NCBI GenBank assembly: GCA_902619925.1
Contig: CACNFY010000002.1
Coordinates: 62,001 to 126,000, forward strand
DNA length: 64,000 nt
Reading direction: 5' to 3'
Source of the DNA: an uncultured Pelagibacteraceae bacterium
GTDB taxonomy: Bacteria > Pseudomonadota > Alphaproteobacteria > Pelagibacterales > Pelagibacteraceae
Shown here in pieces: positions 1 to 64,000 of this stretch. The first letter of the stretch is position 1, and the number at the start of each line of letters is the position of its first letter. Position numbers and translations under genes: made by a program. The notes below the pieces were generated by a model, which made no database searches, was not told the origin of the DNA, and saw only the letters and a program-made list of their open reading frames with translations.

Positions 1-1
1 C

Positions 2-760
2 GACACATATGCTTCATATTCAAAAAGAAACGAAAATACCGGTAGATTGGCTATGGGATATGGAATGAGTAGTGCAGCAATAAACATTATTAGACCTTTA
101 AACAATAAAAATTTAATTTTGAATTATGAATCGAGCAAGCAAGATTTTAATAAAAATCATGGAATTAAAAAAGATAGTGTACTAGCTGGTGTATATTTTG
201 AAGATAAGAATAATAACGATGCTTTTATTTTAGCTGGAGCCTCAAGACATAACAGTAAAAGAAATATATTAACTAACACAACAGCAAGTGGAGATTTAGA
301 TCTAATTGATAATTATTCATCTTATGAGTTTCATTTTGGTAATAAATTTGAAAATGATTTAGCGCCAGCACTAGGTATTAATGTATCACATTCTTACACT
401 CCTAAACATTCTGAAAGCCAATTTTATAAATGGGATAAAAAACATGTTACAAACCTCTCTTTAGATCTTAGTGATAATTACAATTTAATTAATAGCGGGA
501 AATCAAAACTTATTTTATCATGGATATTAGATGGTAGAAAAATGTTTTTTGGTAAATCACAAGCATATAGTATTAATGGCAGTGAAGAAAAGTTTTTTCA
601 AAATGATAATCTAACTGAAGAGGCAACTTTATCATTAGGAATAAATTATGAAAAAAAATTGTTAAAATCAGGGAAACTTCTAATTTCTTTTGATGGTCAA
701 CAATCTTCACAAGACGTTACAGCAATTAATGCAAATGTTGCATACGTGCTTCAAATGTAA
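2..760 (+). CDS. C-terminal part of an outer-membrane beta-barrel/autotransporter-like protein (5' truncated by window)
   Basis: Frame is open from base 2 through the listed ORF; alternating amphipathic strands such as LILNYESS, DAFILAGASRH and KLLISFDGQ. Confidence 0.55.
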   Translation, partial: DTYASYSKRNENTGRLAMGYGMSSAAINIIRPLNNKNLILNYESSKQDFNKNHGIKKDSVLAGVYFEDKNNNDAFILAGASRHNSKRNILTNTTASGDLDLIDNYSSYEFHFGNKFENDLAPALGINVSHSYTPKHSESQFYKWDKKHVTNLSLDLSDNYNLINSGKSKLILSWILDGRKMFFGKSQAYSINGSEEKFFQNDNLTEEATLSLGINYEKKLLKSGKLLISFDGQQSSQDVTAINANVAYVLQM

Positions 761-2899
761 TTAATATTCAGCGTGAATACTTAATTTGGCAAGATAACTA
801 TCAGCAGAATTAAAAAAATTATTTTCTAAATCGAATTTTAAATTAAATCCATTAATTTCCTTAATAATATTAAATGCAGTGTCCATATTGTTATTATTTT
901 TTATACCTAGAGCAAATTTGGTTCCCTCGATAGGAACATAACCAGCCGAAATATAAAAATTGTTACTATAACCTCTTCTATTATAATTTTCTCTTTCAAA
1001 ATTAGCAATCACGGACCAACCTGAGATCGATGTAACATCAAAACCGTAACCTATTCTATAATTATGATCTGTCTCATTATCTATTTTTATAGAATAAATC
1101 TTGGTTGGATTATTTAAATAATATAATTCTGTATCAGAAGAGGGACTTGCATCTAAAATATACTCAAGTCTTCCATTATGATTTATTATTCTATCTTCAT
1201 AATGTTTAATTGTTTTATCGATTAAAACACCAGCCGTCACCAAAGCAGTCAAAACCTCGTGCTTATTAAAAAAGATTAAATCTGTCAGTCCATCATATAG
1301 ACTTGTCTCTTCTTGATAAGATCCAAGTTCAGTATATCCAAAATCTAATCTTAAACTTGGATTAAAATTAAGCTCTTTATTATTAATTCGTTTTCCAATG
1401 TTTAAAGTACCAAAAATCTGTCTTCCATCTCTACTTCCTTTTAAAAGATTGTCATACTGATCTCTTTTTATATCTAAATCTAAATGACTAAATCCTAAAA
1501 TTCCGTCTGTAAAAATATGATTCTCTCTTAATTTTGTTCCATATATTGAAACACTAAATGATTTAGCATGTAATTCAGATCTACCTGACCCTACATTTAT
1601 ATTATCGGCTCCAAATTGAAATACGTATCCATACATTGTATCTTGATTTTTTTTCCTATCAGCTCCTATTGCAACCCCTTTACTATTAAATCTCTTTATC
1701 AACGAGCCTGTTTTTTCATGGGTTTTTGCATAATTTATCCTTCCCTCACTCCATTGATGCCAGTCGTCTTCAGACTTGGGTTTTTTGTATTTTTTATTTG
1801 ATTTTATAGCGTCTACTAATTTTGAAAGACGTTGGTCAGAAAAGCTAATCTCGGCTTGCAAATTATTCAGATTGTCATAATTTTTGTGACGTCTTAACCA
1901 CTCAATTCTATGCATAATAGGAAGAGTATTATGTCTTATCATTTTCTTCGACAATTCTACTTGAGCCTCAATTATTGCAACAGTTTCATTATCAGTTAAT
2001 GGATTTTCACAATTTATTGTTGTTGCGCATGCAGCAGTATATTCTATAACTCTATTTAGGCCATCACTTTTATCATCTGTAATATATAGTCTTGTAAAGT
2101 TTGCGACAAATATAAAACCTCTCATATCTTCATGTGTGGTACCACCCAGGGTATATGTAGTAAAAGTAGATGATATCGTACTAATGTCCCAGGCAGTACT
2201 TAGGGTGTACTTATTCATATTATTATTTTCATTACCACCTATGTAAAGCTCTGTACCAGTTGAATTAAACTGAACATTTCTCATGCTATTGTCTGCACTT
2301 GCAAGTGAAGCCGATGTTTTACCAACTGTTACATTAGATGTTGTTATATCCCAAGGAGTTGCAAGTTCGTACTCTTTTAACTTATCATTATTGCTGCCAG
2401 AAACATACATTCTCGTTCCATCAGGTTTAAAAGTTATAGTTCTTAATTGGCTTTCACTTGTAACGTTATACTTTGCACTAAAACTTATTGTTGATGTATC
2501 CCAAGGTGTAGAAAGATCGAACTGATAAACTAAGGTACCCGTATTTGCGATTAAAAACAAACGAGTGCCATCAGGTTTAAATTCAATTGCATGAGGTAAA
2601 AAATCTAAATTAGTACCAACCTCCTCTTCTACTCTTGTATTTGAAACTTCTTGTGCTGTGCTGATATCAAACGGTGTACTTAAACTAAATTGAATAATAT
2701 TAGCCGCACGTCCAATAGCATTATCTGTAGTACCATTACGCTCAGTGACGTACATTATTGTTCCATCTGGTTTAAAATTTATACCCCTTATTTGGGTTGT
2801 ATTAGTTGATACGTCTAATTCTTGATTAAAAGTTAAAAATGCGTACGCACTTGTTGTGATTACAAAATTAAATATTATTGCTAGTATTATTCTTTTCAT
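761..2899 (-). CDS. Autotransporter: N-terminal repeat beta-propeller passenger plus C-terminal autotransporter-type barrel
   Basis: Signal peptide MKRIILAIIFNFVITTSAYA; about 5 repeats of FKPDGTRMYV...LSTPWDIST; C-terminal barrel strands ending in LSIHAEY. Confidence 0.7.
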   Translation of the reverse strand: MKRIILAIIFNFVITTSAYAFLTFNQELDVSTNTTQIRGINFKPDGTIMYVTERNGTTDNAIGRAANIIQFSLSTPFDISTAQEVSNTRVEEEVGTNLDFLPHAIEFKPDGTRLFLIANTGTLVYQFDLSTPWDTSTISFSAKYNVTSESQLRTITFKPDGTRMYVSGSNNDKLKEYELATPWDITTSNVTVGKTSASLASADNSMRNVQFNSTGTELYIGGNENNNMNKYTLSTAWDISTISSTFTTYTLGGTTHEDMRGFIFVANFTRLYITDDKSDGLNRVIEYTAACATTINCENPLTDNETVAIIEAQVELSKKMIRHNTLPIMHRIEWLRRHKNYDNLNNLQAEISFSDQRLSKLVDAIKSNKKYKKPKSEDDWHQWSEGRINYAKTHEKTGSLIKRFNSKGVAIGADRKKNQDTMYGYVFQFGADNINVGSGRSELHAKSFSVSIYGTKLRENHIFTDGILGFSHLDLDIKRDQYDNLLKGSRDGRQIFGTLNIGKRINNKELNFNPSLRLDFGYTELGSYQEETSLYDGLTDLIFFNKHEVLTALVTAGVLIDKTIKHYEDRIINHNGRLEYILDASPSSDTELYYLNNPTKIYSIKIDNETDHNYRIGYGFDVTSISGWSVIANFERENYNRRGYSNNFYISAGYVPIEGTKFALGIKNNNNMDTAFNIIKEINGFNLKFDLENNFFNSADSYLAKLSIHAEY

Positions 2900-2904
2900 A
2901 ATAA

Positions 2905-3654
2905 TTAAACTACAGGTCTTATTAAAATATATAGTGTTATACCAAGAATAATATATGGACCAAATGGTATTTGAGAAGACAAATTCTTAGATTTATTGAT
3001 TAATGATGGCAAAGATAGTCCTAAAGCTATTATTGATGATAAAAACAACACAAAAGGAATAGAATACCATCCAAACCAAAATCCAATCGCAGATAAAAGT
3101 TTTGCGTCACCCAAACCCATACCTTCTTTATTTCTAATTTTTTTATATGTAAAAATAATTAACCATATGACTAAATATCCAATTATACCTCCAGCTAATG
3201 AACTAATATAATTCGGAAATAAAGAGTTATTTAAGTTAGGATCGAATGATTTTATAAAACCAATAAACATTAATGGGTATGTTAATGTATTTGGAATAAT
3301 AAAATGTTTTAAATCAATAAAAAATATAATAACAAAAAAAATACTTAGTATTATTAGTAATAATGAGGTGATGCTAATTCCATAAAAATAATATATAATA
3401 GTAAATGAAATTGCAGTTATTAGTTCTACAATAAAATACTGAAAACTAATCTTGTAGTCACAATTTCTGCACTTTCTTTTTAATAATAAAAAGGAGATTA
3501 AAGGAATATTATCGAACCATTTAATTGTTTTTTGGCAACCGGGGCAAAAAGATCGAGTAAAAATAACACTTTTATCTGCAGGTATGCGATGAATACAGAC
3601 ATTAGAAAAACTACCCCATATACAGCCTAATACGAAAAAGATAATAAAAAACAC
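2905..3654 (-). CDS. pilD: Prepilin peptidase (A24 family, PilD-like)
   Basis: GSFSNVCIHRIP, two CxxC pairs (CPGC, CRNC), GMGLGDAKLLSAIGFWFGW catalytic motif, multiple TM segments. Confidence 0.92.
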   Translation of the reverse strand: MFFIIFFVLGCIWGSFSNVCIHRIPADKSVIFTRSFCPGCQKTIKWFDNIPLISFLLLKRKCRNCDYKISFQYFIVELITAISFTIIYYFYGISITSLLLIILSIFFVIIFFIDLKHFIIPNTLTYPLMFIGFIKSFDPNLNNSLFPNYISSLAGGIIGYLVIWLIIFTYKKIRNKEGMGLGDAKLLSAIGFWFGWYSIPFVLFLSSIIALGLSLPSLINKSKNLSSQIPFGPYIILGITLYILIRPVV

Positions 3655-3669
3655 TAATCAAATTTTAAA

Positions 3670-5100
3670 TTGGGAGGCAATATTAACAATTCCGTCAATA
3701 CAGTATTGAATAAGCACCACAGCGTCTTGCAGGTGAATATAAAGACCCGGAGTATTAATTATGATTTCCATAATGACTCAAATTATCAAAAAAAAAGTAT
3801 AATTCCAAATACAAAAATGTTTTTTAAATCACAAAAAAATGAGCCAAACAAAGAAAATATAGCTTTAAATGAGGATTTGGCAATAATTACAAAAATGAAT
3901 CAAGAGTTTGCGACTTCTCTTGATTTAAAAGAAACTTTACAGACTGCTTTAGAAGTAATTATTAAAAGAATAGATGCACAAGCTGCAAATATTTTTCTAA
4001 TTGACGATAAAAAGAAAGTTTTCCAATGTATAGCATCAAAATATCAATCATATTTAGATGAGTATGAAATACCATTGACTCAAGGCGTTATGGGTAAAGC
4101 TGTTTTGCAAAAAAAGTGTATCAGAGTTGGTAATGTTAGAAAAGACGTACGAGAAATTGCAGAATTCTATTTTGATTTAGATAATAAAACTAATTTTACC
4201 ACTTATTCAGTTCTGTGTTCACCTCTAATAGCTTCAAATGAGTGTATCGGAGTAATTCATTGTCTAAATAAAAAAAGTAATTCAAAATTATTTGAAGAAG
4301 GTGACAGAAAATTATTAGAAACTTTGTCAGCACCCGCAGCTTTAGCTATCAGAAATGCTAAAATGGCAAAAGAATTAATTGACAAGAATAGAATTCAAAA
4401 AGAAATAGAAATTGTAGGTGAAATACAAAAAACTTTATTATCAAAAAATATAAAAGAAAATTTTCCAATAGCCGGAATAAATATTCCTGCAAAAATTGTA
4501 TCTGGTGACTTTTATAATTTTTCAGATCTTGGTGATGGTAAATTTGGTTTTGGTGTTGCTGATGTTTCGGGTAAAGGAATCAAGTCATCTTTGTTAATGT
4601 CAAAAGCATCTAGTTTGTATAGATGTCTTAGTAAAACAATTTATTCCGCTGCGGGATTACTAGAACTTTTAAATAAAGAAATTTGCGAGACAACTTCTCG
4701 TGGGATGTTTGTAACTATGCTTATTGGAATATACGATAGTAAAAAAAAAGAATTACTTTTATCAAATGCTGGTCATGAACCACCTTTAATCTATTTTAGC
4801 AACGGAAAATTTGAAAATCATACAGAAGCTGGACCTCCTTTAGGCATAATGTCTAAAATAAAGTACAAAGAAACAAAAATTAATTTTTCAAATTGTTCGA
4901 TGTATGTATTTACTGATGGCATTACAGAAATAAAAGACCCAAACGGTCAAATGTTAGGGGCAGATGGGTTTCAAAATTATGTTATTAAACATAAAGACAA
5001 GATAATTCATGAAAGATTGCAAATAATTGTTGAAGACATAATAAAATCTGGAAAAATTCAAAAAGATGACTTAACAATCTTAGTTGTTGACGGAAAATAG
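3670..5100 (+). CDS. GAF domain plus SpoIIE/PP2C-type serine phosphatase (RsbU-like); true start may be ATG near 3817
   Basis: GAF-like N-terminal half; SGDFYNF, GVADVSGKGIKSSLLMSKAS, NAGHEPPLIYF, FTDGITE, DDLTILVVD motifs; listed start is TTG. Confidence 0.85.
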   Translation: MGGNINNSVNTVLNKHHSVLQVNIKTRSINYDFHNDSNYQKKSIIPNTKMFFKSQKNEPNKENIALNEDLAIITKMNQEFATSLDLKETLQTALEVIIKRIDAQAANIFLIDDKKKVFQCIASKYQSYLDEYEIPLTQGVMGKAVLQKKCIRVGNVRKDVREIAEFYFDLDNKTNFTTYSVLCSPLIASNECIGVIHCLNKKSNSKLFEEGDRKLLETLSAPAALAIRNAKMAKELIDKNRIQKEIEIVGEIQKTLLSKNIKENFPIAGINIPAKIVSGDFYNFSDLGDGKFGFGVADVSGKGIKSSLLMSKASSLYRCLSKTIYSAAGLLELLNKEICETTSRGMFVTMLIGIYDSKKKELLLSNAGHEPPLIYFSNGKFENHTEAGPPLGIMSKIKYKETKINFSNCSMYVFTDGITEIKDPNGQMLGADGFQNYVIKHKDKIIHERLQIIVEDIIKSGKIQKDDLTILVVDGK

Positions 5101-5258
5101 TGAGGAATTTCAAATAATTTTGAATATTCTCTTAAAAATAGAAAAAAAAGATCAATTTACGGTTGTATAATTGCAATTATAATTTCATAAAAATAATTTA
5201 TTAAATATAAATGATTTCTAAAATAAAAAAACTTTATAAAAATTTTAATATCTTTAGA

Positions 5259-5572
5259 TTCTAACACAAAAAAAATAGCTCTAACACAAAAATATTAAAA
5301 AAAATTAAAAACTCAAAAAAGCTTGATTTTATTGGAATTTATAATTTTTTGAATTTTATATTAACTCTAACACAATAGGTAAATTTCTTTTGTGTTAGAG
5401 TTATCTTAATTAAGAAAAATTATTAAAATATTTTCATTTTTTCCTACTATGTAAAAAAAATAGCTATTTTGCTTAGTTTTTAACATAATTATATTTTTTT
5501 TCTCGTTTTAGTAAATATTATGTTGGACAATTTTGAATATTGTGTTAGAGTTTTATAAAAATTGTGTTAGAG
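5259..5572. repeat. Array of six CTCTAACACAA elements (3 forward: 5259-5269 with one mismatch, 5279-5289, 5365-5375; 3 reverse: 5390-5400, 5540-5550, 5562-5572)
   Basis: Direct reading; five perfect 11-mers plus one 10/11, all in the intergenic gap upstream of the pilus operon. Confidence 0.93.
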
Positions 5573-5594
5573 AAATTAAAATTTTGGAAAAAAA

Positions 5595-8060
5595 ATGGAC
5601 GATAAGGAAAAAGAAAAATTTGGAGTCATAATTGATAAAGAGAAGCAACCTGAGAGCGATCAACCAAAGGTTGATGAAAGTGTTCCTCGAGATCAAAATT
5701 TAACCTCAGGTAGTGAAGAATCTGAGGTCTTAGACGCAGAGAAGCCTGAAAACGAGAATTATCAGGAAAATATTAACGAAAAAGAAGAGATCAAAGTTGA
5801 AAACATAACAAATGAAAATATTTCAGTTTCTACAAAAGAAACTAATGATGAAAATTTAAATAATTTAAGCGAAGAAGATGATAAAAATAAAAATATCGAA
5901 AACATCACACATGAAGAAAAAAAAGATCATCAAGTCATTCATAAAAAAGATGGAAGATTACATATTTATGTTAGACAAGATAAGTATAAGGGAGAATTAA
6001 AATCAAAAAATTGGGTTGGAAGAATTTATTTAGATGGTAAACAAAAAATTTTCTCTTCAGGTACTCCAAATTTAGACGATGCTATTCCTATTTTAGAAAA
6101 GTGGTTTGACGATTTACACGCGCAAAAAGAAAAAGAAAAAAATAATAAAATTCAAAGTGATATCAAGGAAGAAATTAATATAGAAAAAAAACAAGAGGAA
6201 CAAAATAAAGAAACAACTCCTCCTTATGTAGACACAACATCGGTATCAACTTTAAATAATGAAAATTTAAAAGAAAATTTAGAGATTAATTCTCAAATTA
6301 ATCAAAAAAATTTAAATGAAGAAAAAAAATCAAATGTTGTAACAAGTTTGATAGACAAAATAAAAAATGTTAAAATAAAAAAACCTGAATTTGTTAAAAA
6401 AGACTCTGTTAAAATATCAGGTGGTAAATCAATAACAAATATTAAAAATAAACTTGGAGGTTTTTTCAAATCTAAAATTGGAAAATCATCTGTGCAAGGT
6501 GAAGAAATAGTTGGTGTCGAACTTACAAACAAAGAAATTAGACTTGCTCAAATTACATCAAACAAAGCTAATCAATGGATACTTGAAAAATTTTATATTC
6601 ATAAAGTTGATTTACCTGAAGATGCATCTGTTTTAGATAATGCTGATAAGATGGGTGAAGAATTATCTCTTGCAATACAAAAATCAAAAATCACAACACC
6701 TAATGCCGCGATTGCAATACCTGTTACTAGTGCAATAATTAGGGTCGTCACTGCACCGTTGATGAAAGATGAGGAATTACAAAAAGCAATAGACACTAAT
6801 TCTCTTTGGGAAAATTTAGTTCAATTGACTGATAATTTAGATGATTATTCAATATTTCATCAAGTGATAAATAAAAATGATAAAGAGAATACAATGGATA
6901 TTTTATTTGTTGCTTCGAAATTGGCAGATATAAATAATTATACATCAATTATAAAGAGGAGTAATTTAAACCCAGTTATAATTGATGTTAAATGTTTTGC
7001 ACTTAAATCGGCGGTTGACCAAATAAATCAAATTTCAAAAAATGCAGAAGATGCAAATTTGACTGCAGTATTAGAATTTGGATTAGATGAAAATTATTTA
7101 ATGATTTTGTATGAAAATAATCCAATAATCACAGACATTTTTATAAGAAATCAGGATAGGGATATTTTACAAAATTCTCAAAATCAAGAGGAAAAAGAAG
7201 CACTTGTAAGAAGATTTATAACTCAAGTAAAACAAGCTGTTCAAGATTTTGAAACAAAATACGAAAAAAGAATAAGAAACATTAAAGTTGTTTCTGATTT
7301 AAACAATGTTGATGATTATCTATCAACATTTAGAAAAAGTATGGTTAATGTAGGTTTCAACTTATTTGATCCAATTGATGGTCTACAAATCCCCCAACAA
7401 AACACCGAGGCAACAAATTTACAGAATAGATCTTATCTAGCTACAGTAATAGGATTAGCTTTTAGAAAATTAGATGTATTCGGTTATTATAAATTTGTAA
7501 CTGCAGTTAAAAATATAAATCTTCTTCCTGATAGAGCAGGAATGATTAAACAAAAAAAAATGAAAGCATTTTCTAAATTTGCTTTTAAAGGTGTAGCGGG
7601 TGCTGTTATTGCAATTTATACCTTATTGTTTGGTTTATCTTTTTGGCAAATTTATTCTTACAATGCAAAATTAAAAGATTATGACAAAATAATTAAAGAA
7701 CATAAAGTAAAAGAAAAACAGAAAAATAAATTTAGTAAAGAGTTGGGTGTTATGACTAAAACATTACAGCTCAGCAAAACTCTTAAATCTAATAAAAGTT
7801 TAAGTTACAGATATTTAGCACAAATTGCTATGAGCGTTCCTAAAAGAGTAAAATTCAATTCAATACAATATGACGGAAAAAAATCAATCATACTTAAAGG
7901 ATCTGCAGCAACTGATCAAGATATTTTAAAATTAATAAATAATTTAAATACTCAAAAACTAGTTAATCAAGCTTCTCTTGGTTCAATGAGTTTACCTAAA
8001 TCAAAAGCTGGTGCTAACAGTAAAAAAGGATTTCAAATTTTAGTAAAGGTTAAAGGATAA
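5595..8060 (+). CDS. Type IV pilus PilM-PilN fusion with long acidic N-terminal extension and small Arm/AP2-like beta domain
   Basis: PilM-like actin-fold segment from GEEIVGVELTNKEIRLAQI; then NINLLPDR, one TM, coiled coil and PilN-like C-terminal domain. Confidence 0.75.
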   Translation: MDDKEKEKFGVIIDKEKQPESDQPKVDESVPRDQNLTSGSEESEVLDAEKPENENYQENINEKEEIKVENITNENISVSTKETNDENLNNLSEEDDKNKNIENITHEEKKDHQVIHKKDGRLHIYVRQDKYKGELKSKNWVGRIYLDGKQKIFSSGTPNLDDAIPILEKWFDDLHAQKEKEKNNKIQSDIKEEINIEKKQEEQNKETTPPYVDTTSVSTLNNENLKENLEINSQINQKNLNEEKKSNVVTSLIDKIKNVKIKKPEFVKKDSVKISGGKSITNIKNKLGGFFKSKIGKSSVQGEEIVGVELTNKEIRLAQITSNKANQWILEKFYIHKVDLPEDASVLDNADKMGEELSLAIQKSKITTPNAAIAIPVTSAIIRVVTAPLMKDEELQKAIDTNSLWENLVQLTDNLDDYSIFHQVINKNDKENTMDILFVASKLADINNYTSIIKRSNLNPVIIDVKCFALKSAVDQINQISKNAEDANLTAVLEFGLDENYLMILYENNPIITDIFIRNQDRDILQNSQNQEEKEALVRRFITQVKQAVQDFETKYEKRIRNIKVVSDLNNVDDYLSTFRKSMVNVGFNLFDPIDGLQIPQQNTEATNLQNRSYLATVIGLAFRKLDVFGYYKFVTAVKNINLLPDRAGMIKQKKMKAFSKFAFKGVAGAVIAIYTLLFGLSFWQIYSYNAKLKDYDKIIKEHKVKEKQKNKFSKELGVMTKTLQLSKTLKSNKSLSYRYLAQIAMSVPKRVKFNSIQYDGKKSIILKGSAATDQDILKLINNLNTQKLVNQASLGSMSLPKSKAGANSKKGFQILVKVKG

Positions 8061-8065
8061 TTTTT

Positions 8066-8749
8066 ATGGATTTAAAAAATATTGATTTTAAGAATATAAA
8101 CCTAGATGAAATAAAATCTAAAATTTTAGCTATTGATAAAAAAATTCTTATAAAAATTGGAATTGGATTTGGCGCAATTATTTTTTTCTTAATAATTTAT
8201 TATGCAATTTTAAATCCGATAGTTGAAAAAAAGAAAGTTCAATTAGAGGACATGAATTTAAAAAAAGATGAAATAGTTAAATTCAATAAAGATATCAAAT
8301 CTATAAAAAAGAAAATAAAAAAAGTTAAGCCTGAATATGAAAATTATTCTACTTTATTTCACTCAAAAGCCGAGGTTGAAGGTCTTTACCAAACATTAAG
8401 TGAGTATGCTTCATTAAATGGATTAGTTATTTCGAGAATTTCAAAAGGAAAACCAACTGCAATCACCAAGTCATCATTAATGAATAAAAAGAAAAAAAAG
8501 AAGAAAAAGAGAAAGAAAAAGAAGAAACAAGACACCAAAAAAAGTATTGCTTATTACAGGATACCAGTAAGCTTTGAAATAAAGGGGAATTTCATTGGAT
8601 ATATCAAGTTTAAAAGACAAGTCTCTTTATCAAAGAAGATGTTAAACTTTGACAAAGAATCAATAAAAGTGCTAAAAGGGAGCACAACTAACGCGATAGT
8701 TGTAAAAGGTATATTAACGATAGTGGGGTTACCAGATGAGTTTTTTTAA
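8066..8749 (+). CDS. pilO: PilO-like pilus assembly protein with lysine-rich insertion
   Basis: Single N-terminal TM, coiled coil, position between PilMN and PilP; KKKKKKKKRKKKKKQ tract. Confidence 0.65.
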   Translation: MDLKNIDFKNINLDEIKSKILAIDKKILIKIGIGFGAIIFFLIIYYAILNPIVEKKKVQLEDMNLKKDEIVKFNKDIKSIKKKIKKVKPEYENYSTLFHSKAEVEGLYQTLSEYASLNGLVISRISKGKPTAITKSSLMNKKKKKKKKRKKKKKQDTKKSIAYYRIPVSFEIKGNFIGYIKFKRQVSLSKKMLNFDKESIKVLKGSTTNAIVVKGILTIVGLPDEFF

Positions 8750-9239
8750 AATTACTCTTTTGACTTTATTATTAGTCTCTTTAAGTAAAATTGGCTTAGC
8801 AGACAGCCATGATCAGCAAAAAAATATTTTAGATCAAGCAAAAGAGATAAATGAGGAAATAAACAAAAAACAATCTTCGACACAAGCTAATATTTCATCT
8901 GAGATTGGTGAAAATGACGAAGAACCTTTGCCACTAAATGATCCTTTCGCTGGAGATGACGGAACGGCAAGTAAAATAGTCTCTGATGTAACAGTAGAAA
9001 AAGAACTAGTAAATTTGAGTAAATACAAATTAGTTGGAGTTTTTAATGGAGCTATAAAATCATTTGCAACTTTTGTAGACGAAGGTGGAGAATTTATAAC
9101 CCTTGAAATAGAAGAAGAATTATCGAATGGACTAAAATTAGTTGACGTTAATATAAAAGAGGCAATTTTTCAAAAGGGTGAAAATAGTTTTGTATCCTTA
9201 AATTTTAAAAACCAAATTAGAGAAAGAGATGAATTTTAA
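8736..9239 (+). CDS. pilP: PilP-like pilus assembly protein
   Basis: Signal peptide, DPF-type motif, YKLVGVFNG...ATF strand pattern, position before secretin. Confidence 0.6.
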   Translation: MSFFKITLLTLLLVSLSKIGLADSHDQQKNILDQAKEINEEINKKQSSTQANISSEIGENDEEPLPLNDPFAGDDGTASKIVSDVTVEKELVNLSKYKLVGVFNGAIKSFATFVDEGGEFITLEIEEELSNGLKLVDVNIKEAIFQKGENSFVSLNFKNQIRERDEF

Positions 9240-10764
9240 ATTTTACAAGTTTTTTGTACCAATTATTTTATTATCAGCACTTCTTAACGGTTGTACAGCT
9301 GATGGAAAGTTTAAGAGTGGTACTTTTAAACATGATACACCTCTAATAAAAGAAGATATTCGAAAAACTGGAAAAGAAACTGTTGACGAGACAGTTGAGT
9401 TAGGACCGCAGCCTATTGAAGGAGACATTATTAAACTCGGTAAAAGAAAACAAATTTCATCTACAAAAAAAAGAAATTATCTTTTAATTCCAGATAGCTA
9501 TACATCTTTAAAGCAAAATGTTTCGTTTAAGTTCCAAAATCTTGACTATAAGGAAGCAATGAATTTAATGGCTCAAATAGGAGAGATAAATATTTTAGTA
9601 GGGGAGGAAGTAGCTGGATCAATAAATGCACAATTAGTTGACGTACCTTGGGATAAAGCATTCAATGCTATCTTAGATCTTAAAAACTTTGCTGCAGACT
9701 TTGATGTATCAAGTAATCTTATTAGAGTTCACTCTCCATCGAACTTAACTGCTCAAGAGAGCACTAAATCAGCTAGGGCTTCTGCCGTTAAGAAAAAAGT
9801 AGAGTTAGAAGATTCGGTCGAGCCAATAATTTCCGAAATTTTCCGTCTTTATTATATAAGCCCAGCAGAGGCGAAAACTACTTTGACTGAACTTTTTGCA
9901 TCCATAGACGATAATTTAACACCAATAAAAATTACCGAAGAGAAAACTACAAGATCTATTATTGTAAGAGGAAAAGAAGCAGACTTAGATATTGTCGATA
10001 AAATAATTAAAGAAATTGATGTAAGAACTAAACAAGTTTTAATAGAGGCGTTTATTGTTGAGGCTAACTCAGACTTTGAAAGAGCACTAGGCACAAGACT
10101 AGGAGGATATTATAATAGACAAGGTAGAATAATCGGAGGTGTTCAAGGTGCAAGTACAGGAGATGGTCCAGCAAACGCGGGAACAGCAGTTCTTGGTGCA
10201 GCGACAGATAGCATAACAGATTTTTCAGCTGCAGGAGCAACTAGTGGTATAGGAATATTAAAAAAGACAGGTTCTGCAGTTCTTAAAGCAGAAATAACAG
10301 CATTAGAATCTCAGGGGTTGGGTAAAACAATCTCAAATCCCAAGGTTTTTACTTTAGATAATCAGGTAGCAACAATTACACAAGGTGAGGAAATTCCTTA
10401 CGCGTCATCTTCAGCTGAGGGAGCTGATACATCATTTAAAGAGGCTGCTTTAAAAATGACAGTTACACCAAGTATAATTGGTGATGGAAATGTACTTTTA
10501 AATATTCAAGTTAACAATGATACACCAAATAGATCAAATGCTGGTGATCCTGCGATTAACAAGATGGAGATAAGCACTAAATTGTTGGTTGCCGATGGAG
10601 ACATTGTTGTAATTGGTGGTATTAAGAAAAATTCAGTATCCAATAGCAAACAACAATTACCCGGTGTAGGAGATGCTCCTGTTTTAGGAAATTTGTTTAA
10701 AGGAAAGTCAAAAGCTGATAGCTTAGATGAATTATTAGTTTTTATAGCACCAAGAGTTTTATAA
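9229..10764 (+). CDS. pilQ: Type IV pilus/type II secretin (PilQ/MshL family)
   Basis: Lipoprotein-like leader LLNGC; KQVLIEAFIVEAN; ISNPKVFTLDNQVATITQGEEIPY; VIGGIKKN...PGVGDAPVLGNLFK; LLVFIAPRVL. Confidence 0.92.
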   Translation: MNFKFYKFFVPIILLSALLNGCTADGKFKSGTFKHDTPLIKEDIRKTGKETVDETVELGPQPIEGDIIKLGKRKQISSTKKRNYLLIPDSYTSLKQNVSFKFQNLDYKEAMNLMAQIGEINILVGEEVAGSINAQLVDVPWDKAFNAILDLKNFAADFDVSSNLIRVHSPSNLTAQESTKSARASAVKKKVELEDSVEPIISEIFRLYYISPAEAKTTLTELFASIDDNLTPIKITEEKTTRSIIVRGKEADLDIVDKIIKEIDVRTKQVLIEAFIVEANSDFERALGTRLGGYYNRQGRIIGGVQGASTGDGPANAGTAVLGAATDSITDFSAAGATSGIGILKKTGSAVLKAEITALESQGLGKTISNPKVFTLDNQVATITQGEEIPYASSSAEGADTSFKEAALKMTVTPSIIGDGNVLLNIQVNNDTPNRSNAGDPAINKMEISTKLLVADGDIVVIGGIKKNSVSNSKQQLPGVGDAPVLGNLFKGKSKADSLDELLVFIAPRVL

Positions 10765-10765
10765 A

Positions 10766-12523
10766 ATGTTGAAGATTAGTAGAGAAAGTGAAATAAATCT
10801 TATTAATGTCCTTATAGATAATGACATAATTTCAGGAAAAGATTTAATCAATATAAAAAAAATAAGTACAGAGGGAAATAAATCACAAATAGATGCGGTC
10901 TTTGAATTAAAATTAACAGACGAAAAGCAAATTGTAGACGTATTGGTTAAAGAACAAAGTTTAGAAATAGTTGATTTAAATAAATTTGATATCACAGATG
11001 AAATAAAATCTGTTCTACCATCAAATTATATAAACGTAAATTTTGTTGCTCCTTTTAAAGTTGAGGGTAATACACTACACATAGCTATTTCAGATAGTTC
11101 AAAATTGGGTTTAATGAGAAATTTGAAAGCTATTACAAAAAAAAATATTGAACTTCATGCAGCGAAAGTGTCTGACATATCGAAATTTATAGATAAACTT
11201 TTAAGTGAAAGTGGTGATGTAACAACTGCAACTATTAGAAAAGATAATCAGGAGCGAGAAAAAACAAAAACTTTTGACTCTGACCTTGGTGAAGCTGGAG
11301 AAGTTTTAGATAAAAAGCCAGAGGAAGAAATAGAAGCAATTGAAAATGAATCTGAAGTAATTAAGTTTAGTACTGCCGTTGTTGCAGAAGCTATTAAATT
11401 AGGCGTCAGCGATATTCACATTGAGCCTTACAGATTTTCATCAAGAGTTAGGTATAGGTTAGATGGAATGTTACAAGAACAAGATCAATACCAAAAATTC
11501 TTACATGATAATTATAGCGCAGTAGTAACTCGATTCAAAATAATGGGTAAATTAGATATTGCTGAAAGAAGATTGCCTCAGGATGGAGCAATCAATTTTA
11601 AAATTGAGGGTAAAGTTGTAGATTTACGTCTTTCAATTTTGCCAACTGCAAACAACGAGAGAATTGTAATGCGTATTTTAAATAAAGACGCAGGAGATAT
11701 AACACTTGAACAATTAAATTTTGATGACTCTGATTTGAAAAATCTTAGAAAAGCAATTCATAGCACTCAAGGATTGGTACTTGTAACTGGCCCAACTGGA
11801 TCAGGGAAAACTACAACTTTGTATAGTATCTTAAAAGAGGTTAGCAAACCTCATCTAAATATTTTAACAGCTGAGGATCCAGTTGAATATGAATTGGATG
11901 GTGTTGGACAAGTTCAAATCAAAGATGACATAGGATTAAATTTTGCAGCCGCATTAAGATCTTTTTTACGTCAAGACCCAGAGATTATTCTTGTTGGGGA
12001 AATGAGAGATAAAGAGACAGTAGATATTGGTTTAAAAGCTGCTCTAACAGGTCACTTAGTTTTTAGCACTCTTCATACTAATGATGCACCAAGTACTATT
12101 ACAAGACTACAAAACATGGGAACACCAGACTATTTAATTAGCGCAGCATGTACTTTAGTATTAGCGCAGAGACTCGCTAGAAAGTCATGTAAAGATTGCA
12201 GAGTTCCTGACGAAGACGTAAATCCAAAAGTTTTAACTGATCTTGGTTTTACTCCTGAACATGCATCAAGAGTTAAGGCTCAAAAAGGAAAAGGTTGTCC
12301 AAAATGTAAAGATACTGGTTTTAAGGGTAGAATGGGTATCTACGAAGTTTTAAATGTAACGAAGCCTATAAAAGAGGCTATATTAAAAAAAGCTACCACT
12401 CCTGAACTAAAAGAAATTGCAAGCAAAGAAGGTTTTCAAACTATGGCTGACATGGGTAGGAAAATGATAGCTGCTGGTGATCTAAATTTTAGAGAGTTTG
12501 AGCGGGTATTATCAAGTTCATAA
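10766..12523 (+). CDS. pilB: Type IV pilus assembly ATPase (PilB/GspE/MshE family)
   Basis: Walker A GPTGSGKTTTLYS; LTAEDPVEYELDGVGQVQI; LRQDPEIILVGEMRD; CKDC...CPKC zinc motif. Confidence 0.95.
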   Translation: MLKISRESEINLINVLIDNDIISGKDLINIKKISTEGNKSQIDAVFELKLTDEKQIVDVLVKEQSLEIVDLNKFDITDEIKSVLPSNYINVNFVAPFKVEGNTLHIAISDSSKLGLMRNLKAITKKNIELHAAKVSDISKFIDKLLSESGDVTTATIRKDNQEREKTKTFDSDLGEAGEVLDKKPEEEIEAIENESEVIKFSTAVVAEAIKLGVSDIHIEPYRFSSRVRYRLDGMLQEQDQYQKFLHDNYSAVVTRFKIMGKLDIAERRLPQDGAINFKIEGKVVDLRLSILPTANNERIVMRILNKDAGDITLEQLNFDDSDLKNLRKAIHSTQGLVLVTGPTGSGKTTTLYSILKEVSKPHLNILTAEDPVEYELDGVGQVQIKDDIGLNFAAALRSFLRQDPEIILVGEMRDKETVDIGLKAALTGHLVFSTLHTNDAPSTITRLQNMGTPDYLISAACTLVLAQRLARKSCKDCRVPDEDVNPKVLTDLGFTPEHASRVKAQKGKGCPKCKDTGFKGRMGIYEVLNVTKPIKEAILKKATTPELKEIASKEGFQTMADMGRKMIAAGDLNFREFERVLSSS

Positions 12524-12528
12524 AATTT

Positions 12529-13764
12529 ATGGATGTATTTACATACAAAGGAATTTCCGCTGGTAAATATGTAGAGGGTGAAATTGAGGCTTTAAATCAA
12601 GATGAAGCATCCCATAAGCTTAAAGAACAAAAGATCATAATAACAAATTTAGTTAAGGGTAAGAAAAAAAAAGATGCTAAAAAAGAAAAGGCAAAAGGCC
12701 AGGGATTTACTCTATTTAAGAAAAAAGTAAAACCAGAAGACCTAGTTGTTTTTTCAAAGCAGTTTGCAACAATGGTCAAAGCGGGCCTTCCTATTTTAAA
12801 TGTTCTAGAAATGTTAAGGGATCAAGTAGAAAACCCTGCAATGAGGGATGTAGTCGAGGACATAAGAAAAAGTTTAGAAGGGGGTGTCTCATTATCAAAA
12901 TCTTTTGAAAAATACCCCAATTTATTTGACAATGTATACGTAAATTTAGTCAAAGCCGGGGAGGCTAGTGGTAAGTTAGATGTTTTTCTTCTTAAAATAG
13001 TTGATGCATTAGAAAAGAGAGAAAAAATTAAGAAAAAAATTAAAAGTGCTCTTATGTATCCGAGTATTATGTTCACGGTAGCTATTACTGTAAGTGCTTT
13101 CATGTTAGTTAAAGTAGTTCCTGTTTTTGCGAAAATGTATGATGGTATGGGCATAGCATTACCTAAACCTACTGCAATAATTTTAGGAATGAGTGATTTT
13201 TTAAGAGGTACTGGAGGAATGATAATGCTTATCTCTATTATTTTATTTGTTGTAATCTTTAGATATTTAACAACTAAAAATCCAGCTATACAGTACAAAT
13301 GGCATAGACAGGTTTTAAGATTACCAGTTTTCGGCGATTTAATTTTAAAGTCACTTATTGCAAGAATTTCATTAATACTTGGTAATCTAAGTGCAGCTGG
13401 AGTAAATTTATTAGAAAGTTTAGATATTGCTAAATCAGTTAGCAATAATGTAGTTGTTACCGAAGCAATCGATAATATTAAAAAAGGAGTTTTCTCTGGA
13501 GAAACTTTAACTAAACTTTTTTTAAAAGAGCCATTGTTTCCCCCAACATTTAGTCAATTAATTTCAGTTGGAGAACAAACTGGACAACTAGATGAGATGT
13601 TTAACTCAGTTGCAATGTATTATGAGGAAGAGTTTGATGGAGCAGTAGATAATATGTCTAGTCTGATAGAACCAATAATGATTGTATTTATGGGTTTAAT
13701 GATTGGTGGTTTAATGATTGCAATGTACTCACCAATATTCAATGTTGGCGCATTGATAAACTAA
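12529..13764 (+). CDS. pilC: Type IV pilus inner-membrane platform protein (PilC/GspF)
   Basis: FSKQFATMVKAGLPIL; SAAGVNLLESL; LISVGEQTGQLDEMF; GSPF-family TM layout. Confidence 0.93.
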   Translation: MDVFTYKGISAGKYVEGEIEALNQDEASHKLKEQKIIITNLVKGKKKKDAKKEKAKGQGFTLFKKKVKPEDLVVFSKQFATMVKAGLPILNVLEMLRDQVENPAMRDVVEDIRKSLEGGVSLSKSFEKYPNLFDNVYVNLVKAGEASGKLDVFLLKIVDALEKREKIKKKIKSALMYPSIMFTVAITVSAFMLVKVVPVFAKMYDGMGIALPKPTAIILGMSDFLRGTGGMIMLISIILFVVIFRYLTTKNPAIQYKWHRQVLRLPVFGDLILKSLIARISLILGNLSAAGVNLLESLDIAKSVSNNVVVTEAIDNIKKGVFSGETLTKLFLKEPLFPPTFSQLISVGEQTGQLDEMFNSVAMYYEEEFDGAVDNMSSLIEPIMIVFMGLMIGGLMIAMYSPIFNVGALIN

Positions 13765-14177
13765 ATTATTTTTTTTGTTAAGACTAAATGATTTACCCAA
13801 CCTTTTTCGTCTTTTTTAAATACAGCTGCATCCATAATTTGCTTTATAAAAAAAGTTCCTAAACCACCAGGTTTAATATCATCTAGTTTTCTATGCTGAA
13901 CATTTTCAGGTACGACTGCTTTACCTTTATCAAAAAAACCTATTTCTAATTCTGAATCTTTCATTGAAATTTTAATCTGCATTTTATCTGTTGTGCTATC
14001 TACACCTTTATATCCATGTTTAACTATATTTTGTGCTGCTTCAGCAATTGCTAAAACTAATTCATCTTTTAATTCCTGCTCGAGTTTTAATTTTTCAAAT
14101 ACTTCTCTAGAAAAAACTCTAACTTCTTTCAAGCTTCCAGTGCTAACTAAAAAATCTTTTGATTCTTCTATATTCAT
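13761..14177 (-). CDS. HATPase_c serine kinase / anti-sigma-factor-like (RsbW-like)
   Basis: N box AIAEAAQNIVKHGY; G box GGLGTFFIKQIMD. Confidence 0.85.
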   Translation of the reverse strand: MNIEESKDFLVSTGSLKEVRVFSREVFEKLKLEQELKDELVLAIAEAAQNIVKHGYKGVDSTTDKMQIKISMKDSELEIGFFDKGKAVVPENVQHRKLDDIKPGGLGTFFIKQIMDAAVFKKDEKGWVNHLVLTKKII

Positions 14178-14497
14178 TATTCAAGGTTAAGTATCTGCTC
14201 AAGTTTTGCCATCATAATAACTTTTAAAACAGATTTACTTACTTCTTTTACGATCACTTTATTTCCTTTTTCTAATGCTTGTTGGTGACTTTCAATAAGA
14301 ACTGAAATTCCAGAAGAGTCCATATAACTTACATCTTTGAGATTTAAATGTACCTCTTTACCAGCCTCAATAAGTGGTAAAATGACTTCTTTAGCACTCT
14401 CAGTAACGTCCATGTCAATTTCACCATTTAAAAAGACAGTGCTAATATTTCCTTCTTCAGTTACTTTATATGTCATAGATGAATAAACAAATATCAC
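14177..14497 (-). CDS. STAS domain anti-anti-sigma factor (RsbV-like); start may be a little downstream at MTYKV
   Basis: STAS core VHLNLKDVSYMDSSGISVLIE with phosphorylatable Ser. Confidence 0.88.
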   Translation of the reverse strand: MIFVYSSMTYKVTEEGNISTVFLNGEIDMDVTESAKEVILPLIEAGKEVHLNLKDVSYMDSSGISVLIESHQQALEKGNKVIVKEVSKSVLKVIMMAKLEQILNLE

Positions 14498-14651
14498 ATA
14501 ATTCTATTATTAAAACGCAAAAAAAAACCCAATCTGGAAAAAAAATATTAAATAATTGCTAATTTAAAGGGTTTTTATTAGTAGATTTTGGTGTTTACTT
14601 TATATTTAATACATTTAAATATTATAACGTTAAGAAAAGGATAAAAAATTT

Positions 14652-15164
14652 ATGATCAAAAACAACAAAGGATTTACTTTAATTGAATTACTAGTTGTTG
14701 TTGCAATTATAGGTACCCTAGCAGCTGTTGGTGTAGTTGCTTATAATGGATACACATCTGCAGCAAAGAAGAACGCAACGAAAGCTATTCATGCTAATAT
14801 GGTAAAATATATTGGATCAGAGCTTGCTAAATGTAATTTAGGAACCGCTCCAACTTCATTTATGGGAGTTAAAGCAGAAGCAGAAGAAGCAGGAGGTGAT
14901 GAAGGAGACGGCGGAGACGGCGGTGACGGAGGCGATGATGCAACTAGTGTTGACTGTGATAGTACAGCAGCAGAACTAGTATCTTATCTAACAACTCCAG
15001 CTACATCTCCGTTGCAGGATAAAGATCCTCACTCGTCTACTGGAGAAATGGCATATGAGGGTAGTGTTGCAATTTCAGCTTCAGGTTCGGCAATTAAAAT
15101 TGTAACTAGTTACGATCCTGACGATACCGATCTAACTCTTGAGAACGAGATAGAAGTTGAATAG
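14652..15164 (+). CDS. Type IV pilin with Gly/Asp repeat insert
   Basis: Prepilin signature GFTLIELLVVVAIIGTLAAVGVVAYNGY; EGDGGDGGDGGDD tract. Confidence 0.92.
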   Translation: MIKNNKGFTLIELLVVVAIIGTLAAVGVVAYNGYTSAAKKNATKAIHANMVKYIGSELAKCNLGTAPTSFMGVKAEAEEAGGDEGDGGDGGDGGDDATSVDCDSTAAELVSYLTTPATSPLQDKDPHSSTGEMAYEGSVAISASGSAIKIVTSYDPDDTDLTLENEIEVE

Positions 15165-15589
15165 TGGTAAAAAAAAGAGATAAATCTTTTAAAGGTTTTA
15201 CTCTTATAGAATTATTAGTTGTTGTAGCCGTTATAGGTATATTATCATCAGTTGGTATTATGTCTTATAACGGCTATATAAAATCATCTAGACAATCTTC
15301 AGCTAAAAATACATTAATGCAAATTGGGTTAGCCCAAACAGAGTATTTCTCTAATTATTCATATTATTACAATAGCTCTGAATCATGTGCTGATAGTTAC
15401 AGTGACTCTGATCATGAGGATATAGGTGACAATTTATTTGATAATATAAAATACATTGATAAGTCTATAAACTTTGGATTTTGTATAATTGAGGATAGTG
15501 GAAATTTCATAGCAAAAGCCGTATCAAAAGATGGAAATTGTATATTAACTATAGATGATAGCGGAACAGTAGACAACAGTTCTTGCTAA
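15164..15589 (+). CDS. Second type IV pilin (GTG start)
   Basis: GFTLIELLVVVAVIGILSSVGIMSYNGY. Confidence 0.9.
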   Translation: MVKKRDKSFKGFTLIELLVVVAVIGILSSVGIMSYNGYIKSSRQSSAKNTLMQIGLAQTEYFSNYSYYYNSSESCADSYSDSDHEDIGDNLFDNIKYIDKSINFGFCIIEDSGNFIAKAVSKDGNCILTIDDSGTVDNSSC

Positions 15590-15698
15590 AAGTTCAAATT
15601 TTTGAAAAATTAAATAATTTTTGAGATTGCTCTAGCAATAATTTTATGTCTTAATTAATGGTTAATTAAAATTTATAATATAATAGTAAGCAGTCGAA

Positions 15699-17261
15699 GT
15701 GAAAAAGAAAAATAAAAAAAAACAGAGAAAAAAATCTGTAAAATATAATTCAAATTTTCCAGTAGCTCTAATTGGATTATCAGCTTTAATTCTTTTTTCT
15801 AGTATTTTAGTTTTTTCACCTAGCATTGCTTTAAGTAAAAAATCTAACAAATTTTCTGAAGAATTCCTGAAAACTAGTACTAAAACAAAGAAAGAAATTT
15901 TAATTGAAAAACCAAAAAGAAACTTATCTGAAATAAATAGTTTAGGAATAACGGAACTATTACTTGCAGAGGAGACAAATGGTTCAAAAATAATAATTAA
16001 TGGCGAAGAAAAAGTAATTCCAGCTCCAACAGATAAAAATATTACTTACATGCAGATACTTCAAAACCCAAATGATTTAGATTTAAATCTTAAATATGCT
16101 CAACAACAAGGAAAAATGGGCAACTACAAACAAACAATTGCTACTTTAGAAAGACTTGGAATGCTTTATCCAGATAATGTTGAGATAAGACTTTATTTAT
16201 TATCGGTTTTAGTGCAAGCAGACTCACCTGATAAAGCCTTAACTATAATTGGAGAGATAAAAGGAAGTGATGATTTAACTCCGGATGATTTACAAACTGT
16301 TCAAGAGTTAGAGGAAGAAATAAAAAGTAGAAAAGGTCCAAAGCTATGGAATTTTTATGCTGATATTGGTTTAGGAGCAATTCAAAGTAATAATGTTAAC
16401 AGTGTATCGAGAACAAAATTGCAAAGTAGTTCTGATGAATTAATTGCATTTGGTAGTCCAAGACACGATAGAACTTACAGCGAAAGTTTAGGATTAACAG
16501 CAACACGGTCAATTGGTGAGTCATCTTCGTTTATGATAAATTTAAGTGCCTCAGATTCAGCTCAAGTTACTGAAACAACTGATGACTTTGAAAGTTATGG
16601 CCTAACATTATCTTTTGATACATCAATAGGAAATCAAAGTCTTAGCCCATATTATATGTTGAGTAAAACTGATTACCAAGATGATGCAACAAGCTTTTCA
16701 ATGATGGCTGGTATTGGAGGTTTCTTCTCATTAAACGATCGAAATGCATTTAGTTATGGTTATTCATTTTCTGATTCGAAAAATAACCAAAATTCTACTG
16801 ATGATACAGCAAGAGAGACAAATTCAATTGGTCATGGAATTACTTTAGGACATGATTTTACATTTGATGAAATAATTTCTAGTTCGATAGGCTTAGGTTA
16901 CAGTATATCTGAAGCAGAAGTAGGAACTAATGACTTTGAAACTTATGATTTTAGCTTAAGAGTTAATTTTGCTTATCCTTGGGCTTACATATCAGTTGGA
17001 AGAGCGTTAAGTTTCAATGACTATATGCATATAGATACAAGTATTAACTCAAACCGAATAAGATCAGACTATACTGATACTTATGATTTAATGGTTACTA
17101 AAGCTCTTGGTGACTTAATTCCTTTTCTTGATAGAAGTAAATCAATATTTTTAAATGTCGCTTATGAAAAAGTATTTTCTGAAGCGAATATAATTAATTA
17201 CGACTATGAAGCTGAGTCATTATCGCTTAGTTTATCTAAAAGTTTTCACTTAAATAAATAA
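15699..17261 (+). CDS. TPR domain plus outer-membrane beta-barrel (DUF560/Slam-like architecture)
   Basis: TPR-like segment (LKYAQQQGKMGNYKQTIATLERLGMLYPDN) followed by repeated amphipathic barrel strands to C-terminus; GTG start. Confidence 0.6.
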   Translation: MKKKNKKKQRKKSVKYNSNFPVALIGLSALILFSSILVFSPSIALSKKSNKFSEEFLKTSTKTKKEILIEKPKRNLSEINSLGITELLLAEETNGSKIIINGEEKVIPAPTDKNITYMQILQNPNDLDLNLKYAQQQGKMGNYKQTIATLERLGMLYPDNVEIRLYLLSVLVQADSPDKALTIIGEIKGSDDLTPDDLQTVQELEEEIKSRKGPKLWNFYADIGLGAIQSNNVNSVSRTKLQSSSDELIAFGSPRHDRTYSESLGLTATRSIGESSSFMINLSASDSAQVTETTDDFESYGLTLSFDTSIGNQSLSPYYMLSKTDYQDDATSFSMMAGIGGFFSLNDRNAFSYGYSFSDSKNNQNSTDDTARETNSIGHGITLGHDFTFDEIISSSIGLGYSISEAEVGTNDFETYDFSLRVNFAYPWAYISVGRALSFNDYMHIDTSINSNRIRSDYTDTYDLMVTKALGDLIPFLDRSKSIFLNVAYEKVFSEANIINYDYEAESLSLSLSKSFHLNK

Positions 17262-17364
17262 TTATACCAAAACATAAAATTATCCTTGAAAATAGGGGCA
17301 AATTTTTCTCATTATGGTCTTTATTGTTGTTTCAAAAACATACTAAAATTGGTATATCATTCTT

Positions 17365-18681
17365 ATGAAAAAACTACTTTCACTAGTTGTTTCTATGCTT
17401 CTGTTTGTGAATATATCACAAGCAGCAGAGGAACTATCTATTGAAAAACAACTTGTTGGAATTGTTGGAGCAATATCAGGTACAGTTAAAACTGGCCAAA
17501 GAGAACTTAAGGCTGGAGATAAAATTTATTTAAATGAAACTATTTATGCTGGAGAAGGATCTGGTACACAAATACTTTTATTAGACCAATCTACATTTAC
17601 TATCGGAGCAGACTCTGAAGTTGTTATGGACACTTTTATATTTGATCCTGCAACAAACGACGGGAAAATTGTAGCAAGTGTTAAACAGGGAAGTTTAAAA
17701 GTTATTTCTGGTTTAATTAGTAAAAAAAATCCAGACAGCCTAACAGTTGAAGTTCCAGAGGGAACTCTTGGATCTAGAGGAACTGAATTTCAAACAATTG
17801 TATCTAACAAAAGAACAGATACTTTATTAATAGGACCTGGTAAAAATAATACTTTGGGATTAAGACCAGGTGCAGTGCTTGTTGGAAACAAATTCGGACA
17901 AACAATGTTAAATAATCCGTACAGTGTTGCAAGCATGAAACAAGGTAAAGCCCCTGGTAAGGCAAAACAGATTACAAATCAGCAATTAAAGAAATTTAAC
18001 AAAAAAATGAGAGCTTTGAAAGTCGCTAAGCTTACAGGTGCATCTAAAGAAGAAAAAAAAGCATTAAAGAAAAAAATTAGACAAGAATTAAAAGCACAAG
18101 GTTTTGAAAAAGAAGAGATTAAGAAAATAATAAAAGAAAACATTAAAATAGATAAAGAAAAAAGAATAGTTTTACTTCAAGAAAGAGGTGAAGATGTTTC
18201 TGAAATTATAGGTTCAGGAGATATAGAAAGTGATATTCAGACATCGTCTGAAAATGAAATCAATGCGTTTAATGAAGATGATCCAAACTTTGACCCAGTA
18301 ATACAAATGAAAGAAGAGAAAAAAGAGAAAGCGAATAATAAAAAAGATAAAAAGAAAAATAAAAAAGCAGTTAAAAAGAAAAAGGGTAAAAAGAAAAAAG
18401 CAACTAAAAACAAAAAAGGTAAAAAGAAAAAGGCTGTGAAGAAAAAAGGATCAACAAAGAAAAAAGCAGTTAAGAAAAAAGGTTCAACTAAAAAGAAAGC
18501 TGTGAAGAAGAAAACTACTAAAAAGAAAAAAGCAGTTAAGAAAAAAGCTGCTAAAAAGAAAAAGGTAGTTAAAAAGAAAAAAGTCGTTAAAAAGAAAGTA
18601 GCGAAAAAGAAGAAAATAGTTAAGAAAAAAGTAGCTAAGAAGAAAAAGAAAAAGAAAAACAAGAGAAAACGAAAAAAATAA
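17365..18681 (+). CDS. FecR-domain exported protein with histone-H1-like Lys/Ala/Val-rich C-terminal tail
   Basis: Signal peptide; FecR pattern LKAGDKIYLNETIYAGEGSGTQILLLDQSTFTIGADSEVVMDTF...VKQGSLKVISG; tail of KKKAVKKK repeats. Confidence 0.8.
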   Translation: MKKLLSLVVSMLLFVNISQAAEELSIEKQLVGIVGAISGTVKTGQRELKAGDKIYLNETIYAGEGSGTQILLLDQSTFTIGADSEVVMDTFIFDPATNDGKIVASVKQGSLKVISGLISKKNPDSLTVEVPEGTLGSRGTEFQTIVSNKRTDTLLIGPGKNNTLGLRPGAVLVGNKFGQTMLNNPYSVASMKQGKAPGKAKQITNQQLKKFNKKMRALKVAKLTGASKEEKKALKKKIRQELKAQGFEKEEIKKIIKENIKIDKEKRIVLLQERGEDVSEIIGSGDIESDIQTSSENEINAFNEDDPNFDPVIQMKEEKKEKANNKKDKKKNKKAVKKKKGKKKKATKNKKGKKKKAVKKKGSTKKKAVKKKGSTKKKAVKKKTTKKKKAVKKKAAKKKKVVKKKKVVKKKVAKKKKIVKKKVAKKKKKKKNKRKRKK

Positions 18682-18736
18682 TCAATAAATAATTTAGATT
18701 TATTTACTTTAAAAATTTTCTAGATAAATTCTTGAA

Positions 18737-20797
18737 GTGAAAAATTTTTTAATAAAATACCAGAACTATTTTAGTTTTTTAGTAATACTTATTTTGCTGA
18801 TAGCTTTGAAAATTGCAAACCCCAGTTTTGTTAGATCAATCTCCAATCTTAGTTTCGATTTATACCAAAAAGTTTTTACTTTAAATAAAACTGAGAGTGA
18901 TGTGATTATAATTGATATCGATGAAAAAAGTTTAGGCAAATTTGGACAGTTCCCATGGAGTAGATCAGTATTTGCAAAAATTCTTGAAAATGTGAATGTA
19001 TCAAATCCTAAAGCTGTTGGATTTGATATTTTTTTTACTGAAAAAGACAAACAATCTCCTGAAGAAATAATTAAATCTTACAATCTAATTCCTACAGATG
19101 TATCTGAACTTCAAAAATTAAAAGGACATGACGAAATATTTAGAGAACAATTAGAAAAATCTAAATCTATAACGGCCGTTCTAGGAAGTAATGTTCCATC
19201 TCACAGCAACTATGATCGTAAAGCAAAAGCAAGATTTTTATCCAAAGGAGGTGACCCAAAAGATTTTACTTACTCATATACTTACTCGATAGGTTCTTTG
19301 GAAACACTAGAGCAAAGCGTGAAAGGACTAGGTTCAATATCATTTCTTGATCAAACAGACGGAATAATAAGATCATTACCATTAATAGTTCGTTTTAATA
19401 ACAAAATTTATCCAACTATGGGACTGGAGATGATTAGAGTAGGCAACAATCAAAAAAATATTTACATAGAAATGAATGAGGTAGGAATAAATAGAATAAG
19501 TGCAAGACCTTATAAAATTTTATCCGATCCTAATGGAATAATTTGGATAAGGTATAAAAATTCTATTAAAAGCCAGTATATTTCCTCAAGTGATGTTTAT
19601 GATGGTAAATTTCCAGAAAATTTTTTTAAAGATAAATATGTTTTAATTGGAGCATCAGCTCAAGGTTTATTTGATTTAGTTAAAACTCCTTTAGGCGTTA
19701 CAATTCCTGGAGTAGAAGTTCACGCTAATGTAATTGAAAATATAATAGATCAAAGCTTTTTAATTAGAAATCCTAATACGTATGTTTTTGAATTAATTTT
19801 TGCAATTATAGTCTCAATTTTAACATTTGTTTTGTCCCAAAAAATTAAACCAAAATTTAGTTTAAGTATTTTTTTTGGAAGTTTAATAATCGTAATTATA
19901 ATTGGTTTTAGTTTATTTCTATTTAGGTCAGAGCTTGTTGATATAAGTTACCCAATATTTTTGTTAACAATTACTTTTTTAACCGGTCTTTATTTTAGGT
20001 TTATAGAAGAAAATAAAATGGCTCTTGCTAATTTGCAAAAAGAGGCCAAACTTTTAAAAGAAAGAGAGTTAGCTGCTGGTGTTCAGAAAAGCTTGTTTCC
20101 TGACATCTCAAAGTTTGAAAATTTTATATTTGCAAAAAACGTACCAGCGAGAGATGTTTCTGGTGACTATTTTGATGTTGTAAGATCTTCTCCAGAAGAA
20201 TATTTCTTTACATTAGCAGATGTATCAGGAAAAGGAGTGAAAGCTGGTATGTATATGGCAAAAGCATCTTCAATTTTTAGAACACTGTCCAATTTAAAAT
20301 ATCCTCTAGAAAAAGTAGTATTTGGTGTAAATAACGAATTAGTTGAGGCAAAGTTTAAAGGGATGTTTGTAACGGCAGTATTTGGAAAATTAAACATCAA
20401 TACAGGTGAGCTTGTTTTTATAAATGCTGGTCATGAAAGTATATTAACTTTTGATCAGAATAAAAATTATGAATACATAAAATCTGATATGCCTCCAATG
20501 GGAATAGTAAAATATTTCACAGAATCGATGGTAAAATCGACCACAATAAATTTAAAGGGTAAAACTTTCGTCGTTTATACTGATGGTGTAACCGAGGGAT
20601 ATCTCAAAAATGGTGAGGAACTTGGTGCAGAAGGGGTACAAAATATTATAAATAATATTTCTGATGTGACTCCAAAATCTATTGTAGAGAGTATTGAAAA
20701 AGAATTAAATTGGGGTGCTGAAAAACTTAGAGATGATATTACTTGCATGGCGATAAATATTAATAATACTGAGCTTATCAAAAAGAAAAAATCATAA
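18737..20797 (+). CDS. CHASE2 sensor plus SpoIIE/PP2C serine phosphatase (GTG start)
   Basis: CHASE2-like DVIIIDIDEKSLGKFGQFPWSRSVFAKIL...VGFDIFF; three C-terminal TMs; SGDYFDVV, LADVSGKGVKAGMYMAKASS, NAGHES. Confidence 0.88.
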   Translation: MKNFLIKYQNYFSFLVILILLIALKIANPSFVRSISNLSFDLYQKVFTLNKTESDVIIIDIDEKSLGKFGQFPWSRSVFAKILENVNVSNPKAVGFDIFFTEKDKQSPEEIIKSYNLIPTDVSELQKLKGHDEIFREQLEKSKSITAVLGSNVPSHSNYDRKAKARFLSKGGDPKDFTYSYTYSIGSLETLEQSVKGLGSISFLDQTDGIIRSLPLIVRFNNKIYPTMGLEMIRVGNNQKNIYIEMNEVGINRISARPYKILSDPNGIIWIRYKNSIKSQYISSSDVYDGKFPENFFKDKYVLIGASAQGLFDLVKTPLGVTIPGVEVHANVIENIIDQSFLIRNPNTYVFELIFAIIVSILTFVLSQKIKPKFSLSIFFGSLIIVIIIGFSLFLFRSELVDISYPIFLLTITFLTGLYFRFIEENKMALANLQKEAKLLKERELAAGVQKSLFPDISKFENFIFAKNVPARDVSGDYFDVVRSSPEEYFFTLADVSGKGVKAGMYMAKASSIFRTLSNLKYPLEKVVFGVNNELVEAKFKGMFVTAVFGKLNINTGELVFINAGHESILTFDQNKNYEYIKSDMPPMGIVKYFTESMVKSTTINLKGKTFVVYTDGVTEGYLKNGEELGAEGVQNIINNISDVTPKSIVESIEKELNWGAEKLRDDITCMAININNTELIKKKKS

Positions 20798-20875
20798 AAA
20801 CTAAGACTTTAAGAAAAAACGACTTAAGATATTTTGTCACCCTAATTTTTTCCTTTAAATTTTGTATTATAAGTT

Positions 20876-22111
20876 ATGACTAAATTAAAAATAGGTATAA
20901 TCGGTGCTGGTATTCAGGGTGTTTGTAATGCTTTATTTTTACAAAAAAAAGGTTTTCATGTCACTTTGTTTGATAGAGATGAACCAGGAAATGCAGCATC
21001 GTATGGAAACGCGGGTCATTTTTCTCCTTATGCCTCAGTGCCGTTGAATAGACCTGATGTGGTTACAGATGTGCCAGCAATGTTAATGAGCTCAAGAGGT
21101 CCCTTAGCTTTAAAATGGAATTATGTATATAAAATGTTGCCATGGTTTTTCAGATTTTTAAGAAATTGTAACAATAATAATATGATGCACACCGCTAAAT
21201 ATATGCATCAAATTTTAGATTTAGCATTACCCGCATTTGACGAACTATTTGACGAAGTAGATATAAGTGGTCTAATTGAAAATAATGGAATATTGTATGT
21301 TTGGAATGAACAAAATTTAAAAAGCAGGGATCTTGAAATAAAAATTAGAAATGATTTAGGTGTTAAGCAACAAATTGTAAATAAAAAAGAGATACATGAT
21401 TTAGAACCTAATTTAAAACCTTTTTATCATGGGGGAGTTTTCTATGATTATGCAAGACATGCAAGAAACCCAAAAAAAATTTTAATCAAATTGTATGAAA
21501 ATTTTATATCTAAAGGGGGAAAGTTTTTAAAATTAAATATTAAGGATCTTAATTTTGATGAGAATAAACCTGTGTTAAGATCTGAGTCTCAACGTTTTAC
21601 TTTCGATAAAATCATAATTGCTTGTGGAGCATTTTCAAAAAAATTAACAGATCAGCTACATGAAAAAATTCCACTAGATACAGAAAGAGGATACCATATT
21701 CATTTCAAGGATTACGATCATTTAATATCTAGACCAATAGTTTACTCCAATAGAGGATTTGGAATTACTCCTATGGAACAAGGGTTAAGAGTTGTTGGTA
21801 CAGTAGAATTTGGTGGTTTAGAAAATCCCCTTTCAAAAAATAGGATTAAAAATTTAATTTTAAATGCAAAAGAAATGTTAGATGGTTTACCTGAACATCA
21901 AGATGAATGGCTTGGATTTAGACCAACTCTACCTGATTTTTTACCCGTGATAGGCCCATCTAAAAATTATGAAAATGTATATTATTGTTTTGGACACCAC
22001 CATTTGGGCTGGACTTTAGGAGCTATATCTGGGAAGATTATTAGTAAAATGATTTCTGAAGAAAATACTAATTTAAATCTCGAACCATACAGTTCTCTAA
22101 GATTTGCTTAA
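20876..22111 (+). CDS. FAD-dependent D-amino-acid dehydrogenase-like oxidoreductase
   Basis: GIIGAGIQGVCNALFL; NAASYGNAGHFSPYASVPL; GFRPTLPDFLPVIGPS; FGHHHLGWTLG. Confidence 0.8.
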   Translation: MTKLKIGIIGAGIQGVCNALFLQKKGFHVTLFDRDEPGNAASYGNAGHFSPYASVPLNRPDVVTDVPAMLMSSRGPLALKWNYVYKMLPWFFRFLRNCNNNNMMHTAKYMHQILDLALPAFDELFDEVDISGLIENNGILYVWNEQNLKSRDLEIKIRNDLGVKQQIVNKKEIHDLEPNLKPFYHGGVFYDYARHARNPKKILIKLYENFISKGGKFLKLNIKDLNFDENKPVLRSESQRFTFDKIIIACGAFSKKLTDQLHEKIPLDTERGYHIHFKDYDHLISRPIVYSNRGFGITPMEQGLRVVGTVEFGGLENPLSKNRIKNLILNAKEMLDGLPEHQDEWLGFRPTLPDFLPVIGPSKNYENVYYCFGHHHLGWTLGAISGKIISKMISEENTNLNLEPYSSLRFA

Positions 22112-22115
22112 TTAA

Positions 22116-23015
22116 GTGAACAAAAATAATTTTGCTTACTTTTTACTAATTTTGACAACCATATTTTGGTCTGGGAATTTCATAGTAGGTAAGGCAGCTA
22201 GTTTTTACGAAATACCTCCATTTACTTTAAATTTTTATAGATGGTTTTTTGCTGGCTTAATTTTACTTCCATTTACCTATAAAGAATTAATAAATAAAAA
22301 AAAATATATTCAAGATAATATAGGTTTATTTATAGTTTTAGGAATAACTAGTATTACAATTTTTAACTCTGTTGTCTATTACTCATTATATTATACACAA
22401 GTTATATCTGGTGTTTTGATGATTTCTACAATACCAGTTTGGATAATATTTATTTCATCAATGTTAAAAATAGAGAAGACAAACTTGTATCAAGTTATAG
22501 GAGTTTTTCTCTCTTTGTTAGGAGTTTTTTCAATAATTACAAAAGTTGACATTGAGATTGTCAAAAGCCTAAATTTTAATAAGGGAGATGTTTCAATGAT
22601 TGTCGCTATGTTTTCTTGGGCAATTTTTTCTATACTCTTAAAGAAAAAAAAACACGAAATCTCCCAAATAACGCTTCTGCAAGTAGTTATACTATGTGGT
22701 TTGTTTTTTTTAATACCGGTTTATATAGCAGAATTTTTTTTAGGCAGTAGTTTAAAATTAAATAAAGCTTTTTATCTAACCTTAACATACGTTGTTTTTT
22801 TTCCTGGTCTTTTTGCTTTTTTATTTTGGATCAAAGGAATTTCAATCATCGGAGCAAATAGAGCTGGGGTATTTCTACATTTAATGCCAATCTTTGGGGC
22901 TATAATGGCAATATTTATTTTCAAAGAGAAATTCATGTATTATCATTTACTTGGGGCAATTTTTATTATTGCGGGAATCACCTTATCCAATAAAAAAGAA
23001 ATTAATTATGAATGA
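22116..23015 (+). CDS. EamA/DMT-family transporter (GTG start)
   Basis: 10-TM EamA pattern, FWSGNFIVGKAA. Confidence 0.8.
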   Translation: MNKNNFAYFLLILTTIFWSGNFIVGKAASFYEIPPFTLNFYRWFFAGLILLPFTYKELINKKKYIQDNIGLFIVLGITSITIFNSVVYYSLYYTQVISGVLMISTIPVWIIFISSMLKIEKTNLYQVIGVFLSLLGVFSIITKVDIEIVKSLNFNKGDVSMIVAMFSWAIFSILLKKKKHEISQITLLQVVILCGLFFLIPVYIAEFFLGSSLKLNKAFYLTLTYVVFFPGLFAFLFWIKGISIIGANRAGVFLHLMPIFGAIMAIFIFKEKFMYYHLLGAIFIIAGITLSNKKEINYE

Positions 23016-23382
23016 AAAAAATAAAAACTTATCAGCTGAGCAAAAACTAATTTTGTTGGAAGAGGGAACTGAAAGACCAGGTTCAAGTGAACTTAATTTT
23101 GAAAAAAGGGAAGGTTCATACCATTGTGTTAATTGTAACACTAAACTATTCGACTCAGAAACTAAATATGAAAGTGGTTCGGGGTGGCCTTCATTTTATG
23201 AATCACTACCAGAAGTATTTGAGACAAAAACTGATTATCTCATAGGTTACGCAAGGACAGAATATCATTGTAAAAAATGTGGAGGTCATCATGGTCATAT
23301 ATTCGATGATGGACCAAAACCTACTGGGAAACGATATTGTAATAATGGTATATGCTTAGTTTTTGTACCAAAAAAGAGGTAA
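23008..23382 (+). CDS. msrB: Peptide-methionine (R)-S-oxide reductase; start revised to internal ATG
   Basis: CVNC...ESGSGWPSFYE...CKKCGGHHGHIFDDGPKPTGKRYCNNG. Confidence 0.93.
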   Translation: MNEKNKNLSAEQKLILLEEGTERPGSSELNFEKREGSYHCVNCNTKLFDSETKYESGSGWPSFYESLPEVFETKTDYLIGYARTEYHCKKCGGHHGHIFDDGPKPTGKRYCNNGICLVFVPKKR

Positions 23383-23383
23383 T

Positions 23384-23641
23384 TCAATTATTTAGATATT
23401 GAGCTAGCTTACCAGATTTTTCCAATTCTCTTAGCTCCTGGTAACCACCTACGTGATAATCATCGAAGAATATTTGTGGAATAGTTCTTTTTCCATTTGA
23501 TTTTTTTGTCATTTCTTCTCTTAAACTATCTTTAGTGGAAATATCCAAAACTTCATACTTAAGGTTATTTCTATCCAAGAGCCTTTTTGCAGCTTCACAA
23601 AAATTGCACATTGGACCAGAGTACATGAGTATTTTTTTCAT
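23384..23641 (-). CDS. grxC: Glutaredoxin
   Basis: CNFCEAAKRLL; TIPQIFFDDYHVGGYQEL. Confidence 0.9.
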   Translation of the reverse strand: MKKILMYSGPMCNFCEAAKRLLDRNNLKYEVLDISTKDSLREEMTKKSNGKRTIPQIFFDDYHVGGYQELRELEKSGKLAQYLNN

Positions 23642-23677
23642 AATTTACATATAGTTAATTTTCATAAAATTACTAAT

Positions 23678-23977
23678 TTAATATTTATATTTATCTATTT
23701 TCTGCCTAATTAATTTCCTTGATAATTCAAATTTTTTTCTATGTTTTATGCTTTGAGAAACAACCCTTTTCCTCCATAATCTAAATGATGAAGGTTTGAG
23801 AGATTTTCTCATCAATTTAATAACTCGACCCTCAGTAAACCCTGATTTTTCTCTTATCTCCTCAAATGTAATTCTGTCTGCCCATGCTGCCCAAATAACC
23901 CAATTTTCGTTGATTATTTTAGGCTCTGGATTTTTAACTTTTGTTAAGGGTCTATTATTTTTTTTCATTTTGGACAA
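23678..23977 (-). CDS. DUF2805/TIGR03643-like small protein
   Basis: WVIWAAWADRITFEEIREKSGFTEGRVIKLMRKSLKPSSFRLWRKRV. Confidence 0.7.
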   Translation of the reverse strand: MSKMKKNNRPLTKVKNPEPKIINENWVIWAAWADRITFEEIREKSGFTEGRVIKLMRKSLKPSSFRLWRKRVVSQSIKHRKKFELSRKLIRQKIDKYKY

Positions 23978-24251
23978 ATTAACTAATGCAATCTACTTTA
24001 GAATATGATAATGTTCTAGAGATAGTCCTATTTAGCCATTTTTAGCTCCCGGTTTTTAGGACTATCCCTAAAAAAACTTTATTTTCAACTAGTAATTGAT
24101 TTTCTGAAAGTTTAAATTTTTAAAATATTTGATGTGATATTTTTAACACAATAAATTAATTTATAGTTTTATAGTTAAAATTAAGCATAAATATTGACCA
24201 AATAGTGTTATTAAGACTCAATTTTTATAAAAATTAACATTAGGAAAAAAG

Positions 24252-24914
24252 ATGAAAAAAATATTGAGCTCAATCGTGTTTGCAATATTAATTTGCTCAC
24301 CATCTTATGCCCAAATTTCTGCAGGATTTTCTCTATCAGAGCAAGGTTTCTATGCTTTAGGTACAGAGACTAACAGACCAGGATCAAGTAATACTCCAGG
24401 TCCGATAACTTCAGAGGCTGGAGCATTCCAAGATACGGTCGCTTCTGTGTTTGTAGAGTATGACACTGGATCATATATTATCGGCGTCGATTATATTCCA
24501 GATACAATACAAACTCCTGAAAATAAAAACGATCAACCAGATGGAGCTAATACTGTTAAAGGTGAATTTGAAAACCATCTTTCCATTTATGGAATAGTTC
24601 CAACTCCACTATCAGGTGTTTACGTGAAAGCTGGATTAGGTATGGTAACTTTAGATAGTATTACAACTGGTATTACATCAAAATATGGTGAACAAGATAC
24701 AACTTTTGTTCAACTTGGTTTAGGATACCAGCACGATGCTGATAATGGTGTGTTTTTAAGAGCAGAACTTGCGGCAATGGCATACGATGATGTAGAGGCA
24801 ACTGCAACTACAGGAAGTCAAACCGCAGACAGTGAAAATCAAACGAATAACAAAGTTAAGCTAGAAGATATGCTTTCAGCTTATGGTAAAATTTCGATTG
24901 GTAAAACTTTCTAA
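24252..24914 (+). CDS. Small outer-membrane beta-barrel protein
   Basis: Signal peptide ending SPSYAQ; amphipathic strands; C-terminal Phe (ISIGKTF). Confidence 0.65.
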   Translation: MKKILSSIVFAILICSPSYAQISAGFSLSEQGFYALGTETNRPGSSNTPGPITSEAGAFQDTVASVFVEYDTGSYIIGVDYIPDTIQTPENKNDQPDGANTVKGEFENHLSIYGIVPTPLSGVYVKAGLGMVTLDSITTGITSKYGEQDTTFVQLGLGYQHDADNGVFLRAELAAMAYDDVEATATTGSQTADSENQTNNKVKLEDMLSAYGKISIGKTF

Positions 24915-24940
24915 ATTAGAAAACACGTTTTAAAATATTA

Positions 24941-24971
24941 AAAAAAGACCAGTTTTTAACTGGTCTTTTTT
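24941..24971 (+). terminator. Rho-independent terminator
   Basis: AAAAAAGACCAGTT-TTT-AACTGGTCTTTTTT followed by further T's. Confidence 0.93.
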
Positions 24972-25007
24972 TTTGTCTGATATAAAAATTATTAAAGTGT
25001 TTAAAAT

Positions 25008-25772
25008 ATGAAACTTGGATTTATAGGCACAGGTGAAATTACTAAAGCAGTAGTATCAGGGATAATTTCATCAAATATAAAATTTAAAAGAATATACATA
25101 TCTAAAAGAAATTCAAAAATTTCAAATCAACTTCAAAAAAAAAATAGCAAAATAATCATTGATTCAGATAATCAGAATATTATAGAAAATTCTGATTGGA
25201 TATTTTTAGCGATAACTCCAAATGTCGCAATAAAAATTCTTGAAAAATTAAAATTTAAAAAAAAACAAACAATAATAAGCTTTATATCGACTATTAAAAT
25301 GAAAGAACTTAAAAAATTAATTAAAGTAAAAGCATTAATAGTAAGAGCTATACCATTGCCACCAATATCATTAAAAAAAGGGCCAGTTCCTATTTTTCCA
25401 GCTAATAAAAAAGTTAAAAATTTTTTTAATAAAATAGGAGATTGTATTGAGTTAAAAAATGAGAATTTATCTCTCAATTTTTGGGCAACATCATCCTTGA
25501 TGGCACCATATTATGAATTATTGAATAATGTTTCAAAATGGATTCAAAAAAAAGGTGTAAATAAAATTAAATCTCAAAAATATGTAACGTCATTATTTTT
25601 GGCACTTTCTGAAAATGCATTATCAAATTCTAATAGGGATTTGAAAATTTTAGTAAAACATTCTCAGACACCTAAAGGTTTAAATGAACAAACTCTAAGA
25701 TTTTTGAAAAATAAAAATTTTTATAAAAGCTTAAATAGTTCTTTAAACAAAATAGTATCAAGACTTAAGTAA
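25008..25772 (+). CDS. Pyrroline-5-carboxylate reductase-like NAD(P)-dependent oxidoreductase
   Basis: MKLGFIGTGEITKAVVSGI; VRAIPLPPISLKKGPVPIFP. Confidence 0.7.
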   Translation: MKLGFIGTGEITKAVVSGIISSNIKFKRIYISKRNSKISNQLQKKNSKIIIDSDNQNIIENSDWIFLAITPNVAIKILEKLKFKKKQTIISFISTIKMKELKKLIKVKALIVRAIPLPPISLKKGPVPIFPANKKVKNFFNKIGDCIELKNENLSLNFWATSSLMAPYYELLNNVSKWIQKKGVNKIKSQKYVTSLFLALSENALSNSNRDLKILVKHSQTPKGLNEQTLRFLKNKNFYKSLNSSLNKIVSRLK

Positions 25773-25775
25773 CTT

Positions 25776-26561
25776 TTGATGAGTAATACAGAATATATAC
25801 TTGACATATCGAAACTTTCGAAAAATTTTGGTGGCTTATTAGCAGTTAATAATTGTTCACTTAAAATCAAAAGGGGATCTATCACTGGTATTATCGGTCC
25901 AAACGGTTCAGGAAAAACAACATTATTTAATTTAATTGCTGGATCTTTAAAACCTAATACTGGTAAAGTTTACTTTAACAATGAGGATATAACTGGGTTA
26001 CCGTCGTTTGAGTTGTTTTCTAAAGGTATATTACGAACTTTTCAAATTGCTCATGAATTTGCAAACTTGACTGTTATTGAAAACCTTATGATGGTTCCAG
26101 CAAACCAATCTGGCGAAGAGTTATTAAACGCTTTGTTTATAAGGAAAAAATTTAAAAATGAAGAAGAGCTTATAAAAAAAAAAGCATATGAAGTTATAGA
26201 ATTTCTTAATTTAAAACATCTAGCAAATGAACTAGCAGGAAATTTATCTGGGGGTCAAAAAAAACTTTTAGAATTAGGCAGAACTATGATGGTTGATTCC
26301 AAATTGGTTCTCCTAGATGAAGTTGGTGCAGGAGTTAATAGAACGCTACTTAAAGATTTAGGAACTGCAATCTTGAGATTAAATAAAGAGAAAGGTTACA
26401 CTTTTTGTATGATTGAACATGATATGGACTTCATTAGCAGAATGTGTGATCCCATAATTGTATTGTCTGATGGCTCGGTTCTATTTGAGGGTAAATCCGA
26501 TGAAGTTAAAAATAATGATTTAGTAATAGAAAGTTATTTAGGTAGATCAAAAAACAAGTAA
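25776..26561 (+). CDS. livG: Branched-chain amino acid-type ABC transporter ATPase (LivG-like)
   Basis: GPNGSGKTTLFN; LSGGQKKLLELGRTMM; LLDEVGAGVN. Confidence 0.85.
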   Translation: MMSNTEYILDISKLSKNFGGLLAVNNCSLKIKRGSITGIIGPNGSGKTTLFNLIAGSLKPNTGKVYFNNEDITGLPSFELFSKGILRTFQIAHEFANLTVIENLMMVPANQSGEELLNALFIRKKFKNEEELIKKKAYEVIEFLNLKHLANELAGNLSGGQKKLLELGRTMMVDSKLVLLDEVGAGVNRTLLKDLGTAILRLNKEKGYTFCMIEHDMDFISRMCDPIIVLSDGSVLFEGKSDEVKNNDLVIESYLGRSKNK

Positions 26562-26566
26562 TAAAT

Positions 26567-27274
26567 ATGACATTCTTTGAGGGAAATAATATGACAGCTG
26601 GCTATAATAATGGACCAGATATTATAAATTCCTGTACAGTGAAAGCAGACAAAGGTGAAATAGTTGCTTTACTTGGACCAAACGGTGCAGGCAAATCAAC
26701 TGTTATGAAAGCTTTACTAGGTTTACTAAAGTTAAAAAAAGGAAATGTTTTGATTAATGGAGAAGACATCTCTAACCTTAAACCTCAAGAAAGAGTGAAA
26801 AAAGGAATTTCTTTTGTTCCGCAAACCAGAAATGTATTTGCTGAACTTACAGTTAAAGAAAATTTAGAAGTAGGTGCATTTTTGAGAACTGATAATATTC
26901 AAAATGTAATAGATGAAATTTTTGAATTATTTCCAGTCTTATCAGAAAAAAAAAATCAAATTGTAGGTGAATTATCAGGTGGTCAAAGACAACAAGTTGC
27001 ACTTGGCAGAGCTTTAATGATTAAACCTTCGGTATTAATGTTAGATGAACCAACAGCAGGAGTTTCACCAATAGTTATGGATGAACTTTTTGAACATATA
27101 ATTAAAATAAAAAAAACGAATGTTGCTGTAATAATGGTCGAACAAAATGCCAAACAAGCATTAACAATATCTGATAGAGGATATGTTTTAGTTACAGGAC
27201 AAAATAAATTTGAGGGTCTGGGTAAAGATTTGCTAAAAGATCCAGAAGTAAGAAGATCTTTTTTGGGAGCCTAG
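26567..27274 (+). CDS. livF: Branched-chain amino acid-type ABC transporter ATPase (LivF-like)
   Basis: GPNGAGKSTVMKALLG; LSGGQRQQVALGRALM; LDEPTAGVSP. Confidence 0.87.
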   Translation: MTFFEGNNMTAGYNNGPDIINSCTVKADKGEIVALLGPNGAGKSTVMKALLGLLKLKKGNVLINGEDISNLKPQERVKKGISFVPQTRNVFAELTVKENLEVGAFLRTDNIQNVIDEIFELFPVLSEKKNQIVGELSGGQRQQVALGRALMIKPSVLMLDEPTAGVSPIVMDELFEHIIKIKKTNVAVIMVEQNAKQALTISDRGYVLVTGQNKFEGLGKDLLKDPEVRRSFLGA

Positions 27275-28285
27275 ATGGATTTTTTAAACGCAATTATTTT
27301 ACTTTTAAATTTTACAATTTTGCCTGCTTTAACATACGGTTCACAGTTAGCTCTTGGAGCAATGTTTGTAACATTAATTTACGGGGTACTAAGATTTGCG
27401 AATTTTGCGACTGGAGACATGATGTCATTTGGAACCATGTTCTCAGTATTGTTAACCTATTATTTCCAATCTATTGGTATTAATTTCGGGATCTTACCTA
27501 CTGCACTTTTAACTATACCTTTTGCAGTGTTTATGATGATTTTTTACATGCTCACCATTGATAAGTTTGTATTTAGTTATTATAGAATTAAAAAAAGTCC
27601 TCCTGTTCAGTTAGCAATGGTAAGTGTTGGAGTTATGTTCGTTACACAGGCAATTATACGAATTATCATAGGTCCCTCAGATCGTAGATTTCTAGACGGT
27701 GAAAAATTTATTTTAAAAGCGACAGAATTTAAAGAGATGACAGGATTAAATGAGGGATTAACAATAAAATCAACCCAAATTATAACAGTTTTAGTAACAA
27801 TTATTGTTGTTTCAATAATGTTTTGGTTTTTAAATAAAACTAAAACTGGAACCTCTATGAGAGCGTATTCTGATAATGAGGATTTGGCGTTACTGTCAGG
27901 TATAGATCCAAAAAAAGTGGTTCTAATTACTTGGATAATTGCAGGAATTCTAGCTACAATTGGTGGAATATTGTATGGATTGGATAAAAGCTACAGACCA
28001 TTTGTTTATTTTAATAATATGCTTCCAATATTTGCAGCAGCAATCGTTGGAGGAATTGGTAACCCTTATGGAGCTTTCTTGGGAGGTTATGTAATAGCGT
28101 TTGCTGAAATTTTTTTAACCTATGCTTACAAAAAGTTTTTTTCTTATATTTTACCAGAATCTTTAGAACCTAGCTCTTTAGTGCAACTTTTATCCACTGA
28201 TTATAAATTTGCTATATCTTTTTCTATACTAGTTATTGTTCTTCTATTTAGACCATCAGGAATTTTTGAGGGTAAAAAAATATGA
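27275..28285 (+). CDS. livH: ABC transporter permease (LivH-like)
   Basis: LAL...YGVLRFANFATGDMMSFG; AAIVGGIGNPYGAFLGGYVIAFAE. Confidence 0.87.
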   Translation: MDFLNAIILLLNFTILPALTYGSQLALGAMFVTLIYGVLRFANFATGDMMSFGTMFSVLLTYYFQSIGINFGILPTALLTIPFAVFMMIFYMLTIDKFVFSYYRIKKSPPVQLAMVSVGVMFVTQAIIRIIIGPSDRRFLDGEKFILKATEFKEMTGLNEGLTIKSTQIITVLVTIIVVSIMFWFLNKTKTGTSMRAYSDNEDLALLSGIDPKKVVLITWIIAGILATIGGILYGLDKSYRPFVYFNNMLPIFAAAIVGGIGNPYGAFLGGYVIAFAEIFLTYAYKKFFSYILPESLEPSSLVQLLSTDYKFAISFSILVIVLLFRPSGIFEGKKI

Positions 28286-29649
28286 GGCGCTATTCTAATG
28301 TAATAGCCGCTTACTCAATAATGTTATTTTTAATTATTCTTGTAGGTGTGTTTCAATCTTGGTCAATTGCTTTATCGATTTTAAATTATTGTTTAATTTC
28401 AGCAGTGATGACAATTGGGGCAAATATTCAATGGGGATATGCGGGATTAATTAATTTTGGAATTATGGGTTACACTGCACTTGGTGGCTTAGCAGTAGTA
28501 TTGGTATCAGTAGCACCAGTACCTGAGGCTTGGAGCGCTGGCGGTTTAAGTTTAATATTTTGTCTTTTGATTATCTGTTTAATAACTTTATTAATAAAAT
28601 ACTTAATAAAAAATAAAAATATTGAAAATAAAACATTTATTATAAGTTCAGTAATAATTTCTGGAATAATTATATTAAGGTTTATATCTGCTCCAGCTAT
28701 AGAAAGCATAGAGTCTGTAGATCCAGCTAAAACTGGCTTTTTAGGAGGGTTGGGTTTACCAGTTTTATTATCGTGGATAGTTGGGGGATTATTCGCGGCA
28801 GGTGTTGCTTTTGTAGTTGGCAAAATAGCATTAGGTTTAAGAGCAGATTATTTAGCAATTGCTACATTGCTAATAGCGGAAATTATAGTGTCAATAATAA
28901 AGCATGAAGATTGGCTAGCAAGAGGTGTAAAAAATGTTATTGGTTTAAAAAGACCTGCACCCTATGAAATTGACCTTCAAAATTCTGAATGGTTCATAAA
29001 TTTAGTAGAAAAATTTAATTCTACAAAATTAAATATGATTACTTCAATCTCTGAACGTAAGGATCAGTTATCACAATTGGTAATAGATGCTTCATCTATT
29101 TATGTTAAATTGTGTTTTTCAGGTCTGTTTTTAATAGTAGTTGTAGCTCTTCTAATACTTACACAAAGAGCATTATATTCTCCTTGGGGGAGAAAAATGA
29201 GGGCAATACGAGACAATGAAATCTCAGCAAGTGCTATGGGAAAAAATGTAGTTAAGGAACATTTGTTAATCTTTATTCTGGGTTCAGCAATAGTTGGATT
29301 AGCTGGTGCAATGATGGTTACAAATGACGGACTATTTACACCAGGTAGTTATAGACCAATGAGATATACTTTTGTGATTTGGGTAATGGTCATTGTTGGA
29401 GGTACAGGAAATAATTTTGGAGCAATTCTTGGAGGCTTTGCTGTATGGTTTCTTTGGGTTCAAGCCGCCCCAATGTCTTTATTTTTGATAAACTTTTTTA
29501 CTGCAAATTTACCCGAAACAAACGAAATTAAAATTCACTTAATAAATAGCGCTCCCTATTTTAGATTTTTGATTATAGGCATTGGGCTTTTAATAATAAT
29601 GCGCTATAGACCGCAGGGTATTTTACCAGAAAAAATTGTAAAACATTAA
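28282..29649 (+). CDS. livM: ABC transporter permease (LivM-like)
   Basis: GYAGLINFGIMGYTALGG; WGRKMRAIRDNEISASAMGKN; VGGTGNNFGAILGG. Confidence 0.87.
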   Translation: MRRYSNVIAAYSIMLFLIILVGVFQSWSIALSILNYCLISAVMTIGANIQWGYAGLINFGIMGYTALGGLAVVLVSVAPVPEAWSAGGLSLIFCLLIICLITLLIKYLIKNKNIENKTFIISSVIISGIIILRFISAPAIESIESVDPAKTGFLGGLGLPVLLSWIVGGLFAAGVAFVVGKIALGLRADYLAIATLLIAEIIVSIIKHEDWLARGVKNVIGLKRPAPYEIDLQNSEWFINLVEKFNSTKLNMITSISERKDQLSQLVIDASSIYVKLCFSGLFLIVVVALLILTQRALYSPWGRKMRAIRDNEISASAMGKNVVKEHLLIFILGSAIVGLAGAMMVTNDGLFTPGSYRPMRYTFVIWVMVIVGGTGNNFGAILGGFAVWFLWVQAAPMSLFLINFFTANLPETNEIKIHLINSAPYFRFLIIGIGLLIIMRYRPQGILPEKIVKH

Positions 29650-29651
29650 TT

Positions 29652-30020
29652 ATGAAAAAATTATTAATATTATTATTTATACTAGTACCATTTAGCTCTA
29701 ATGCCTTAGAAAAAGAAACAACTTTTAATCATGATTTATTTAAAAAAGCACAATCCGATGGGAAAGTTGTAATTGTAAGTTCTTGGATTAAATATTGTTA
29801 TTCTTGTGCAAGTCAAATGAAGGTATTAAATACGGCAAAAAAAGAATTTAAAAATATTGAGTACTTTGCATTTGATGTAACTAATAAAGAAATATCTAAT
29901 TTATTTGATGTTCAATATCAAAGCACGCTTTTAATTTTTAAAAATAACAAAGAAGTTTATAGAAGTATTGGTGAAACCTCTAAAGCAGAAATTTATAAAG
30001 CTATAAATTCAGTAATCTAA
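29652..30020 (+). CDS. Exported thioredoxin-fold protein
   Basis: Signal peptide; VVIVSSWIKYCYSCASQMKVL; QYQSTLLIFKNNKEV. Confidence 0.65.
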   Translation: MKKLLILLFILVPFSSNALEKETTFNHDLFKKAQSDGKVVIVSSWIKYCYSCASQMKVLNTAKKEFKNIEYFAFDVTNKEISNLFDVQYQSTLLIFKNNKEVYRSIGETSKAEIYKAINSVI

Positions 30021-30088
30021 TGTATTATATTTTATTAGGTTTTGCTTTTGGTATATTTATGTATCTAGCTGATAAATACTTGTTTTGA
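30020..30088 (+). CDS. Candidate 22-aa transmembrane microprotein
   Basis: MYYILLGFAFGIFMYLADKYLF, ATG overlapping upstream stop (TAATG), ends 3 nt before terminator stem. Confidence 0.35.
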   Translation: MYYILLGFAFGIFMYLADKYLF

Positions 30089-30091
30089 AAG

Positions 30092-30119
30092 AAGCCCCGA
30101 ATTATTACAAACGGGGCTT
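30092..30119. terminator. Terminator hairpin between convergent Liv genes
   Basis: AAGCCCCG...CGGGGCTT followed by TTT on + strand; A-rich on the other side. Confidence 0.8.
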
Positions 30120-30129
30120 TTAGCTAAAA

Positions 30130-31320
30130 TTATCTTTGTTTTTTTGTCTTAAATTTTCCGCCTTTTATCTCTTTTTCTAAGAAAGAACCAAAAGCTTCTC
30201 CAACTTCAGTAAACTCTACACCAGTTGCTCCCTCATAATTTACTGCTTTACCTTTTGATAATAAATCAAGAGCTTTTCCTAATTCACCTGGATATATTTT
30301 TTTTCCGGGTGCGTTAGCGACATCCATAACATTTGCTTGAATTGTTGCTCTATCTGCTTTACCACCTGCTTGCATAGCAAGAGTAATCAATGCAGCGGCA
30401 TCATATGACTCACCAGTGTAAGGTCCAGAAGAGTCTATTCCACCAGCTTTTGCAACTTCTGAAAATTTACCAGCTCCTTTACCTGTCGAGCCTGGTAAAG
30501 ATCCAAACGATTTGTTTAAATCTTTCCCAAATCTATCAGTTAAAGAATCACCAATCATACCATCAGACAATACAAAAGTATCGAAAGATCCTGAATCAAG
30601 TGAACCTTGAATAATCATACCACCTGCTTGATCTAAATATCCAAGAACAGCTAAAGCATCCCCACCAGCAGAAGCCAGAGTAGCAACTTCAGCTCCGTAG
30701 TCTCCTTTACCTTCTTCGTGAGCAGTAACTGCTGTAACTTTGATACCATGAGCCTTAACTGCAGCTACGTAAACATCAGCCAATCCTTTACCGTAATCAT
30801 TATTTGTATGTGTAACTGCTATTGTTTTAACTTTTCTATCTTTAGTAATATCTGCTAAAACTTGACCACCTCTAGCATCAGATGGTGCCGTTCTAAAAAA
30901 ATATCCTTTATCATTTAGATCTGTTAAACCAGGAGAAGTTGCTGATGGTGAAATCATTACAACACCGTTAGGCACTGCAACATTAGTTGCTATTGCTCCG
31001 GTTACACCTGAACAGTCAGCACCCATAATAGCTATCACACCATTTGATACTAGTCCCTCTGCTGCAGTAGTTGCAGCCGCTGAGTCAACGCATGTACTAT
31101 CAGCTCTTTCAACTGAAATAGATTTACCTCCCAATAAATTCCCAGAGTCGGAGGCTTCTTTAAAAGCCAATTCAGCAGAAGCGGCCATCGCGGGCGTTAA
31201 AGATTCTATTGGTCCTGTAAATCCTAGAATTACACCCATTTTAATCGCATGCCCATCAGAAAATGCTTTTGAAGCAAAGCAAGATACAAAAATGAACATT
31301 GCAGAAATTAATTTCTTCAT
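30130..31320 (-). CDS. Branched-chain amino acid-type ABC transporter substrate-binding protein (LivK-like)
   Basis: Signal peptide; IKMGVILGFTGPIESLTPAMAASAELAFKEA; VAVPNGVVMISPSATSPGLTDL. Confidence 0.87.
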   Translation of the reverse strand: MKKLISAMFIFVSCFASKAFSDGHAIKMGVILGFTGPIESLTPAMAASAELAFKEASDSGNLLGGKSISVERADSTCVDSAAATTAAEGLVSNGVIAIMGADCSGVTGAIATNVAVPNGVVMISPSATSPGLTDLNDKGYFFRTAPSDARGGQVLADITKDRKVKTIAVTHTNNDYGKGLADVYVAAVKAHGIKVTAVTAHEEGKGDYGAEVATLASAGGDALAVLGYLDQAGGMIIQGSLDSGSFDTFVLSDGMIGDSLTDRFGKDLNKSFGSLPGSTGKGAGKFSEVAKAGGIDSSGPYTGESYDAAALITLAMQAGGKADRATIQANVMDVANAPGKKIYPGELGKALDLLSKGKAVNYEGATGVEFTEVGEAFGSFLEKEIKGGKFKTKKQR

Positions 31321-31459
31321 ATTTTCCCTCTAATTTAATAATTTATAAAATTAAAATTAAATCTTATTAATAAATAAATTCAATAGTAAATATATCGCGA
31401 ATAACTAAGAGAAAGAGTTCCAGTTAGCTTTTTGTAATGTATATTAATAAATATAAATT

Positions 31460-32206
31460 ATGAAATCTAAAAAAATCGTACCGAAATATAACAAATTTAA
31501 TTTTCCTAAAATTGGATTAATTGCTCTTGCCAGTGACTATATAATTGAGAGAGATTTTCAAAATATTTTGAAGAATAAGAAAATTGACTTGTTTGTAAAT
31601 CGAATAGAAAGTTTTAACCCTTTAACAAGAAAAAATTTAATTAAAATGTCCAAGAAGATAACTAAAGTAACAAATAATATTTTACCAGGCGAAAAAGTAG
31701 ACTGTGTTGCCTATGCATGTACGTCTGGAACAATTGCAGCTGGGTATGCGGTTATTAAAAATAAAATAATTAAGGCTAAACCTAATTCAAAAATAACAAC
31801 TCCAAGTACATCTTCAATAAATGCATTAAGAAAATTTAAAATAAAAAAAATTGCAGTTTTTACACCTTACCCTAAAAAATTAAATGACGAAGTATTAGAT
31901 TATTTTAAAATAAATAATTTTATAATTACTTCAAATTCTTATTATAATATTAAATCGGATATAAACATTGGAAAAGTTGATGGCAGACATCTTTATAAGG
32001 TTCTGTCTAATATGAAATTAAATGGTGCAGAGGCTCTATTTATTTCATGTACTGCACTACCAGCTTTATCTATAATAGAAAAACTTGAAAAAAAATTAGG
32101 TATAATAGTATTTTCAAGCAACCAAGTACTTATATGGGATACGCTAAATAAAATTGGAATAAAAAATAATATAAAAGGATTTGGAAAACTGATGAGATCA
32201 AATTAG
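31460..32206 (+). CDS. Asp/Glu racemase superfamily, maleate isomerase/EutA-like
   Basis: KIGLIALASDYIIERDFQ; two-Cys pattern CVAYACTSGTIAAG and EALFISCTALPALSII; SSNQVLIWDTL. Confidence 0.7.
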   Translation: MKSKKIVPKYNKFNFPKIGLIALASDYIIERDFQNILKNKKIDLFVNRIESFNPLTRKNLIKMSKKITKVTNNILPGEKVDCVAYACTSGTIAAGYAVIKNKIIKAKPNSKITTPSTSSINALRKFKIKKIAVFTPYPKKLNDEVLDYFKINNFIITSNSYYNIKSDINIGKVDGRHLYKVLSNMKLNGAEALFISCTALPALSIIEKLEKKLGIIVFSSNQVLIWDTLNKIGIKNNIKGFGKLMRSN

Positions 32207-33373
32207 ATGGATTTTACTTTAAAGGAATATAAAACTAGGTTATTAAATGTAAAAAAATCTATGCAAGATAAAGGTATAGATTTATTAATTTCCCACGATA
32301 CAGCTAATATGTATTATCTCACAGGTTATGATGCATGGTCTTTTTATTACGCCCAATGTGTGCTTGTTCATGTAGATTTAGATCAACCTTTGTGTTTTGT
32401 AAGGGCACAAGATTCAGGTGGAGCTTATATAAAAACCTACCTAAAAAAAGAAAACATAATCGTATACGACGAAAATTATATCCATAAGTGGCCGAAACAT
32501 CCCTATGACTATTTAGTTGAGATAATAAAACAAAAAAAATGGGATAAGCTTTCAGTAGGATTAGAAATGGATACGCATTATTTTACTGCATTTTGTTATG
32601 AAAAAATTAAACAAGGTTTACCTAACGCTAAAATAAAAGACTCAAACAGATTAGTTAATTGGGTCAGATTAATAAAATCAGATGCTGAAATTAATTATAT
32701 GAAATCAGCTTCAGAAATTACTGAAAATGCGATGCTTACAGCTATGAAAGTAATTAATCAAGGCGTTAGGCAATGTGATGCAGTAGGTGAAATCCAAAAA
32801 TCTCTATTTTATGGCACCACGGACGTAGGAGGTGAATATGCAAGTATTACCACGCTTCTCCCTACAGGAGCAGGCACAGCAGCATCACATTTAACTGCCA
32901 CACAAGACAAATTTAAAAATGGAGAGTCTACTATTGTAGAGTTATCTGGTTGTGTAAAAAGATACCATTCTCCATTAGCAAGAACAGTTCAACTCGGAAA
33001 ACCAGAACAAAAAAAAGTTGATGCTATGAAAGCAACTATCGAAGCTTTAAATGCAGGTATTAATGTTACAAAACCTGGTAACACCGCAAACGATGTTGCA
33101 CAAGAATTTTGGAAAGTTCTCGATAAATATAAAATTAAAAAGGAGTCTAGAACGGGATATTCAATTGGCATAGGTTATCCCCCAGACTGGGGTGAACATA
33201 CTTTAAATATATATAAAGGAGATATGACAGAATTAAAACCAAATATTACTTTTCATATGATAGCTGTAATGCAATTTGGTGATTGGGGTGTTGAAGCCTC
33301 AGAGTCCATCCGAGTTACCGAGAATGGAAATGAATTATTTAATAATTTCCCCAAAGAACTATACATAAAATAG
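32207..33373 (+). CDS. M24 pita-bread hydrolase, creatinase/ectoine hydrolase (DoeA)-like
   Basis: MYYLTGYDAWSFYYAQCV; RTGYSIGIGYPPDWGEHTL; metal-ligand Asp positions replaced (ESTIVELSGC), as in non-metal family members. Confidence 0.65.
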   Translation: MDFTLKEYKTRLLNVKKSMQDKGIDLLISHDTANMYYLTGYDAWSFYYAQCVLVHVDLDQPLCFVRAQDSGGAYIKTYLKKENIIVYDENYIHKWPKHPYDYLVEIIKQKKWDKLSVGLEMDTHYFTAFCYEKIKQGLPNAKIKDSNRLVNWVRLIKSDAEINYMKSASEITENAMLTAMKVINQGVRQCDAVGEIQKSLFYGTTDVGGEYASITTLLPTGAGTAASHLTATQDKFKNGESTIVELSGCVKRYHSPLARTVQLGKPEQKKVDAMKATIEALNAGINVTKPGNTANDVAQEFWKVLDKYKIKKESRTGYSIGIGYPPDWGEHTLNIYKGDMTELKPNITFHMIAVMQFGDWGVEASESIRVTENGNELFNNFPKELYIK

Positions 33374-33411
33374 CTTGAAAATATCCTCCACAAATGTTTT
33401 AAAACGTTGTC

Positions 33412-34497
33412 ATGTCTAAGAATAAAGAGTTTGTAAAATTTGAAAAAGTAGACAAAAGCTATGATGGAAAAGTATTAGTTGTAAAAGATTTAAATTTAGA
33501 TATTTCAGAGGGCGAATTTATAACAATGCTAGGGCCCTCAGGCTCTGGAAAAACAACATGTTTAATGATGCTGGCTGGTTTTGAAACTCCAACAAATGGT
33601 GAAATATACTTAGATAAAAACCCTATATCAAACATACCTCCGCATAAAAGAGGAATAGGAATGGTATTCCAAAATTATGCTTTATTTCCCCATATGACGG
33701 TTTACGAAAACTTAGCATTTCCTTTGAGAGTCAGAAAAATGCCTAAAGATGAGGCTGATAAAAAAATAGATAAAGCATTATCAATGGTCTCTTTATCTGG
33801 TTTTGAAAATAGAATGCCAGGACAATTATCCGGTGGACAGCAACAACGAGTAGCTGTTGCAAGAGCTCTGGTTTTCGATCCATCAGTAGTTTTAATGGAT
33901 GAACCACTCGGTGCATTAGATAAAAATTTAAGAGAAAGTATGCAATATGAAATTAAACATATTCACGAGAGTATCGGGGTAACAGTTGTATACGTTACTC
34001 ATGATCAAGGTGAGGCACTTACAATGTCGAATAGAATAGCTGTATTTAATGACGGCAAAGTTCAACAATTATCATCGCCTGATCAGCTCTATGAAAAACC
34101 AGTAAATTCATTTGTCGCTGAGTTTATAGGAGAGAACAATACCTTCGCAGGAGAAGTTTCTAATATATCGAAAGATAAATGTAAGGTAAAAGTAAACGGC
34201 GGGGAAATAATTGCAAATCCAATTTCAGTAAAATCAAAAGGTGAGAAAACTACAGTATCAATAAGACCAGAGCGAGCATTGATAAATCCAAAAGAAAATA
34301 TGGACAATAATCATAAAGGAAAGATTGAAGAGGTTATATATCATGGGGATCATACTAGGGTAAGATTAAGCTTGTTAGGTAATTCAGATTTTATTTTAAA
34401 AGTTCCAAATAGTTCAGAAAATTTAGACATAAAACTTGGTAATACAATAAATATTGGCTGGAATAGTCAAGATGCAAGGGCTCTAGATCCAAAATAG
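33412..34497 (+). CDS. potA: Spermidine/putrescine-type ABC transporter ATPase
   Basis: GPSGSGKTTCLMMLAGFETPTNGEI; LSGGQQQRVAVARAL; TOBE C-terminal region. Confidence 0.88.
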   Translation: MSKNKEFVKFEKVDKSYDGKVLVVKDLNLDISEGEFITMLGPSGSGKTTCLMMLAGFETPTNGEIYLDKNPISNIPPHKRGIGMVFQNYALFPHMTVYENLAFPLRVRKMPKDEADKKIDKALSMVSLSGFENRMPGQLSGGQQQRVAVARALVFDPSVVLMDEPLGALDKNLRESMQYEIKHIHESIGVTVVYVTHDQGEALTMSNRIAVFNDGKVQQLSSPDQLYEKPVNSFVAEFIGENNTFAGEVSNISKDKCKVKVNGGEIIANPISVKSKGEKTTVSIRPERALINPKENMDNNHKGKIEEVIYHGDHTRVRLSLLGNSDFILKVPNSSENLDIKLGNTINIGWNSQDARALDPK

Positions 34498-34612
34498 AGT
34501 AGTTTTAAATATCAATAATATTTACCTTGATATTGTGGATAAATGTTCAGTTGACTCTATTGAGTGAACTTGCTGTAATTAGGATTATATAAAACGTTTA
34601 AACGGAGGATAA

Positions 34613-35728
34613 ATGAAAAAATTAAGTAAATTATTACTTACCCTTTCTTTTGTACTTTCTTTTACTACATCATCATATGCAGTTACAGTTGCATCTTGGG
34701 GTGGAGCATATACTGAAAGTCAAAAACTAGGTTACGGTGATCCTACTGCTAAAAAATTAGGTATCGACATCAATTGGGTCGACTACTCAGGTGGATTATC
34801 AGAAATTAAAGCACAAAAAGAAGCTGGCGCAATTACATGGGACATTATCGATGTATTTGCTATGGATACAATTACTGGATGTGACGAAGGTTTATTTGTT
34901 GAATTTGATTTTGATAAAGACTTCCCGCCTGCACCAGATGGTACTCCAGCAAGTAAAGATTTTTTTACTAGCATGCCTTCTAAATGTGCAGTAGGAAATA
35001 TTTTATATTCTTGGAACTACGCTTATAACAGTGAAAATGTTAAAGGTACTCCAAAAACTATAAAAGATTTCTTTAACACAAAAAAATTTCCTGGAAAAAG
35101 AGCAATCTACACTAGTGCTTTAACTAACTTAGAAATAGCGTTAGCTGCAGACGGTGTTAAGCCAGGCAAAGGTGGAGCAAAAATCTATGAAGCTTTAGAA
35201 ACTGAAAAAGGTGTTCAAAGAGCAATGGATAAAATCAAAAAACTTTGCACAGACCCTAAAGGTGGATGTGTATTTTGGTCCGCAGGTGCTCAACCACCAG
35301 AACTCTTAATGAGTGGTGAAGTTGTTATGGCAACTGGTTGGAATGGAAGATTCTTTAACGCAGCTGTTGGTGAAGGTGCTCCTATAGTTCAAGTTTGGGA
35401 TGCTCAAGGTCTTGATTATGAGTATTTTGTATTAGTTAAAGGTGGACCAAACGAAGCTGATGCAAAAAAAGCTTTAGCAGAAATGACAAGTACAGAAGGT
35501 CTAGCAGGAAGTGCTAAATACATTGCATATGCACCTTGGAGAAAATCTTCTATATCTGTAATGGAAAAAGGAGAGCCATGGTATAAAGATGGTAAAACAA
35601 ATATGGTTCCAAATATGCCAACTGCTCCAGCAAACACTAAAAATTACTTTTTAGTTGATCCATTATACTGGGCTGATAACGGTACAGAGCTTGGTGAAAA
35701 ATGGGAAGCAATGAAATCAGGTTTATAA
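34613..35728 (+). CDS. potD: Polyamine-type ABC transporter substrate-binding protein
   Basis: Signal peptide; VASWGGAYTESQKLGYGDP; WDIIDVFAMD; position in Pot operon. Confidence 0.83.
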   Translation: MKKLSKLLLTLSFVLSFTTSSYAVTVASWGGAYTESQKLGYGDPTAKKLGIDINWVDYSGGLSEIKAQKEAGAITWDIIDVFAMDTITGCDEGLFVEFDFDKDFPPAPDGTPASKDFFTSMPSKCAVGNILYSWNYAYNSENVKGTPKTIKDFFNTKKFPGKRAIYTSALTNLEIALAADGVKPGKGGAKIYEALETEKGVQRAMDKIKKLCTDPKGGCVFWSAGAQPPELLMSGEVVMATGWNGRFFNAAVGEGAPIVQVWDAQGLDYEYFVLVKGGPNEADAKKALAEMTSTEGLAGSAKYIAYAPWRKSSISVMEKGEPWYKDGKTNMVPNMPTAPANTKNYFLVDPLYWADNGTELGEKWEAMKSGL

Positions 35729-35766
35729 TTTTAAGTTTTAAAGATTAAAATTATATAATATATTTA

Positions 35767-35796
35767 GGGCGGCTATAAATAGCCGCCCTTTTTTTT
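35767..35796 (+). terminator. Strong terminator/attenuator hairpin immediately before PotB start codon
   Basis: GGGCGGCTA-TAAA-TAGCCGCCC followed by 8 T; next bases ATG are the PotB start. Confidence 0.93.
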
Positions 35797-37050
35797 ATGA
35801 GCTCTGAAACACAAAAAATTTTAACAACTGATGGCATTCCTTTAGAAGAAAGTTTAAAAAAAGCCGAAAAGAAAAATAAAATAAAAGCATTTTTATTAGT
35901 ATGTCCTTTACTATTATTTTTAATAATTACTTATGTATTTCCAATAGGTGACATGCTATTTAGAAGTGTGGATGACCGTATGGTCACTAACATGCTCCCC
36001 AAAACTTATAAAGCTATGGAGAATTGGGATGGTAAAGAATTACCTGAGGAGGAAGTTTTTGAGGCTTTTTATCAAGATTATAAATTACTAGTGGAAGAAA
36101 AAACTTTTGGAAAATTAGCAACACAACTTAATTATGAAAAAAACGGTTTCAAAAGTATTCTTAAAAAATTACAAAGAAAAATGAAAAAGTTTGAAGAAGG
36201 TAATTATAAAGAACAAATAATGAATGTTCACAAAAGGTGGGCTAATGTAGAATACTGGAGAGCAATTAAAAGAAGAGCTCCAGCGATATCATATTCAAAG
36301 TACTTAAAAGGTATGGATTTAATTGAGGACGAAAGTGGAAGTATTACTCAAGTTCCAGAAGATAGAAGAGTACATCGAGTTTTATGGTTAAGAACTTTAG
36401 AGGTTGCTTTTTTTGTAACTCTTTTTTGTTTTGTAATGGCATATCCAATTGCACATCTATTAGCAACTTTACCTATGAAATATAGCAACCTACTGATGAT
36501 ATGTGTCCTTTTACCATTTTGGACATCATTATTGGTAAGGACTGCAAGCTGGATGATTTTACTCCAACAACAAGGAGTGGTTAACGATTTCTTTGTTTGG
36601 ATTGGGTTAGTCGCAGACGATAATAGACCAGAAATGATGTATAACAAAACAGGCACATATGTTGCTATGACACAAATACTTTTACCTTTTATGGTATTAC
36701 CACTTTATAGTGTGATGAAAACAATATCTCCAAGCCTTATGAGGGCAGGTAAATCTTTAGGAGGCACACCTTTTATAGCTTTTTGGAAAGTTTATTTTCC
36801 TTTAACAATACCAGGTATTGGTGCTGGTTGTTTGCTGGTTTTTATTCTAGCAATTGGATATTATATCACACCAGCTTTAGTTGGTGGAGCGTCAGGAACT
36901 TTAATTAGTAATCAAATAGCTTTCCATATGAAAAGTACTTTAGACTGGAGTTTTGCCTCTGCAATGGGCCTAATGCTACTTACGGGTGTCTTAGCAATTT
37001 ATTGGGTTTATAACAAGTTAGTTGGAGTTGATAATATAAAATTAGGATAA
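35797..37050 (+). CDS. potB: Pot-type ABC transporter permease (PotB-like) with about 100-aa insertion between TM1 and the core
   Basis: PLYSVMKTISPSLMRAGKSLGGTPFIAFWKVYFPLTIPGIGAG EAA loop; extended soluble segment after TM1. Confidence 0.85.
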   Translation: MSSETQKILTTDGIPLEESLKKAEKKNKIKAFLLVCPLLLFLIITYVFPIGDMLFRSVDDRMVTNMLPKTYKAMENWDGKELPEEEVFEAFYQDYKLLVEEKTFGKLATQLNYEKNGFKSILKKLQRKMKKFEEGNYKEQIMNVHKRWANVEYWRAIKRRAPAISYSKYLKGMDLIEDESGSITQVPEDRRVHRVLWLRTLEVAFFVTLFCFVMAYPIAHLLATLPMKYSNLLMICVLLPFWTSLLVRTASWMILLQQQGVVNDFFVWIGLVADDNRPEMMYNKTGTYVAMTQILLPFMVLPLYSVMKTISPSLMRAGKSLGGTPFIAFWKVYFPLTIPGIGAGCLLVFILAIGYYITPALVGGASGTLISNQIAFHMKSTLDWSFASAMGLMLLTGVLAIYWVYNKLVGVDNIKLG

Positions 37051-37052
37051 TT

Positions 37053-37910
37053 ATGGCTTTACCAAAATATACTGAGACAAGGTACAGAATTTGGCACTAT
37101 ATATATTTAACTTTTTGTGCAGGTGTATTTATTTTTTTAATTGCTCCATTATTTGTAATATTTCCTCTGTCATTTAACGCAGAGGAATTTTTAGTTTTTT
37201 CAGATGGAATGAAAAGATTAGATCCTGATGCATTTTCTCTCAGATGGTATGAGGATATGGTTTATGGAACAAAAAATCCATGGGGCCTTGCTGCAAAAAA
37301 TAGTTTTATAATTGCAATTTTTGCAACTCTTGGATCAATTATTCTTGGTACAACAGCAGCATTAGGTTTAAGTAGTAGACATATGCCCTATAAAGGTTTA
37401 ATTATGGCAACTTTAATTTCACCTATGATTGTTCCATTGATCATTTCTGGTGTCGCAATTTTTTTCTTTATGGCAAAGGTTGGACTAGCAGCAACACATA
37501 CCGGCATAGTTTTAGCCCATATTATTTTAGGAACGCCTTTTGTAGTAATAACAGTTACCGCTACCCTTACAGGATTTGACCATAGTGTAACTAGAGCAGC
37601 ATCAAGCCTAGGAAGTGACCCTGTAAATACATTTATGAAAATAACATTACCTTTGATTTTACCTGGTGTAATATCGGGAGGTTTATTTGCATTTGTAACA
37701 TCGTTTGACGAGGTTGTAGTCGTATTATTCTTAGCTGGTCTCGAAAATACAACAATACCCATACAAATGTGGACTGGCTTAAGAGAACAACTAAGCCCAA
37801 CAATTCTTGCAGTTGCGACATGTTTAATTGTGCTTTCAACTTTAATTCTTGTTACAGCTGAATTATTGAGAAGAAGATCTGAAAGAATTAGAGGAATTAA
37901 TATCAACTAA
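37053..37910 (+). CDS. potC: Pot-type ABC transporter permease (PotC-like)
   Basis: RAASSLGSDPVNTFMKITLPLILPGVISGGLFAF EAA loop; 6 TMs. Confidence 0.87.
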   Translation: MALPKYTETRYRIWHYIYLTFCAGVFIFLIAPLFVIFPLSFNAEEFLVFSDGMKRLDPDAFSLRWYEDMVYGTKNPWGLAAKNSFIIAIFATLGSIILGTTAALGLSSRHMPYKGLIMATLISPMIVPLIISGVAIFFFMAKVGLAATHTGIVLAHIILGTPFVVITVTATLTGFDHSVTRAASSLGSDPVNTFMKITLPLILPGVISGGLFAFVTSFDEVVVVLFLAGLENTTIPIQMWTGLREQLSPTILAVATCLIVLSTLILVTAELLRRRSERIRGININ

Positions 37911-37913
37911 ATA

Positions 37914-40136
37914 ATGGAAATAAAAAAAGTAGTTGTCATTGGATCGGGTACAATGGGAAGCGGTATAGCTGCACATTTATGTAACGCAGATGTTCCCGTA
38001 ACACTTTTAGATTTAAAAACGGAAATAAGCGAAAAGGCTCGTGAGAGAATTTATAAATCAAGACCGCCTTTGCTACTAGATAAATCAAAAATAAATAATA
38101 TTAAAGTTGGTAATATTAATGATGATTTTGATGCAGTTAAAGATGCAGACTGGATTGTAGAAGCTGTTGTTGAAAGAATAGATATAAAACACGAAATATA
38201 TTCTAAGATATTCAAAAATCGTAAAGATGGGGCTATTGTATCTTCTAATACTTCATCAATACCAATAAAAGTATTATCAGAAAAGCTTACAGACAACGAG
38301 AAAAAAGATTTTTGTATTACGCACTTTTTCAACCCTGTACGATATATGGGCTTGCTTGAGATTGTTAAAAATGAAAATAATGATTTAGATAAAATTAATT
38401 CTTTAAAAATTTTTTGTGAAAAAGAGCTAGGTAAAGGCGCCATTGTGTGTAATGACACTCCAGGATTTCTTGGAAATAGAATTGGTGTTTACGCAATGCA
38501 AGTTGCTATGACCGAAGCAATTAAAATGAAGCTATCAATAGAAGAAGCGGATGCAGTTTTTGGAAGACCAATGGGTATACCAAAAACTGGAGTATTTGGA
38601 TTATATGATTTGATAGGTATTGATTTAATGGTTGATGTATTAAAAAGTTTTAAGAAAGAGTTGTCTAAAACAGATGATTTTCATAATGTAGCAAAAGAAA
38701 TTCCGTTAATAACAAAATTAATTAAAGATGGGTACACTGGTAGAAAGGGTAAAGGTGGATTTTATAGAATAAATAAATCGAATAAAGATAAAGTATTAGA
38801 GGCAATCAACCTTGATACTGAAAAATATTTTCCGTCTAAAAAAATTGACCTAAAAATGGATACTGTCGATATAGTTGGGTTAATTAATAGAGACGATAAA
38901 TATGGAAGATATTCGTGGTCAGTAATTTCCAAAATAATTACATATGCTTCCTCATTAGTACCTGGTATCACAGATAAATTTAATGACATTGATGAAGCAA
39001 TGAGATTAGGTTTTAATTGGGCGATGGGACCATTTGAAATGTTAAATGAGATAGGTCCAAAAAATTTTTTTGAAAGACTAGGACAAATTAAAAATAATGA
39101 GTTTTTAGAAAATTTATCAAAATCTAATAATGAAAATTTTTATGGAAAAAGACAATTGTATACTGATATTGAAACATTAGGTAAAATAAAACCATCTGCA
39201 TTAAAAATTGATAAAAATAAATCTGCAAATATTTACCGTTTCAAAGATTATAATATTGTAGAATTTACTACTAAAGCTAATGCGCTTGATTATGATTCTA
39301 TGGACTGTTTAAAAAATGCTACTGACAAACCATTAATAATAATTAATGAGAGTATGCAGTTTTCAGCTGGAGTAAACCTTTCTTATACAATGGACTTTGT
39401 AAATAAAGGCGATTTCAAATCTGTTGAAAAATTTATTAAATATTTTCAAGAAACTTGTAAACATTTAAAATACTCAAAATTTCCAGTAGTTTCAGCTCCT
39501 TCAGGACTTACTTTAGGTGGGGGATTTGAGGTTCTTGTTCAAAGTAATTTTGTAGCTTCACACACAAATATTGTTGTTGGGCTAGTTGAGACTATGGTTG
39601 GATTAGTTCCTGCCGGGGGTGGGTGCAAAGAAATGCTTTGGAGATGGTCCCAAACAGAAGAAGCAAAACTAGATCCTGATTTTGCACCATTAAAAGTATT
39701 TGAAATTATTGGATATGGCAAAACGGCAACATCACCGGTTGAAGCTGAACCATTAAAGTATTTAATGCCAAATGATAAAAAAATTATGAATAGAAATAGT
39801 TTATTTCCAGCTGCGCTAAAATTAATTAGCGAGAATAAGAATTTTTCTCCAGTCTCAGAGTGTAAGTTCAAATTATCAGGAAAAACTCTTAAAAATAAAA
39901 TGATTAAAGTACTTGAAAAATTATATAATGACAAAATCATATTGGATCATGGGATGGTAGTTGGGTCAGAATTAGCAAATGTGCTTAGTGGTGGCGAAAC
40001 ATCAATTGATAAAACTCTTTCAGAAAATGATTTATATAAATTAGAATTGGAATCTTTTATGAGATTGATCGAGACTAAAAAAACACAAGACCGAATTAAT
40101 CACACTCTTTCTACAGGTAAGCCTTTAGTCAATTAA
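37914..40136 (+). CDS. 3-hydroxyacyl-CoA dehydrogenase / enoyl-CoA hydratase fusion (FadN-like domain order)
   Basis: VVVIGSGTMGSGIAAHLCNADVPVTLLDL; NTPGFLGNRIG; C-terminal crotonase region SAPSGLTLGGGFEVLVQSNFVASH. Confidence 0.83.
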   Translation: MEIKKVVVIGSGTMGSGIAAHLCNADVPVTLLDLKTEISEKARERIYKSRPPLLLDKSKINNIKVGNINDDFDAVKDADWIVEAVVERIDIKHEIYSKIFKNRKDGAIVSSNTSSIPIKVLSEKLTDNEKKDFCITHFFNPVRYMGLLEIVKNENNDLDKINSLKIFCEKELGKGAIVCNDTPGFLGNRIGVYAMQVAMTEAIKMKLSIEEADAVFGRPMGIPKTGVFGLYDLIGIDLMVDVLKSFKKELSKTDDFHNVAKEIPLITKLIKDGYTGRKGKGGFYRINKSNKDKVLEAINLDTEKYFPSKKIDLKMDTVDIVGLINRDDKYGRYSWSVISKIITYASSLVPGITDKFNDIDEAMRLGFNWAMGPFEMLNEIGPKNFFERLGQIKNNEFLENLSKSNNENFYGKRQLYTDIETLGKIKPSALKIDKNKSANIYRFKDYNIVEFTTKANALDYDSMDCLKNATDKPLIIINESMQFSAGVNLSYTMDFVNKGDFKSVEKFIKYFQETCKHLKYSKFPVVSAPSGLTLGGGFEVLVQSNFVASHTNIVVGLVETMVGLVPAGGGCKEMLWRWSQTEEAKLDPDFAPLKVFEIIGYGKTATSPVEAEPLKYLMPNDKKIMNRNSLFPAALKLISENKNFSPVSECKFKLSGKTLKNKMIKVLEKLYNDKIILDHGMVVGSELANVLSGGETSIDKTLSENDLYKLELESFMRLIETKKTQDRINHTLSTGKPLVN

Positions 40137-40782
40137 TATTTCTTAACATTCTAAAAGTTTCAATGAAGTCGGGCCTGAGTATATATTCTCTTTTATCGTC
40201 GTTTTTAATTTTTGTTAATACATTTAAACCATATTTCACTTTACCCACTGGTGAATATTCCCCTTCAAAAAGCGGAGCATCTTTTAATAAAATAAAAAAT
40301 TGAGTATCTTCTGTGTCTCTTTTATATGTTCTAGCCATAGCAACTGTACCTTTTACAAAATCAAAGGTATTATCTGTTTCCGTTTTAATAGTTCCATATT
40401 TTGACTTACCATTTCCTATTTTTGCATAATTTAAATCTCCCCTTTTACCATACTCGGTGTCCCCTGATTGGACTAAGACGTTTTTTATAACTCTATGAAA
40501 AGCAACGTTGTCATACTCTTTGTTTTCAATAAGCATTTTAAATCTTTTTACAGAATTTGGTGATATATTTGGAAATAATTCAATAATTACATTCCCACAC
40601 GGTGCTCTAAGTACAGCAATATTTTCTGGTTTATTAAATTTTATTTTTTTCGGATTATGATCTTTTACTAACAAACACTTATTTTTGATTATAAAAAAAG
40701 ATCCTGAGCTAAAAATAAATAAAGAAATTAAAAAAATTAATAATATTTTTTCAGATTTTGATTGTTTAATTTTATTTATCAT
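40129..40782 (-). CDS. Membrane-anchored/exported cyclophilin-type peptidyl-prolyl isomerase
   Basis: N-terminal TM; VIIELFPNISPNSVKRF, YDNVAFHRVI, KGTVAMART, DTQFFILLKDAP. Confidence 0.82.
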   Translation of the reverse strand: MINKIKQSKSEKILLIFLISLFIFSSGSFFIIKNKCLLVKDHNPKKIKFNKPENIAVLRAPCGNVIIELFPNISPNSVKRFKMLIENKEYDNVAFHRVIKNVLVQSGDTEYGKRGDLNYAKIGNGKSKYGTIKTETDNTFDFVKGTVAMARTYKRDTEDTQFFILLKDAPLFEGEYSPVGKVKYGLNVLTKIKNDDKREYILRPDFIETFRMLRNIN

Positions 40783-41522
40783 AACTTAAATTTAAAATTT
40801 TTGTCAATTAATTGAATATTTAATTTAATAAAATTTACTTTTTTTTTTAAATTATCGTCGTTTTGCAATTTCTTTTTTAACCCTGAATTCTTAATCATTA
40901 AAAATGAAAAGGTTTCAGCCATATCTTCACCTACAGTAGACTGAGAATATTCTGACAAAAATCCTTTTTTTTCTCTTAATAATTTCATACCAAACTTATC
41001 TGTACAAGTTGAACATGACTGATATTTAAAATTTTCAGAATTAAATTTTTTCCATTTTTCGTAGTCAAACAACTCTCTGTATTGGTCATTAATTATGTGA
41101 AAAATTTCATGATGTATTGTCCTAGATAATTTATAATCACCTGTATTAATATTAACTATTATAGTTTTTAACGGGTGATTTGGAACTCCTAAAGCAGGTA
41201 TTGAGGCTACTTCTAAATCTTTACATAGCACTATAAACCTCAAGTTAATTTTAGTTAAAAATTCGTTAGTATATAAATCTAAGCTCTCTTTAATCAATTT
41301 TTGTTTTTCTTTAACTAGTTGATTACTGGGGCTATAACATTCTACATTATTATCTTTAATACCCACTTTAAAATATTTTTTTGCTTTAAAAGTTTTAATT
41401 CTATTGTTATTTTCAACATCTATTATTTCTAAGTTTGGTATTTTCAACAGGTAATTAATTGTATCCGCTAAGACATTAGAAGAAAAAAATAAAACAATTG
41501 TTAATATTTTTATAAGTTTCAT
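40779..41522 (-). CDS. Exported putative zinc metallopeptidase (HExxH)
   Basis: Signal peptide; TIHHEIFHIINDQYRELF; CSTC pair. Confidence 0.6.
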   Translation of the reverse strand: MKLIKILTIVLFFSSNVLADTINYLLKIPNLEIIDVENNNRIKTFKAKKYFKVGIKDNNVECYSPSNQLVKEKQKLIKESLDLYTNEFLTKINLRFIVLCKDLEVASIPALGVPNHPLKTIIVNINTGDYKLSRTIHHEIFHIINDQYRELFDYEKWKKFNSENFKYQSCSTCTDKFGMKLLREKKGFLSEYSQSTVGEDMAETFSFLMIKNSGLKKKLQNDDNLKKKVNFIKLNIQLIDKNFKFKL

Positions 41523-41573
41523 TAAATTAAATTATTATTAGATATTTGTAGAATGTGATATATTAATATCAAT

Positions 41574-41687
41574 ATGAAAAAAAGTAGAAGTAAATCTGCA
41601 GAAAAAATTCTTTTTTCTTGGAGAAAAGCAATGCCATTTTACTATGCTGCTGCTTGGATAATTTTATTAATAATAATAGTTAAATAA
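41574..41687 (+). CDS. Candidate 37-aa single-TM small protein
   Basis: MKKSRSKSAEKILFSWRKAMPFYYAAAWIILLIIIVK read from sequence; basic N-terminus then TM. Confidence 0.45.
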   Translation: MKKSRSKSAEKILFSWRKAMPFYYAAAWIILLIIIVK

Positions 41688-41694
41688 ATTATTC

Positions 41695-42675
41695 ATGAAT
41701 TCTATGAATTATAGAATTGATAACCTACAGTATTGCAATTGGTCTGAGAAAATATTCAAAATAACCAGAGAAGCAGAACTTGATGCAATTCATGTAACAA
41801 TAGCTTATCATGAGAACTTTGATGAGGTCTTAAAAAATATTCAGACTTGGAATAAGTACTTTAATGAATTTGAAAATTTAATTTTTTCAGGAAAAAATTT
41901 TAGGGATATCGAAAAAGCTCGTAAAGAAAATAAAACAGCTGTTTTTTTTGGATTTCAAAATTGTTCTCCAATTGGCGATAATATACACCTAATTGAAAAA
42001 ATCCATAATTTGGGAATTTTATTTATGCAGTTGACTTATAATAATCAATCTTTATTAGCCACAGGTTGCTATGAGGATACTGATAGTGGTGTTACAAGAA
42101 TGGGCAAAGAAGTGATCAAAGAAATGAATAGATTAGGAGTTGTTATTGATATGTCGCATTCAGCTGAAAAATCCACTATTGATGCAATCAATTTATCATC
42201 AGAACCAATTGCAATAACACATGCAAATCCCTCATTCTGGTTTGAAACAAAGAGAAATAAATCAAACGAAGTTTTAAAGGCCTTAGCAGAAACTGGGGGC
42301 ATGATTGGACATTCTTTATACCCACATCATTTAAAAGATAAATCGAATTGCACATTAGAAAGTTTTTGTGAAATGATCGCAAAAACAGCAGACCTTATTG
42401 GAGTGGAACACATCGGTATCGGTTCAGACTTATGCACAGGTCAGCCAGATACTGTAGTTGAGTGGATGCGCAATGGAAAGTGGACAAAAACAAAAGACTA
42501 TGGAGAGGGAACAAAACAGAATTCAAATTTTCCAAAACAACCAGATTGGTTTGTGGACGCAAGTGGTTTCAAAAACTTGGAAAAGGGACTAAAAAATATT
42601 GGTTTCAATGATAAAGAGACAAATGATATTTTGGGAAATAATTGGTACAATTTTTATAAAGGAATTAAAAATTAA
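41695..42675 (+). CDS. Membrane dipeptidase-like (M19 renal dipeptidase family)
   Basis: LGILFMQLTYNNQSLLATGC; VVIDMSHSAEKSTIDAI; ITHANPSF; HIGIGSDLC. Confidence 0.83.
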   Translation: MNSMNYRIDNLQYCNWSEKIFKITREAELDAIHVTIAYHENFDEVLKNIQTWNKYFNEFENLIFSGKNFRDIEKARKENKTAVFFGFQNCSPIGDNIHLIEKIHNLGILFMQLTYNNQSLLATGCYEDTDSGVTRMGKEVIKEMNRLGVVIDMSHSAEKSTIDAINLSSEPIAITHANPSFWFETKRNKSNEVLKALAETGGMIGHSLYPHHLKDKSNCTLESFCEMIAKTADLIGVEHIGIGSDLCTGQPDTVVEWMRNGKWTKTKDYGEGTKQNSNFPKQPDWFVDASGFKNLEKGLKNIGFNDKETNDILGNNWYNFYKGIKN

Positions 42676-44339
42676 TGCCAAATATTACTTTAAGACATCC
42701 TGAAGATGTTATGAAACTATCCAGACTTGGTTCATTTCATCAATCTAAATTATCTTTTTTAAGAAGTTTTATTCGGGAGTTTAAAAACTGGGAATTTAAT
42801 AGAGATATATTTGATTTAGATAAATATGGTTATGGAGTTGCTGTTTATTCTGTAAGAAAAAACAAAAGAGTATATTCGCTAATTTGTTTTTCCCAGCTTA
42901 TTAATGCTGAGGAGAGATCTGATAGAGTAATAGCAACCAAATGGGATGCTGCTTTTGTACTTCATGATGGTGTACCCACTAAAAAAGATATTGAAAGACT
43001 AAAAGAAAACGTACCGAAACAAGAAATCGGTAGAATGTCAAACAAAGAGCTTGCATTATCTAGGGCAAATAGATCTGTAAGAATTTTTGATTATGTTGTA
43101 AATTCTTTAAGTTCCGGCAAGCAACCAGACACAAACCTTTTAAATAAAGTAGGTTATTTATATAGAACAACAGCCGTGTATGGTTCAGGTAAGTTTGGTT
43201 TAGCAGATAGATTTAGAATAAAAGATAGAGAAGAAATTTGTGGTCCTTTTAGACTTGAGATGATGTTGGTATATTTAGTTAGGCAGTTTACTTTTGATCA
43301 AATTAATCATATTTCGAAGATGAAAAATCCTGATGAATTTATCAGCCTTGATAAAAAAATTGCAAGAAACTTAGGTATTGGTAATTCTACTGGTCTTGGT
43401 ATGGCGCCTTTTATTGTTAATCACCCAACATTATTACATCAATGGATTTATAATCGAGAAACAGCACTTAAAGAAATTAGATTAATAGAAAATGTAAAAG
43501 AAAAAGAAATAAAACATTTCAAATTTTGTTTAGAAAAATCAAAAAAAAATATTGTTTCTTGGTTTACTGATAGCAAATACCAAAATAAAAAAATTAAATC
43601 CTTAAAGAATGATCTAGTAAAATTTAAAGAATATTTTTCAAACTTAGATTTTGTTAACAAAAAATACTTGTGGAACGAAGTTTATTTGTGGATAGATAAG
43701 TATTTAGATGAAGAATGTAGTGAATATTTAATTTCTATGATGATGGAGCCATATGATAAAATAATTGAACCTTTAGTTAAAAATATGAGCTCTGATGAAG
43801 ATAAATATTTTAATATACCATCAAGTCGAAAATTATTAGATTTAAAAAAAATTATTGAAGCTAAATATAATTCAATTTTAAATATAAATTTTAAAGACAA
43901 AAAATCAAATACTTTTTTTTGGTTTATTTCAAAGAATAAAGAGGAGCCAAGAATAGCAAAGAGATTTGACGAGCCAGGTTCTGATCTTGAACAACCATTA
44001 GCAATAGCTAGAGACATTAAAAAATTATATGAAAAGATTTCTGATCAAAATTTATCAAAAACTGTTGCAGATTTCTTAGTTGACCATGATGAGTTGAGAC
44101 ATGTAGTAAGAAGAATTTTTATTTCAGAAAAATTTCAATACTCTGAAATTCAAGATAATACAATTAGCGAAACTTTAATACCAATAGATATGTTAAGGCT
44201 TAAATTATCGTTTTTTGGAGCACAAAAATTTGATCCAAGATCAGATAAATGGTTAAGAATCTGTATGTACCAAGGAGCTCCATTAGTAAATGAATTAAAA
44301 AATTCAGATGATAACTGGATATACAATTCTATAAATTAG
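42675..44339 (+). CDS. Conserved-looking 554-aa protein of unknown function
   Basis: Long ORF with ATG overlapping upstream stop; no motif I recognise. Confidence 0.75.
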   Translation: MPNITLRHPEDVMKLSRLGSFHQSKLSFLRSFIREFKNWEFNRDIFDLDKYGYGVAVYSVRKNKRVYSLICFSQLINAEERSDRVIATKWDAAFVLHDGVPTKKDIERLKENVPKQEIGRMSNKELALSRANRSVRIFDYVVNSLSSGKQPDTNLLNKVGYLYRTTAVYGSGKFGLADRFRIKDREEICGPFRLEMMLVYLVRQFTFDQINHISKMKNPDEFISLDKKIARNLGIGNSTGLGMAPFIVNHPTLLHQWIYNRETALKEIRLIENVKEKEIKHFKFCLEKSKKNIVSWFTDSKYQNKKIKSLKNDLVKFKEYFSNLDFVNKKYLWNEVYLWIDKYLDEECSEYLISMMMEPYDKIIEPLVKNMSSDEDKYFNIPSSRKLLDLKKIIEAKYNSILNINFKDKKSNTFFWFISKNKEEPRIAKRFDEPGSDLEQPLAIARDIKKLYEKISDQNLSKTVADFLVDHDELRHVVRRIFISEKFQYSEIQDNTISETLIPIDMLRLKLSFFGAQKFDPRSDKWLRICMYQGAPLVNELKNSDDNWIYNSIN

Positions 44340-44341
44340 TT

Positions 44342-44950
44342 ATGATGTCTTTTAGTGAAATAGAAACTGTTTCAAAACGTGCTTCAAAAGCAACAGGATA
44401 TTCTTGGGGAATTTCTGAAGAGATTGGAAAATCAGTTAGAGTTCTTGAAATGTTTAATCTACCTGGTATCTCAACATTGAACCAATACCTAAAAAAAATA
44501 AAAAACAAACATCCAAAAAAATTGAAAAATATTTCAAAAATAAATAAATCAGATGAAGAGCTATGCCCTATATATACTGGGGTGAGTATTTTAGATAATT
44601 GTAACCGGTTAGAAAATATCAATATAATTAAGTTTTTTAATATAAATTATCCTTTATTAATTATACCTTTCTTAAGTAGATCATCAGAGATTACCAATAA
44701 AACAATACATGCAACTTTAGATGAGGTAAAATTTACTCTTAATAGTAACAAAACTATTTTTACAAATATTGAAAAAAGTAATGTTTTTAAAAATACTAAA
44801 GAACTAACAATTGAATTTAGTGAGAATAAAAATTTATTTACAGATATAGAGTGGAAAGAGTTGTATAAGCTTTCTGAGAATACATTTGTTCCTGAGTCAG
44901 ATAGTTTAAAAAATTCTGCTGCAGGAGCTGGTTTGACTGATAATGACTAA
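44342..44950 (+). CDS. DUF3726-like protein
   Basis: MSFSEIETVSKRASKATGYSWGISEEIGKSVRVLEMFNLPGI resembles DUF3726 N-terminus; ends overlapping next ORF. Confidence 0.6.
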   Translation: MMSFSEIETVSKRASKATGYSWGISEEIGKSVRVLEMFNLPGISTLNQYLKKIKNKHPKKLKNISKINKSDEELCPIYTGVSILDNCNRLENINIIKFFNINYPLLIIPFLSRSSEITNKTIHATLDEVKFTLNSNKTIFTNIEKSNVFKNTKELTIEFSENKNLFTDIEWKELYKLSENTFVPESDSLKNSAAGAGLTDND

Positions 44951-45902
44951 TAAAAATAAGACAATACAGCCACTTGATGGAACAAAAGTTCCTAGGTTTG
45001 CTGGACCTTCTACTTTTGCGAGATTGCCAGAAATTAGAGATGTAGATAAATGTAATATAGCTGTTGTTGGTATTCCTTTTGATGCTGGAACTAGCTTTAG
45101 GCCAGGAGCAAGATTTGGACCTCAAAGTGTAAGACAAGCCTCAAGACATTTACGAACAAATTATCATCCCAATTATGACGAAGAGCCTTTTAAAATTCTT
45201 CAAGTTGCTGATGCAGGTGACTTAGTTTGTAATCCTTTTAAAATTGATGAAGCTATAAAACAAATAGAAAAAGGCGCTATAGAATTACTAGATAAGGTTG
45301 ATGGATTGATTAGTATTGGAGGAGATCATACTATCGCATTTCCATTATTAAAAGCAGTTAACAAAAAATTTAATGGACCTGTAGCTTTAGTACATTTCGA
45401 CGCTCATCTTGATACTTGGGATACATATTTTGGAGCCCCTTTTACTCATGGTACTCCTTTTAGAAGAGCTAGAGAAGAAAATTTATTTCTCGATAATGCC
45501 TCTATGCATGTAGGCATACGTGGACCCTTATATAGTAGAGATGACTTAAAGAATGACGCAGACTTTGGATTTAAAATTATTCATTGTGATGAATTTCAAT
45601 CCCATGGCATAGATAAAATTGTAAAAAGAATTAAAGAAAGAGTAGGTGATAATCCGTTATATTTATCAATTGATATAGATGTTTTGGATCCAGCATTCGC
45701 ACCAGGAACAGGGACTCCAGAAATAGCAGGAATGACAAGTAGAGAAATGGTTAATGTTTTAAGAGGTCTTTCAGGATTAAATTTAATTTCAGCAGATGTG
45801 GTAGAGGTATCACCTGCATATGACCATGCCGAAGTTACTTCTTTAGCAGCAGCAACCATTGTCTATGAGCTTATAAACTTGTTTGCAAAAAGAAAAAGAT
45901 AG
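44943..45902 (+). CDS. speB: Agmatinase/ureohydrolase family protein
   Basis: GGDHTIAFPLL; HFDAHLDTWDT; SIDIDVLDPAFAPGTGTPEIAGM. Confidence 0.88.
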   Translation: MTNKNKTIQPLDGTKVPRFAGPSTFARLPEIRDVDKCNIAVVGIPFDAGTSFRPGARFGPQSVRQASRHLRTNYHPNYDEEPFKILQVADAGDLVCNPFKIDEAIKQIEKGAIELLDKVDGLISIGGDHTIAFPLLKAVNKKFNGPVALVHFDAHLDTWDTYFGAPFTHGTPFRRAREENLFLDNASMHVGIRGPLYSRDDLKNDADFGFKIIHCDEFQSHGIDKIVKRIKERVGDNPLYLSIDIDVLDPAFAPGTGTPEIAGMTSREMVNVLRGLSGLNLISADVVEVSPAYDHAEVTSLAAATIVYELINLFAKRKR

Positions 45903-45915
45903 GATATTTTTTATA

Positions 45916-47349
45916 ATGCTAAACAAAAGAAAATTTTATATTAATGGTCAATGGGTAGATCCAATAAAAACTGATGATTGTAATGTCATAAATCCGTCTA
46001 CAGAGGAAAATTGTGCCGTAATTTCAATTGGTAGTGAAGAGGATGTTAATATAGCAGTTAAATCTGCAAAAGATGCTTTTATAGATTGGGCATTTACATC
46101 TAAAGAGGAAAAAATAAAATTACTAGAGACTTTATATTCGAATTATAAAAAAAGATGGGCAGATTTCGCAAATGCGATCACAATGGAAATGGGTGCCCCA
46201 AAAGATTTTGCAACAAAACTTCAAGCTGCGACTGGTGCAAGTCATATGAAATCATTTATTAGATATTTAAAAAATTTTGAATTTGAAAAACCTTTAGGAG
46301 AACATGCTCCCAATCAAAGATTATTATATGAACCCAAAGGAGTTTGTGCTCTTATTACTCCTTGGAATTGGCCAATGAACCAAGTTTGTTTAAAAGTTAT
46401 GCCAGCTTTATCAGCAGGATGTACCATGGTTTTAAAACCATCAGAACTTGCTCCATTATCCTCAATGATACTTGCCGAAATTATCGATGAAACAAAATTT
46501 CCTCCAGGTGTATTTAATTTAGTAAACGGTAATGGTGAAACTACTGGTAATGCATTAACCAGTCATCCAGATATAGACATGATTTCATTTACAGGATCTA
46601 CACGAGCAGGTGCATTAATATCAAAAAATGCAGCAAATGATTTTAAAAGAGTAAGTTTGGAATTAGGTGGCAAGGGAGCAAATATTGTTTTTAAAGATGC
46701 TGATCCAGAGGCTGTGGAAAGAGGTGCAACAAGATGTTTTAGAAATTCAGGACAATCTTGTAATGCGCCTACAAGAATGTTAGTTGAAAAACCTATATAT
46801 AAAGCCACAGTTGAGAGATTGATTAAGTTTGCAAATAATTTCAAAGTAGACGATCCAACAAAAGAGGGAGATCATATTGGTCCAGTAATTTCAGAGGCAC
46901 AATTTAATAAAATACAGGGTTTAATACAAAAAGGAATAGATGAGGGCGCAAATCTTGTTGCAGGAGGGCTAGGAAAACCAGAAGGTTTGAGCAAAGGCTA
47001 TTATGTTAAACCTACGGTATTTGCAGACGTAAAAAATAATATGGAGATTGCTCAAACAGAAATTTTTGGACCTGTATTATCAGTAATACCATTTGAGACT
47101 GAAGAAGAAGCTATTTTAATTGCAAATGATACTTCTTACGGGTTGACAAACTATATTCAAACACAAGACCAAAAAAAAGTTCATAGAGTTGCAAGAAAAT
47201 TAAGATCAGGTATGGTTGATGTTAATGGTGCTGGTATAGCAGTAGATGCTCCATTTGGAGGTTTTAAACATTCAGGAATAGGAAGAGAAGCAGGACAAGA
47301 TGGTCTTCTTGAGTTTTTAGAAGTAAAATCCGTAGGTGGATGGAGTTAA
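45916..47349 (+). CDS. NAD(P)-dependent aldehyde dehydrogenase; start revised to ATG at 45916
   Basis: ITPWNWPMNQVCLKVMPALSAGCTMVLKPSE; FTGSTRAGALI; ELGGKGANIVF; NSGQSCNAPTR. Confidence 0.9.
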   Translation: MLNKRKFYINGQWVDPIKTDDCNVINPSTEENCAVISIGSEEDVNIAVKSAKDAFIDWAFTSKEEKIKLLETLYSNYKKRWADFANAITMEMGAPKDFATKLQAATGASHMKSFIRYLKNFEFEKPLGEHAPNQRLLYEPKGVCALITPWNWPMNQVCLKVMPALSAGCTMVLKPSELAPLSSMILAEIIDETKFPPGVFNLVNGNGETTGNALTSHPDIDMISFTGSTRAGALISKNAANDFKRVSLELGGKGANIVFKDADPEAVERGATRCFRNSGQSCNAPTRMLVEKPIYKATVERLIKFANNFKVDDPTKEGDHIGPVISEAQFNKIQGLIQKGIDEGANLVAGGLGKPEGLSKGYYVKPTVFADVKNNMEIAQTEIFGPVLSVIPFETEEEAILIANDTSYGLTNYIQTQDQKKVHRVARKLRSGMVDVNGAGIAVDAPFGGFKHSGIGREAGQDGLLEFLEVKSVGGWS

Positions 47350-48530
47350 TTTATTATAGATTTATTTTTTACTCCATCCAAAAATGATAAGCATTTTTTA
47401 ATTTCACTCAATTCTATAAATTCATCTATTTTATGTGCTTGTTCAATTGAACCAGGACCACATACAACAGTGCTAATACCTATTTCTTGAAACAGTCCAG
47501 CCTCAGTACCAAATGATACTACTTCCCTTTCATTATCTCTAGTAATACTTGAAACAAATTCGCATGCTCTAGAGTCATTTACCCGATTAAATCCAATTAT
47601 TTCACCAATAATTTCTTTTCTTATTGATGAGTTTGGATAAATTTTTTTCATTTCTGGTAATAAATGATTATTTGCATATTCGTCTATTTCCTTATTTAAA
47701 AATAAACCATCTTCTTTATTTATCGGTCTTGTCTCCCAATTTACATGACATTTATCAGCAATTACATTGTGAGCTATTCCTCCAAAAATTCCTCCTACAG
47801 ATAAAGTTGAATAAGGAGGATCGAATATAGAATCGTTAGGTTGTCTGTTTTCCAAACTTTTTCTTAATGATAAGAGTTTATTGACATATTTTGTTGCGAA
47901 CTCAGCTGCATTAACTCCTTCATCAGGTTTTGAGCTATGTCCAGCAAGACCTTCAAAATAAGTTGTGTATTCGTAACAACCTTTGTGAGAATCTATTATT
48001 TTCATTTTTGTAGGCTCACCTACAATACAAATACCATTTGTAATATTTCTTTTTTTTAACTCTTTAATTAATAAAGGCGCTCCAATACAAGCAGTCTCTT
48101 CATCAAATGTTAGGGAAAAATGAATGTCTCTTGAAAGATTTGATTTCGAAAAAACTTCAGCAAAAGCCAATGAGCATGCCAAAAAACCCTTCATGTCACA
48201 AGAACCTCTTCCATACAATTTATCTCCTTTAATTTCTGCTTTAAAAGGATCGGTCGACCAGCCTTTTGAAACAGGGACAACATCCGTATGTCCAGATAAA
48301 ATTAATGGTTCTACTCCATTTGGTTTTTTTGCTTTTAAAGTAGCAAAAAGGTTAACTCTTTTTTTGTTATCATCAAAAACTTTAAATGAGGACGCACCAC
48401 AATTATTTAAAATATTTTCACAATAATTAATTAATGAAGAATTATTTTCCCCTGAAATTGTTTTAAAACCTATAAGATCCTTAAGAATCTTTATTGATTT
48501 TTCGAACAATTTGTTATCTATATTTATCAC
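47346..48530 (-). CDS. argE: M20 peptidase, acetylornithine deacetylase-like
   Basis: LSGHTDVVPV; YGRGSCDMKGFLA; TFDEETACIGA; GLAGHSSKPDEGVNA. Confidence 0.83.
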   Translation of the reverse strand: MINIDNKLFEKSIKILKDLIGFKTISGENNSSLINYCENILNNCGASSFKVFDDNKKRVNLFATLKAKKPNGVEPLILSGHTDVVPVSKGWSTDPFKAEIKGDKLYGRGSCDMKGFLACSLAFAEVFSKSNLSRDIHFSLTFDEETACIGAPLLIKELKKRNITNGICIVGEPTKMKIIDSHKGCYEYTTYFEGLAGHSSKPDEGVNAAEFATKYVNKLLSLRKSLENRQPNDSIFDPPYSTLSVGGIFGGIAHNVIADKCHVNWETRPINKEDGLFLNKEIDEYANNHLLPEMKKIYPNSSIRKEIIGEIIGFNRVNDSRACEFVSSITRDNEREVVSFGTEAGLFQEIGISTVVCGPGSIEQAHKIDEFIELSEIKKCLSFLDGVKNKSIIN

Positions 48531-48552
48531 AACTTATTTATATATTATTATT

Positions 48553-48894
48553 ATGAAAGAACAAATAAACTACAATGACTTTGATAAAGTCGATATTCGC
48601 TTAGGTACTGTAATTTCAGTTGAAAAAAATGAAAAAGCTAGAAAACCCTCGTTAGTCTTAAAAGTTGATTTTGGTAAAGAAATAGGAGTAAAGCAATCAT
48701 CGGCACAAATAACTCATTTCTACAATAAAGATAATTTAGTTGGCAAGCAAGTTATCGGTGTTTGTAATTTTCCAGAAAAAAATATTGCTGGAGTTGTGTC
48801 GCAAGTGCTTATATTGGGTTCGATAGATAAAGAGGGAAAGGTAACTTTAGTTCACCCATCTCAAAAAGCTGAGAATGGATTACCAATAGCATAA
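48553..48894 (+). CDS. csaA: tRNA-binding domain protein CsaA
   Basis: INYNDFDKVDIRLGTVISVEKNEKARKPSLVLKVDFG; GVCNFPEKNIAGVVSQVLILG. Confidence 0.9.
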   Translation: MKEQINYNDFDKVDIRLGTVISVEKNEKARKPSLVLKVDFGKEIGVKQSSAQITHFYNKDNLVGKQVIGVCNFPEKNIAGVVSQVLILGSIDKEGKVTLVHPSQKAENGLPIA

Positions 48895-48898
48895 AATA

Positions 48899-49489
48899 AT
48901 GCACCCTGAATTGTTATCACTTTTCTTATTTATGCTTGGCACAGGATGCTCTCCAGGACCTAATAATATAGTCGCTTCTTATTCGGGTTTTAACTTTGGT
49001 ATATTAAAAACTGTACCACATATGCTTGGTGTAATTCTTGGATTTACTTTAATGGTAAGTATTTTAAATTTTGGTTTGATAAATATATTTAAATTATATC
49101 CTTTGCTTCAGGAAATTTTAAAAATTTCAGGATCAATTTTTTTAATTTACCTAGCTTACAAAATCGCCTTTTCTAGGACTATCAATAGCGAAAGTAAACA
49201 AAATCCTGTAAAGTTTATAGAAACTTTTTTGTTTCAATTTTTAAATCCAAAAGGAGTAATTGTAGGTATCATTTGCGTTTCAACCTATGTAGAAACTGGA
49301 TCAAATTTTATTAACCATTCAGTCTGGGTTATTAGCGTTTCATTCATTTGTGCAGTTATAAGTATCAATTTTTGGACTTTAATAGGTAAATTCTTAAGGA
49401 AATTTGCGACAAATGAAAAATTTATTAAGTGGTTTAATTATGCTATGTCAGTGCTTCTATTAGGTTGTATAGCAACATTTTATTACTAG
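48899..49489 (+). CDS. LysE/RhtB-family exporter
   Basis: GTGCSPGPNNIVASYSGFNFG; LNPKGVI. Confidence 0.83.
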   Translation: MHPELLSLFLFMLGTGCSPGPNNIVASYSGFNFGILKTVPHMLGVILGFTLMVSILNFGLINIFKLYPLLQEILKISGSIFLIYLAYKIAFSRTINSESKQNPVKFIETFLFQFLNPKGVIVGIICVSTYVETGSNFINHSVWVISVSFICAVISINFWTLIGKFLRKFATNEKFIKWFNYAMSVLLLGCIATFYY

Positions 49490-49491
49490 TT

Positions 49492-52158
49492 ATGAAACCA
49501 GGAAACAAAAATTCATATAAAGCTTTAAGATCTATTAAAATTAATGGTAGTGAATATAAATTCTATTCAATACTTGAAGCAGAAAAAAACGGATTAAAGG
49601 GAATATCTAAATTACCAAAATCTCTAAAAGTCTTATTAGAAAATTTACTTAGATATGAGGATGAAATGTCTGTCACCAAATCTCAAATAGAGGCTATACA
49701 TAAATGGTTAAAATTTAAAAAATCAAAAACTGAAATTGCATATAGACCTGCTAGAGTTTTGCTTCAAGACTATACTGGTATCCCTGCAGTTGCAGATTTG
49801 GCTGCGATGAGAGAAGCAGTAAAAGAGAAAAATAAAGATCCAAATACAATTAACCCTTTATCCGCAGTAGATCTAGTCATTGATCATTCCGTACAAGTTG
49901 ACAAATTTGCTAACGAGGACTCGTTTAATAAAAATGTTGATATCGAATTTAAGAGAAATGGAGAAAGATATTCTTTTTTAAAATGGGGACAACAAGCTTT
50001 TAATAATTTTAGAATAGTTCCACCCGGAACTGGTATATGCCACCAGGTAAATCTTGAGTATTTATCTAAAGTTGTTTGGAGCGAAGATTATAAGGGATCA
50101 AAATATTTATTTCCAGATACTTTGGTAGGGACTGACAGCCATACTACAATGGTTAACGGTTTATCGGTTTTAGGTTGGGGTGTAGGAGGCATAGAAGCTG
50201 AGGCAGGTATGCTAGGGCAACCAATATCAATGTTAATACCTGAGGTTATCGGTTTTAATCTATCTAATAAAATGCCTGAAGGAACAACTGCTACTGATTT
50301 AGTATTAACAGTTGTTAAAATGTTGAGAGACAAAGGCGTAGTTGGTAAATTTGTTGAATTTTATGGGGATGGGTTAAAAAACCTTACTTTAGCTGACAGA
50401 GCAACTATTGCAAACATGGCACCCGAATATGGTGCAACATGTGGTTTTTTTCCAATTGACGATGAAACTTTAAAGTATTTAAGGTTTTCTGGTAGAGATG
50501 AAAATTCTGTAAAAATAGTAGAGACCTATGCAAAAGAACAAGGTCTTTGGTCTTCAAGCGATGTAGAATTCACTGACTCAATATCACTGGATATGTCCTC
50601 AATAGTTCCCACTATCTCTGGGCCTAAAAGACCTCAAGACAAAGTATTACTCAGTGAAGCCAGTAAAAATTTTAAAAAAGTTTTTAAAGATACAGTAAAA
50701 AGAGAAAAAAAATTCTCAAAGGTAAATAAGTTTGATTATGAGATATCTGACGGGTCAATTTTAATAGCTGCTATAACTTCTTGCACTAATACTTCTAATC
50801 CAAATGTTTTAATTGGAGCAGGTCTTTTGGCAAAAAAAGCAGTAGATTTAGGTTTAAAAACTAAACCTTGGGTTAAAACATCATTAGCACCAGGATCACA
50901 AGTTGTAACTGATTATTTAGATAAAGCTGGTTTAAGTAAATATTTAGATGAGTTAGGATTTAATCTAGTTGGTTATGGTTGTACAACTTGTATAGGTAAT
51001 TCCGGACCATTATCTGAGGAGATAGTAAATGCTATAGAAAAAGAAAATCTTTATACTGTGTCAGTTTTGTCTGGAAATAGGAATTTTGAAGGGAGAATTT
51101 CACCACACATAAAAGCAAACTTTTTAGCATCACCACCTTTAGTAGTCGCATATTCACTCGCGGGGCACATGGAGATAGATATTTATAAGGATTCTTTAGG
51201 TACAGGTAAAAATAATAAAGAAATTTTTTTAAAAGATATATGGCCCTCAAATAAAGAGATAGAAAATACTTTGCGGGACTCTTTAAGTGCTGAAATGTTC
51301 GTAAATAGGTATTCAAATGTATCTAGGGGACCCATTCAGTGGCAAAAAATTAAAACTGTATCTTCAAGTATTTATAATTGGGATGAAAGCTCTACATATG
51401 TAAAAAAACCACCTTTCTTTGATAATTTACCAGATAAACCTGAGGGATTTAAAAAGATCAAAAATGCTAGACCACTTTTGATACTAGGAGATATGGTAAC
51501 TACAGACCATATATCCCCTGCAGGATCAATACAAAAGGAAAGCCCAACTGGAGAGTATTTTATGAAACATCAAATACTCCCAAAAGATTATAATTCTTAT
51601 GGTTCAAGAAGAGGAAATCATGAGGTTATGATGAGAGGAACATTTGCAAATATTAGGATAAGAAATGAAATGGCACCTAATACAGAGGGTGGATTTACAA
51701 CACTCTACCCTGAAAATAAAGTTATGCCAATTTATGAAGCAGTAGTTGAATACAAGAAAAGAGGTACTGACCTAGTAGTGATTGGAGGAAAAGAATACGG
51801 AACCGGTTCCTCAAGAGACTGGGCTGCAAAAGGAACAAAACTATTAGGAGTAAAAGTCGTCATCGCTGAAAGTTTTGAAAGAATACATAGGTCTAATCTT
51901 ATAGGCATGGGTATATTACCTCTACAATTTACGAATGGTATTGACAGAAAAAAATTGAATTTAAAGGGTTCAGAATTAATTACTATATTAGACTTTGAGA
52001 AAGGTGTTAATCCTTCCGATAAAGTCAAAGTTGAATTTAAATATAATTCAGGAGATATAAAACTTATAGATACAATATGTAGAATTGATACAAAAAATGA
52101 ACTTGAATATTATAAAAATGGGGGAATTTTGCAATTTGTTTTAAGGAATATGATTTAA
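49492..52158 (+). CDS. acnA: Aconitate hydratase; start revised to 49492
   Basis: ATRPARVLLQDYTGIPAVADLAAMR-like region; VGTDSHTTMVNGL; SCTNTSNPNVLIGAGLLAKKA; GYGCTTCIGNSGPL. Confidence 0.95.
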   Translation: MKPGNKNSYKALRSIKINGSEYKFYSILEAEKNGLKGISKLPKSLKVLLENLLRYEDEMSVTKSQIEAIHKWLKFKKSKTEIAYRPARVLLQDYTGIPAVADLAAMREAVKEKNKDPNTINPLSAVDLVIDHSVQVDKFANEDSFNKNVDIEFKRNGERYSFLKWGQQAFNNFRIVPPGTGICHQVNLEYLSKVVWSEDYKGSKYLFPDTLVGTDSHTTMVNGLSVLGWGVGGIEAEAGMLGQPISMLIPEVIGFNLSNKMPEGTTATDLVLTVVKMLRDKGVVGKFVEFYGDGLKNLTLADRATIANMAPEYGATCGFFPIDDETLKYLRFSGRDENSVKIVETYAKEQGLWSSSDVEFTDSISLDMSSIVPTISGPKRPQDKVLLSEASKNFKKVFKDTVKREKKFSKVNKFDYEISDGSILIAAITSCTNTSNPNVLIGAGLLAKKAVDLGLKTKPWVKTSLAPGSQVVTDYLDKAGLSKYLDELGFNLVGYGCTTCIGNSGPLSEEIVNAIEKENLYTVSVLSGNRNFEGRISPHIKANFLASPPLVVAYSLAGHMEIDIYKDSLGTGKNNKEIFLKDIWPSNKEIENTLRDSLSAEMFVNRYSNVSRGPIQWQKIKTVSSSIYNWDESSTYVKKPPFFDNLPDKPEGFKKIKNARPLLILGDMVTTDHISPAGSIQKESPTGEYFMKHQILPKDYNSYGSRRGNHEVMMRGTFANIRIRNEMAPNTEGGFTTLYPENKVMPIYEAVVEYKKRGTDLVVIGGKEYGTGSSRDWAAKGTKLLGVKVVIAESFERIHRSNLIGMGILPLQFTNGIDRKKLNLKGSELITILDFEKGVNPSDKVKVEFKYNSGDIKLIDTICRIDTKNELEYYKNGGILQFVLRNMI

Positions 52159-52159
52159 A

Positions 52160-52807
52160 ATGAACGATCAAGAAATTGAAATAATTGACTCACTAAATAG
52201 ATCACAAAAAATTAAAAATTTTTTTAAAAATAATTTAAAAATTATTTTAACATTAATACTTCTGATCTTGTTAACAATATTTGGTTATTTTGTTTTTAAA
52301 GAATTCCAGGAAGATAAAAGGGAAAAAATTTCAAATCTATATAAAAATACGATCATCAACTTTAATGAGAATAACAAAAATAAAACAATATCAAACTTGG
52401 AAGATATAATTAACAAAAATGATGATACCTACTCTCCTTTGGCCTTATACTTCATAATTGAGAACAATTTAATTTCATCACAAGATAAGGTTAATGAATA
52501 CTTTGATAAAATCATTTATGATTTAAATTTAAATAAGACAATTAAAAATTTAAATATTTATAAAAAAGCGCTTTATAACTCAGATTTTCAATCGGGAGAC
52601 GAGTTATTAAAAATATTGAGTCCTCTAATTAAATCTGAGAATACATGGAAATCCCACTCTTTATATTTAATGGGTGAATATTACTTTTCAAAAAATCAAA
52701 AACAGAAATCAAAAGAATTTTATGAGAAGATCGTTAAAATGAAAGATGCAAACAAAGATATTAAATTAGAGGCCCAAAAAAGATTACAAAGAGATTTTAG
52801 TGACTAA
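52160..52807 (+). CDS. YfgM-like membrane-anchored TPR protein
   Basis: N-terminal cytoplasmic helix, TM, TPR-like helices; directly upstream of BamB. Confidence 0.6.
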   Translation: MNDQEIEIIDSLNRSQKIKNFFKNNLKIILTLILLILLTIFGYFVFKEFQEDKREKISNLYKNTIINFNENNKNKTISNLEDIINKNDDTYSPLALYFIIENNLISSQDKVNEYFDKIIYDLNLNKTIKNLNIYKKALYNSDFQSGDELLKILSPLIKSENTWKSHSLYLMGEYYFSKNQKQKSKEFYEKIVKMKDANKDIKLEAQKRLQRDFSD

Positions 52808-54104
52808 AATTTTATTAATTTTATTTATAATTTTTTTTTTAGGAAATTGTTCAACTAATTCAGATTCAAAGTTTTGGTCTAAAACAAATGAAAAAAAAAT
52901 TGAAAAACAAAATGAAAAAATATTAAGTAGCAAGACCAAATCTAGTCTTGTTGAAATAAATAAAAATATAAAAATTAAACTTAAGGAAAGTTTTGACAAA
53001 ACTGGATTTGTAAAAAATAAGTCTAATAATTTCACAATTCAAAATTATTCGGGAAATTTTACCAAAAAAAGCAGATACAAATTTTCTAAAATTAAAAATA
53101 ATGGATTTCTAAAATCATCTGTTCTTTTTACAAATGTTGGAGAAATAATATATTTTGATGGAAATGGATCAATTTATAAATTAAGTCAAAGTTTTGATTT
53201 TATATGGAAAGTTAATTATTACACAAAAAAAGAAAAAAAATTAAACCCAATTTTAAACTTTGCATATAGCAAAGATACTTTAGTTGTTGTAGACAATTTA
53301 TCATATTACTATTTAATTAACTTAAATAGTGGAGAATTAATATGGAAAAATAAAAATAACTCACCATTTAACTCTCATGTAAAAATTTTAGAAAATAAGA
53401 TATTCGTCGTTGATTTTAATGATAAATTAAAATGTTATTCATTAAAAAATGGCAATCAATTATGGGAGTATTCTAGTGAAAAAACTTTTATAAAATCGAA
53501 AAAAAATTTGTCAATTATAGTTAGTACAAAACAAATTATATTTATAAATTCTTTAGGAGATATAAATTCATTAGATCCCAATTCTGGAGAATTATTGTGG
53601 CAAACACCAACTCAAAATACATCTATTATAGAGGACTCATTCTCAAATATTTACTCTGATTTAGTAAAGTCAAATAATAGTATATTTGTCTCTAATAATA
53701 AGAACGAAATGTTTTCAATTAATGTTGAAACTGGAATTGTCAATTGGGTTCAAAATATTGACTCTACAGTTAGTCCTTCTGTAATTGAAAAGTTAATATT
53801 CACGTTTTCAAATGATGGATATTTTGTTGTTCTAGATAAAGAAAAAGGCAACGTATTAAGATCAACCAATATAAAAAAAAATATAAAAAAATTCGAAAAA
53901 AAAAATTTATCAATCATTGGTTTTATAGTAGCTAAAGATAAAATATTTTTAAGTCTAAGCAGTGGAAAAATTCTAAAAATAAATATTATGGACGGAATAA
54001 TAGAAGATGTAATCAAGATTGATAGAAATATTATTTCTAGACCTTATGTTTACAATAAAAAAATGTTTTTTATAACTGACGGTTCTTTGATAAAATATAA
54101 TTAA
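52800..54104 (+). CDS. bamB: Outer-membrane assembly factor BamB-like PQQ-repeat lipoprotein
   Basis: Lipobox LGNCSTN; repeats of LNSGELIWKNK, LKNGNQLWEYS, PNSGELLWQTP, VETGIVNWVQN. Confidence 0.8.
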   Translation: MTKILLILFIIFFLGNCSTNSDSKFWSKTNEKKIEKQNEKILSSKTKSSLVEINKNIKIKLKESFDKTGFVKNKSNNFTIQNYSGNFTKKSRYKFSKIKNNGFLKSSVLFTNVGEIIYFDGNGSIYKLSQSFDFIWKVNYYTKKEKKLNPILNFAYSKDTLVVVDNLSYYYLINLNSGELIWKNKNNSPFNSHVKILENKIFVVDFNDKLKCYSLKNGNQLWEYSSEKTFIKSKKNLSIIVSTKQIIFINSLGDINSLDPNSGELLWQTPTQNTSIIEDSFSNIYSDLVKSNNSIFVSNNKNEMFSINVETGIVNWVQNIDSTVSPSVIEKLIFTFSNDGYFVVLDKEKGNVLRSTNIKKNIKKFEKKNLSIIGFIVAKDKIFLSLSSGKILKINIMDGIIEDVIKIDRNIISRPYVYNKKMFFITDGSLIKYN

Positions 54105-54532
54105 TGCTTTTAAAGTTGTTAGAAAAATTAGGTAGAAAAAAAGTAGTTTTAGATAGAGGACCATCTCATCCAAAATTTAAAGATGCTAAACCATGGATGA
54201 ATAGATATTATGTATTATTTAGACATAGGCCAAAATGGTTTCCTTTTAATATTCTTATTCATGAAATGCTCGATGATGATCATGGAGAAGGAGTACATAA
54301 TCACTTGTTTCCATTTATAACAATAATATTAAGGGATGGTTATTGGGAGACTTTAGAAAAAGGAAGATTTTGGAGATCCCCTGGGTATATAGGTTTCAGA
54401 TCAGCTAATACTTTCCACAGAGTAGATTTAAAACCGGGTACAAAACCTTTAACTATTTTTATATCTGGACCTTATGGTTTGAGAAAAGGTAAAAGATCTG
54501 AATACGGAATTGATTTTAATAAATTTAAATGA
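54104..54532 (+). CDS. Cupin-fold protein
   Basis: HEMLDDDHGEGVHNHLFPFITIILRDGYWE; FRSANTFHRVDL. Confidence 0.55.
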   Translation: MLLKLLEKLGRKKVVLDRGPSHPKFKDAKPWMNRYYVLFRHRPKWFPFNILIHEMLDDDHGEGVHNHLFPFITIILRDGYWETLEKGRFWRSPGYIGFRSANTFHRVDLKPGTKPLTIFISGPYGLRKGKRSEYGIDFNKFK

Positions 54533-54948
54533 GACAAGAGTTTTATACTTTAGAAATCGCTACTAGTGGTCAAAAACTTTATGAGTTTACTCATAAAACT
54601 ATTGATTGGATTAAAAGCTTAAAAATTAAAAATGGTATAATTAACTTATCTATCCAACACACAAGTGCATCGTTAATAGTTCAAGAAAATGCAGACCCTG
54701 ATGTTCAAACAGATCTAATTAATTATTTTGATAAATTAGTTCCAATGAATAACAGGCTTTATATTCATTCAGCAGAGGGAGAGGATGATATGCCTGCACA
54801 TATAAAATCTTCAATAACTAATAATCAAATATCATTAAGCATTAAGAATAATGAGTTATTGTTAGGCACATGGCAAGGTATATACTTATTTGAACACAGA
54901 AAAGAAAAACATAATAGAAAAATTATTCATCATTATATAGGTGATTAA
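54529..54948 (+). CDS. YjbQ/UPF0047 family protein
   Basis: GIINLSIQHTSASLIVQENADPDVQTDL; HSAEGEDDMPAHIKSSI; GTWQGIYLFEHR. Confidence 0.9.
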   Translation: MRQEFYTLEIATSGQKLYEFTHKTIDWIKSLKIKNGIINLSIQHTSASLIVQENADPDVQTDLINYFDKLVPMNNRLYIHSAEGEDDMPAHIKSSITNNQISLSIKNNELLLGTWQGIYLFEHRKEKHNRKIIHHYIGD

Positions 54949-56364
54949 CTATTTTTTTAACGATTGAAAAGCATTTAGTGCAGCTTTTCTTGCATTCTCA
55001 TGAACTACTATTGGTTTTGGATAATCTTTTCCGATTATAGTATTTATAGATTTTTGATATTTATCATCTAATTCCCACGGTTTATGAATAAATTTTGATG
55101 GATAATTTTTTAACTCTGGAACCCATCTCTTTACATAATCACCACTCTTGTCAAATTTCTCTCCTTGTAAAATTGGGTTAAAAATTCTAAAATATGGAGC
55201 TGCATCGGCTCCACATCCAGCTACCCATTGCCATTGAGCAACGTTATTAGCCTCATTAAAATCTAAAAGACAATTACGAAAATGTTTTTCTCCCTCTTTC
55301 CAGTCAATTCTAAGGTGTTTAACTAAAAAAGAGCCTACAACCATTCTAATTCTATTGTGCATCCATCCTGTCTCGTACATTTGTCTCATACCAGCATCTA
55401 CAATAGGGTATCCAGTTAGTCCTTTTTTCCAAGCTGTTAAATTTTTTTTACTGTTTTCCCAAGGAAATTTATCAAATTCTTTTCTTAAATTGCCTTTAAG
55501 CATCTCTGGGAAATAATTGATTAAACTATGAGAAAATTCTCTCCAACCTAACTCATTTAAATATTTTCTAATTCCAATATTTTTATTTTTTAAATTCGAA
55601 CAATTAGACCAAATAGTATTTACGTTTAATTGACCATTTCTTATATATGGAGACAATTTAGAAGATCCGTTTAGAGATGGAAAATCTCTATTTACTCCAT
55701 AACTTGAAATTCTTTCTTTTAAAAATTTTTGTAATTGAACAAAAGATTCTTTTTCAGAAACTGTCCAATAATTCTCAAATTTTTTATACCATTTTTTATT
55801 TGGTAAAATATCATTTGGTTTGGAAATAGATTTAAAAATATCAATCTTTTGTTTTAGTTTGTTTAGTTTTTTCTCTTTTATAGGTATTCTTTCTAAGTAT
55901 ATCTGCTCTGCATGTCTCCAGAATGGACTGAAAACTTTAAAAGGTGTACCATCTTTTTTTGTTATTGTTTGATATTCGTTTAATACGTTTCCTTTAAAAA
56001 ATTTGTATTCAATTTTTTTATTATCTAAAATTTTTATGACTTTTTTATCTAAATCAAGTTGTAATGGCTCATAAACTTTATTCCAATAAACACAGATATC
56101 TTTATTATTAATTTCCGAAAAAAATTTAGACTCTTCAGATATTATTAATTCTAAATTAATATTATATTTATCTAAGTCTTCTCTAAAACTCTCTAAAGAT
56201 TTACTAATCCACCATTTTTGGGCTTCTCTTTTATTGTCGAAATTTTGTTTGTTAAAAATATAGACAGCTGAAACTCGATCATGATTTAAACTAGCATTTA
56301 TCAAAGCAGGGTTATCACTAACTCTTAAATCGTCTCTAATCCAAACAAATGCCTTATTTAACAT
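54949..56364 (-). CDS. phrB: Deoxyribodipyrimidine photolyase/cryptochrome family
   Basis: FVWIRDDLRVSDNPAL; GWREFSHSLINYFPEM; TGYPIVDAGMRQMYETGWMHNRIRMVVGSFLVKHL. Confidence 0.95.
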   Translation of the reverse strand: MLNKAFVWIRDDLRVSDNPALINASLNHDRVSAVYIFNKQNFDNKREAQKWWISKSLESFREDLDKYNINLELIISEESKFFSEINNKDICVYWNKVYEPLQLDLDKKVIKILDNKKIEYKFFKGNVLNEYQTITKKDGTPFKVFSPFWRHAEQIYLERIPIKEKKLNKLKQKIDIFKSISKPNDILPNKKWYKKFENYWTVSEKESFVQLQKFLKERISSYGVNRDFPSLNGSSKLSPYIRNGQLNVNTIWSNCSNLKNKNIGIRKYLNELGWREFSHSLINYFPEMLKGNLRKEFDKFPWENSKKNLTAWKKGLTGYPIVDAGMRQMYETGWMHNRIRMVVGSFLVKHLRIDWKEGEKHFRNCLLDFNEANNVAQWQWVAGCGADAAPYFRIFNPILQGEKFDKSGDYVKRWVPELKNYPSKFIHKPWELDDKYQKSINTIIGKDYPKPIVVHENARKAALNAFQSLKK

Positions 56365-57505
56365 TTTTATATTGTTTCAATCCCTTCTCATAAAGTTTTT
56401 TGTAAAGTTCTTTGTCTACATCACCCTCACAACCAATTAGTAAAATATTAGAACTCCTATTTAAATTTAGTCTATTTCTAACTTTTATATTATTAAAAGC
56501 AGATACCAGACTAACAACTGCAGGTGCTGAACACTCTCCACCTATGATTTTTTTAACACTAAAACTTTTTTTTGCAAGCATGGTTATTGCGTCTGGAATT
56601 TTTTTATCTGGTATCGCTAAACAGCAATTTGTGGTTTTTTTTAAAATATGCCAAGGTATCAATGACATTTCGTTACAAGACATACCACCCATAATACTTT
56701 CTTTATTAATTTTAATTTTGGTCATTTTACCTTTTTCAATACTTTTTAAAACGCACGCTGCATTCTCTGGTTCAACGATAATAATTTTTGGTATTCTTTT
56801 AAAATATCTTGCTACACCAGCAACTACTCCAGCAGCCATACCTCCAACACCAGCTTGTAAAAAAATATGTGTAATATATTTATTAGTTTGTACTGACGTT
56901 TCTTTTATCATGATAGAGTAACCGGCCATAGTAAGTTTCGGCACAAATTTATAATTCTTACTTGAAACGTCTTGCACAATTTTCCAATTGTTTAGTTTAC
57001 TTCTTTTGATGCATTCTTTTAGCGAATTTTCATAATCACCTTTTACTCTAATAATCTCAGCTCCATATTCTTCTATGGTTTTTGCCCTCGACACACTAAC
57101 ATTTTGACTTAAAAATATTTTACAATTTAATCCTAGTCTTTGAGCTCCCCATGCTACAGATCTACCATGGTTACCAGCCGTAGCCGATGATATTGTAATT
57201 TTTTTTCTACCTTTTGAAATTACCTCCACCGCGTAAGCTCCACCAAGAGCTTTAAATGATTTTAGATTAAATCTTTTAGACTCGTCTTTATAAAATATAT
57301 TACCGACATTTAATTCTTTTGATAATTTATTAAGACTAATTAGAGGAGTTTTTGAATAGTTATTCCATTTAGAGATTTTTGTATAAGCATTTTCTATATA
57401 TGATTTTGGCAAATAAGCTAATACATTTTTTCTGTTAAAATTATACTTTTTGTTAAATATAATTTTACTCAATTTCCATTTTTTTATTTTCGATTTTAAT
57501 TCCAT
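56354..57505 (-). CDS. PLP-dependent diaminopropionate ammonia-lyase-like protein
   Basis: FYKDESKRFNLKSFKALGGAYAVE; ATAGNHGRSVAWGAQRLG; FLQAGVGGMAAGVVAG; IGGECSAPAVVSLV. Confidence 0.75.
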   Translation of the reverse strand: MELKSKIKKWKLSKIIFNKKYNFNRKNVLAYLPKSYIENAYTKISKWNNYSKTPLISLNKLSKELNVGNIFYKDESKRFNLKSFKALGGAYAVEVISKGRKKITISSATAGNHGRSVAWGAQRLGLNCKIFLSQNVSVSRAKTIEEYGAEIIRVKGDYENSLKECIKRSKLNNWKIVQDVSSKNYKFVPKLTMAGYSIMIKETSVQTNKYITHIFLQAGVGGMAAGVVAGVARYFKRIPKIIIVEPENAACVLKSIEKGKMTKIKINKESIMGGMSCNEMSLIPWHILKKTTNCCLAIPDKKIPDAITMLAKKSFSVKKIIGGECSAPAVVSLVSAFNNIKVRNRLNLNRSSNILLIGCEGDVDKELYKKLYEKGLKQYKNVK

Positions 57506-57561
57506 TCATTAAATAATGTATATTTAAATTTATCATAAACAATATATTATAATTCTTAATA

Positions 57562-59040
57562 GTGAAAAATTTTATAGTCGCAATAGATCAAGGAACAACT
57601 TCAACAAGATCAATATTGTTTGATTTAAACGGAAAACCAATATTTACTTGTAAGAAAGAATTTAAGCAATATTTTCCTAAAAATGGTTGGGTAGAGCATA
57701 ATCCAAATGAAATATGGAAAACAACAATTAACGTTCTTACTAAAGTTATAAACAAAAGTAAAAAACTTAAAGGAAAAATTTTAACTATTGGTATTACAAA
57801 TCAAAGAGAAACAATTGTTCTTTGGGATAAAAAAACTGGTAAATGTGTTTATAACGCTATTGTATGGCAGGATAGAAGGACCCACGATTTATGTAAGAAA
57901 TTAAAAAAAAAGGGTTATGAAAAAATTATTAGATCTCGAACCGGCTTAATTTTAGATCCTTATTTTTCTGGTACTAAAATTAAATGGATACTAGACAATG
58001 TATCTATTGCAAAAAAATTATTAAAAAAAAAAAGATTATTATTTGGAACTATTGATACATATCTAGTTTGGAAATTGACCAGCGGTAAGATTCATGCAAC
58101 TGACTCTACTAATGCTTCCAGAACAATGATATTTAATATTAAAAAAAATGTTTGGGACAAAAAATTATTAAATTTGTTAAAGATCCCTGAAAGTATTTTA
58201 CCATATATCAAAAATTCTGCAGACAATTTTGGTGAAACGTCGAAATCCATTACTAATGAATCTTACTCGATAAATGGTATAATAGGCGATCAACAAGCAG
58301 CTGCAATTGGACAGGGTTGTTTTAAAACAGGCTCTACGAAAATTACCTTTGGGACAGGAGCTTTCGTAATAATGAATACAGGTAATAAAATTTTAAAATC
58401 TAAAAATAAATTATTATCAACAATATGTTATAGAATTGACAATAAAACTACATTTGCGTTAGAGGGATCTATTTTTATTGCGGGAGCAGGTATTCAATGG
58501 TTAAGAGATAAACTAAAAATAATTAAACATGCAAATGTAACCGAAAAAATTTCTTTAAATTTAAAAAATAATAATAATGTCTACTTTGTACCTGCATTTA
58601 CCGGTTTAGGCGCTCCTTACTGGAGATCAGATGCTAGAGGAACTTTAACAGGACTAACAAGAGACACAGGAAGAGATGAGATAATTAGAGCAACACTAGA
58701 GTCGGTAGCTTATCAAACTTTTGATTTGTTAAAATCTATGAAAAAAAACGGAATTAATCCAAAACTTATGAAAGTTGATGGCGGAATGGTTCAAAATAAT
58801 TGGTTTCTCCAATTTTTGTCGAACATTACAAGACTTGTTATAATTAGGCCAAAAGACAGTGAGACTACAGCTTTGGGTGCAGCTTTAATTGCTGGTTATG
58901 GTAAAGGTATATATAAATCTTTACCTAATTTTTCAAAAAAACTGAAAATTAATAAAAAATTCTCCCCAAAAATGGCTCATAAACAAAGATTAAAGTTGTT
59001 GAATGGATGGATCCAAGCAATTAGAAAAACTTTAATATAA
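57562..59040 (+). CDS. glpK: Glycerol kinase (GTG start)
   Basis: VAIDQGTTSTRSILFD; GWVEHNPNEIW; GDQQAAAIGQGCFKTGSTKITFGTGAFV; APYWRSDARGTLTGLTRDT. Confidence 0.95.
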   Translation: MKNFIVAIDQGTTSTRSILFDLNGKPIFTCKKEFKQYFPKNGWVEHNPNEIWKTTINVLTKVINKSKKLKGKILTIGITNQRETIVLWDKKTGKCVYNAIVWQDRRTHDLCKKLKKKGYEKIIRSRTGLILDPYFSGTKIKWILDNVSIAKKLLKKKRLLFGTIDTYLVWKLTSGKIHATDSTNASRTMIFNIKKNVWDKKLLNLLKIPESILPYIKNSADNFGETSKSITNESYSINGIIGDQQAAAIGQGCFKTGSTKITFGTGAFVIMNTGNKILKSKNKLLSTICYRIDNKTTFALEGSIFIAGAGIQWLRDKLKIIKHANVTEKISLNLKNNNNVYFVPAFTGLGAPYWRSDARGTLTGLTRDTGRDEIIRATLESVAYQTFDLLKSMKKNGINPKLMKVDGGMVQNNWFLQFLSNITRLVIIRPKDSETTALGAALIAGYGKGIYKSLPNFSKKLKINKKFSPKMAHKQRLKLLNGWIQAIRKTLI

Positions 59041-59041
59041 T

Positions 59042-60067
59042 ATGAAAAAAATTTTAATAATCGGTGCAGGAGCAATGGGATCTGCCTTTTCACTTCCATG
59101 CATAGAAAATAATAATAAAGTTACATTAATTGGCACACACATTGAAAGTAAGTTAATTAAAAATTTAAAAAAAAATCGATATCATCATATGCTTAAATCA
59201 CGACTACCAAACAAATTAAACATACTAGATTATAAATTTTTAAAATCAGAGTTAAAAAAAAACTATAATTATGTTGTCTTAGCAGTTAGTTCTAAAGGAA
59301 TTGATTGGGTAATAGAAAAACTTGTTAAAAATTATGTTAAGAAATATTATTTAATAGTACTGACTAAGGGATTGTCAATTTATAAAAATAAAATAATAAC
59401 TATTTCAAATAAAATAAATCTTGAATTCCAAAGAAAAGGTTTACCAATACAGAATATAACATCTATAAAAGGTCCATGCTTAGCTGTGGGTTTAATTAAC
59501 AAAGTTAGAACTAGTACGGTAATTGCTAATCAAAGTATTTCTGTCGCAAGCCAAGTAAGTAGAATAATATCAACTAGTTATTATACAACTGAAGTCACAA
59601 AAGATATTATTGGTGTAGAAATTTTGGGGGCTATTAAAAATATTTATGCGATGTTGATTGGAGCTTCTGTTGGTTTAAGTGGCTCAAAATTAAAGGAGAA
59701 TATTAGGCTTAAATATTTTCATAACACTTCCTCTGTATTATTCAGAAAATCGCTTAATGAGATGGAAATATTTACAAAAAAAATGAATGGCAATCCTAAA
59801 ACAGTTTATGGTTTAGCAGGTTTGGGAGATTTATATGTAAGTATCGTTGGAGGTAGAAATAGTAGAATGGGGTATTATCTCGGTAAAGGAAAAAAATATT
59901 TAAATATAAAAAATAAAGAAATGAAAAATATAACAACTGAAGGATGTGATTTAGCTATTGAGATTGGACCAACCATACAAAAAAAATTCAAAAGGAAAGA
60001 TTTCCCATTAATGTTCTCTTTAATTGACTCTATTTGTAAAAATAAAAAATTAAAAATTAAATGGTAA
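59042..60067 (+). CDS. gpsA: NAD(P)-dependent glycerol-3-phosphate dehydrogenase
   Basis: ILIIGAGAMGSAFSLP; IKGPCLAVGL; EILGAIKNIYAMLIGASVGL; GLAGLGDLYVS. Confidence 0.83.
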   Translation: MKKILIIGAGAMGSAFSLPCIENNNKVTLIGTHIESKLIKNLKKNRYHHMLKSRLPNKLNILDYKFLKSELKKNYNYVVLAVSSKGIDWVIEKLVKNYVKKYYLIVLTKGLSIYKNKIITISNKINLEFQRKGLPIQNITSIKGPCLAVGLINKVRTSTVIANQSISVASQVSRIISTSYYTTEVTKDIIGVEILGAIKNIYAMLIGASVGLSGSKLKENIRLKYFHNTSSVLFRKSLNEMEIFTKKMNGNPKTVYGLAGLGDLYVSIVGGRNSRMGYYLGKGKKYLNIKNKEMKNITTEGCDLAIEIGPTIQKKFKRKDFPLMFSLIDSICKNKKLKIKW

Positions 60068-60852
60068 AAAGAATTCTTATAGTTGAGGGTAATACTAGAG
60101 AGGAGAATAATGAATTTACTAAAGTTGGTATTAATACACATACAGAGAGTCTCATTGAAAGTTTAAATTTTTACAATAAACAATTAAATATAGATATTGC
60201 AAATCCTTCATCTGACATAAACTTAAAAAAATCAATAGATAATTTAGAAAAGTATGATGGATTAATTTGGGGTGGGAGCAGTTTGAATATCTATGATAAT
60301 ACTGAAGAAATCAGAAGGCAAATTGAATTCATGAAAGAATGCCAAAAAAAAATAAAAAAAATTCTCGCTATATGTTGGGGGTTACAAGTAGCTGTAACTG
60401 TTGCAGGTGGAGAGGTTAAAAAATCGATCAAGGGTGCACATAGGGGAATAGCTCATGAAATAAAAATAAATAATAATGGGCTAAGTCATCCTATTTATTT
60501 TAACAAAAAAAAAAAATTTAATTCACCTGCATTTAATTTTGATGAGGTAGTAAAAATTCCAAAAAATGCAATTCTTTTATCATCAAATAATTTAAACAAT
60601 GTTATGGCATTAAACTTTAAAACAAGTGTGTCAGATATATGGGGAATACAATATCATCCTGAAATAACTTACGAGAAAATGGTAAGTTTAATACATTTTA
60701 GAAAAGAACGACTATTAAAGAAAGGTGCCTTTAAAAATGAGGATGAAATTAATTCACACGTCAAAATGATCGAAAATGAGATTAAACATACTGAAAAAAC
60801 CTCAAGAATGAGAGAATTAGAAAATTGGATTAAATATTTATATGAAAATTGA
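60061..60852 (+). CDS. Class I glutamine amidotransferase
   Basis: ILAICWGLQVAVTVAGGEV (nucleophile Cys); IWGIQYHPEITYE (His/Glu). Confidence 0.85.
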   Translation: MVKRILIVEGNTREENNEFTKVGINTHTESLIESLNFYNKQLNIDIANPSSDINLKKSIDNLEKYDGLIWGGSSLNIYDNTEEIRRQIEFMKECQKKIKKILAICWGLQVAVTVAGGEVKKSIKGAHRGIAHEIKINNNGLSHPIYFNKKKKFNSPAFNFDEVVKIPKNAILLSSNNLNNVMALNFKTSVSDIWGIQYHPEITYEKMVSLIHFRKERLLKKGAFKNEDEINSHVKMIENEIKHTEKTSRMRELENWIKYLYEN

Positions 60853-62101
60853 AAATTTAGAGGACATAATAAATCACTTTATTGCAGGCAATAAAAATGA
60901 AAAAAATATTGGTATAGAAAATGAAAAATTTATTTTTGATAAAAATAATAAAAATAGATCAAACTACGAACAAATTTGTAAGGTTTTACAATATTTACAT
61001 AAAAATTTTGGCTGGAACAAAGTTATGGAAAATAAAAATTTAATTGGTTTGGAATTAAATGGGAAACAAGTAACATTAGAACCTGGCAATCAAATTGAGT
61101 TGGCTGGAGAAAAATTAAAAAATATTCATGAGGCATGCTCTGAGTCTTTTCAGTTTCAAGATCAATTAATTCAAGCTTGCAAAGAATTTAATTTAGATTT
61201 GATGTCAGTTGGATATGATCCAATTACAAAATTAAAAGATGTTCCCTCAAATCCCAAAAAAAGATATCAGGTAATGACAAAAGAAATGCCCAAAAACGGG
61301 AAGTTGAGTTTAGAGATGATGTATCAAACTGCAGGTACTCAAATTAATCTTGATTATTCTAACGAAAAAAATTTTTCAAAAATCTTCAAACTAGTTAGTT
61401 ATATATCTCCATTATCAATTGCTCTTTTTGCTAATTCCTCAATGAAGGAAAGTGTATTTAGTCAATTTTTATCTTATAGATCATATGTTTGGCAAAATAC
61501 TTCAAGAGGCGGCTTACCAAAAATCTTTTTAGAGGATATGAATTTTGAAAAATATGCAGAATTCTCTTTAAATTATCCATTATTATTTTTAATAAAAAAT
61601 TCCAATTATTTATTTCCAAAAAATTATACATTTAAAGACTTTGTTGAAAATAAAATAATTGAAATAGATCGTGAATCTCCAACTAAAAAAGATTTAGAAA
61701 CACATTTAAGCACCATATTTACAGAAATAAGACTAAAACAGTATTTAGAAATTAGATCAATAGATGCTTGTGAATGGGATTGTCATTGTGCTGCACCAGC
61801 ATTTTATACAGGTTTAATTTACGGTAACCTTGATGAGGCTTTACACACTTTAAGTAAATGGAAATCCGATGATGTTTTAAATGCATATTTTGATGCACCA
61901 AAAAAAGGTCTTAAAACCGAGATAGATGGAAAAGATATTTTAAATTGGAGTAACATTTTTTTAAAAATAAGTAGAGAAGGTTTGATTAAAAGAAATTTCA
62001 TAAATAGTAAAAAAAATAATGAGACAATTTACTTAAAAAATATTGAAAATATACTATCAGAAAAAAAGACAAAAGCTGAAAAATCACTTAAGATAGCCTA
62101 A
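60842..62101 (+). CDS. gshA: Glutamate-cysteine ligase (plant/alphaproteobacterial GCS2 type)
   Basis: GIENEKFIFD; VTLEPGNQIELAGEKLKNIHE; MMYQTAGTQINLDYSNE; EIRSIDAC. Confidence 0.9.
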   Translation: MKIENLEDIINHFIAGNKNEKNIGIENEKFIFDKNNKNRSNYEQICKVLQYLHKNFGWNKVMENKNLIGLELNGKQVTLEPGNQIELAGEKLKNIHEACSESFQFQDQLIQACKEFNLDLMSVGYDPITKLKDVPSNPKKRYQVMTKEMPKNGKLSLEMMYQTAGTQINLDYSNEKNFSKIFKLVSYISPLSIALFANSSMKESVFSQFLSYRSYVWQNTSRGGLPKIFLEDMNFEKYAEFSLNYPLLFLIKNSNYLFPKNYTFKDFVENKIIEIDRESPTKKDLETHLSTIFTEIRLKQYLEIRSIDACEWDCHCAAPAFYTGLIYGNLDEALHTLSKWKSDDVLNAYFDAPKKGLKTEIDGKDILNWSNIFLKISREGLIKRNFINSKKNNETIYLKNIENILSEKKTKAEKSLKIA

Positions 62102-62102
62102 T

Positions 62103-63038
62103 TTGAAAAACATAAATAAAATAATCGCAGTTCAGGCAGACAGTCTTAATTCAATTAATATTTGTACAGATACAACATTTTTACTTTGTTTAGAGGCACA
62201 AAGGAGGGGTTTTAATATATTTTGGTATCAGACCTCTGAAATTACTTTAAGTAATAAAAAAGTTGCTGCAAAAGGATATTTTGTAAAATTTTTTGATAGA
62301 AGTAAAAATTTTTACGTAAAAAAAAATAAAACTGAACTAAATTTAGCGACTTCAAAATACATTTTAATTCGACAAAATCCTCCATTTGACATGGAGTATA
62401 TAAATTCAACTTTATATCTCGAAAAATTAATTTCTAAAGTTAAAATTATCAATAATCCTATATCTATTAGAAATATATCTGAAAAATTTTACTCATCTAA
62501 ATTTTTTAAATATATGCCTCCAACTATATATACTAAGGATATGGAGGAAATTTACAAATTTTATAATAAATACAAAAAAATTGTAATTAAACCAATTCAT
62601 GGCTACGCAGGTAAGGGCGTTCAATTATTAAAAAATAAAATAAATAAAAAAAAATTATCATCATATTTAAAAAAATATGGACACGTAATGGTCCAAAAAT
62701 TTTTACCAGAGGTGAATAAAGGAGACAAAAGAGTATTTATAATTAAAGGTAAAGTTTGTGGTGCAATTAGAAGAGTACCTTTAAAAGGCTCAATTCTTTC
62801 GAATATTTCACAAGGGGGATCAGCAGTTAAAACAATTTTAAATTTTAAAGAAAAAAAAATATCAAAAGTTATTGCAAAAGATTTGTTAAAAAATAATATT
62901 TATTTTGCTGGTATAGATTTTGTGTCCAATTATATAATTGGTGATATTAATATTACATCTCCCACCGGACTTCCTCAATATAAAGAATTGACTGGTAAAG
63001 ATTTGTCCAAAGTTTTTTGGGATGGTTTGATTAATTAA
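62103..63038 (+). CDS. gshB: Glutathione synthetase (TTG start)
   Basis: [61 protein letters not shown]. Confidence 0.92.
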
Positions 63039-64000
63039 AATAGACCCTCAGTCTCACCTTTTTTATTTAATTTAATTTTGTCAGCTGCCGGTACCTTTGG
63101 AAGACCCGGCATTGTCATTATTGAACCACATACAACAACAACAAAGTTTGCTCCCGAAGATAGTTTAACTTCTCTAATTGGAATTTCATGATTAGAGGGA
63201 GCGCCTACTAATTTTGGGTCGACTGAAAAACTGTATTGAGTTTTGGCAATACAAACAGGTAAATTCTTATATCCATTTGTCTCAAAAGTTTTTAAAGTTT
63301 TTTTAACATCATCAGATGCAGTAATTCTACTTGCACCGTATATTTCTTTTGCAATTGTCTCAATTTTTTCCCAAAGAGGAAGTTGTTCTTTGTATAAATA
63401 ATTAAATTTTTTTAATTCTGATTTTTTACAAATTTTGATAACTTTTCTTGCCAAATCTGCTGCTCCTTTTCCCCCATTAGCCCAATGCGAGCAAACACTT
63501 ACCTGAGCACCGACGCTTTTGCAAAATTTTTGTATAACATTTATCTCTTTATTTGTGTCGTATATAAAATGATTAATAGCGACAACAGCTTCTAAACCAA
63601 ATTTTCTAATATTTTTTATATGTCTCTCTAAATTTATTAGTCCTGTTTTTAATGCATCCAAATTTTCTTCTTTTAAGTTATTTTTTTCTAATCCACCATG
63701 CATCTTCAAGGCTCTAACAGTTGCCACTATTACCACACAACTAGGTGTAATTTTTGATTTTCTACATTTAATATTTAAAAATTTTTCTGCACCAAGATCT
63801 GCTCCAAACCCGGCTTCAGTTACAACGTAATCTGATAATTTTAAGGCAGTTTTAGTTGCAATTACAGAGTTACAACCATGAGCTATGTTAGCAAAAGGTC
63901 CGCCATGAATAATTGCAGGATTATGTTCAAGTGTTTGAGTAACATTTGGTCTAAGAGCTTCTTTTAATAAAACAGTCATTGGACCATGAGCATTTAAATC
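63035..64000 (-). CDS. fhs: Formate-tetrahydrofolate ligase, C-terminal part (5' end beyond window)
   Basis: Frame open to the window edge ([19 protein letters not shown]); [41 protein letters not shown]. Confidence 0.95.

Follow-up and report, generated by a model that had tools for sequence, protein, structure and literature searches.

An array of 11-bp sites upstream of pilMN in SAR11 bacteria as a probable operator of PilMN, presumably read through a domain shared with tyrosine-recombinase integrases

What reads the array of short repeats that precedes the pilMN gene in the 64-kb stretch of SAR11 DNA analysed here (the window), and what does it do there? The repeats lie in a 494-bp gap between the stop codon of a GAF-SpoIIE phosphatase gene (position 5100) and the ATG of pilMN (5595). 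A sequence-only reading of this DNA had described six copies and taken them for an operator to which an unidentified regulator would bind cooperatively, with looping of the DNA. The six copies are where it placed them, five of them exact and the first with one mismatch, and both the length of the gap and the 22-bp distance from the last copy to the start codon were right; the count itself needs amending since a degenerate seventh site was overlooked (Table 1). Close relatives carry TTGTGTTGGACA or TTGTGTTAGAC at the matching position. A chance repeat can be dismissed as the origin of the array. When the gap was shuffled 20,000 times by a first-order Markov model, the mean count of the 11-mer was 0.0001 and the maximum one, against five exact copies observed; pure A/T words aside, no 11-mer exceeded three occurrences in 3,000 shuffles. 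The source assembly of the window (1.10 Mb, 89% complete) holds one exact copy outside the array, at C4:11624 within a 533-aa ORF; at up to one mismatch there are 30 copies, the array counted in, versus 21 for the reversed control.

Table 1. Coordinates of the array, its sites and the surrounding genes in the window, and of phage proteins carrying the same domain
Feature	Position	Strand	Remarks
Autotransporter, 712 aa	761..2899		beta-propeller-like passenger; beside pilus genes
GAF-SpoIIE phosphatase	3670..5100	+	upstream neighbour of the array
Intergenic region with candidate operator array, 494 bp	5101..5594	.	upstream of the pilMN-led operon
Site F1	5259..5269	+	TTCTAACACAA, one mismatch
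Site F2	5279..5289	+	CTCTAACACAA
Site F3	5365..5375	+	86 bp (8 x 10.7) from F2
Site R1	5390..5400	-	inverted relative to F3, 25 bp start to start
Degenerate seventh site	5518..5528	-	TTATGTTGGAC; 128 bp from R1, 22 bp before the 5540 copy
Site R3	5540..5550	-	CTCTAACACAA on the minus strand
Site R4	5562..5572	-	ends 22 bp before the PilMN ATG
pilMN fusion gene, 821 aa	5595..8060	+	PilM_2, PilN and TIGR01175 matches
PilMN domain of ~57 residues, aa 120-175	5952..6119	+	candidate array reader; homology to integrase N-terminal domain
PilO, PilP-like, PilQ secretin, PilB-type ATPase, PilC-type platform protein	8066..13764	+	rest of the presumed operon
PilO	8066..8749		long lysine/arginine run
HATPase_c_2 kinase-like and STAS proteins	13761..14177, 14177..14497		within the pilus cluster
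Phage proteins with the domain, 112-116 aa	L260:4992-5339, L261:4992-5339, L262:1828-2178, L263:4992-5342, L264:1078-1416		C-terminal transmembrane helix

The names of the operon genes beyond PilO were assigned from sequence and gene order, and the small pilus protein is called PilP-like by its position. The locus also holds autotransporter, prepilin peptidase, STAS, kinase-like and pseudopilin-like genes. Within this cluster the GAF-SpoIIE, HATPase_c_2 kinase-like and STAS trio looks like a partner-switching signalling module. The lysine/arginine run of PilO, KKKKKKKKRKKKKK, is unusual in a pilus assembly protein. The autotransporter recalls the larger autotransporter adhesin that a 2025 study places beside the type IV pilus genes of coastal SAR11 (PMC12636525); the two are not equated here because the adhesin gene (~5,000 to 9,500 bp) is much larger.

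The array is confined to a single place. The tandem pattern TCTAACACAN(9-14)TCTAACACA was found in 42 of 201 congener genomes, at one locus each, while its reversed control had no match in the same 201 genomes. Many of the genomes used are incomplete single-cell assemblies, and the array is likewise at one locus in eight genomes that are 94-100% complete. In all 30 array loci fetched it is adjoined by pilMN. Other genera of the Pelagibacteraceae have it too, and near-identical PilMN domains occur in named relatives, all of them Pelagibacteraceae (SAR11). Two observations had been named in advance as speaking against an operator, random scatter of the motif and its absence upstream of orthologous pilus operons. 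Neither was made: the motif keeps to one locus per genome and is retained before pilMN in many relatives. The array nevertheless does not characterize SAR11 pilus operons in general, because relatives with a PilMN of another type, which lacks the domain described below, are also without the array. Its single locus rules out a genome-wide regulon, and it does not have the many scattered copies of a DNA uptake sequence of competence pili. A centromere of the ParB/parS type should lie near parB, and in three genomes ParB is ~181-295 kb off in contig coordinates. Nor does the array belong to the GAF-SpoIIE phosphatase gene, since it accompanies pilMN also at loci with another upstream gene.

The 82 distinct arrays, most of which hold 7-9 sites, share the motif (C)TCTAACACAA, in which TCTAACACA hardly varies; beyond the 11-mer almost nothing is conserved. 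The distances between neighbouring sites are not arbitrary. For sites in the same orientation they cluster at 11, 21-22, 32, 51-53, 86, 118, 128 and 139 bp, and inverted neighbours follow one-turn steps both when they face each other (15, 25-26 and 35-36 bp) and when they stand back to back (16 and 26-27 bp). With each spacing class used once by its centre and the period fitted in the simulations too, the best-fit period of the same-orientation spacings was 10.7 bp (p = 0.008, phase offset 0.07 bp). Variants of a spacing thus tend to be an integral number of helical turns apart, the pattern to be expected if proteins are bound along one face of the DNA. Together, the single locus per genome, the retention upstream of orthologous pilMN and the helical-repeat spacing support the operator array that the sequence-only reading had postulated.

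The best candidate for the protein that reads this array is encoded by the adjoining gene. PilMN, a pilus-assembly protein of the inner membrane, consists of a low-complexity N-terminal extension, an arm-binding-like domain, a linker, PilM and PilN, with one strong transmembrane segment at aa ~663-684. It is known of PilN that the part before its transmembrane segment is cytoplasmic, and by analogy the region of PilMN preceding the segment, including the domain, should be cytoplasmic as well. Two forms of the protein occur, a long form of ~700-850 aa, in which the compact domain lies inside the low-complexity extension, and a short form of ~570 aa. The domain is the most conserved part of PilMN, with a mean identity of 86% (aa 113-178); the segments on either side reach 19% and 29%, and the PilM/PilN core 72%. 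Its AlphaFold model (mean pLDDT 84.7) comprises three beta strands (22-31, 34-46, 49-54) and one helix (60-76). The arm-binding domains of Tn916-type tyrosine recombinases are likewise built from three beta strands and one alpha helix (PMC8138268), and the modelled PilMN domain has this composition. The domain has no Pfam match and no PDB sequence match, and a Foldseek search against PDB and BFVD folds gave none at E<=0.001; the weak viral matches included some integrases and homing endonucleases. We did not find it outside the Pelagibacteraceae in 226 genomes sampled from the class, nor did we find the domain, the site or their arrangement described in the open-licence papers that were searched.

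Domain and array go together. Among the 201 genomes the domain is present in 44, including all 42 with the array; of the two others, one (G175) shows the motif in a degenerate array, and in the second (G146) the domain is part of an integrase. A PilMN core is found in 77 of these genomes, ~35 of which are without the domain, and none of the latter has tandem sites. At all loci examined, at least two upstream sites precede 114 of 115 domain-bearing PilMN ORFs, the exception (L240) having a disrupted start region, and PilMN genes lacking the domain lack the array apart from L246, where a broken frame splits the domain from the core. On a tree of 75 PilMN cores the domain changes three times and the array three times, in step. 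Divergent long forms (52% core identity) retain both features and short forms (~70%) have neither; a long form nested among short forms (L210) carries domain and array. This co-occurrence rests on two to three independent transitions, and linked inheritance could explain part of it. As domain and array are neighbours, it is by itself no proof of binding.

A separate line of evidence is that the only other SAR11 proteins found with the domain are tyrosine-recombinase integrases, which have it at their N terminus. Three were found, in G146 and, from a family-wide search, in G369 and G417. The G146 integrase, a 423-aa protein encoded at a tRNA-Leu gene, has a Phage_integrase Pfam match (E 9.7e-8), its relative in G369 matches a PHROG integrase family, and the N terminus of the G146 protein is 54% identical to the PilMN domain of the window. 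Judged by sequence, the PilMN domain is homologous to the N-terminal domain of real integrases. When 8-mers were counted de novo in the flanks of the three integrases, with the pilus motif not used, TTACACAA, CTTACACA and ACTCTTAC were among the four most repeated, and the most frequent word of all is part of CTCTTACACAA. The three words stem from copies of CTCTTACACAA, one base from the pilus motif CTCTAACACAA, located just upstream of the integrase and beyond the tRNA on the other side, a placement that looks like that of integrase arm-type sites and makes them putative arm sites. Scored with a PWM of the pilus motif, the best sites in the integrase flanks reached 13.3-13.6 bits, which is unmatched in the 64-kb window outside the array. 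The integrases are 69-87% identical to one another and their flanking DNA is partly homologous, so they do not count as three independent cases. A search for further domain-bearing integrases in 399 genus genomes recovered only that of G146, and neither 50,697 phage records nor viral contigs yielded a match to the integrase.

The three integrases (at L131, L266 and L267 in G146, G369 and G417, respectively) belong to integrated elements at tRNA-Leu with the order 5′ tRNA fragment, domain-bearing tyrosine recombinase, complete tRNA-Leu(CAA), arm-like repeats and serine recombinase-like gene. The domain is also encoded on IMG/VR phage contigs, in a small protein in which it is followed by a C-terminal transmembrane helix (Table 1). 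This protein, which has ribonucleotide reductase-like and glutaredoxin-like genes among its neighbours, might represent a second membrane-tethered use of the domain; the contigs contain few TCTWACACA sites.

We propose, with a probability of about 0.72, that the array is the operator of PilMN, which would bind it through an exapted integrase arm-binding domain and most likely autorepress the pilus operon. The operator idea of the earlier reading is supported, and its unidentified regulator is probably the first protein of the operon itself, acting through its N-terminal domain; direct control of the gene by the pilus machine that it helps to build is therefore probable. In this model, the cytoplasmic N-terminal region of PilMN would have acquired the arm-binding domain from the tyrosine recombinase of a mobile element, and the domain would read CTCTAACACAA, which is almost identical to the integrase's own arm-like CTCTTACACAA. 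The ~seven helically phased sites fall into a distant upstream cluster and a second one immediately ahead of the start codon, and several PilMN molecules could bind one face of the DNA and bridge both. A free or unassembled pool of PilMN may be the trigger of this negative autoregulation. The sites adjoin the gene of the putative regulator and are found nowhere else, as autoregulation predicts. The proximal cluster lies within ~75 bp of the ATG and the upstream cluster ~130-300 bp away, in phase. A conserved TTGACC plus TATAAT-like block ends, in many relatives, just before the ATG-proximal sites; the block is poorly kept in the window. Our guess from its position is that the proximal cluster coincides with the transcription start and the bases that directly follow it. 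For integrases, repression of the own gene through arm sites that overlap the promoter is documented (PMC2951348). Because of this precedent, the position of the proximal cluster at the putative start and the phasing of the upstream cluster, we favour cooperative binding, a loop and negative autoregulation. We infer the physical binding, the sign of the regulation, the looping and the response to the assembly state.

Between the clusters some relatives (e.g. L058, L060, L253 and L197) contain conserved blocks resembling TTGATTTTAYTKACTTTTTT, often twice, and next to the proximal sites of the same loci TTGACCYAWAATGRNCAY is followed by a TATAAT-like word. In some genomes the TTGACCYAWAATGRNCAY block is palindromic (TGACC-N6-GGTCA), perhaps the site of a second regulator.

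PilMN could also bind the array for another purpose, mainly to tether the operon DNA to the membrane at the pilus machine, with local transcription, translation and assembly, or to activate rather than repress. Its membrane anchor would suit such a role, as would the size of the arrays, which exceeds the need of simple repression, and a C-terminal transmembrane helix is also present in the phage protein that shares the domain. However, the proximal cluster is close to where RNA polymerase acts, and the integrase precedent points to repression (PMC2951348); we regard tethering or activation as unlikely. A separate transcription factor could instead bind the array, the PilMN domain merely sharing its distribution. 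Co-inheritance is indeed expected of physically linked elements, and the neighbouring GAF-SpoIIE, STAS and kinase-like genes are evidence of further regulators at the locus. Against this, integrases at unlinked loci combine the same domain with near-identical flanking sites, the array remains with pilMN when its upstream neighbour changes, and a regulon of one locus suggests a locally encoded regulator, all of which makes a separate factor distinctly unlikely.

It is very improbable that the repeats are functionless relics or targets of a mobile element, that is, an att/arm region captured along with the integrase N terminus. The match between the sites and the arm-like sites of the integrases would be explained, but sites, helical spacing and domain have been kept across deeply diverged PilMN lineages, in which drift is seen in the DNA that separates the sites and in the protein segments next to the domain, and this bears the mark of purifying selection. 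The sequence-only reading had further considered that copies five and six, if transcribed, might serve in the 5′ UTR. Although the last two or three reverse copies may be transcribed, upstream copies occur in both orientations and the spacings, including the one-turn steps, track the helical repeat of DNA; because of the latter we favour a DNA operator, and a role as RNA elements is scarcely credible.

ToxR, CadC and TcpP are membrane-anchored one-component regulators with winged-helix domains and dedicated sensors. PilMN resembles them in that a single chain unites a putative DNA-binding domain, N-terminal and cytoplasmic, with a transmembrane anchor, but this chain belongs to the structure of the type IV pilus machine. 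With the PilM and PilN of type IV pili it shares the PilM_2 and PilN domains and the gene order PilMN, PilO, PilP-like, PilQ; it differs from them by the fusion of the two proteins and by the extra DNA-binding-type domain near the N terminus. A close regulatory parallel is offered by autoregulated integrases such as KplE1 IntS (PMC2951348), with arm-type sites near their own promoter, an N-terminal arm-binding domain and a negative autoregulation that was shown for IntS and is proposed here for PilMN. In contrast to IntS, the PilMN domain is fused to a pilus assembly protein without a recombinase part, there is no att core, and the array comprises seven or more helically phased sites over ~300 bp. 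The three beta strands and one helix of the Tn916-type arm-binding domains (PMC8138268) recur in the model of the PilMN domain, and in SAR11 integrases, too, the domain is N-terminal and repeated sites flank the integration region; unlike the Tn916-type domains, that of SAR11 is without a Pfam or PDB sequence match and most of the copies found are in PilMN, not in recombinases.

It is a rather doubtful extension of our model that the PilMN platform, anchored in the membrane, physically holds its own operon by gripping the helically phased array of integrase-type sites, which would couple the assembly state to transcription and place the pilus genes at the machine. In that case a structural component would, through a DNA-binding domain of mobile-element origin, have become a regulator and a tether for specific DNA sites. 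The present data provide a specific candidate protein-site pair for pilus regulation in SAR11 that is testable in vitro, and a putative 11-bp recognition code for the domain in two contexts. If the model is true, it would clearly exemplify how a cell-surface machine can recruit the DNA-binding domain of an integrase along with the sites that this domain binds.
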